A stretch of DNA of 33,051 nucleotides, taken from contig JAFZEX010000028.1 of NCBI GenBank assembly GCA_017560425.1, forward strand, positions 67,736 through 100,786, in the 5' to 3' direction. Positions 1-33,051 of this stretch are shown in pieces. Both the position numbers and the translations under genes were made by a program. How positions within the stretch are numbered: position 1 is the stretch's first letter; each line of letters opens with the position of its first letter. The notes under the pieces are model-generated. The model did no database searches. It was not told the origin of the DNA and saw only the letters and a program-made list of their open reading frames with translations. Source of the stretch: Alistipes sp. (lineage in GTDB: Bacteria > Bacteroidota > Bacteroidia > Bacteroidales > Rikenellaceae).

Positions 1-2265
1 ATCATCGAGGTAGGCACGTAGCTTAGTGATTGATCGAGGCATATCGCCCTCGAAATATACAGCACGTGCTGCGACAAAGGTGAGCGAGTCACGTGTTGCA
101 ACACTCATATCGCTCTGCACACCGCAACGCTCGGCATAGGCAAAATATCCGTCGATATCGCCACTCGCCACATAGATCTCACGAATGCTACGCATAGCCT
201 CCAACGCTGCCGACGACTGTGGGTCGTAGGCAACAACCTTCTCGTATGACTTACGGGCATCCTCCTTGCAATCGAGATTAAAGTATGCAAGACCGATATC
301 GGATAGAGCACTTAGGTAGTAAGGCGATGTAGGGTCGTTAGCAACGAAATCTTCGAGGGTTTGAGCACCATCTTTAAAGCGCTCCAAGGCGATATAGGTG
401 CGACCAAGCTCATACCATGCATCATCTACATAGCTACCATCAGCATCCTTAACAATACCCTTTAGCTTATCGATCTTATCCTCGTGCTTCGACTCGACAC
501 CATCGATAAGCGCAAGCTGATAGCGAGCATAGTTACGCTCCGAGCCTGGAGAGTCGAGGGCAACCTTATATGCCTTGCGTGCAGCATTGAACTGACGCTG
601 CGAGAAACGAATATCACCCAAGCGGTTCTGAGCATCGTAGAGATATTGATCCTTCTGCTTATACTCACGCACAAAGGTATCGAACGCCACAGACGATAGC
701 TCCATCGCCTTAGCATCGTTAGGCTTGAAGTGAACATAGCCCAAACCATATTGAACCAAGAGATACTCCTTATCACTCTTTGGCGCAAGGCGCACATACG
801 ACTCATACCTCTCCTTAGCATCATCGTAGCGACCCTCGAGCAGAGCAATCTCACCCTGCCAATAGATTGCCAAGGCCTTATATTTGGCACTAATACCGAT
901 GCTCTCAGCCTCCTGAAGCAGAGCATTAGCCTCGGCATACTCGCCCTCCTGAATAGCATCTAACGCCCTGAACACCGCAACCTTCTGCAATGCCACACGT
1001 AGCTCACGGTCAGGGCTGGGGAGCGCCTTGATGGCACTATAAGCCGAGCCATAATCCTTAGAGTTGTAGTAAGCAGCAATAAGCAGCTTCTGCACCTCGT
1101 CACGATACAGCGACTTTGGATACTTATCGAGATACTTCTTAAGCGTATTTACCGACTCGTTGAACAGGTCGCTATCGAGCTCATAGGTCAATCGACCATA
1201 GTTAAGCAGCGCATTCTCGGCAATAGCATCGTCGAAGCCATCGACAGAAGCCATTGAAAATGCCTTGCGTGCCTCCTTATTATCGCCGCTATGCAAGTAA
1301 CACTCGGCAAGGTGATATGAGGCAATCTGCGTGAGCGAGTCTTCAGCACCACACACCGTACGTAGAGGCTTGATAGCATCGTTATAGCGTGCAAGACGAT
1401 ACAACGAGTAGCCCTTGATGTAGTTCTCCTGGCGGCTATACTTATCAGCTGGATACTCGTTGATATACTTTAGCGACATAGTATAGTCCTCCTTCACAAA
1501 ATATGACTCAGCCAAGATTCGCACAAGGTCGTCACGAACAGCTCGGGTAGACATAGTAAGAAGGCGCTCACCCTCAGAGATAACGTAGTCGTAGTTAGCC
1601 TCACGATACTCAATCTGCACAAGGTAGAAAGGTATCACGCTGCGATACGAGTCGTGATCTTTGAGCTGAGTAAAGCCGCTACGTGCCGTAACATAGTCGT
1701 GATGCAAGTAGCTGATATATGAGTTATAATACAAGGCATGACCATAATACTCACTCTTTTGTGGTATTAGATTGAAGTGGTTTGTTGCCGCATCATAGTC
1801 GCCCTCAACAAAGCGAATATAACCCAAACGAATATCGTAACGCTCCTTCTCACGGGGATTTAGACCCATATAATCAACCTTTAGAAGATGCTCCTTCGCC
1901 GCCTCAAGGTTGTTCTCCTCAGCATGGTAGCAAGCAAGCATAAAGCGCATGCGGTTAGCATGCTGGCTCTGAGGATAGCGCTTCATAAAGTCGAGCATAT
2001 ATTTCATCGCCTCCGACGAGCCAAGCTCCACCTGGCAACACACAAGCTGATAGTCTACCCACTCGAGCTCATAGCGGTCTTTGACAGGATTCAACTGCAC
2101 ACGATAGTCATTGAGCAAGTGCTTAGCATCGGCCCAACGCTTGCGCTCGATAAGCTCCTCGATATTCGCCTTTGGTCCACCACCATCAACCACAGGCATA
2201 GCCTCAGCCGTAGCAGCAAACATAGCAAGCGACAATAGTGCTATTGATATAACGTTCTTTCGCAT
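1..2265 (-). CDS. Exported TPR-repeat protein, 3' end outside window
   Basis: This reading frame runs open for 755 codons from an ATG at 2263-2265 to the window edge, so the C-terminus is missing. The N-terminus is a signal peptide (MRKNVISIALLSLAMFAATAEA, cleavage likely after AEA; the hydrophobic core is residues 5-18). The rest is built from helical repeats of about 34 residues with TPR-like spacing, for example residues resembling A..Y..AL at many points, with Tyr/Leu/Ala-rich helices and no enzyme motif. Large exported TPR proteins of this layout are common in Bacteroidales and are usually assumed to act as periplasmic scaffolds; the exact role here is unknown. It is transcribed divergently from the efflux operon and has a good promoter 23 bases upstream of the start. 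Confidence 0.85.
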   Translation of the reverse strand, partial: MRKNVISIALLSLAMFAATAEAMPVVDGGGPKANIEELIERKRWADAKHLLNDYRVQLNPVKDRYELEWVDYQLVCCQVELGSSEAMKYMLDFMKRYPQSQHANRMRFMLACYHAEENNLEAAKEHLLKVDYMGLNPREKERYDIRLGYIRFVEGDYDAATNHFNLIPQKSEYYGHALYYNSYISYLHHDYVTARSGFTQLKDHDSYRSVIPFYLVQIEYREANYDYVISEGERLLTMSTRAVRDDLVRILAESYFVKEDYTMSLKYINEYPADKYSRQENYIKGYSLYRLARYNDAIKPLRTVCGAEDSLTQIASYHLAECYLHSGDNKEARKAFSMASVDGFDDAIAENALLNYGRLTYELDSDLFNESVNTLKKYLDKYPKSLYRDEVQKLLIAAYYNSKDYGSAYSAIKALPSPDRELRVALQKVAVFRALDAIQEGEYAEANALLQEAESIGISAKYKALAIYWQGEIALLEGRYDDAKERYESYVRLAPKSDKEYLLVQYGLGYVHFKPNDAKAMELSSVAFDTFVREYKQKDQYLYDAQNRLGDIRFSQRQFNAARKAYKVALDSPGSERNYARYQLALIDGVESKHEDKIDKLKGIVKDADGSYVDDAWYELGRTYIALERFKDGAQTLEDFVANDPTSPYYLSALSDIGLAYFNLDCKEDARKSYEKVVAYDPQSSAALEAMRSIREIYVASGDIDGYFAYAERCGVQSDMSVATRDSLTFVAARAVYFEGDMPRSITKLRAYLDD

Positions 2266-2287
2266 AATTACATATATATAATATGGG

Positions 2288-2317
2288 CAAAGATAATAAA
2301 TTTTCCGATAAATCAAA
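2288..2317 (-). promoter_or_regulatory. Bacteroidetes-type promoter of the TPR gene
   Basis: Read on the minus strand, TTTG (2314-2317) is followed after 18 bases by TATCTTTG (2288-2295), matching the TTTG / TAnnTTTG consensus of Bacteroidetes primary sigma promoters. It lies 22 bases upstream of the ATG. Confidence 0.75.
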
Positions 2318-2397
2318 AGGAAAAAGGGAACGATTATTGCCTTTGACAACCGAAAATTTTAGGAGTAAATACATTTAACAACAAAATAGGTGGCAGA

Positions 2398-3423
2398 ATG
2401 CGAAGATTTATAATCGCAATGCTTGTTCTTAGCAGTTGCACCCACACACAAAAATCAGCCGTAGAGGAGGCACAAAGCGTAAAGTGTACAACGGTGAGAT
2501 ATGCAAATTTCGAGCAGCGAGATTTTGCGGCACTCACAACAGCCGACGACGCCGTGAACTTAGCATTTAAGATTTCGGGGCGAGTGGAAAACATACCCGT
2601 AGCCAAGGGCCAAAGAGTAAGACGTGGCGAGCTTCTTGCCGAGCTCGACAGGCGTGATGTAGAGCTTCAGATGAAAGCCGCTAAAGCCACTTATACTGAG
2701 GCACAACAACGACTCGAGCGAGGACGACGACTAATCGAGCACAATGCCATATCGAAGCAGGAGGTAGAGGCATTAGAGAGCAGTGCCGAGCAGGCAAAAT
2801 CGGCATACGACAATAGCGTGGATCTGCTCAAGGAGTGCCGCATTGTTGCACCCTTCGATGGCATCATCGAGCGCACGTATGTCGATGCGTATGAGCGTGT
2901 AAGTTCGGGGCAGACGATAGTTCGCCTCGTAAACCCCATAAGCACCACCGTTGGCTTCACAGCACCCGAAAATCTAATATCGGTTCTCGACAAGCCATCG
3001 ACACGTTTCGAGGTTAAGTTCGACGCTTTTCCCAACGTGAAATTTAGCGCCAAGATAAAGAGCTTTGCTCGCACATCGTCCGACGCATTGGGCTTTCCCG
3101 TGTCGCTACGCCTTGTAGATATAGACAACACAAAATACAACATATCGCCCGGCATGACCTGCATTGCCGAGATCATCATACCCGACAATAAGAGCCACAC
3201 TGCCATAGTACCACTAACGGCAATATACGCACCTATATCGGGTCAAGACTATGTGTGGATTGTAAACAAAGAGAGCCGTGTGGAGCTACGCAAGGTGAAG
3301 ATAGGCAAGCTCAACGGCAGCAACTCGGTAGAGATATTAGAGGGAGTCGATGAAGGCGAAATAATCGTATGCGCTGGCGCATATAAACTCCATGAAAATC
3401 AACTTGTTCGCATAATTAAATAG
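2398..3423 (+). CDS. RND efflux periplasmic adaptor lipoprotein (HlyD/AcrA family)
   Basis: This 341-residue protein is the membrane-fusion subunit that links the inner-membrane pump to the outer-membrane channel. A lipobox (LVLSSC, Cys14) suggests it is lipid-anchored, as AcrA is. The biotinyl/lipoyl-like half-domain is seen at about residues 58-85 (FKISGRVENIPVAKGQRVRRGELLAELD), followed by a helical hairpin (about 86-145, Glu/Ala-rich), the second lipoyl half (RIVAPFDGIIER), a beta-barrel domain and a membrane-proximal C-terminal domain. Length is typical for the short members of the family. The stop is followed after 2 bases by the pump gene, so it is the first gene of a three-gene efflux operon. 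I could not find a convincing TAnnTTTG promoter on this strand. The substrate cannot be read from sequence. Confidence 0.92.
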   Translation: MRRFIIAMLVLSSCTHTQKSAVEEAQSVKCTTVRYANFEQRDFAALTTADDAVNLAFKISGRVENIPVAKGQRVRRGELLAELDRRDVELQMKAAKATYTEAQQRLERGRRLIEHNAISKQEVEALESSAEQAKSAYDNSVDLLKECRIVAPFDGIIERTYVDAYERVSSGQTIVRLVNPISTTVGFTAPENLISVLDKPSTRFEVKFDAFPNVKFSAKIKSFARTSSDALGFPVSLRLVDIDNTKYNISPGMTCIAEIIIPDNKSHTAIVPLTAIYAPISGQDYVWIVNKESRVELRKVKIGKLNGSNSVEILEGVDEGEIIVCAGAYKLHENQLVRIIK

Positions 3424-3425
3424 CA

Positions 3426-6400
3426 ATGTTCAACATTACAAAATACGCCATAAGCAACCGAGCCATCGTGCGCCTTGCAATAGCCATAATTGTCATCGGT
3501 GGCATATACTCGTTCGTGGTTTTGGGCAAGCGTGAGGACTCCACGTTTACCATCAAGAGCGCCGTGGTGACATGCACCTACCCAGGAGCCACGCCCGAGG
3601 TTGTCGAGAGGCTTGTGGCCACGCCATTGGAGCGAGAGTTGCGCACGCTACAATCTATCGACGAGATTGTTTCCGAGTCGCACTTTGGCTATGCCCGACT
3701 GATAGTTAAGCTCGAGCCTAAGACCAAGCCATCGAGGGTGCCACAGATATGGAACGAGCTACGTGCAAAAATCGACAACATAAAGCCGAGGCTACCACGT
3801 GATATTGGCACGATAAACATTGCCGACGACTTTGGCGATGTATACGGACTATATTATGCCCTCACCTCGGAGGGAGGCTTCACGTGGGACGAGCTACGCA
3901 ACAATGCAATAGAGATACAGAACGAACTCTACCGCATCGAGGGCATCGACAAGGTGATGCTCAGCGGCGAGCAGGAGGCAGAGATAGTTGTAAACATATC
4001 GCCCGCCACATTGGCAGCATTCGATATACGTCCAAGCGACATAAAGAGCGCCATAAGCAGCACGAGCGCAACCATAGCATTGGGCGAGCATAGAGCCGAT
4101 GAACTTACGATAGAGCTAAGCGAGGGCACACCCTATCTCTCGATAGATGATATTCGCAATCAGCTACTTACAGCAAAAGATGGCAAGCAATACCGTTTAG
4201 GCGACATTACCACCGTAGAGCGTCGCTACCACAAGCCCGAGCGCTATATCGTGCGCCACAACCTTAACGAGGCAATAGCCATTGCCATAGCCACCGACCC
4301 CGAGGAGGACGTAGTGGCAGTGGGCAACATTGTGCAGGAGCGACTTCGGGAGTTAGAACAAAGGCTACCCGCAGGAATGCAGATTGCCACGATATATCCC
4401 GAAAACATTATTGCACGTGAGGCAACCAACGACTTCTTGATAAATCTCGCCGAATCGTTAGCCATAGTCATACTCCTGATAATCATCACCATGGGTTGGC
4501 GCTCGGGGGTTATTGTAGGCAGCTCGCTCATGCTAAGCATTGGCGCTACTCTACTCGTTATGCTCGCCCTTGGCGAGAGCCTCAATCGCACATCGTTAGC
4601 AGGATTTATAATCGCCATGGGCATGCTTGTGGATAATGCGATTGTGGTCGTGGATAATAGCTCGCAGCTGCTAAATCGTGGCGTGGCAATACGCACTGCC
4701 GTTGTTAGGGGAGCCACTGCTCCGAGCATGGGTCTGCTATGCGCAACGCTCATTGCCATAATCTCATTTTTGCCACTACAACTATCGCCATCGTCCGTTG
4801 CCGAGATTATAAAACCGCTATTTAGCGTAATAGCCATATCGCTAATTATGAGCTGGATATTGGCCCTCACGCAGGTACCCGAGATGTCGATTTCGACGCT
4901 AAAACCTCAGCACGACAAAGATGACGATTTCGAACGTTCGATGTGGTTTCGACCCATTATCGAGATGTTTGTGCGCCACCGTTGGATAGTGCTCACAATA
5001 ACAGTTTTGCTCTTTGCACTCTCGCTAATTACCATAGGCAAGATGCCTCAAGATTTCTTTCCTAAGCTCGCAAAGCCGATGTTTCGTGCCGACGTAATCT
5101 TGGCTGAGGGCTACGATATTTCGGCAACAGAGCAACGCCTCGAGAGCATGACCGAGTGGCTTATGGCACAACCCGAAGTGAAGCAGGTATCGACAACAGC
5201 AGGGGGCACACCACCCCGCTACTACCTGGCAAGCAGCAGCTACGCCACGAAACCAAACTACGGCAACATACTCATTGAGCTACATGATGTTAGCGAGGTC
5301 AAAAAGTTACAAACGAGATTTGACAAATGGGTAGCCGAAAGCCTTCCCGATGTGTGGCTGCGCTCGTCGCAATTCAAACTATCACCCGTGCCTGATGCCA
5401 CCATTGAGTTTGGCTTCGTGGGCGAAAACATCGACACACTAAGCGCACTTACCGAGCGAGCTATGGCAATAATGCGCAACCACCCAAGCGCCACAAATAT
5501 TCGCAATAGCTGGGGCAATAGAGTGCCAATATACTCGCCCCGCTACTCGCAACTAAAGGGTCAGCGTCTGGGCGTTGATAGGCTCGCCATGGCAGAGGGT
5601 GTGGAGCTCGCAACGGAGGGTGTTGTGGTGGGCAACATGCGTGAGGGCGACAAGGAGCTAAACATCGTGCTTAGCACCGACCTTATGGAGCAAGGGTCGC
5701 TCGATGCACTCAGCACAATGCCCATATTTTCGGCTAAGGGCAGAGCATATAGCATGGAGCAGGCAGCATCGGGATTTAGCTTCGACTTCGGACTACCAAT
5801 AATTCGTCGCATCGACTCACGCCGAGTGATGAAGGCGCAGTGCGACCCCAAAGAGGGAGCTAACACTATAGCACTATTTAACGAACTTAACAAGCAGATA
5901 ACAAACAACATAGCTCTACCAGACGGCTACCGCATGGAGATATATGGCGAGCAGGAGAGTCGCAACGAGTCGAACAAGGCGCTTGCCTCACGACTGCCGC
6001 TAACACTGATACTCATCGTGGTGCTACTCGTGATACTCTTCGGCAACTATCGTGACATGATGATAATCGTTGCGACCATTCCGCTAATATTTATCGGTGT
6101 GGTTGTGGGCTTGGTCATCAGCGACAAGATGTTCGACTTCTTCTCGTTGCTCGGCTTGCTCGGTCTTGTGGGAATGCACGTGAAGAGTGGCGTGATACTC
6201 CTTATGCGCATAAACGAGCTACGTGGCACGGGGCTATCTACACAGAGTGCAGCAACAAAGGCAGCAACCGACCGACTAACGCCCGTAATCACAGCATCGG
6301 GAACAACCGTGCTCGCACTTATACCTCTTTTGTTTGACCCCATGTTTGGCTCGATGGCGGCAACAATCATGGGAGGACTAATAGTGGCGACACTCCTCGT

Positions 6401-6443
6401 TGTTGTAATACTGCCGGTGACATATACCATATTATATAAATAA
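3426..6443 (+). CDS. RND efflux permease (AcrB/HAE-like inner-membrane pump)
   Basis: A 1005-residue resistance-nodulation-division transporter that drives export with the proton gradient. The N-terminal TM1 (about residues 15-33) is followed by the porter domain (TCTYPGATPEVVERLV), TM2-TM6 (about 335-480), a loop helix, TM7 after residue 515, a second porter half and TM8-TM12 at 860-1003. The TM4 proton-relay motif reads GMLVDNAIVVVDN, with Asp403-Asn404 where AcrB has Asp-Asp; a single Asp followed by Asn occurs in many RND proteins outside the AcrB group. The conserved KREDSTFTIKSA segment (35-46) is typical of Bacteroidetes RND pumps without an assigned drug. It sits between its adaptor and outer-membrane factor with 2- and 5-base gaps. 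No regulator is encoded next to it. Confidence 0.95.
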   Translation: MFNITKYAISNRAIVRLAIAIIVIGGIYSFVVLGKREDSTFTIKSAVVTCTYPGATPEVVERLVATPLERELRTLQSIDEIVSESHFGYARLIVKLEPKTKPSRVPQIWNELRAKIDNIKPRLPRDIGTINIADDFGDVYGLYYALTSEGGFTWDELRNNAIEIQNELYRIEGIDKVMLSGEQEAEIVVNISPATLAAFDIRPSDIKSAISSTSATIALGEHRADELTIELSEGTPYLSIDDIRNQLLTAKDGKQYRLGDITTVERRYHKPERYIVRHNLNEAIAIAIATDPEEDVVAVGNIVQERLRELEQRLPAGMQIATIYPENIIAREATNDFLINLAESLAIVILLIIITMGWRSGVIVGSSLMLSIGATLLVMLALGESLNRTSLAGFIIAMGMLVDNAIVVVDNSSQLLNRGVAIRTAVVRGATAPSMGLLCATLIAIISFLPLQLSPSSVAEIIKPLFSVIAISLIMSWILALTQVPEMSISTLKPQHDKDDDFERSMWFRPIIEMFVRHRWIVLTITVLLFALSLITIGKMPQDFFPKLAKPMFRADVILAEGYDISATEQRLESMTEWLMAQPEVKQVSTTAGGTPPRYYLASSSYATKPNYGNILIELHDVSEVKKLQTRFDKWVAESLPDVWLRSSQFKLSPVPDATIEFGFVGENIDTLSALTERAMAIMRNHPSATNIRNSWGNRVPIYSPRYSQLKGQRLGVDRLAMAEGVELATEGVVVGNMREGDKELNIVLSTDLMEQGSLDALSTMPIFSAKGRAYSMEQAASGFSFDFGLPIIRRIDSRRVMKAQCDPKEGANTIALFNELNKQITNNIALPDGYRMEIYGEQESRNESNKALASRLPLTLILIVVLLVILFGNYRDMMIIVATIPLIFIGVVVGLVISDKMFDFFSLLGLLGLVGMHVKSGVILLMRINELRGTGLSTQSAATKAATDRLTPVITASGTTVLALIPLLFDPMFGSMAATIMGGLIVATLLVVVILPVTYTILYK

Positions 6444-6448
6444 GAGAT

Positions 6449-7726
6449 ATGCGCAAGATTATACTTATTATATTCGCCTCGCTAATTCACTCAGCTACTG
6501 GGGCGCAGATAACCCTTAGCGACTACTGCAACATGGTCATCGAGTACAGCATCCCATTGCAGCAAGCCGAGCTAAACACGGAGCGCACGGAGGCTGAGTG
6601 GCAACGAGCAAAAAGGGGGCAGCTGCCTCAACTGAGCATGGGCAGCCAAGCAACGCTCGACTTTGCACGCCACATCGAGGGTCGCAGATGGGGCTGGACA
6701 ACAAATGCCGATATTAGGCAAAACATATATAGCGGAGGTAAAATCTCGGCAACAACACAGCGCACGGAACTTGGACACGAGATAAGCTTACTTGAACAAC
6801 AAGTGCTTATCCGCCAAGTGATACTTAGTGCCGAGAGCGCCTATTGGCGGCTGTCGCACGCCGAGGAGTATCGCAAAACGATGAGCGAGTATGTGGCAAT
6901 TATCGAGTCGCTACGTGGGGTTATCGCCTATCGCTACGAGGAGGGCTACTCGGCAAAGGGCGACCTACTGCAGATTGAGTCACGCCTAAGCGACGCACAC
7001 TATCAACTATCGGCTGCCGAGGAGGCATACGAGATTGCGTTACACAACTTTAATTCATTATGCAACAATAAGATAACGCAAGCCATATCTCTTAGCGAGT
7101 CGATATTAGACTCTACACCAAAGCCCGAGCGAGTAGATGCCGACACGCTTGTGTGGTCACACCCCGACTACCGCATCGCAGAGCTAAATGCCGAACGTGC
7201 GCATGCCGATGTGAAGCTGGCACGAGCGCCCTTTCTGCCACAAATCGACATTAGCATATATGGCTCGCTACAACCCGAGCTAGCACACACCGCCAAGAGC
7301 AAACCACAATTAGGCGGTGGCGCAGTATTCAATTTTTCTACGCCGATATACCACTTTGGCGAGCGCCGTGAGGCGGTGGATGCAGCAAAGAGCACACAGC
7401 TAAGCAGCGAACTTGAGGTTGAGAATGTGGCAGATAACCTGCGCCTCGTAGAACATGACGGTTGGACAAACATCGAGCGCACGTGGCAACGTGTTGTGGC
7501 GGCACAAGAGAGCATGACGATTGCCGAGGAGAACCTCGAGATAAGCACCTTCGCCTACAACGAGGGGCAGACAACAATCCTCGATGTGCTACAAGCGCAG
7601 ATAAGCTGGTTGCAGACCTATCGCAACATGCTCGCAGCACACTACGACTACCAAATGGCAGTCGCCGAGTATAGATATATCGTTGGGGATAATTTTATGG
7701 AGTCGAGCGACAATCTCGCTAATTAG
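6449..7726 (+). CDS. TolC-family outer-membrane efflux protein
   Basis: This 425-residue protein is the outer-membrane channel of the efflux system. It starts with a signal peptide (RKIILIIFASLIHSATGAQ, cleavage near residue 19) and shows the internal duplication of the OEP family: two long helical hairpins (about 20-200 and 230-410), with periodic Ala/Glu/Leu positions and the recurrent Q/N-I-Y-S-G-G-K type turn (QNIYSGGKIS and FSTPIYHFGERREAV) at the beta-barrel segments. The second hairpin ends with YNEGQTTILDVLQAQ, the common OEP motif. It is the last gene of the efflux operon; its stop codon overlaps the stop of the convergent gene on the other strand. Confidence 0.94.
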   Translation: MRKIILIIFASLIHSATGAQITLSDYCNMVIEYSIPLQQAELNTERTEAEWQRAKRGQLPQLSMGSQATLDFARHIEGRRWGWTTNADIRQNIYSGGKISATTQRTELGHEISLLEQQVLIRQVILSAESAYWRLSHAEEYRKTMSEYVAIIESLRGVIAYRYEEGYSAKGDLLQIESRLSDAHYQLSAAEEAYEIALHNFNSLCNNKITQAISLSESILDSTPKPERVDADTLVWSHPDYRIAELNAERAHADVKLARAPFLPQIDISIYGSLQPELAHTAKSKPQLGGGAVFNFSTPIYHFGERREAVDAAKSTQLSSELEVENVADNLRLVEHDGWTNIERTWQRVVAAQESMTIAEENLEISTFAYNEGQTTILDVLQAQISWLQTYRNMLAAHYDYQMAVAEYRYIVGDNFMESSDNLAN

Positions 7727-8778
7727 TCGATATCACGAATGTTGCACTTATCAGTAACAACGCCATTATCCAAGACCATAACGCCCACCTTTGAGCGGTT
7801 GATGGTGCGCAAGGTCATGGCATCAACCATGTAGCACTCTATGCCGAGGCGCTCAGTAAGCGTTTGAGTATCAAGCGACGTGGCAACAACACAGCCATCA
7901 TATTTTCCAGAGTCAAGCAAGCGCTTTACCGCATCAAAGTTTCGCTCTAAAGCCTTAGCGTCGTAGATGGTTATCCACGCCACACGACCTGGACGATTGA
8001 GCAGTTCGAGCGTAATGTCATCGCCCGCAAGATTGGTTACCATAAGCTCGGCAAGAGGATAGCTCTCCTCAGACACAACCACGCTTCGAGAGTCGACATA
8101 TTCGAGATTAGAATCCGACCAGCAGTCGATATTTGAGGCAGCGAACTCAACCTGCTCCGATGTAGTTTTATCTCTAAAAACCAAGATGTTAGCAGTCGAA
8201 CCCTCGAGCTCAGCACGCTGCATTGCAACCTCCTCACGAAGATTGGTATCACGATCATATGGCATAAAGTCGATAATAGGCTGATAGCGCAATGCATAGA
8301 GGCACACGCCAAGCGAGATAATGACACCTATAACCGTTTGCAGATAGTCGAACCTGCCACGTCGAGCACCAACAATCATAAGTGCCGACAAGGGCAATAA
8401 CACTATATTTTTAAGGAGTGTCTGCACAGGCGTAAGGCGCACAGCATCGCCAAAGCAGCCACAATCGCCAATAGGGAGAATAGTTGCATTAAGGAGCGTC
8501 ACAATCGTAAAGAGCGACATTATCGCCAACGTGGCAATGGCCGTGATGCGATGTGGCCTACCATCAAGAAGAAGCCCACCGAGCGTAAACTCCGCAACCG
8601 ACAACACTACAGCAAGGGGCAGAGCAAGGGGCAGCAAAACATCGAGCGAGAATGTTGCCAAATACTTCTCGACAAATACCGCCGTGCCGACAGGATCGAC
8701 ACACTTGACGATACCCGAGAAGCTAAAAACGCCTCCCAACGTCCAGCGACAAACATCTATAATTCGCTCTTTGTTCAC
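7723..8778 (-). CDS. DoxX/MauE-like membrane protein with soluble C-terminal domain
   Basis: A 351-residue protein with about five membrane segments (near 10-30, 48-70, 78-98, 118-138 and 147-165) and a soluble C-terminal domain of about 185 residues. The loop after TM3 holds the motif GDCGCFGDA (Cys106, Cys108), found in the MauE/DoxX-type family that is linked to thiol chemistry and redox partner maturation. The C-terminal part alternates strands and helices in a way that resembles a thioredoxin fold without a CxxC motif; this is an inference from the pattern. It is the last gene of the suf-tmk unit, 7 bases after tmk, and its stop overlaps that of the TolC-like gene by 3 bases. A function in sulfur or redox metabolism fits the context but is not shown. 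Confidence 0.8.
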   Translation of the reverse strand: MNKERIIDVCRWTLGGVFSFSGIVKCVDPVGTAVFVEKYLATFSLDVLLPLALPLAVVLSVAEFTLGGLLLDGRPHRITAIATLAIMSLFTIVTLLNATILPIGDCGCFGDAVRLTPVQTLLKNIVLLPLSALMIVGARRGRFDYLQTVIGVIISLGVCLYALRYQPIIDFMPYDRDTNLREEVAMQRAELEGSTANILVFRDKTTSEQVEFAASNIDCWSDSNLEYVDSRSVVVSEESYPLAELMVTNLAGDDITLELLNRPGRVAWITIYDAKALERNFDAVKRLLDSGKYDGCVVATSLDTQTLTERLGIECYMVDAMTLRTINRSKVGVMVLDNGVVTDKCNIRDID

Positions 8779-8785
8779 TTTAAGG

Positions 8786-9466
8786 TTACTTTAGTATGGG
8801 ATTTAGATGCTCCATGATGCGCTCAAAAATCTGCTCGGGCGTTGCCATAGATCCATCATCTGCCGAGCAGTTTACAACCTTTAGGTCGTTGCCCACGGCT
8901 GCCGACTCGAGGTATACCTCACGCACACGACGCTGCAAGTCGAGCGACGCCTCGTGGATATCCTTACCACCCTGCAAGTAGCTTCTGTCATCACCCTCAC
9001 GCTGCTCCGAAAGCTTGCGCTCGGTGAACGAGAATGGAACATCTAAGAATAGTGAGAGGTCGGGGCGAGGAATCTTAAACTCCTCGAACTCGGTACGTAA
9101 AATCCACTCACGCAAAGTCTGGCGCTCGGCACCATCAGCAATCTTGGCACACTGATAGCCGATATTCGAATAAACATATCTATCGACAATAACCACCTTA
9201 CCCTCGTCCAACCAACGACGGATAGTAGCTGCACAATCGGCTCTATCGCCCGCATAGAGCAGAGCTACAAGATAGGGATTTACCTGCTCGACAGAGCCGA
9301 GGTCGCCACGCAAGAAGCGAGCAATAAGGTCGCCATAGACAGGGGCATCGAAACGTGGAAAGTGCAGATACTCCGACTCCACGCCACGCTCCAAGAACAT
9401 AGCCTTAAGCTTGGCAATCTGCGTCGATTTGCCAGCACCATCTAAACCCTCTAATACGATAAACAT
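8786..9466 (-). CDS. tmk: Thymidylate kinase (dTMP kinase)
   Basis: A 226-residue P-loop kinase that phosphorylates dTMP to dTDP for DNA synthesis in the cytosol. The P-loop is GLDGAGKST (residues 7-15), the DR(Y/F) motif that binds the monophosphate is VDRYVYSN (Asp95-Arg96-Tyr97), and the lid region is SEQREGDDRSYLQGG (about 153-167). The length is slightly above the common bacterial size because of a longer lid/C-terminus (GGKDIHE, then SADDGSMATPEQ). It follows sufS after 25 bases and precedes the DoxX-like gene by 7 bases, so it is probably expressed with the SUF operon. The start at FIVLEGLDG is the only sensible one. Confidence 0.95.
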   Translation of the reverse strand: MFIVLEGLDGAGKSTQIAKLKAMFLERGVESEYLHFPRFDAPVYGDLIARFLRGDLGSVEQVNPYLVALLYAGDRADCAATIRRWLDEGKVVIVDRYVYSNIGYQCAKIADGAERQTLREWILRTEFEEFKIPRPDLSLFLDVPFSFTERKLSEQREGDDRSYLQGGKDIHEASLDLQRRVREVYLESAAVGNDLKVVNCSADDGSMATPEQIFERIMEHLNPILK

Positions 9467-9491
9467 GCTAATATATTTTCTTGTTACTAAA

Positions 9492-10709
9492 CTACTTAAG
9501 CATCATCACTGCACGCTCTATGCCCTTAGCCAACACCTCTACCTCCTCCAAGGTGTTATACATGCCGATAGATGCTCGACACATGCCCGTAACACCAAAA
9601 TGGGTCATCACAGGCTCGGCACAATGGTGGCCCGTGCGAATTGCCACACCGAGCTTGTCGAGAATCATGCCCACGTCGTAGGGGTGAGTGCCCTCAATGC
9701 TAAACGACACGATAGGACACTTATTCTCGGTTGTGCCATAGATGCGCAAGCCCTCGATGCATGATAGTCGCTCGGTCATAGCCTCAAGCAACTCACGCTC
9801 GTGCTTCTCGATATTCTCAACGCCTATGCCCTCAACATAGCTAATAGCCTCAGCCAAGCACACAGCGCCAATAAAATTAGATGTACCCGCCTCGAACTTT
9901 AGAGGTAGCGGAGCATAGGTAGTTTTTGCGAAGGTCACCTTATCGACCATGTCGCCACCACCCATAAATGGAGGCATAGCCTCGAGTAGCTCACGACGGC
10001 CATACAACACGCCAATACCCGTAGGGCCATAGAGCTTGTGACCCGAGAAGGCGTAGAAGTCGTAGCCACGCTCGGCAACTCTTCCGCCACCATGCACAAT
10101 ACCCTGACAGCCATCTACGCAGACAACAGCACCCACGCTATGTGCCTTAGCAATGATAGGCTCTAAGTTGGGGCATGTACCGAGAGTGTTCGACGCCTCG
10201 GTTACGGCAACAAGCTTGGTGCGCTCGTCCACAAGGCTATCGAGCATATCGACACGCAAAGCGCCCTCATTGTCGAATGGCAACACACGCAACTCAGCAC
10301 CCTTGCGCTGGCATGCCAACTGCCAAGGAACAATATTTGAGTGGTGCTCCATCTCGCTCACAACAACGTTATCGCCCTCACGCAAGAACTTCTCGCTCCA
10401 GGCATAGGCAACAAGGTTGATAGATGCCGTAGCACCCGCCGTGAATACCACCTCCTCACGATGCTCAGCGCCGATAAACTCACGAACACGCTCACGTGCC
10501 GCCTCATACATATCTGTCATCTGACCCGATAGGTGGTGCACGCCACGGTGGATATTTGCGTTATATTCACGAAAGAGCTTATCGGTGAGGTTAATCACCG
10601 ACAAGGGCTTTTGTGCCGTAGCTCCCGAGTCGAAATATACGAGCTTGCGGCGGTTTACCTCACGCTCCAAAATAGGGAAATCGGCACGTATCTTTTCTAC
10701 GTCGAACAT
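9492..10709 (-). CDS. sufS: Cysteine desulfurase SufS
   Basis: This 405-residue PLP enzyme takes sulfur from cysteine for iron-sulfur cluster assembly. The PLP-binding lysine is Lys225 in FSGHKLYGPTGIGVLYG, the cofactor-binding histidine lies in SEMEHHSNIVPW (about 118-129), and the catalytic cysteine is Cys363 in RTGHHCAEP. These positions and the length match group II desulfurases (SufS of E. coli has 406 residues). It starts 2 bases after the stop of sufD and is the fourth gene of sufBCDS. No sufE or sufU is seen nearby, so the sulfur acceptor must be elsewhere or SufB itself. Confidence 0.97.
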   Translation of the reverse strand: MFDVEKIRADFPILEREVNRRKLVYFDSGATAQKPLSVINLTDKLFREYNANIHRGVHHLSGQMTDMYEAARERVREFIGAEHREEVVFTAGATASINLVAYAWSEKFLREGDNVVVSEMEHHSNIVPWQLACQRKGAELRVLPFDNEGALRVDMLDSLVDERTKLVAVTEASNTLGTCPNLEPIIAKAHSVGAVVCVDGCQGIVHGGGRVAERGYDFYAFSGHKLYGPTGIGVLYGRRELLEAMPPFMGGGDMVDKVTFAKTTYAPLPLKFEAGTSNFIGAVCLAEAISYVEGIGVENIEKHERELLEAMTERLSCIEGLRIYGTTENKCPIVSFSIEGTHPYDVGMILDKLGVAIRTGHHCAEPVMTHFGVTGMCRASIGMYNTLEEVEVLAKGIERAVMMLK

Positions 10710-10711
10710 CG

Positions 10712-11506
10712 TTACAATAGCTCAAGTTTTGATTCAAGCATCTTCATAAGCTCCTCCGAGCACTCCTCCATAGCCGAGTGCATAACAACATCGGCAACGA
10801 AGCCCTCGATCTGCAAGCGCTTAGCATCAGCCAAAGACAAGCCACGCTGACGCATATAGAGAATAGCATCGGCATCCATCTGACCCACGGTAGCACCATG
10901 GCTACACTTCACGTCGTCGGCATAGATCTCCAACTGTGGCAAGGTCTCGATGTGTGCCTCGCCAATGGTGATGTTGCGGCTCGACTGCTGAGAGTCGGTA
11001 CGCTGCGCATCGGGGGCAACATATACCAAGCCCGAGAAGCTACCATGCGCCTTGCCCGAAGCAACACCCTTATACGAGGTGCGTGACGAGCAGTCAGAAG
11101 CGATGTGGTTTACATCAACTGCCACACTACCCTTCTCCTCGCCCGTAAGCACAAAGGCACCATCGAGCTCAAAACGAGCATTAGGCTCCATGAGGCTTGC
11201 AACAACACGCACATCTGACGACGAGGTAACAACCTCTGTAATGCGACACGTTGCACCCTCAGCCAAAGCCACAGCGATATCTGCCACCGAGCTATTGGCA
11301 ACGGCGTGCACAATATTAAGCTCGGCACCACGCTCAACATCGATATTTATGTCGGCAGACTTAGCACCATTAGCCATCACAAGCTCGCACTTAGCACCCT
11401 GGTCGATGGTAATGTCGAGCGAAGGCAACGCCTCGACCAACCAACGACCCGAGCCAATACGACCTGAAGCAGGTACGGGCTGTCCGCCATTATTCAAACA
11501 ACCCAT
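10712..11506 (-). CDS. sufD: Fe-S assembly scaffold protein SufD, short form
   Basis: A 264-residue member of the SufB/SufD beta-helix family that forms the SufBC2D scaffold with SufB and SufC. The beta-helix fold shows as repeated short strands rich in Val/Ile/Ala; the C-terminal helical part begins at DDVKCSHGATVGQMDADAILYMRQRG (H203 matches the conserved histidine of SufD). It is much shorter than the usual 400-450 residues and lacks the N-terminal alpha-helical domain. The start is fixed by the upstream gene: the ATG begins 2 bases after the sufC stop codon, and a Shine-Dalgarno-like AAGGAGGAG lies just upstream inside sufC. It is followed by sufS after 2 bases. Confidence 0.88.
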   Translation of the reverse strand: MGCLNNGGQPVPASGRIGSGRWLVEALPSLDITIDQGAKCELVMANGAKSADINIDVERGAELNIVHAVANSSVADIAVALAEGATCRITEVVTSSSDVRVVASLMEPNARFELDGAFVLTGEEKGSVAVDVNHIASDCSSRTSYKGVASGKAHGSFSGLVYVAPDAQRTDSQQSSRNITIGEAHIETLPQLEIYADDVKCSHGATVGQMDADAILYMRQRGLSLADAKRLQIEGFVADVVMHSAMEECSEELMKMLESKLELL

Positions 11507-11508
11507 CG

Positions 11509-12264
11509 TTACTCCTCCTTGTAGTCGTTAATAAGCCAATCGTAGCCCTCCTTCTCGAGCTTGAGAGCCAACGACTTATCGCCTGTATAGATGATGCGAC
11601 CCTTATACAACACGTGCACATAGTCGGGCACAATATAGTCCAACAAACGCTGGTAGTGGGTAATAACCACCGTTGCGTTCTCAGGGGTCTTGAGGCGTGT
11701 AACGCCCGTAGCCACGATGCGCAATGCGTCGATATCAAGACCAGAATCGGTCTCGTCCAACAAGGCGAGCTTAGGCTGAAGCATAGCCATCTGGAAGATC
11801 TCGTTCTTCTTCTTCTCGCCACCCGAGAAGCCCTCGTTTACGGCACGTGACGTAAGCTTCGAGTCGAGCTCAACAATAGCGCTCTTCTCACGCATGAGCT
11901 TGAGATACTCAGCAGCTGTCAATGGCTCAAGGCCACGATACTTGCGCTGCTCGTTCACGGCAATCTTCATGAAGTTAGCCATCGAGACACCTGGAATCTC
12001 GACAGGATATTGGAAGCCAAGGAAGATACCCTTCTTGGCACGCTCCTCGATAGGCAAACTAAGCAAGTCCTCGCCCTCGAACTCAACCTTACCCTCGGTA
12101 ACGGTAAACTTCTCGTTGCCCGCCAACACCGAGGCGAAGGTAGATTTACCCGAGCCGTTAGGGCCCATGATAGCATGCACCTCGCCAGCCTTAACCTCGA
12201 GGTTGATACCCTTCAATATCTCCTTATCGCCAACACGGGCGTGTAGATTTTCTACTTTAAGCAT
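11509..12264 (-). CDS. sufC: Fe-S assembly ATPase SufC
   Basis: A 251-residue ABC-type ATPase that drives conformational change of the SufB-SufD scaffold. Walker A is GPNGSGKST (residues 34-42), the signature region reads FSGGEKKKNEI (SufC-typical, instead of LSGGQ), Walker B is PKLALLDETDSGLDIDAL, and the H-loop is VVITHYQRLLDYI. The length is that of the family (about 250). It lies between sufB (43 bases upstream) and sufD (2 bases). Confidence 0.97.
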   Translation of the reverse strand: MLKVENLHARVGDKEILKGINLEVKAGEVHAIMGPNGSGKSTFASVLAGNEKFTVTEGKVEFEGEDLLSLPIEERAKKGIFLGFQYPVEIPGVSMANFMKIAVNEQRKYRGLEPLTAAEYLKLMREKSAIVELDSKLTSRAVNEGFSGGEKKKNEIFQMAMLQPKLALLDETDSGLDIDALRIVATGVTRLKTPENATVVITHYQRLLDYIVPDYVHVLYKGRIIYTGDKSLALKLEKEGYDWLINDYKEE

Positions 12265-12307
12265 ATATATTTTGTTTTTCGTTTTTAATCAACTTTTTGT
12301 TTGCGGA

Positions 12308-13753
12308 CTAACCCACCGAGCCCTCAAGGCTAATAGCAAGGAGCTTCTGCGCCTCAACGGCAAACTCCATAGGCAGCTGCTGCAACACCTCACGAGCGTA
12401 GCCATTCACGATCAAGCCCACAGCCTCCTCGGTAGCCAAGCCTCGCTGGTTGCAGTAGAAGAGCTGCTCCTCCGAGATTTTCGAGGTTGTTGCCTCGTGC
12501 TCAAGCACAGCAGATGGATTGTAGCAATCGACAACAGGGAAGGTGTGTGCACCACACTTATCGCCAATGAGCAACGAGTCGCACTGCGAGTAGTTACGTG
12601 CATTATCTGCCCCCTTAGCCACACGCACCAAGCCTCGGTAGGCATTCTGCGAGCGACCAGCCGAGATACCCTTCGACACGATGCGTGAGCGGGTATTGCG
12701 ACCGATATGTATCATCTTAGTACCTGTATCAGCCTGCTGGAAATTGTTTGTCATAGCCACAGAGTAGAACTCGCCTGACGAGTTGTCGCCCTGGAGCACA
12801 CAGCTTGGATACTTCCATGTGATAGCCGAGCCCGTCTCGACCTGAGTCCACGAGAGGTGAGCACCCTCACGGCAGATGCCTCGCTTTGTAACGAAGTTAT
12901 AGATACCACCCTTGCCATCTTTGTCGCCAGGATACCAATTCTGCACAGTAGAGTACTTAACATCGGCATCCTTCTCCACAACAATCTCAACAACGGCAGC
13001 GTGAAGCTGGTTCTCGTCACGACGTGGCGCAGTACAGCCCTCAAGGTAGCTCACGTATGAGCCCTCGTCGGCAACAATAAGCGTACGCTCGAACTGACCT
13101 GTACCCTCAGCATTGATGCGGAAGTAGGTAGATAGCTCCATAGGGCAACGCACGCCCTTAGGTATATAGCAGAACGAGCCGTCGGAGAAGACCGCAGCAT
13201 TGAGCGCCGCATAGAAGTTGTCGGTGTATGGCACTACCGAGCCGAGATACTTCTTAATAAGCTCGGGGTGCTCCTTGATAGCCTCCGAGATTGAGCAGAA
13301 GATAATACCCTTCTCGGCGAGCGTGTCACGGAAAGTGGTCTTAACCGACACCGAGTCCAACACAGCATCGACAGCCACGCCCGCCAAAGGCATCTGCTCC
13401 TCGAGAGGAATACCGAGCTTGTCGAAGGTCTTCTTTAGCTCGGGATCAACCTCGTCCATTGAGTTAAGCTTTGGCTTCTGCTTAGGTGCAGCGTAGTAGA
13501 TAACATCTTGGAAGTCGATCTCAGGAATATCGAGGTGCGCCCAATTAGGGTGCTCCAACGTTAGCCAATGGCGGTATGCCTTAAGGCGCTGTTCGAGCAT
13601 CCACTCGGGCTCGCCCTTCTTTGCCGAAATAAGGCGTACGACATCTTCGGATAGTCCACGCCCGATAGTTTCGGTCTCGATATCTGAGACGAAGCCATAT
13701 TTATAATCGCTCGTTTCGAGCTCTTCTAATATATTTTTTGTTTCGTTTGACAT
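12308..13753 (-). CDS. sufB: Fe-S assembly scaffold protein SufB
   Basis: A 481-residue scaffold protein on which the nascent cluster is built, normal in length. The N-terminal helical domain (to about residue 110) is followed by the long right-handed beta-helix; conserved segments include [25 protein letters not shown] split over about 190-212, [19 protein letters not shown] and [16 protein letters not shown] near the C-terminal end, with the conserved Cys-rich core expected for sulfur transfer and cluster binding. It is the first gene of sufBCDS, then tmk and the DoxX-like gene, with a strong promoter 22 bases upstream of the ATG. Confidence 0.97.
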
Positions 13754-13775
13754 AGCATTATTTGGTAATAACTTG

Positions 13776-13807
13776 CAAAAGTAACAAAAACTATTCAGAA
13801 ATTCAAA
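13776..13807 (-). promoter_or_regulatory. Promoter of the suf operon
   Basis: On the minus strand TTTG (13804-13807) and TACTTTTG (13776-13783) are spaced by 20 bases, an excellent match to the Bacteroidetes consensus. I see no obvious IscR- or Fur-like palindrome beside it. Confidence 0.8.
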
Positions 13808-13901
13808 ATAAACGACATCTTTATTTTTTATATAGGTATAAGCAGGGAATTATGCTGACATGAACACCACCCCTTTGACGGTGATTGGGCACTATAAAAG
13901 A

Positions 13902-13943
13902 GGCGACCTCGAAAGTTCCAAGCTCAGGACTTTCGAGGTCGCC
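13902..13943 (-). terminator. Hairpin terminator after the YD-repeat lipoprotein gene
   Basis: A perfect 15-base stem (13902-13916 with 13929-13943, arm GGCGACCTCGAAAGT) with a 12-base loop stands 21 bases past the stop of the minus-strand gene at 13964. On that strand it is followed by CTCTTTTATA, a weak U-tract. On the plus strand it is followed by AAATTTT, but no plus-strand gene ends here. The rest of the 13754-13963 gap holds the suf promoter and nothing else recognisable. Confidence 0.8.
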
Positions 13944-13963
13944 AAATTTTGATTATCAACTAC

Positions 13964-15046
13964 TTATCGGTAGTTAATAACATACTCTACAACATATTCT
14001 GGCACTCGGCGAACACCCGAATACGACATCTCCTCAACAAGGTTGTTCTTATCGTCGTAGCGATAGGTTGTCACACTATACTGACCATGGAACTTATCAT
14101 CGTCGATATACTCGATAAGCAAGCCATTGTCGTTGTACTTGAAGTTTTGCTGCGATAGGATTAAGCCATCAGAGGTCGAGCGCTTCTCCTCGAGAATGCG
14201 GTTTGCATCGTCGTAGACATATGCAAAACTCTCAGTAAGACCCTTATCGTCGTATGAAGATAGCTCAACAAGGTTGCCACGCTCGTCGTAACGCTCAACA
14301 ACACGGTAGTCTATGACACCACGTGCATCGTAGGTAATCTTCTCATTATCACGACCATTCTCGCCATAGGTAAATACCTGACGACCCTCGAGATTATCGA
14401 AAACGTCGTACGAAACAACCTCGGCTGTGCGACCCTGAGCATCGTAGGTATAGACATCACGGCGGACAAGCTCACCAGAGCGTGCATAGCGCTTAGTCTC
14501 AACAAGCTTGTTTGCCTTGCCATACTTACTCTCGTTACGACCTTGAAGCACATTATTCTCGTCGAAATCGGCATCAGCAACAACATTTCCAGCATTGTCG
14601 TAAGTGATTGTATGGCGCTCCTCGAGAGTTCCATCTGCCTTCAACAAATCACGCTCGACAACTGAGCCGTAGTTATCACGAAGGAAACGACGAGAGAATT
14701 TGTAGCCGTCGTCCTGGTATGAATACTCGGCAAGATAGCCTCGCTCGTCGTAGCGATACTCATGTCTTTCGATAAGCGTGCTATCGATGTCATACTCAGT
14801 AGATAGAAGCACATCGCCACGCTGGTTAAACTCAACGAGCTTTTGGCTCATAAGCTCAACCTTAACGGTGCGGCCATAGCTACCAGCAAGCTCATACGAT
14901 GTTGCGCTAATAGAGGCGATATCGCCATATAGTTGCGCACCTTCCCAATTCTGTCGCTCCTCGAGCTCAGCACACACACGAGTGCACGGAGCACCACACG
15001 ACGCAAGCATCATTGCCGAAGCAATGAAAACATAGATTTTCTTCAT
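13964..15046 (-). CDS. Lipoprotein made of YD-like (RHS-type) repeats
   Basis: A 360-residue lipoprotein (lipobox LASC, Cys17) whose whole mature part is a chain of roughly ten repeats of about 22-26 residues. The repeat has the form YxYDxxGNxxExxxYDxxGxL, for example YRYDERGYLAEYSYQDDG, YTYDAQGRTAEVVSYD and ERYDERGNLVELSSYDDKG. Such YD repeats form the beta-sheet shell in RHS/teneurin proteins. Here there is no RHS core motif, no toxin domain and no C-terminal cleavage motif, so it is a free-standing repeat protein, likely on the periplasmic face or outer surface. It stands alone with its own promoter -7 element (15107-15114) and terminator. The family role is unknown to me. Confidence 0.8.
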   Translation of the reverse strand: MKKIYVFIASAMMLASCGAPCTRVCAELEERQNWEGAQLYGDIASISATSYELAGSYGRTVKVELMSQKLVEFNQRGDVLLSTEYDIDSTLIERHEYRYDERGYLAEYSYQDDGYKFSRRFLRDNYGSVVERDLLKADGTLEERHTITYDNAGNVVADADFDENNVLQGRNESKYGKANKLVETKRYARSGELVRRDVYTYDAQGRTAEVVSYDVFDNLEGRQVFTYGENGRDNEKITYDARGVIDYRVVERYDERGNLVELSSYDDKGLTESFAYVYDDANRILEEKRSTSDGLILSQQNFKYNDNGLLIEYIDDDKFHGQYSVTTYRYDDKNNLVEEMSYSGVRRVPEYVVEYVINYR

Positions 15047-15106
15047 ATTTAAGTCTGTTCGTTAGCGATTTATAGACTACCCAAAGTGGGGGTGTAGATT
15101 TGAGTA

Positions 15107-15114
15107 CAAAGATA
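15107..15114 (-). promoter_or_regulatory. Promoter -7 element of the YD-repeat lipoprotein gene
   Basis: TATCTTTG on the minus strand, 60 bases upstream of the ATG at 15046. There is no good TTTG at the usual distance upstream, so this is a partial match. Confidence 0.5.
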
Positions 15115-15183
15115 TAAATTATTTGCAAATTATACCATTTGAAATGAAAATTTTACAACAACAGAGAAATATTACGCCAAAAC

Positions 15184-16377
15184 CTAATCGTCGGATCCAA
15201 GCACAGGACTGCGGCGCAACAAAAGGAGCGTGACAAGAGCCAACACAAGTGTTAAAACGCCATTTACGAGATATGCCAAGCGATGGTGTGTGGCATGAAA
15301 CAGCTCGTCGGTTAGGTCGATGATAAATGGCGCAACAAGTATTGCTAAGTAATTGACAGCCATCACCAACGAGAGCGCCAACGTAGAGAGGCGTGGCGGA
15401 GCATTTGTTGCCGCCTTGTCGTAGACAACGGGCTGCATAACACCATAACCTAAGCCAGCTAAAACAGCACCAATCCAAAGCATGGCAACAGGAGTATGTC
15501 GAAGCGCCATAAGCACAAGACCTAAGCCCATAACCACGAGCGACACAAAGTTTAGCCACTTGCCAAGCCACGCAACAATCCTATCGAGCACAAAGCCTGG
15601 CGCCATGATAGCGAGGAAGAAGAGCGAGATGATGAGTCCCGACTTCTCGTCGGACAAGCCACGCTCGGCAGCAAGATACGAGGTGTTGAACGTGACGATA
15701 AGCGAGAGGTAGGTAATGGCAAAGTAGAAGAGCATCAAGCCGACGATAACTCGAAGGTTGAGCGCCGTCTGTCGGTTCTGTGCTCCGTCGTGCGGCTCGG
15801 GCTCAGGCTTGGTATTGCGAATGGTGGGAATGAGCACCAACGTAACAAGTGGCAAGAGGTAGACAACAAAGGCGAGGTGCCAGCTAACATCGGCAAGATA
15901 ACCCACCAACGATGTGGCGATAACAAGCGTAAGATTGTTCACCGCCGAGCTTACACCCAGCTGCCGCACACGCTGATTACCAGTGAAATATTGCACTATA
16001 AGTCCCGTAGACAACGGGATAATCATGCCCGCACCAATGCCCATGATTGTGCTTGCGATGATAAGCTCAACAAGGTGCGTTGAGAGCAAGCTCCATATGC
16101 CACTTAGCAGAAATATCACCGTGCCGATGACGAGTATTCGAATATTGTTTTTATCAACCGACCAGCGACCCGCAAGCAGCATAAAGGGGATAATCATCAG
16201 CGAGGGCAACGACTCGAGCATCGACACCTCGAGCTCGGTGGAGTGCGGAAATATTCGGCTAATATCGTCGAGTATTGGCGAAATGGCAAGTCCCGGCAGC
16301 GACACCACAGCCGACACCGAGAGTATTGCAACAAGCGTAATGAGAGGAATAGCTCCTTTACCTGTATTAATCTTCAT
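15184..16377 (-). CDS. Major facilitator superfamily transporter
   Basis: A 397-residue integral membrane protein with about 12 hydrophobic helices in two halves. Helix 1 is IPLITLVAILSVSAVVSLPGLAIS, given here only in part, and the loop after TM2 reads LLAGRWSVDKNNIR, a variant of the MFS motif A (GxLaDrxGrr). Helix 4/5 includes GIGAGMIIPLSTG and the second half repeats the fold. It is probably an exporter of the drug:H+ antiporter type; the substrate is not evident. I prefer the start at 16377 (KINTGKGAIP) to one 15 codons further upstream, because that extension (CVAWLLLFVCEKLA) would put a second hydrophobic stretch before TM1 and run up to the fmt promoter. Divergent from fmt, with no clear promoter of its own. 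Confidence 0.88.
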   Translation of the reverse strand: MKINTGKGAIPLITLVAILSVSAVVSLPGLAISPILDDISRIFPHSTELEVSMLESLPSLMIIPFMLLAGRWSVDKNNIRILVIGTVIFLLSGIWSLLSTHLVELIIASTIMGIGAGMIIPLSTGLIVQYFTGNQRVRQLGVSSAVNNLTLVIATSLVGYLADVSWHLAFVVYLLPLVTLVLIPTIRNTKPEPEPHDGAQNRQTALNLRVIVGLMLFYFAITYLSLIVTFNTSYLAAERGLSDEKSGLIISLFFLAIMAPGFVLDRIVAWLGKWLNFVSLVVMGLGLVLMALRHTPVAMLWIGAVLAGLGYGVMQPVVYDKAATNAPPRLSTLALSLVMAVNYLAILVAPFIIDLTDELFHATHHRLAYLVNGVLTLVLALVTLLLLRRSPVLGSDD

Positions 16378-16424
16378 AGCAAGTTTTTCGCAGACAAAAA
16401 GCAACAGCCATGCCACACACACAA

Positions 16425-16456
16425 TTTGCTTTAGTGGAAAAGATTTAATACTTTTG
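16425..16456 (+). promoter_or_regulatory. Promoter of fmt
   Basis: TTTG (16425-16428), a 20-base spacer and TACTTTTG (16449-16456) match the Bacteroidetes consensus; the fmt ATG is 41 bases further. Confidence 0.8.
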
Positions 16457-16497
16457 CATCGATATTTCTAAGTGACTAATAATATTAATATAAGTAT

Positions 16498-17466
16498 ATG
16501 TCATCAGCTAAGGATCTACGCATAGTGTTTATGGGTACGCCCGAGTTTGCCTCTACATCGCTCAAGTGCCTTGTCGAAGAGGGCTACAACATCGTGGCAG
16601 TGGTAACAACACCCGACAAGCCCGCAGGACGTGGTCAGAAAATTCATGAGAGCGACGTGAAGCTCACAGCAAAGGAGCTCGGACTACCAATCCTCCAGCC
16701 CGAGAAGCTACGTGACGAGAGCTTCCTCGAGGCTATGCGTGAGCTTAAGCCCGACCTCGGCATCGTCATCGCCTTTCGCATGCTCCCCGAGGTGGTGTGG
16801 GCAATGCCTCGCCTCGGCACGTTCAACCTCCACGCATCGTTGCTTCCAGAGTATCGTGGCGCTGCGCCTATTAATTGGGCAATCATCAATGGCGAGAAGC
16901 GCACGGGAGTAACCACCTTCTTGCTTAACCACGAGATCGACAAGGGTGCTATCATCGAGCAGGAGAGCGTCGATATCCTACCTGAAGACAACATCGGCAC
17001 GCTCTACGACAAACTGATGCACATCGGCTCGAAACTCGTTCTACGCACCGTAGATAAGCTCGCCGAGGGCAACTACACGACAATCGAGCAGATGCACATC
17101 GACGAGAGCACACTAAAGCCCGCCCCAAAGATTTTCAAGGAGGACGGCCGCATAGATTGGACCAAGCGTGGCGAGGATATCGTAAACTTGGTGCGTGGCC
17201 TCTCGCCCTACCCTGCCGCCTGGTCACCAATATTCAAGGAGGGCGCAGAGTGTGGCTCGATGAAGATATTTACCACTCGCTTTGTGGCAGATAGCAAGAC
17301 AGGCACCATTGGCGAGGTTGTCACCGATGCTAAGAGCACCTTCGGCGTGCGCTGTGCCGATGGCGTTGTCTACCTCGACGATGTTCAGCTTGCAGGCAAG
17401 AAGCGAATGACCATCAAAGAGCTACTTCTCGGCTGGCGCGATGCCACGCAGTGTAGCTTTATGTAG
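16498..17466 (+). CDS. fmt: Methionyl-tRNA formyltransferase
   Basis: A 322-residue enzyme that formylates Met on initiator tRNA using 10-formyl-tetrahydrofolate. The N-terminal Rossmann domain shows FMGTPEFAS (residues 11-19) and the catalytic triad is Asn110, His112 and Asp148 in FNLHASLLPEYRGAAPINWA and NHEIDKGAI. The C-terminal OB-like domain starts near residue 210. Length is standard. It has its own promoter and is followed by a strong hairpin terminator, so it is a single-gene unit here. Confidence 0.97.
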   Translation: MSSAKDLRIVFMGTPEFASTSLKCLVEEGYNIVAVVTTPDKPAGRGQKIHESDVKLTAKELGLPILQPEKLRDESFLEAMRELKPDLGIVIAFRMLPEVVWAMPRLGTFNLHASLLPEYRGAAPINWAIINGEKRTGVTTFLLNHEIDKGAIIEQESVDILPEDNIGTLYDKLMHIGSKLVLRTVDKLAEGNYTTIEQMHIDESTLKPAPKIFKEDGRIDWTKRGEDIVNLVRGLSPYPAAWSPIFKEGAECGSMKIFTTRFVADSKTGTIGEVVTDAKSTFGVRCADGVVYLDDVQLAGKKRMTIKELLLGWRDATQCSFM

Positions 17467-17476
17467 CAGATAACAC

Positions 17477-17505
17477 GATGGGCTGTCCACCACGGACAGC
17501 CCATC
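17477..17505 (+). terminator. Terminator of fmt, possibly bidirectional
   Basis: A perfect 12-base stem GATGGGCTGTCC (17477-17488 paired with 17494-17505) with a 5-base loop begins 10 bases after the fmt stop; TTTT follows a few bases later. It also lies 22 bases beyond the 3' end of the minus-strand LRR gene, so it may serve both. Confidence 0.85.
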
Positions 17506-17526
17506 TATCGTTTTGCACTGCTACGC

Positions 17527-18582
17527 CTACTTAATCGGCTTTATACTCTTAGCGTATCTACCCCAAATATAATTATTTTTGTATGCCTTTACCGATTTTT
17601 TAGGCACATATATTTGAGTTTCGGCATCTATACATAAGTCAGCAAACCCCAAAAAGCCTGGCAACACCCTTGGTGGTATCGGCGCTTTGCATGTTAGCAC
17701 CTTTAGGCCACTGCAATCAAAAAATGCAGAATCGCCAACATGTGTCACTCCTTCGGGAATAGTGATACTTGCAAGGCTACTACAATCTGCAAAAGCAAAC
17801 TCTCCAATTACAGTTACACTATCAGGGATATCAATACTCGCCAAGCTACTGCAACCAACAAATGCACCATATCCAATCGAAGTCACGCTCTGGGGAATAG
17901 TTATATTGGTTAAGCCACAACAACCAATGAATGCAAAATCATCAATAGAAGTTATACTCTCAGGAATAGTGACACTCACAAGACTTTTGCAATGCGAGAA
18001 TGCATAACCTTGAATATTAGTCATGCCATCGGGAATAACAAATGTTGTTAGGTCCTTGGGCAAAACATGACACAAAACGCCATCTGCAACCAAACAGCGA
18101 CCATCTGTCGAGGAAAACTCACCTGCATATGCTGTTATATTGTCTACTCCGAGCGTATTTAAAACATACGATGGATTGCCTACTACCACATTGATTATAA
18201 TAGAACTAAGATTGCAACCCTGAAATGACTCCTCACCAATATTAGTTACCGTATCAGGAATAGTGATGCTGACCAAGTTTGTGCAACCTGAAAATGCACC
18301 CCCACCAATCTCAGTTACGCCATTAGGAATAATGATGGTTTTGAGGCTATAACATTTTTCGCAACACACAGTTGTTACATCGTTCTTAAACTTAATAGCA
18401 CCTACGCCATTACGATAGCTATTATCCAATACTTCATTATCGTGACCACCCGAAATATTGACTGTTTTACCATCAGTCGTTGTATACCAAATCTCGTTGT
18501 CGGGTGGCGTTTGGGTTTGTGCTTGAACAGCGATGGCAGTTGTTGCAAGGCACAAGACAAGGGTAAATAGTTTGCGTAGCAT
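17527..18582 (-). CDS. BspA-like leucine-rich repeat exported protein
   Basis: A 351-residue protein with signal peptide (LRKLFTLVLCLATTAIAVQAQ, cleavage near residue 20) and a chain of LRR_5/BspA-type repeats of about 23 residues, of the form SITIPDTVTNIGEESFQGC. At least eight units can be followed, with the pattern I.IP..VT.IG..AF..C..L. The C-terminus (IYVPKKSVKAYK...WGRYAKSIKPI) is the usual BspA-family end. Such proteins are surface or secreted adhesin-like proteins. An ATG 20 codons upstream is rejected because the promoter -33 element overlaps it. It is transcribed alone; Cys-rich repeat turns could form disulfides. Confidence 0.9.
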   Translation of the reverse strand: MLRKLFTLVLCLATTAIAVQAQTQTPPDNEIWYTTTDGKTVNISGGHDNEVLDNSYRNGVGAIKFKNDVTTVCCEKCYSLKTIIIPNGVTEIGGGAFSGCTNLVSITIPDTVTNIGEESFQGCNLSSIIINVVVGNPSYVLNTLGVDNITAYAGEFSSTDGRCLVADGVLCHVLPKDLTTFVIPDGMTNIQGYAFSHCKSLVSVTIPESITSIDDFAFIGCCGLTNITIPQSVTSIGYGAFVGCSSLASIDIPDSVTVIGEFAFADCSSLASITIPEGVTHVGDSAFFDCSGLKVLTCKAPIPPRVLPGFLGFADLCIDAETQIYVPKKSVKAYKNNYIWGRYAKSIKPIK

Positions 18583-18612
18583 AGTATCGGTGTTTAATAT
18601 TTTCGTTAGTAA

Positions 18613-18643
18613 CAAAGTTACGAAAAAATTTAATAACAACAAA
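18613..18643 (-). promoter_or_regulatory. Promoter of the LRR protein gene
   Basis: TTTG (18640-18643) and TAACTTTG (18613-18620) on the minus strand with a 19-base spacer. The -33 element lies within the upstream unit's terminator U-tract, and the position fixes the gene start at 18582. Confidence 0.8.
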
Positions 18644-18674
18644 AAAAAGTCTGCCTAACTTAGTTAGACAGACT
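18640..18674 (-). terminator. Terminator of the permease pair, overlapping the next promoter
   Basis: On the minus strand a 12-base stem with one mismatch (18648-18659 with 18663-18674; arm AGTCTGTCTAAC) is followed directly by eight T (18641-18648), a strong intrinsic terminator 20 bases after the stop of the LptF/LptG-family gene. Confidence 0.85.
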
Positions 18675-18694
18675 ATATATCAAACACCGTACGA

Positions 18695-20155
18695 CTAAGC
18701 CTTCTTAGCACGCCTAAACTTGCGGCGGAGCTTGCCCCAATATTTGCGGATGCGGCCGTCGTACCAATCGACATCGAGCAACGATGAGTCGTTGGTGGCC
18801 TGGCGGGTGAGGTAGATGGCAATAGGTGTAAGCACGGCGATAGGCAGCCACATGCCATAGAGCGCAGCCCACGCACCCTCGCTCGACATCTTCTCGCCCG
18901 AAACGCTAATCACGTAGTAGAACACGAAGAAGATAACCGAAATAACGATAGGAGTACCCAAACCACCCTTTCGAATGATAGCACCAAGGGGCGCACCAAT
19001 AAGGAAGAAGATGATGATGGATATAGGCATGGTGAGCATTCTATGCCACTCGTTCTCAGAGCGATAGTACTGCGTGATGGCAATTTTTGAGGTCTGCTCG
19101 TCGAAGCTATAAGCACCACGTGACATGCGTGCCGACGAGGTGGCATTCGAGTAGATCTTAGCACGCTGGCGAATGCTTAGGTTCGAAAGCGAGTCGTAGA
19201 AATTCACAGGCCTAAAGGCACTCTTGTCGAAGCGAATGCTATCGCCACCAAGTATCGAGGAGTCACGGGGGAATATGCGCTCCTTGAATAGTGGAGCATA
19301 CGACGCTGCTTGCGCATCGGCAATCATGGTCTGAAGCGAGTCGCTAAGCTCCTGCAAGCCACTCATATTACGAGTTTTCGACTCGGTAAACTTCTTCGAC
19401 ATCGAGGCATCGCCGCTAACATTCGACACAGGGAAAGTACCCTGCTGAACATCGAAGCTATGGTGGCGCAAGGTGTTATTCTCGTACCAGCGAATATTTC
19501 GTGAATGCTCGTAAGTGTCGCCATTATAGAGCGTTACATACAAGAAACTCTTATCGTCCGAAAGCGAGATATAACCCGAGTCGGCAATGGTAGTGGTCAT
19601 ATCGCCATTAGTAGCTCGGGTGTCGAAAATCACAACGTCGGTAACGAGCTTAGTCTTATCGTCTTGATGTCCCACACGGATACTCATATTAGGCAAACCA
19701 TTGAAGAACATGCCGTCCTGGAAGTCCATATCTTGGCGCTGCTCACGAATGTCGTACAAGATCTCATACATGCGCTTATTTGCCGCAGGAACGAGGTTGT
19801 TGCTAATGAAAAATCCGCTTACCGCAATACAGCCAACAAGAATGATCAAGGGGCGTAAGATGCGAGGTAGCGACATGCCCGCCGACTTCATAGCCAAGAG
19901 CTCGAAGTGCTCGCCGAGGTTACCCATGGCCATAATAGCCGACAAAAGCATAGAAAGAGGCAAGCCAAGCGGAATCATATTTGCCGTAGCACACGCCAAC
20001 AACTCGGCAATAGTCGATACGTCGAGACCCTTACCCGTAAGCTCGTCGATATATCGCCACACGAAGTTCATCATCAGCACAAACTGCACGATGAAGAAGG
20101 TGACAACAAGAGGTCCGAGGTAGGACTTTAGAACAAGCTTATATATCTTTTTCAT
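18695..20155 (-). CDS. LptF/LptG-family (YjgP/YjgQ) permease
   Basis: A 486-residue membrane protein of the lipopolysaccharide-export permease family. It has three N-terminal membrane helices (about 13-33, 55-80, 102-122), a large periplasmic domain (about 125-385, beta-jellyroll expected) and three C-terminal helices (about 395-460), then a basic tail. The segment GLPLSMLLSAIMAMGNLGEHFELLAMKSAG, here shortened to LGEHFELLAMKSAG (about 82-95), is the family's coupling-helix motif. The LptFG complex with LptB extracts LPS from the inner membrane. Only one such gene is here; a second one must be elsewhere. Its start codon overlaps the stop of the metal permease gene (ATGA), so they are translationally coupled. 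Confidence 0.9.
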   Translation of the reverse strand: MKKIYKLVLKSYLGPLVVTFFIVQFVLMMNFVWRYIDELTGKGLDVSTIAELLACATANMIPLGLPLSMLLSAIMAMGNLGEHFELLAMKSAGMSLPRILRPLIILVGCIAVSGFFISNNLVPAANKRMYEILYDIREQRQDMDFQDGMFFNGLPNMSIRVGHQDDKTKLVTDVVIFDTRATNGDMTTTIADSGYISLSDDKSFLYVTLYNGDTYEHSRNIRWYENNTLRHHSFDVQQGTFPVSNVSGDASMSKKFTESKTRNMSGLQELSDSLQTMIADAQAASYAPLFKERIFPRDSSILGGDSIRFDKSAFRPVNFYDSLSNLSIRQRAKIYSNATSSARMSRGAYSFDEQTSKIAITQYYRSENEWHRMLTMPISIIIFFLIGAPLGAIIRKGGLGTPIVISVIFFVFYYVISVSGEKMSSEGAWAALYGMWLPIAVLTPIAIYLTRQATNDSSLLDVDWYDGRIRKYWGKLRRKFRRAKKA

Positions 20156-20979
20156 ACTTTGGGTCGAAGATTAAAGCACAAAGTTAATACTTTTACGCAA
20201 ATAAGCGTAATAGTAAGGATAAATATTATGCAACTTCCCGTAGGGAGATTGAAATTGTAGCTAAGCACAAAGCCCGCAATATTGCCAAAAACACCAAACA
20301 TAGTGGCAAGCAGCATAACACGGCGATAGTCCTTTGTGAGGCTATTGGCGATGACCGCCGGAATGGTCATGAGCGATATAAGCAAGATAATACCCATAAC
20401 CTTGATTGATAGCACTATAGCCAGCGCCACAACAACAGCCATGACATAGGCAACCACCTCGACAGGCATACCCTGACTGCGGGCAAAATCCTCGTCGAAA
20501 GTAATAAACATAATGCGACGAAGCATGACAACAGCACCCACAACCATAAAGAGTGTGAGGAACGTGAGCATCGCCACATCGACACGATCGACAAGCAGAA
20601 TATTTCCAAATAGGTAGCTTGTCAAATCCGAGGCATAGCCTGGGCGCAACGCCATGAAGAGCGCTCCTATAGCCATACCCAACGACCACATGATGCCTAT
20701 TGCCGAATCCTCACGCATGCGGCCTCGGCGTGAGGCAAACTCGATGCCAACAGAGGACAAGGCAGCAAAGAGAAGAGCTCCGAGCGTAGGGCTAAAGCCA
20801 ACATATAGGGCAATGCCAAGACCTCCAAACGAGGCATGGGTGATACCACCACTAAGAAAGACCATGCGGCGAGCAACGATATAGCTACCCGCAACACCAC
20901 AGCTAATACCCGAGAGTAGGCAGGCGAGGAGTGCTCGCTGCATAAAGTCGTAGGCAAGAATATCCGAAAGCATGGTCAT
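20152..20979 (-). CDS. ABC-3 family metal-ion permease (ZnuB/MntB-like)
   Basis: A 275-residue inner-membrane permease with 7-8 helices, matching the ABC-3 family that imports Zn or Mn with an ATPase and a binding protein. Typical segments are SYIVARRMVFLSGGITHASFGG (about 32-52, shortened here), the GIMWSLGMAIG helix, the DRVDVA loop and MGIILLISLMTIPAVIANSLT near the C-terminal half. No znuC or znuA gene is adjacent; the partner is the LptF/LptG-family gene, which starts inside its stop codon. A second ATG two codons in is equally possible as start. The ion is not decided by sequence. Confidence 0.9.
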   Translation of the reverse strand: MTMLSDILAYDFMQRALLACLLSGISCGVAGSYIVARRMVFLSGGITHASFGGLGIALYVGFSPTLGALLFAALSSVGIEFASRRGRMREDSAIGIMWSLGMAIGALFMALRPGYASDLTSYLFGNILLVDRVDVAMLTFLTLFMVVGAVVMLRRIMFITFDEDFARSQGMPVEVVAYVMAVVVALAIVLSIKVMGIILLISLMTIPAVIANSLTKDYRRVMLLATMFGVFGNIAGFVLSYNFNLPTGSCIIFILTITLICVKVLTLCFNLRPKV

Positions 20980-21002
20980 ACGTTAAATATCATATATTCG
21001 CA

Positions 21003-21010
21003 CAAAGATA
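21003..21010 (-). promoter_or_regulatory. Promoter -7 element of the metal permease gene
   Basis: TATCTTTG on the minus strand, 23 bases upstream of the ATG; the upstream TTTG is only weakly matched. I see no Zur-like palindrome. Confidence 0.55.
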
Positions 21011-21033
21011 GCAACTTTTTCGCAATTTTGAGC

Positions 21034-21064
21034 ATTGTCGTTTAACGAAATTTTTGTATATTCG
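21034..21064 (+). promoter_or_regulatory. Promoter of mtaB
   Basis: ATTG (21034-21037), a 19-base spacer and TATATTCG (21057-21064), a TAnnTTCG variant of the consensus. It lies over an upstream in-frame ATG at 21035 and supports the start at 21089. Confidence 0.6.
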
Positions 21065-21088
21065 CACATTATTTACTTATATCGAAAT

Positions 21089-22387
21089 ATGGGACAAAAA
21101 CGTGTTAGTTTTCACACCTTGGGCTGCAAGCTAAACTTCTCCGAGACATCGACCATCGCACGAGAGTTTGAGCGTGGCGGATATGTTCGAGTGGAGGCAT
21201 CGGAGCCTACCGACGTGGCAGTCATCAACAGCTGCTCAGTAACGGAGCATGCAGACAAGAAGTGCAGAAATATAATTCGCAAAATTCATCGCCGCAACCC
21301 CAATGCAATAATCGCTGTTACAGGGTGTTACGCACAGCTCAAGCCCCAGGATATTGCAGCCATTGATGGTGTTGATGTGGTACTGGGCAACAACGACAAG
21401 GGCGACCTCTATCGTCGTGTCGTGGAGCTTCAGGAGCACACCGAGGCAGAGGTTTATCGCTGCTCGTACGACCAGATTAGCCGCTTCTTTGCGGCATACT
21501 CCTCGGGCGACAGAACACGCTCGTTCCTCAAGGTGCAAGATGGTTGCGACTACAAGTGCGCCTACTGCACAATTCACTATGCTCGAGGTGCCAGCCGCAA
21601 CATTGCCATCGAGGAGATAGTGCGTGAGGCAAAGGAGATTGCCGAGTCGGGACAGAAGGAGATAGTAATCACCGGCGTGAACACCGGCGACTTCGGACGC
21701 ACTACGGGCGAGCGCTTCATCGACCTTCTCAAGGCATTAGACAAGGTGGAGGGCATTGAGCGTTACCGCATTTCAAGCATCGAGCCAAACCTCATAACCG
21801 ACGAAATTATTGAGTTTTGCGCCGAGTCACCACGCTTCATGCCACACTTCCACATCCCATTGCAGAGCGGCTCTACACGCATCCTCGGACTTATGCGTCG
21901 CCGCTACACAGCCGAGAAATATCGTGAGCGCATAGCGAAAATCAGAGAGCTAATGCCCGACTCGTTCCTCGGCGTTGATGTCATCGTGGGCTTCCCGGGC
22001 GAGGGCGAGGAGGAGTTCATGGAGACATATCGTCTACTCGAAGAGGTGGGTGCATCGTTTTTGCACATATTCCCCTTCTCGGAGCGTCCAGGAACACCAG
22101 CTATCGACCTGCCAAACAAGGTGCAGTCGAGCATATCAACCGAGCGTGTAAGTCGTCTTGAAGAACTAAGCAATCGTCTACATAACGACTTTGCAAAGAG
22201 ATACTTAGGCACTGAGCGTGAGATACTTTTCGAGAGCACCGACCGCCATGGCATGATGTACGGATATACGGATAATTACCTCCGAGTAAAGTGCAAGTAC
22301 GACACCTCAAAAATTAACCAGATTTGCATGGTTAAGCTTCAGGTGATTGACACCGACGGCGATATAATAGCCGAAATAGTTGGATAA
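21089..22387 (+). CDS. mtaB: tRNA (t6A37) methylthiotransferase MtaB
   Basis: A 432-residue radical-SAM enzyme that adds a methylthio group to t6A at position 37 of ANN-decoding tRNAs. The N-terminal UPF0004 domain has three cluster cysteines (Cys13 in HTLGCKLNFSE, Cys49 in NSCSVTEHA, Cys80 in TGCYAQ), the radical-SAM CxxxCxxC is Cys153-Cys157-Cys160 in VQDGCDYKCAYCTIHYARG, and the C-terminal TRAM domain covers about residues 365-432. HTLGCKLN and the motif order fit MtaB rather than MiaB or RimO. I start it at the second in-frame ATG (GQKRVSFHT) because the first lies within the promoter. Confidence 0.94.
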   Translation: MGQKRVSFHTLGCKLNFSETSTIAREFERGGYVRVEASEPTDVAVINSCSVTEHADKKCRNIIRKIHRRNPNAIIAVTGCYAQLKPQDIAAIDGVDVVLGNNDKGDLYRRVVELQEHTEAEVYRCSYDQISRFFAAYSSGDRTRSFLKVQDGCDYKCAYCTIHYARGASRNIAIEEIVREAKEIAESGQKEIVITGVNTGDFGRTTGERFIDLLKALDKVEGIERYRISSIEPNLITDEIIEFCAESPRFMPHFHIPLQSGSTRILGLMRRRYTAEKYRERIAKIRELMPDSFLGVDVIVGFPGEGEEEFMETYRLLEEVGASFLHIFPFSERPGTPAIDLPNKVQSSISTERVSRLEELSNRLHNDFAKRYLGTEREILFESTDRHGMMYGYTDNYLRVKCKYDTSKINQICMVKLQVIDTDGDIIAEIVG

Positions 22388-22402
22388 TTGGCACAAAAGT
22401 AT

Positions 22403-22410
22403 TACTTTTG
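22403..22410 (+). promoter_or_regulatory. Promoter -7 element of the sensor/TrkH operon
   Basis: TACTTTTG, with a TTGG 19 bases upstream, 30 bases before the ATG at 22441. Confidence 0.6.
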
Positions 22411-22440
22411 TCGGGTTATAGTGACTAAATTTGCATTTGT

Positions 22441-23274
22441 ATGTGGAGACGTATTAAAGCCATATTCTCGATTAACGGCATATCACGACGTATGCGTGCA
22501 GCATTTCTGAGCATCATCCTAATCCTCATATTTGCTGGCGCAACATCGCTCCTCGAGCTTGAGCGAGTGAGCCACGACACCGAGCTTATCCTCATGGCGA
22601 GCAAGAACAATGTGGATATTGCCCGAGAGATGGCATCGGCACTCAGCGACCAGAACGATGCAATCATCTACATGGCGGTTGTGGGCGACACATCACGCCG
22701 TTTCCGCATCGATGCCGAGAGCTCGATAGCTCGTCTTAAAACCGCATCTGACGAGGCTTTCAAACTCATGGCAGACACCGAGTATCACGGCCTTGCCGAC
22801 TCGCTCTCGATGCACTCACAAAACCTCAACACCCTTGCTCAGGACTACCTCGACGGCAACGTTCACAAGCGCATCGAGCAGGAGAAGCTAATCGACACCA
22901 TACCCAACAAGCTAACCATTGGTAGCTGGTATGTAAACGAATACAAGGCCGAACACAAGAACCTCTCGAAGCAGATTTCGAAGTACATGACAGGCTCGCA
23001 GAGCACGCTTGGCCCCGAGGTAAACCGCCTAAGCCACACAGCACGCCGAGCAGTGACCCCCGTGTTCATCTCGTTGCTCGTGATGTTTGTGGTGGTGCTC
23101 ATGTTGTACTTCTTCCTAAAGCGTCTATACATCAAGCCAATGTTGCGCATCAACCGCAACGTGGACGACTATATCACCTACAAGGTGCCTTTCGACGACA
23201 GCATAGAGTGTCACGACGAGATTAAGGAGTTGCGTGACAACATATCGACCCTAATAACAAAATCACACAAGTAG
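22441..23274 (+). CDS. Two-TM sensor-like protein ending in a HAMP-like segment
   Basis: A 277-residue inner-membrane protein: basic N-terminus, TM1 (about 20-38), a mostly helical periplasmic domain (about 39-204, four-helix-bundle-like as in chemoreceptors), TM2 (about 205-227) and a C-terminal HAMP-like segment (about 228-275). The HAMP signature is seen as the conserved Pro (IKPMLRI, Pro233) and DEIKELRDNISTLI at the second helix. No kinase, cyclase or methyl-accepting domain follows, so the protein stops where an output domain would begin. It is 8 bases upstream of trkH-like, in the same operon, which suggests a regulatory or accessory role for the potassium system; that is inference. 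Confidence 0.75.
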   Translation: MWRRIKAIFSINGISRRMRAAFLSIILILIFAGATSLLELERVSHDTELILMASKNNVDIAREMASALSDQNDAIIYMAVVGDTSRRFRIDAESSIARLKTASDEAFKLMADTEYHGLADSLSMHSQNLNTLAQDYLDGNVHKRIEQEKLIDTIPNKLTIGSWYVNEYKAEHKNLSKQISKYMTGSQSTLGPEVNRLSHTARRAVTPVFISLLVMFVVVLMLYFFLKRLYIKPMLRINRNVDDYITYKVPFDDSIECHDEIKELRDNISTLITKSHK

Positions 23275-23282
23275 TCACACGA

Positions 23283-24728
23283 ATGAGAATACACGTTGTC
23301 ATACGATATATAGGCATGATGCTAATCTTGTTAGCATCGTTTATGCTTGCGTCGGCAGGTGTATCGATACTCAACAACTACGACTCAGCGCTCTACCCCC
23401 TACTACTATCGTCGTTTGTGACGATGATCCTCGGTTTGTTCCCGCTCATCTTCGTTGATAGCAGCGACGAGATTAAGACAAAGGAGGGATATGCCATTGT
23501 TGTGGGCTCGTGGCTTGTAGCATGCATCGTGGGAATGTTCCCCTACCTGATTTGGGGTGGCGAGTTCACGGTTATTAATGCATGGTTTGAGAGCGTGTCG
23601 GGATTTACCACCACGGGATCATCTATCCTCAACGACATCGAGGCGCTCCCCCGAGGTCTTCTCTTCTGGCGACAATCGACAACATGGATTGGTGGTATCG
23701 GCGTAGTTATGTTCGCCCTTGTGGTACTTCCGTCGATTGGTCGTAGCCGCCAGCTGCTCTACAACGTGGAGCTATCGACAATCGCCAAGGACAACTTCCA
23801 CTACCGCTCGCACGACATTATGCGAATACTAATATTCGTATATGTGGGTCTTACCGTCATAACAACAATCCTGCTCAAGCTCTCGGGCATGTGCTGGTTT
23901 GATGCTGCAACACACGCCATGTCGGCATGCGGAACATCGGGCTTCAGCACAAAGAACAGCTCAGTGGCATTCTTCGACAACCCAACAATCGAGCTTGTGA
24001 TGATGGGTGCTATGGCAATATCGGGAATACACTTCGGAATACTCTACGCCACAATCACCGGACGACGCAACAATATTTTCCGTTCAGAGGTCGTTAGAGC
24101 ATATGTCGGCATGATGCTTATTGCAACATTCATCATCGCCACAAGCCTCTTTAGCGAGGAGATCTACTCGTCGTTTGGCGAGGCGTTGCGCCACGCTTCG
24201 TTCCAGGTGGTGAGCCTCACCACCACATCGGGATTTGCTACTGCCAACACCAACCTATGGACACCGCTGGCGATAATCCTGCTCGTATTCTGCTCGATAG
24301 TGTGTGGTTGTGCCGGCTCTACATCGGGAGGCATGAAGGTAGATAGACTGTTGCTTGCAACGAAGGTTATTCGCAACAGAATACACCTCCAGCAGCACCC
24401 TAATGCCGTGATAAGCACCAAGACCGACGGCATGGTACAGGGCGACAACGTGCTAAACTTGGTGATGACATTTATTGTCGCCTACCTGCTTCTTGCCCTT
24501 GTGGGAGCTGTGGTCTACGCCATGTTTGGTTGCGACCTAATGACCTCGTTTACGGCATCTATCGCCTGCATCAGCAACGTAGGTCCTGGATTTGGCGAGA
24601 TTGGCTCGATGGATAACTACTCGCAGCTGCCAGCCATATTGAGGCTCAACTCGACACTACTTATGCTTATTGGACGTTTGGAGATTTTTGGATTTATCCA
24701 GCTCTTCTTCCTTCGTTCATGGCACTAA
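23283..24728 (+). CDS. TrkH/KtrB-family potassium uptake channel subunit
   Basis: A 481-residue membrane protein with the fourfold M1-P-M2 architecture of the TrkH/KtrB/HKT superfamily. The four selectivity-filter loops can be seen: GFTTTGSS (about 107-114), CGTSGFST (about 219-226), TTTSGFAT, and SNVGPGFGE, each with the conserved filter glycine. The length is typical of TrkH. The partner TrkA is not encoded here. It follows the HAMP-ended protein by 8 bases and precedes the SPOR-domain protein by 26 bases. Confidence 0.94.
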   Translation: MRIHVVIRYIGMMLILLASFMLASAGVSILNNYDSALYPLLLSSFVTMILGLFPLIFVDSSDEIKTKEGYAIVVGSWLVACIVGMFPYLIWGGEFTVINAWFESVSGFTTTGSSILNDIEALPRGLLFWRQSTTWIGGIGVVMFALVVLPSIGRSRQLLYNVELSTIAKDNFHYRSHDIMRILIFVYVGLTVITTILLKLSGMCWFDAATHAMSACGTSGFSTKNSSVAFFDNPTIELVMMGAMAISGIHFGILYATITGRRNNIFRSEVVRAYVGMMLIATFIIATSLFSEEIYSSFGEALRHASFQVVSLTTTSGFATANTNLWTPLAIILLVFCSIVCGCAGSTSGGMKVDRLLLATKVIRNRIHLQQHPNAVISTKTDGMVQGDNVLNLVMTFIVAYLLLALVGAVVYAMFGCDLMTSFTASIACISNVGPGFGEIGSMDNYSQLPAILRLNSTLLMLIGRLEIFGFIQLFFLRSWH

Positions 24729-24754
24729 ACTTTTGAAATATATAGAACGATAAT

Positions 24755-26326
24755 ATGAATATTTGTCAGAGAAATATCGCAGCACTTCTGCTTCTTGGCT
24801 CAGTTGTTACTGCCTCGGCATTTGCCCTGGGTCGTAGCGACAACCCCGGCATGAAGGAGCTGGCAAACAACAGCGAGTATGTTGCACTCATCGATAAGAG
24901 CAACCAGCTTAGCAACAAGGCCGACTCGATTAATAACCTCTTATCGGAGCGCCGACTGCTACTACACAGCAATAGTGGCATCGACCGAGATACGTTGCGC
25001 ACCGAGATTATACTTCTCGAGCAGTTGGCGCACGACATATCTGTCGAGCAGGGCAACGTGGCACGCCGCATTGGCGACATCGAGCAGGCGCTAATCATGG
25101 ATAAGATTCTCAGCCAGCAGAAGCATGTTGTTGTGGGCGAGGTGCTCGATGACAGCATCGACGACAGCCCATCAACGACAACAAGTGCATACCTCATCGA
25201 CAACGAGTGCTTCAAGATTAACCTCTCGGAGGAGGACTATGCCGAGTTGCAGAAGGCGCAAAGCGAGGAGAGCGAGATGCTCAAGCTTGTAGAGGAGTAT
25301 CAGGGAGCATACGCCCGCATCTTGGAGGTTGCCGAGAGCTATGCTAACGCCGACAGGGCAAGCGTAGCGCTACCGCTCTACGAGGAGTATAAGACGCTAA
25401 ACACAAAGCTTGGCGAGCTAAACACTAAGATGCACAACACTTGGAACCACATTCTCGACACCAAGTATTTTGCAATGTCGTTTATCCTCGAGAAGTCGCA
25501 CCGCTACGACATTTTGGACCGAGCATCGACAAACTATCAGACCATGCAGCATACATGTGCCGAGAAAGATGGTCAGTACTCTTCCGATGCCTTGATGCGC
25601 TATGCCATTGGTCGCAGCACACTACTCAGCTACGAGATTGAGTTTGCTCGCGACATGCGTCTAAAGCCTGCTCAGGACTCGCTACGTGGCGTTCTCGACA
25701 AATATTCGCAGCCATACTACAGCCACAAGACAATAAAGCTCGAGCAGCGAGAGTTTATGGATTATGCCCCTGTGAAGATTGGCCGCACCAACTTCTACGA
25801 CGAGAGCAACCCACTTCCCGAATTGCAGGTATTCGAGCATGGCACAATATATCGTATCCGCTTGGGTCGATACCGCACCAAGCAGACGATGACACTCTTT
25901 AAGGGTGTGCAGCCTATGTCTATAGAGCGTGACAAGGAGAATATGTATTGCTACTATGCTGGTGGTTATGCCAAGGAGTCGGAGGCACGTGAGGCGCTAC
26001 AATTCATCAAGGACAAGGGCATCAAAAACCCTGAGTTGTGCTGCTGGAAAGATGGTAAGATGACAATCATCACCGTGAACAAGCCCGAGGTTAAGAAGGT
26101 TGAGTCGAAGACACGCTACCTTGTGGAGATAAACATTGCTGCGGTTGATAGCAGCATGCACCAAATCATCAACAAGGAGGCACCAGGCAAGCGCATAACA
26201 AAGAGTGGTAAGATATTTATCGTGGGAATGTTCACCGAGCGTGGCGAGGCTGATGCCCTCATCACAGCCCTTATCGAGGCATATCCAACACTCGAAATGA
26301 GCATCACCGAAACTGAGATGGAGTAG
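24755..26326 (+). CDS. Secreted coiled-coil protein with two SPOR-like domains
   Basis: A 523-residue protein with a signal peptide (MNICQRNIAALLLLGSVVTA, core residues 8-20; cleavage near AFA-L). Residues about 40-125 and 165-245 are rich in charged heptads and likely coiled coil; the middle is helical. The C-terminal part carries two SPOR-like repeats, about 358-425 (TIYRIRLGRYRT, YYAGGYAKESEAREALQFIKDKG) and about 452-523 (RYLVEINIAA, FIVGMFTERGEADALITALIEA). SPOR domains bind denuded peptidoglycan at division sites, so a periplasmic cell-wall role is reasonable. It lies in the sensor-TrkH-FISUMP operon with 26-base gaps on both sides. Confidence 0.78.
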   Translation: MNICQRNIAALLLLGSVVTASAFALGRSDNPGMKELANNSEYVALIDKSNQLSNKADSINNLLSERRLLLHSNSGIDRDTLRTEIILLEQLAHDISVEQGNVARRIGDIEQALIMDKILSQQKHVVVGEVLDDSIDDSPSTTTSAYLIDNECFKINLSEEDYAELQKAQSEESEMLKLVEEYQGAYARILEVAESYANADRASVALPLYEEYKTLNTKLGELNTKMHNTWNHILDTKYFAMSFILEKSHRYDILDRASTNYQTMQHTCAEKDGQYSSDALMRYAIGRSTLLSYEIEFARDMRLKPAQDSLRGVLDKYSQPYYSHKTIKLEQREFMDYAPVKIGRTNFYDESNPLPELQVFEHGTIYRIRLGRYRTKQTMTLFKGVQPMSIERDKENMYCYYAGGYAKESEAREALQFIKDKGIKNPELCCWKDGKMTIITVNKPEVKKVESKTRYLVEINIAAVDSSMHQIINKEAPGKRITKSGKIFIVGMFTERGEADALITALIEAYPTLEMSITETEME

Positions 26327-26352
26327 TTAAGAAATGTAAATAAAAAGAAGAT

Positions 26353-27810
26353 ATGACAAGAATCTATAACATTGCCTTTGTGGCTCTCGTGACACTAACA
26401 ATGGCCATTGTAGGCTGCGAGAAGACAGGAACACTGTCGATAAGCATACCTTCGGAGGGTATTCTCATCGAGGTGGGTCATGCTGGTGATCGAGGCTCAA
26501 CAACCTTTAAGTCACACAACATCTGCGCCATAGATGTTCTATCGACACCTAAGGGCTGGAGCGTCGTGGAGATCGACATGTACACAAAAACCATCACCGT
26601 GGAGTCGCCAAATAGCTTCGAGAATGAGGAGGAGCGCTCGGGCACTATCAGCCTCAAGGGCTACACCCCAGAGGGCGTGCAGAAGACAATATCGTTGTAT
26701 GTGGCTATCCTCGAGAATCCCGATGTAGACTACCGCACAGCACCTGCCAACTGCTACATCGCCAATGTGCCTGCCACACGCTATCTCTTCGATGCAACGG
26801 TGGGTGGTAGCGCTACCCCACTCAACACCGCATCTATTACGCTAATATGGCAGACCACAACCGACCTTGTGAAGTATATCGACTTTCACGATGGCGTTGG
26901 CGAGTTCTACATCGAGGCTAAGGAGAGCACCGACGATAGTGGCACAACAACGACAAAACTCACTGCCGGCAACGCCCTTATCGGCGCATACGATGCCGAG
27001 GGCGAGCTTCTTTGGACTTGGCATATATGGGTTACTAACAGCAAGCCCGAGGAGGAGGTTATCACGCTGGGTGGCAAGACCTTGATGAACATCAATCTTG
27101 GCGCCGACTGCAACAGCAATGGCGAGAAGGAGGGCACAAAAATCGGTTCGTCATACGGCTTATACTACCAGTGGGGTCGTCGCACACCTATCGTGGGCGC
27201 TGCGGCATGGGACTTCGCACTAAATAGCGACATGATACCTTATAACGCTACGGGCGGATATGTGCGTGTGCAGTATGCCGACTCGTCGGCTGAGGAGGGC
27301 ACCGTGGAGTGGGCTTGTGCTAACCCTTCGACCATGATTCGTGGTAACGAGAAGAACGCCTTCGATTGGTTGTACGAGGGTCACGAGGCGCTGTGGAGTG
27401 CAACAGCAAAGAGCGAGCACGACCCATGTCCTGCGGGCTGGCGCATACCTGATAGCTCGGTATATGCCAACCTTACGATCAACCCCGTTGATGATGATAT
27501 GGCATGGAAGGAGGCACAAGGCATGTATGGCTGGAACCTCGTGGATAAGAACGATCAGAGCAAGAGCTACTTCTTCACGGCTGCTGGCCGCCGCAACTAC
27601 CTCGATGGTCGCCTCGACATTATGAACGACGATGACGAGCGCCCTGTGCCCTGGTCGGGCTACTACTGGACCGCATCCATGACTGATGACGGCAAGGCCG
27701 AGGCAATGTTCTTCGACCTAAATAGCCAAACCCGCACATGGAACGGCTTTAGCAGCGCGATGCCAATGTACCGCGCCAACGCAATGCCCGTACGCTGTGT
27801 TAGGGAGTAA
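26353..27810 (+). CDS. Lipoprotein with BACON-like and FISUMP domains
   Basis: A 485-residue lipoprotein (lipobox AIVGC, Cys22). The N-terminal part (about 25-120) is an Ig-like beta-sandwich of BACON type (GWSVVEIDMYTKTITVESP, RSGTISLKGYTPEG). The C-terminal half (about 239-485) is a FISUMP (Fib_succ_major) domain with its typical pieces: LMNINLGADCN, YGLYYQWGRRTPIVG, EHDPCPAGWRIPD, AAGRRNYLDG, SGYYWTASM and the closing ANAMPVRCVRE. Such lipoproteins are exposed on the surface of many gut Bacteroidetes. The last 17 codons and the downstream terminator are repeated at 30749-30869. Confidence 0.88.
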   Translation: MTRIYNIAFVALVTLTMAIVGCEKTGTLSISIPSEGILIEVGHAGDRGSTTFKSHNICAIDVLSTPKGWSVVEIDMYTKTITVESPNSFENEEERSGTISLKGYTPEGVQKTISLYVAILENPDVDYRTAPANCYIANVPATRYLFDATVGGSATPLNTASITLIWQTTTDLVKYIDFHDGVGEFYIEAKESTDDSGTTTTKLTAGNALIGAYDAEGELLWTWHIWVTNSKPEEEVITLGGKTLMNINLGADCNSNGEKEGTKIGSSYGLYYQWGRRTPIVGAAAWDFALNSDMIPYNATGGYVRVQYADSSAEEGTVEWACANPSTMIRGNEKNAFDWLYEGHEALWSATAKSEHDPCPAGWRIPDSSVYANLTINPVDDDMAWKEAQGMYGWNLVDKNDQSKSYFFTAAGRRNYLDGRLDIMNDDDERPVPWSGYYWTASMTDDGKAEAMFFDLNSQTRTWNGFSSAMPMYRANAMPVRCVRE

Positions 27811-27874
27811 ACAATACCAAAACACCTAAGCGGAGTGCCACACGGTACTCCGCTTTTTTTGTGGGATAAATGGG
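27754..27874 (+). repeat. 121-base direct repeat, copy 1 (gene end plus terminator)
   Basis: This segment is repeated at 30749-30869 with an offset of exactly 2995 and two differences (27759 G/A, 27786 G/A). It spans the last codons of the FISUMP lipoprotein gene, its stop codon and the terminator. Confidence 0.95.
27829..27860 (+). terminator. Terminator of the sensor-TrkH-SPOR-FISUMP operon
   Basis: An 11-base stem with one G-U pair (arm AGCGGAGTGCC, loop ACAC) followed by seven T. It begins 19 bases after the stop codon. Confidence 0.92.
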
Positions 27875-27958
27875 AGGGGTAAAGCTCGATATGAGTACAT
27901 TAGTAAACTTTCAATTGTAGCCAGACTACAACAAAATCCGCATCTTTTCCACTATATT

Positions 27959-27978
27959 CCTGATAATCTGCAATATAC
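27959..27978 (+). promoter_or_regulatory. Shared upstream element, copy A
   Basis: CCTGATAATC followed by TGCAATATAC, the most diverged of four related 20-base elements found upstream of the regulator and the three lipoprotein genes. The ATAATC begins 41 bases before the -33 TTTG, the same distance as in copy B. Confidence 0.4.
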
Positions 27979-28003
27979 GATGCCATAATTTTATTATTTC
28001 TAA

Positions 28004-28035
28004 TTTGGTGGAAAACTTTTATAAAGTTATCTTTG
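28004..28035 (+). promoter_or_regulatory. Promoter of the TPR regulator gene
   Basis: TTTG (28004-28007), a 20-base spacer and TATCTTTG (28028-28035). The -33 region reads TTTGGTGGAAAACTTTT, almost the same as in front of the lipocalin-like gene. The ATG at 28058 is 22 bases downstream. Confidence 0.8.
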
Positions 28036-28057
28036 TATTGTGAACAAACTTTTGGAT

Positions 28058-29716
28058 ATGAAACGACTACTTTTTATACTTGTGTTCGCTGCGACTTTTG
28101 AAGCTTGCGAACGCCACTCGGAGCATTGGGCGACAATAACCGAGATGGAGAGCATTATTGAGGAGCGACCTGATAGTGTGCTTAATGTATTGCAGTCTAT
28201 TGATACCGATGAATTGATTGGCGATGAAGAGAGAGCAAAACACGCTGTGTTGCTCTCTATGGCGTTGGATAAGAATGTCATAGACAAGACCAGTTTTGAG
28301 GTTCTGCAACCTGCCATTGACTATTACGAGGACAATGGCTCGGCAACGGACAAACTCCGCACATACTACTATCAAGCTCGCATATATCAGAATGCAGACA
28401 ATAACGCTGCAGCAATGGAGTGTTTCGTAAAGGCGATTTCAGAAGGCTCTCAATCTGATGACACACTGACCAAAGCACGAACACACTTTGCGCAGAGCAA
28501 TATATATTACGATTTGTATGACTTCGATAACTTTATAGCGACAAATAAAAGTGCTGCAGCATACTTCAAACAAGCAGAAGATTATAATGGTTATGCAGAC
28601 TGCTATAATAGAATTATCAATGGTTACACCTTAAAAGATGAGCCCGAAAAGGCTTTGCCTTATATCGATGAGTGTAAACAGATGTTGGATGGCCTAAGCA
28701 TTCCCACATTAACAGATTTTTATTCATCATATATCACTTACCTAATAAATTATGGAACAGAGCAAGAGATTGATGAAATCATACATCAATTTACTAACTC
28801 TATTCCATCTTCTAATGTAGACTGGCTTACAATAGCAAATGCATATTATGCAATGCATAGGTATAATGAGGCACTATCTGTTTTATCACAATATGATACA
28901 GAAGGTAATGAATATAAAGAGAAAAAGTATCTTGTAATTTTATATGAAGTTTATAAGGGTTTAGGTGACTACAAAAACACTCTTGAAACATTTGAAGAGT
29001 ATGTAGATTTATTTACTAATAACATCTTGGTTAAAATGCAACAAGACACCAAGTTTGTTGAGGAGCGCCACGCATTGGAGATGGCAAAAGCAAAGGAGAC
29101 CGAGGCAAAGAATAGACTTACAATTATTGTATTGAGTTGCATTGTTGCTCTTTTGATTTCGTTATATATCCTTAATCATATTCGCAAGCAACTTAAAAGA
29201 AGCAGAGTCGAGAACGCACAACTATTAAGCGAGAAGGCACTCTACGAGCAGATGTATAATGAGGTTGTTGCAGAGCGTGATGCACTCAACGAGATGATTA
29301 CCAACAACGCAATTAAGGAGGAGGCAATGGAGATTATCAAGAAGCGACTTGGAGTCCTGAACACTATCATCGTGTCGCACCTCTCGGCGAAGGACACCGA
29401 TATTAAGCGTGCAAATGAGGAGTTGGAGCATCTTATTGCCAACCGCAACGATTTCATAAAATCAACACGCCTCACCCTTGAGGAGAACTATCCACACTTC
29501 TTTGCTTACCTGCACGATAAGGGACTTGAGGAGTTTGAAATTGACTTCTGCTGTTTGTATGCCATAGGTCTCAAGGGCAAAGAGATTAAGGCATACACTA
29601 ACCTTACACGCCACTATAAGGATAGCAGTGAGGTACGCCAGAAACTCGGACTCACGGAGAGCGACACCAATCTCTCGAACTTCTTGCAAAAGTTGCTTAA
29701 AAAGGAGGGTGAGTAA
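28058..29716 (+). CDS. Membrane-spanning TPR regulator with C-terminal HTH-like region
   Basis: A 552-residue protein with a lipobox-like N-terminus (FEAC, Cys17), TPR-like helical repeats (about 30-345), a single membrane helix (about 353-375, IIVLSCIVALLISLYIL), a basic then coiled-coil stretch (about 378-470) and a C-terminal region (about 480-552) with FEIDFCCLYAIGLKGKEI, RHYKDSSEVRQKLGL and TNLSNFLQKLL, which resembles the LuxR-like HTH end of Bacteroidales TPR regulators. This layout would put the TPR part in the periplasm and the DNA-binding end in the cytosol. I choose the ATG at 28058; the GTG at 28040 falls at about the start of the transcript. The middle of the gene is very AT-rich compared with both ends. 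DNA binding is an inference. Confidence 0.78.
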   Translation: MKRLLFILVFAATFEACERHSEHWATITEMESIIEERPDSVLNVLQSIDTDELIGDEERAKHAVLLSMALDKNVIDKTSFEVLQPAIDYYEDNGSATDKLRTYYYQARIYQNADNNAAAMECFVKAISEGSQSDDTLTKARTHFAQSNIYYDLYDFDNFIATNKSAAAYFKQAEDYNGYADCYNRIINGYTLKDEPEKALPYIDECKQMLDGLSIPTLTDFYSSYITYLINYGTEQEIDEIIHQFTNSIPSSNVDWLTIANAYYAMHRYNEALSVLSQYDTEGNEYKEKKYLVILYEVYKGLGDYKNTLETFEEYVDLFTNNILVKMQQDTKFVEERHALEMAKAKETEAKNRLTIIVLSCIVALLISLYILNHIRKQLKRSRVENAQLLSEKALYEQMYNEVVAERDALNEMITNNAIKEEAMEIIKKRLGVLNTIIVSHLSAKDTDIKRANEELEHLIANRNDFIKSTRLTLEENYPHFFAYLHDKGLEEFEIDFCCLYAIGLKGKEIKAYTNLTRHYKDSSEVRQKLGLTESDTNLSNFLQKLLKKEGE

Positions 29717-29766
29717 ACTTTTATAGCACCATCATCGGCAATGGAAAAGTAATTTTTATTTATATT

Positions 29767-29786
29767 GCGAATAATCAACGAGTTAC
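29767..29786 (+). promoter_or_regulatory. Shared upstream element, copy B
   Basis: GCGA followed by ATAATCAACGAGTTAC. It matches copy C at 14 of the last 16 bases and overlaps the left arm of the hairpin at 29777-29808. Confidence 0.5.
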
Positions 29787-29808
29787 AGACACAAGTTTGT
29801 AACTCGTT
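29777..29808 (+). terminator. Hairpin after the TPR regulator gene
   Basis: A perfect 11-base stem (arm AACGAGTTACA, 29777-29787 with 29798-29808) followed by TTATTTT, 60 bases past the regulator stop. It may terminate the regulator transcript, or be an operator, since it lies immediately upstream of the next -33 element. Confidence 0.6.
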
Positions 29809-29811
29809 TAT

Positions 29812-29842
29812 TTTGTGGAAAACTTTTCATAGGGTAACTTTG
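29812..29842 (+). promoter_or_regulatory. Promoter of the lipocalin-like lipoprotein gene
   Basis: TTTG (29812-29815), a 19-base spacer and TAACTTTG (29835-29842); the -33 region is TTTGTGGAAAACTTTT. The ATG at 29902 lies 59 bases downstream. Confidence 0.8.
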
Positions 29843-29901
29843 TGTTAGAAAAAATCGCGAAAGAGTAATAACCTATTGTTAAACCTATAAAACTTAGAAC
29901 T

Positions 29902-30657
29902 ATGAAAAAGAGTTTATTTATGTTGTTGATGCTTGCGGTAGCGGGCATGACAATGTCGTGCGAGAAAGATGTTATTGACCCCACAAATGAAAATGAGGCT
30001 AACAACTCAACAAATGCTGTAAAGGATGCTGATGCCACTGCGATGAAGGAACTCCTTGGAAGTTGGGAATATGTGGCTGTGGCTGATAAGGACGATCAGT
30101 TCTACAGCCATACAGATTATGTTTTCTATTTCTGGGAAGATTGCAATGGTTATCTAACTATTGATGCGTATGATAAGTCAAACCTTATAAACTCAACTAC
30201 GAGAAATTCGTTGACATACTGGGTGGATAACGAAATATTGTATATAAAATATGGCAACTCATCGCCTATCGAGTGGGAGTATAGATTCCAGGACAACACG
30301 CTAATCATGCGCTCTGATATGGATGAGTATAATAATACCTATGTATTTACCAAGGCCGAGGATGGTGATATGCGTTTTGTTGGCGACTGGAGCACAACGC
30401 GAAAAGATGGCGATAGATACTATGATGAACATATCAAATTTGTAACTCCCAAGGATGGATTTACATATTATAGTGGATATGACAATCCAAATCCACAATG
30501 GTTTAAGTACACCTTCGATGGTGATATGCTCATTATGACAAACATTGACTCTACTACATCAACAAAGAAATATTATCGCTTTGAGGATGGTAAGCTCTAC
30601 TTGAGCGACGAGAATGGTGGCATTGAGACTTACTACAGCACAATCAAGAAGGAATAG
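29902..30657 (+). CDS. Lipoprotein with two lipocalin-like halves
   Basis: A 251-residue lipoprotein (lipobox MTMSC, Cys20) with a short acidic/Asn-rich linker (21-45). Two similar halves follow: about 50-150 (LLGSWEYVAVADKD ... WEYRFQDNTLIM ... YVFTKAEDG) and about 155-248 (FVGDWSTTRKDGD ... FKYTFDGDMLIM ... YYRFEDGKLYL). Each begins with the G-x-W motif and ends in a strand with D-x-L-I-M, the pattern of the small lipocalin-like domains common in Bacteroidales lipoproteins. The ligand is unknown. No terminator follows directly; a 49-base gap leads to the micro-ORF and the copied terminator at 30824. Confidence 0.75.
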   Translation: MKKSLFMLLMLAVAGMTMSCEKDVIDPTNENEANNSTNAVKDADATAMKELLGSWEYVAVADKDDQFYSHTDYVFYFWEDCNGYLTIDAYDKSNLINSTTRNSLTYWVDNEILYIKYGNSSPIEWEYRFQDNTLIMRSDMDEYNNTYVFTKAEDGDMRFVGDWSTTRKDGDRYYDEHIKFVTPKDGFTYYSGYDNPNPQWFKYTFDGDMLIMTNIDSTTSTKKYYRFEDGKLYLSDENGGIETYYSTIKKE

Positions 30658-30706
30658 AAAATTTCTTATACTATTGTTTATATAAATCATTAAATAACTA
30701 TCGACT

Positions 30707-30805
30707 ATGAAAAGATTTGTTTACTGCCTAATGGCAATGGTTGTAGCAAGCGCAATGCCAATGTACCGCGCCAACGCAATACCCGTACGCTGTGTTAGGG
30801 AGTAA
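30707..30805 (+). pseudogene. 32-codon chimeric ORF: new signal start fused to FISUMP C-terminus
   Basis: ATG at 30707 opens a frame of 32 codons. The first 14 residues (KRFVYCLMAMVVA after the Met) look like the start of a lipoprotein or signal peptide similar to the neighbours' MKRF/MKRV leaders; the last 17 or so (SAMPMYRANAIPVRCVRE) are the end of the FISUMP lipoprotein with one Met-to-Ile change. The join is in frame. It is most simply the relic of a lipoprotein gene that lost its middle, but expression as a small exported peptide cannot be excluded. It is preceded by the lipocalin-like gene without an intervening terminator. Confidence 0.65.
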
Positions 30806-30869
30806 ACAATACCAAAACACCTAAGCGGAGTGCCACACGGTACTCCGCTTTTTTTGTGGGATAAATGGG
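30749..30869 (+). repeat. 121-base direct repeat, copy 2
   Basis: Second copy of 27754-27874, with two substitutions in 121 bases (30754 A, 30781 A). Identity is complete over the 64 bases after the stop codon, which argues for recent duplication or gene conversion rather than shared protein constraint. Confidence 0.95.
30824..30855 (+). terminator. Copied terminator after the chimeric ORF
   Basis: Identical to the terminator at 27829-27860: 11-base stem, ACAC loop, seven T. It probably ends the transcript of the lipocalin-like gene. Confidence 0.9.
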
Positions 30870-31042
30870 CAACGCTAAAGCTCAATGAGATAAATGAAAT
30901 ATTGGGCACGATTTCTAACACAGACCCACAACGCACTGACAATCAATATCTTGGAAAAATTTTTCAGAGGCAATTTCCTCAAATGCGTAACTACTTGATA
31001 TTCAGCACTATGAAAAATTGGAAAATTTTTCATTTTTAAACA
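30870..31042 (+). other. Non-coding stretch with AT-rich palindromes, possible relic or dispersed repeat
   Basis: No convincing gene is present in 30806-31176. Short frames exist on both strands but begin within the terminator or lack sensible starts. The stretch contains the palindrome GAAAAATTTTTC near 30955-30966 and a perfect hairpin at 31010-31033 (arm ATGAAAAATT, loop GGAA) followed by TTTT. The remainder of the gap, from 31043, is the upstream region of the next lipoprotein gene. Confidence 0.45.
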
Positions 31043-31062
31043 CCTGATAATCAACAACTTAC
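31043..31062 (+). promoter_or_regulatory. Shared upstream element, copy C
   Basis: CCTG followed by ATAATCAACAACTTAC, taken as the best form of the shared element. GCGGAAAAACTTTT follows at 31073-31086. Confidence 0.5.
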
Positions 31063-31096
31063 ATAGTGGTCAGCGGAAAAACTTTTGGGCTAAAAA

Positions 31097-31129
31097 TTTG
31101 GCACGAAGCGGTGCTCGGTAGTAACTTTG
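31097..31129 (+). promoter_or_regulatory. Promoter of the 232-residue lipoprotein gene
   Basis: TTTG (31097-31100), a 21-base spacer and TAACTTTG (31122-31129); the ATG at 31177 is 47 bases downstream. Confidence 0.65.
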
Positions 31130-31176
31130 CGATAACGAAACCGATAAACTGAGCAACAATCTAAAACAATAAATAT

Positions 31177-31875
31177 ATGAAACGTTTTCTTTTTTGTGCA
31201 GTAGCATTAGCCCTTTCGTACGTCACAACATCGTGCGAGAAGTTAGAGGACTTGGGTATACTACCCGAATCGCAAAAGTACCATATCGAGATGGGGATTA
31301 CATGGCAAGAGTGGGGACTCTATAAAACATTTATCTCGAACGACACCGAATGGTATTGGAACATAGTCACTGGCGATACCCTCGAGTTTCTAATTAGGGA
31401 GAACCACGATGGTATGAAGGTCTTAACCTCGTTTGGACTCACCAGGCGCTATATCTCAATTCCGTGCGACGACTCAATGACAAGAGAAGCTGTGTTGAGT
31501 ATGCGCCTCTACCTACAAGACATCAAACTTGAAGAGGGTGTTAAATACTATTTTGGCGACACCGAAGAGAGAGATATAAGTGATGGCGTCTGTGCATCGA
31601 CCTACACAGACAATTATGGCACTGAGATCTCGTCATATATCGCCCTAAATATGAGGGGCTACACTGGCTATAATTCATCGACATTTGGCTGGGTAAAGTT
31701 CACAAGGATTGAACTTACGCACGACAATGACGAGGGTTTTGCAGATGCGTACGACATAGACTTGCAGTTTGGATTTGAGGTCAAAGACCCCGAAACGGGC
31801 GAGATAATACAAATGGTTGAGCACGGCAACATTATCAAAAACCCTGGCTACTGGGAGGTGTGTGGGGTACGATAA
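31177..31875 (+). CDS. Lipoprotein of unknown function
   Basis: A 232-residue lipoprotein (lipobox TTSC, Cys20, followed by EKLEDLG). The mature part is predicted to be mostly beta strands with many aromatic residues (TWQEWGLYKTFISNDTEWYWN, shortened motif W-x-x-W-G-L; GYTGYNSSTFGWVKFTRIEL) and no enzyme motif I recognise. It has its own promoter and the shared upstream element, so it probably belongs to the same regulon as its neighbours. No clear terminator follows. I do not recognise the family. Confidence 0.72.
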   Translation: MKRFLFCAVALALSYVTTSCEKLEDLGILPESQKYHIEMGITWQEWGLYKTFISNDTEWYWNIVTGDTLEFLIRENHDGMKVLTSFGLTRRYISIPCDDSMTREAVLSMRLYLQDIKLEEGVKYYFGDTEERDISDGVCASTYTDNYGTEISSYIALNMRGYTGYNSSTFGWVKFTRIELTHDNDEGFADAYDIDLQFGFEVKDPETGEIIQMVEHGNIIKNPGYWEVCGVR

Positions 31876-31925
31876 AGTAGCATTAGTACCACTGCATGGT
31901 TATGCGATATGCAAAAAAACTACAT

Positions 31926-31945
31926 ACTGATAATCATTTTCTTAC
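31926..31945 (+). promoter_or_regulatory. Shared upstream element, copy D
   Basis: ACTG followed by ATAATCATTTTCTTAC; matches copy C in the ATAATCA and CTTAC blocks. The ATAATC begins 23 bases before the -33 TTTG. Confidence 0.45.
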
Positions 31946-31952
31946 CTCGAAA

Positions 31953-31983
31953 TTTGGAAAAGTCGAGGGGGGGGGTAAATTTG
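31953..31983 (+). promoter_or_regulatory. Promoter with G9 tract in the spacer (candidate phase-variable)
   Basis: TTTG (31953-31956), a 19-base spacer that ends in nine consecutive G (31967-31975), and TAAATTTG (31976-31983). The -33 box sits in the loop of a CCTCGA / TCGAGG inverted repeat (31945-31950 and 31963-31968). A change in the number of G would shift the spacer from its optimum. Confidence 0.7.
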
Positions 31984-32053
31984 TGGTAGAAATATATTGC
32001 AAGTAGGTGTCAGGAAATAGGAGTTGCAACGTAATATATATAAAAGTAAAGAT

Positions 32054-33051
32054 ATGAAAAGAGTAATTTTTTGTTTTGTTGCATTGTGCTGCACAATGCT
32101 ATTTGTAGGCTGTAAGACAAATCACGACGTTGAATTTGAAAACAACCTTATCAGGCTATCAGACGAGCACACGTCGAGCCGATTTCACAATGGCGACAAC
32201 ATCAATTTTTACTACCACTGCGAGTTTGCCACCAAGGTAGATTTTGCTATCAAGGCGGAAGATGACACAACGATACTAATGCAAAAGGTAGCCAACCTAA
32301 AGCCTGGCGAGGGATATATAACATTCAAGATTGACACTGACGGCTACGAGGGCAAGGCATTTATATATATAACGTATAATGGCATTAAGCGCGCCAACAA
32401 AAAACAGAGCAACGATGTTAGCACAGCCATTTGGGAGATAACCATAACAAATGAGGGATCGTGGTACTATCACACCGAGGCAATCAACGAGCTTCTTGAG
32501 AGCTGCAAGAATTTCGATGCCGAGATGCTCATTGCGGGTCTTGCCGGCAAGTGGGAGAGCGACTCATTGCTTATCTACGATGATGAGTGGGCAAAGATCA
32601 CAACACCTCTTCGTGTTATGGGCGAGGACTACGTTGATGGTAGAGCATATTCATATTACACCTTCGCAGCCGATGGCACAGGTTATCGCTATGTTGATTA
32701 CCCTGAGCCCGACATGGAGCCCGAGACACTCGAGTTTAGCTGGACATACAATGCCGAGAGTGGCAAGCTCACACTTAGTGGCGACTACAACAATGAGTGG
32801 AAAGTAACGGGCTATAGCAACTACTATATTGTGCTCGACCAGATTAGCCGAGAGGGCTGGAACTACCGCACAATCCTTAAGCGTCAGGCAGAAGTGGATG
32901 TACCAACGGTTATTTCATATATGGAGTACACACTATCAGGAACGCAGTGTGAGTGGCAACTGCCACTACTCAACAACAATGTTATCATTGTAGATAGCGA
33001 CGAGGATCTTACGAAATACATCACCTCTGAAAATGGAGATAGTTACCCTCA
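32054..33051 (+). CDS. Lipoprotein with Ig-like and lipocalin-like parts, 3' end outside window
   Basis: An ATG at 32054 opens a frame of 332 codons that runs off the window. The N-terminus has a lipobox (LFVGC, Cys20). Residues about 25-135 look like a beta-sandwich ending in STAIWEITITNEG. From about 136 on, YYHTEAINELLESCKNF is a helix, then AGLAGKWESDSLLIYDD starts a lipocalin-like barrel (G-x-W motif) that runs to about 280. The arrangement resembles other Bacteroidales surface lipoproteins but I cannot name the family. Its promoter carries the G9 tract, 71 bases before the ATG. Confidence 0.75.
   Translation, partial: MKRVIFCFVALCCTMLFVGCKTNHDVEFENNLIRLSDEHTSSRFHNGDNINFYYHCEFATKVDFAIKAEDDTTILMQKVANLKPGEGYITFKIDTDGYEGKAFIYITYNGIKRANKKQSNDVSTAIWEITITNEGSWYYHTEAINELLESCKNFDAEMLIAGLAGKWESDSLLIYDDEWAKITTPLRVMGEDYVDGRAYSYYTFAADGTGYRYVDYPEPDMEPETLEFSWTYNAESGKLTLSGDYNNEWKVTGYSNYYIVLDQISREGWNYRTILKRQAEVDVPTVISYMEYTLSGTQCEWQLPLLNNNVIIVDSDEDLTKYITSENGDSYP

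Follow-up and report, generated by a model that had tools for sequence, protein, structure and literature searches.

The window locus

The window analysed here is a stretch of 33,051 nucleotides from Alistipes sp. (GenBank assembly GCA_017560425.1, contig JAFZEX010000028.1, positions 67,736 to 100,786 of the forward strand). Near its 3' end lies a lipoprotein gene, preceded by a promoter whose spacer ends in a run of nine G residues. The features of the locus are listed in order of position.

31935..31947, + strand: upstream part of the element; family stretch CACTTTTCTGCC, degenerate in the window copy (CATTTTCTTACCT)
31945..31968, + strand: inverted repeat CCTCGA/TCGAGG, 6 bp, around the -33 box; local, not conserved
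31953..31956, + strand: -33 box TTTG, inside the conserved core AAATTTGGAAAA
31957..31975, + strand: promoter spacer of 19 nt with the G tract at its 3' end
31967..31975, + strand: G9 homopolymer, the proposed slippage site
31976..31983, + strand: -7 box TAAATTTG, matching TAnnTTTG
32054..33051, + strand: lipoprotein gene downstream of the element, extending past the window end; weak Lipocalin_4 match

A sequence-only reading of this DNA had placed nine Gs directly before the -7 box, in a 19-base spacer between TTTG and TAAATTTG, and both letters and coordinates agree with it. By sequence match the two boxes are those of a primary sigma-ABfr promoter (TTTG near -33, TAnnTTTG near -7), and the 19-nt spacer falls within the spacer-length peak of the genus; in the window copy the upstream box departs from the strict form, CANTTTT. 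A scan of window positions 31850-32150 for promoters of the E. coli type returned nothing relevant. The earlier remark that no other G run of this length is present is accurate for the window, where the tract is the sole run of at least 8 G on either strand, but not for the whole assembly (1.84 Mb in 50 contigs), which contains 11 G9 places. Overlapping G8 matches number 2 in the window against a shuffle mean of 0.21, a count of 2 being reached in 3 of 100 shuffles. A second G9 of the same genome (L005, 1501-1509; G000:C22:42863-42871) lies upstream of the -7-like sequence TATCTTTG, adjoining the TTTG side, and precedes a 168-aa exported-looking protein.

The inverted repeat, in whose loop the -33 box had been noted to lie, is present in the window as described: its arms occupy 31945-31950 (CCTCGA) and 31963-31968 (TCGAGG), TTTG falls in the 12-nt loop, and the right arm includes the first two Gs of the tract. 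As a feature of the wider family described below it does not hold up, a perfect 6-bp repeat around TTTG being found in 2 of 83 elements, the window's own included, and we rejected it as a shared trait of the elements. A shorter pair, CGAA..TTCG, occurs in 21 of the 83.

The product of the downstream gene resembles Lipocalin_4 over residues 163-252, with an E value (3.4e-4) that places it just under the Pfam cut-off, and shares 50% identity over 147 aa with another lipoprotein (L159) that itself stands behind a G8 element. Separate portions of the window protein (residues ~135-283, 279-332 and ~30-120) match different proteins of the genus, as if they were exchangeable domains.

A recurrent promoter module in the genus

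The window promoter is one copy of a recurrent module whose reality is nearly certain. A promoter of ~60 bp with the layout CACTTTTCTGCC..AAAATTTGGAAAATTC..G8-10-TAAATTTGTAG was sought in 180 genomes of the genus with the pattern TTTG..G6+..TAAWTTTG, and 52 of them contain it (76 rows, representing 75 distinct places). The reversed pattern and a version of the element carrying a C run each gave 0 matches in the same 180 genomes, by which a chance origin is ruled out. Searches of an even sample of the order outside the genus (0 of 392 genomes) and of viral_contigs, the latter bearing on a phage origin (0 stretches), were likewise negative. When the promoter together with the start of the gene was used as a DNA query against 41 genomes, it matched in 9 other genomes of the genus, and did so through the promoter stretch alone. 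The G run is also a regular companion of the core when it is not demanded by the search: TTTGGAAAWTT..TAAATTTG, sought without a G requirement, gave 69 matches, 63 of them with a G run. In 60 of these, 7-11 G abut the -7 box (two with a further GGA in front), in 3 the run is interrupted, and the remaining 6 matches have none.

Named records carrying the element are bins titled Alistipes, Rikenellaceae and Tidjanibacter from ruminant guts, together with a few contigs under other bin names; the bin titles, like the order name Bacteroidales, are those of the depositors. Three contigs with the genus element (L191, L210 and L219) come from bins titled Lachnospiraceae, Paludibacteraceae and Bacteroidaceae and are probably misbinned.

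Conservation within the family, weighted over 25 downstream gene clusters, begins ~18 nt upstream of TTTG, ends ~17 nt beyond the first base of the -7 box and comprises, in order, CACTTTTCTGCC, AAAATTTGGAAAATTC, the G tract and TAAATTTGTAG; the core including the -33 box recurs under this weighting, and the upstream conservation of CACTTTTCTGCC is located at -18 to -7 from TTTG. Ordinary promoters of the same loci provide a useful comparison. The strict CANTTTT box occurs in 26 of the 83 elements entered in the motif table (from a total of 85) versus 0 of 68 ordinary promoters; the 68 lack the GGAAAATTC extension as well as the upstream box, and at the third A position of TAAATTTG 62% of them carry C. 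The ~60-bp conserved context suggests something more than a bare repeat in a promoter spacer.

Genes behind the element

The element precedes genes of diverse kinds that share the likelihood of being exported. Of 87 elements kept, 85 were used, the contigs of the other two (L083 and L148) ending before any ORF; 7 of the 85 come from named records outside the genus list, and one further G-rich match (L116) was dropped by the filter on upstream letters. A simple rule, which asks for a signal or a lipobox, scores 81 of the 85 as exported-like, compared with 68 of 127 further ORFs from these loci (p 3e-12). The rule is lax, as the proportion of controls passing it indicates; the minimum length was 150 aa for controls and 80 aa for element ORFs, and the p values overstate independence since the loci are related by descent. 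The four that are not exported-like are L096 and L139, in which the first ATG lies upstream of the lipoprotein start, and L146 and L149, whose ORFs are far away or probably wrong. By BLAST the ORFs behind the element form some 25 clusters, of which at least one probably represents a wrong ORF. Among 62 of the 85 proteins, Pfam assignments include outer-membrane barrels, carboxypeptidase-regulatory domains and BACON domains (5 each), M16 and S41 peptidases (3 each) and Lipocalin_4 (2), other families having one or two members each. The G-run promoters are thus a multi-gene family before surface-protein genes and no lone oddity. The earlier proposal of a single switched lipoprotein gene consequently needs a wider scope, even where its reading of the promoter as phase-variable, argued from sequence, may be retained.

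Spacer length and its expected effect

Spacer lengths differ between the two kinds of promoter. Among 68 ordinary promoters of the genus, searched at 18-21 nt, spacers of 18 nt occurred 3 times, 19 nt 18 times, 20 nt 41 times and 21 nt 6 times, and a wider scan placed the peak at the same position. The 62 G-run promoters had spacers of 17 nt (1), 18 nt (17), 19 nt (37), 20 nt (2), 21 nt (3), 22 nt (1) and 23 nt (1). When 18 nt is set against 19-20 nt, the G-run promoters show an excess at 18 (Fisher p 3.5e-4, for loci that are related). With the usual flank, G8 gives an 18-nt spacer and G9 a 19-nt one, and of 83 elements 46 combine G9 with 19 nt and 15 combine G8 with 18 nt; the exceptions are G9 with 18 nt (3), G9 with 20-21 nt (4) and G7 with 19 nt (1).

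The simplest reading of these distributions is that spacers of 19-20 nt function and those of 18 nt do so poorly, and therefore that, where G8 stands with the usual flank, most of the cells sequenced may have the locus turned down. Tract and spacer do not change in lockstep, which limits the notion of G8 as a low state to elements with the usual flank and lowers our confidence in tract-length control very slightly.

Variation in tract length

Counts in related genomes, proposed earlier as a check, gave tracts that are not all nine: across the loci of relatives they range from G7 to G11. In the 60 core matches recovered without a G requirement, the lengths are G7 (1), G8 (15), G9 (39), G10 (4) and G11 (1). 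The clearest instance is a pair of assembled contigs representing a relatives' locus, the window locus itself being known from one copy. One of the two (L170) derives from an Alistipes bin, RGIG6253, of sheep rectum, and the other (L219) from a Bacteroidaceae bin in a co-assembly of sheep colon. Over 6,720 aligned bp they have a single gap, of 1 nt, and this gap is the tract (G8 vs G9); the 9 substitutions are confined to the final 156 bp, and the 6,564 bp before these differ in the tract alone. Related loci of 92-97% identity also differ (L105/L183, G9/G8; L128/L186, G11/G9), and other related pairs have equal tracts (L080/L081, G9/G9; L082/L104, G9/G9 at both loci). A broader comparison of 195 pairs, most of them poorly aligned in the flanks, gave no support for a tract indel rate above that of the flanks: 94 pairs differ in the tract, with 0.054 indels per position there and 0.073 in the flanks. 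Overall, the assembled sequences indicate that tract-length polymorphism is likely to be real.

A probable phase-variable promoter and its alternatives

Long G tracts slip often. We regard it as probable that the family represents slipped-strand, phase-variable promoters serving multiple genes for surface proteins, because the element recurs, stands before exported-like genes, is polymorphic in tract length in assembled DNA, and, with the usual flank, shifts between a spacer length that is common among ordinary promoters (19 nt) and one that is rare among them (18 nt). That tract length controls expression is, from the same kind of sequence comparison, a proposition we consider a good deal better than even. 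In outline, TTTG and TAAATTTG would be bound by RNA polymerase carrying the primary sigma factor of Bacteroidota; slipped-strand mispairing in replication would add or remove single Gs from the run and so alter the distance between the boxes, for which 19-20 nt (G9-G10 in the usual flank) would be the usual value and 18 nt (G8) a rare one; and each locus would flip at random between high and low expression, rendering a population a mix of surface types. We infer slippage as the cause of the polymorphism, spacing as the setter of promoter strength, and relevance at the host or phage interface. The earlier suggestion that the window lipoprotein is switched by tract length is in keeping with a tract located in a Bacteroidota-type promoter spacer, with lengths that differ among relatives and with the exported-like genes downstream; the inverted repeat, being only local, drops out of it. 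Counting against the reading are the fixed orientation of the run, with no C-run counterpart, and the ~60-bp conserved context, which are more than bare slippage needs.

The chief alternative is a dedicated activator or alternative sigma factor that reads the ~60-bp element (CACTTTTCTGCC, GGAAAATTC, G run, TAAATTTG), an explanation that we judge unlikely. The G run would then be part of a binding site, or would phase an activator to the -7 box, in an ordinary environmental regulon, and the variation in tract length would be a by-product or a slow tuning knob. Family-weighted conservation reaches strongly beyond the two core boxes, this context is missing from the ordinary promoters at those loci, the C-run version is absent from the 180 genomes, and the layout TTTGGAAA..G run..TAAATTTG is found in distant Bacteroidota as well, all of which favour such a regulator. 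A tract that varies by up to 4 nt, and by 1 nt in near-identical DNA, is nevertheless something that a rigid site would hardly tolerate. A regulator is moreover compatible with switching: in the account excerpted from PMC1891110, the fim promoters of Bordetella have both a C stretch and a conserved box, the fim box.

It is also conceivable, though distinctly improbable, that errors of sequencing or assembly created the length differences and that the tract is fixed in nature. Homopolymers are error-prone, the evidence consists of assembled contigs, and the L170 and L219 contigs, with 3 homopolymer runs of at least 6, offer no other long one as a yardstick. Against this, the tract occurs at one promoter position in assemblies from several studies (RGIG, SIG, SRR15429246 and an isolate genome), with controls at zero, and diverged matching loci differ in length as well.

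Possible gene exchange at the element

Three upstream neighbour genes are each associated with 2 to 6 different downstream clusters behind the element. Behind the end of a duplicated permease gene (ADOP-like, under the NCBIfam cut-off), the element mostly follows ~49 nt later and is succeeded by differing small exported genes, which recur in other orders across genomes; two further upstream neighbours behave in the same way. Islands with the duplicated permease (L273-L284, L186, L191 and L210) present one poly-G element and then interchangeable small exported genes in varying order. Among 37 pairs of loci that are alike upstream only, 29 are alike into the element, with the likeness ending 0-31 bp behind the -7 box, whereas ordinary promoters, compared in this way, gave 0 of 6. 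Different downstream clusters follow in 26 of the 29, and these pairs come from three groups of 7, 5 and 2 loci. Where the likeness stops is dictated by the sharing of the element; the finding lies in the change of downstream genes and not in the exact edge.

These arrangements allow the reading that the element serves above all for the exchange of surface genes, as a recombination junction or a portable promoter unit, with the poly-G tract as a passenger, but the match must end at the element border by construction where the element is shared, the upstream groups are only three and related by descent, one grouped locus (L149) has a probably wrong ORF and the control comprises 6 ordinary pairs, and we consider it very improbable as the principal explanation.

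The window gene at 29902 has an ordinary promoter, and a relative that is 75% identical to it, in genome G144, has a G9 element; the gene upstream of that element matches the window gene at 28040 in 29 of its final 30 residues. The genes at 28040 and 29902 both have ordinary promoters, which form a 37-nt repeat (window 28003-28039 and 29810-29846) with 78% identity between its copies and contain no G tract. A direct repeat of 121 nt, 98% identical between its copies at 27754-27874 and 30749-30869, comprises the 3' end of a Fib_succ_major-like gene (26353-27810; Pfam match under the cut-off) and the sequence behind it. Its second copy forms the end of a 32-codon ORF from 30707 that has a signal-peptide-like start, and is apparently a recombination remnant.

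Occurrence beyond the genus

The layout TTTG..G run..TAnnTTTG is found 4 times in Phaeodactylibacter xiamenensis KD52 and 3 times, once without the core, in a bin that also holds locus L162. With 90% identity over 2,383 bp, matching loci of the two Phaeodactylibacter genomes carry G7 versus G9; the same difference in length separates two related loci of KD52. The poly-G promoters of this species, which is represented by an isolate genome (L263-L269, from KD52 and the bin with L162), include one whose tract is interrupted by A. In another Bacteroidota family the layout is present in 3 of 10 genomes with tracts of G7 to G12 (L228, L232 and L270-L272), and of the 5 poly-G loci in that family all three first proteins that were scanned match the pinensin lanthipeptide leader above its curated cut-off. 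From a phylum sample of 395 genomes, 7 had a match: 5 were chance-like G6 matches without the core, 1 was the window's genome and 1 was G478, a genome of the lanthipeptide family, these last two being the only genomes of the sample with real elements. The looser pattern used there also matches controls (7 matches, in 5 of the 395 genomes), so single weak matches in the phylum mean nothing.

The likeness among these lineages may reflect descent, transfer or convergence. We tentatively raise, as a doubtful idea, that a portable poly-G module spread over at least three distant Bacteroidota lineages makes genes for surface proteins or secreted peptides phase-variable and serves at the same time as a junction for gene exchange. 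The lineages in question would be a gut genus of Rikenellaceae type, Phaeodactylibacter and the family with pinensin-type lanthipeptide precursors, and the module, in this equally doubtful form, would couple switching with reassortment of the surface repertoire.

Implications and relation to known systems

If the tract sets expression, bacteria of the ruminant gut switch sets of surface proteins at random, and a count of Gs in existing metagenomes could reveal their states. Screens for invertible DNA would miss a switch of one base. The same layout before lanthipeptide precursors suggests on/off switching of secreted peptides, and a common sequence before many unrelated genes is a ready marker.

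In the open-licence PMC literature, exclusive of preprints, we found no such poly-G promoter module in Bacteroidota, and excerpts of PMC12632263 and PMC11868660 present the phase variation of gut Bacteroidales in terms of DNA inversion. The class of mechanism is known from Neisseria and Bordetella. The invertible promoters of Bacteroidales share with the present elements the random switching of surface genes and the bacterial order, but there, according to part of PMC12632263, a recombinase flips DNA between inverted repeats, and here the variable feature is a homopolymer. Canonical sigma-ABfr promoters have the same boxes, TTTG and TAnnTTTG (excerpts of PMC7366714; the -7 box also in those of PMC12632263), and differ in an AT-rich spacer (PMC7366714, in part), about half of the spacer being G in the elements described here.

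A close parallel is found in promoters of the porA type in Neisseria meningitidis, in which a homopolymer lies between the -35 and -10 boxes and its length sets their spacing; with repeats so placed, optimal expression is usually centred on one tract length (both from portions of PMC4235727, which cites a porA study for the latter). That system belongs to another phylum with another sigma factor, and portions of PMC4235727 name single genes and their tract lengths (porA, fetA, opc and nadA), whereas here one module of ~60 bp stands before some 25 clusters. The fim2, fim3 and fimX genes of Bordetella resemble our family as several surface genes under a common promoter element composed of a homopolymer and a conserved box, and a fimX tract longer by one base was accompanied by a 3.8-fold lower transcript level (excerpts of PMC1891110). 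The Bordetella promoters employ a C stretch before genes for fimbrial subunits; the Bacteroidota elements carry a G run that abuts the -7 box, before many unrelated clusters.
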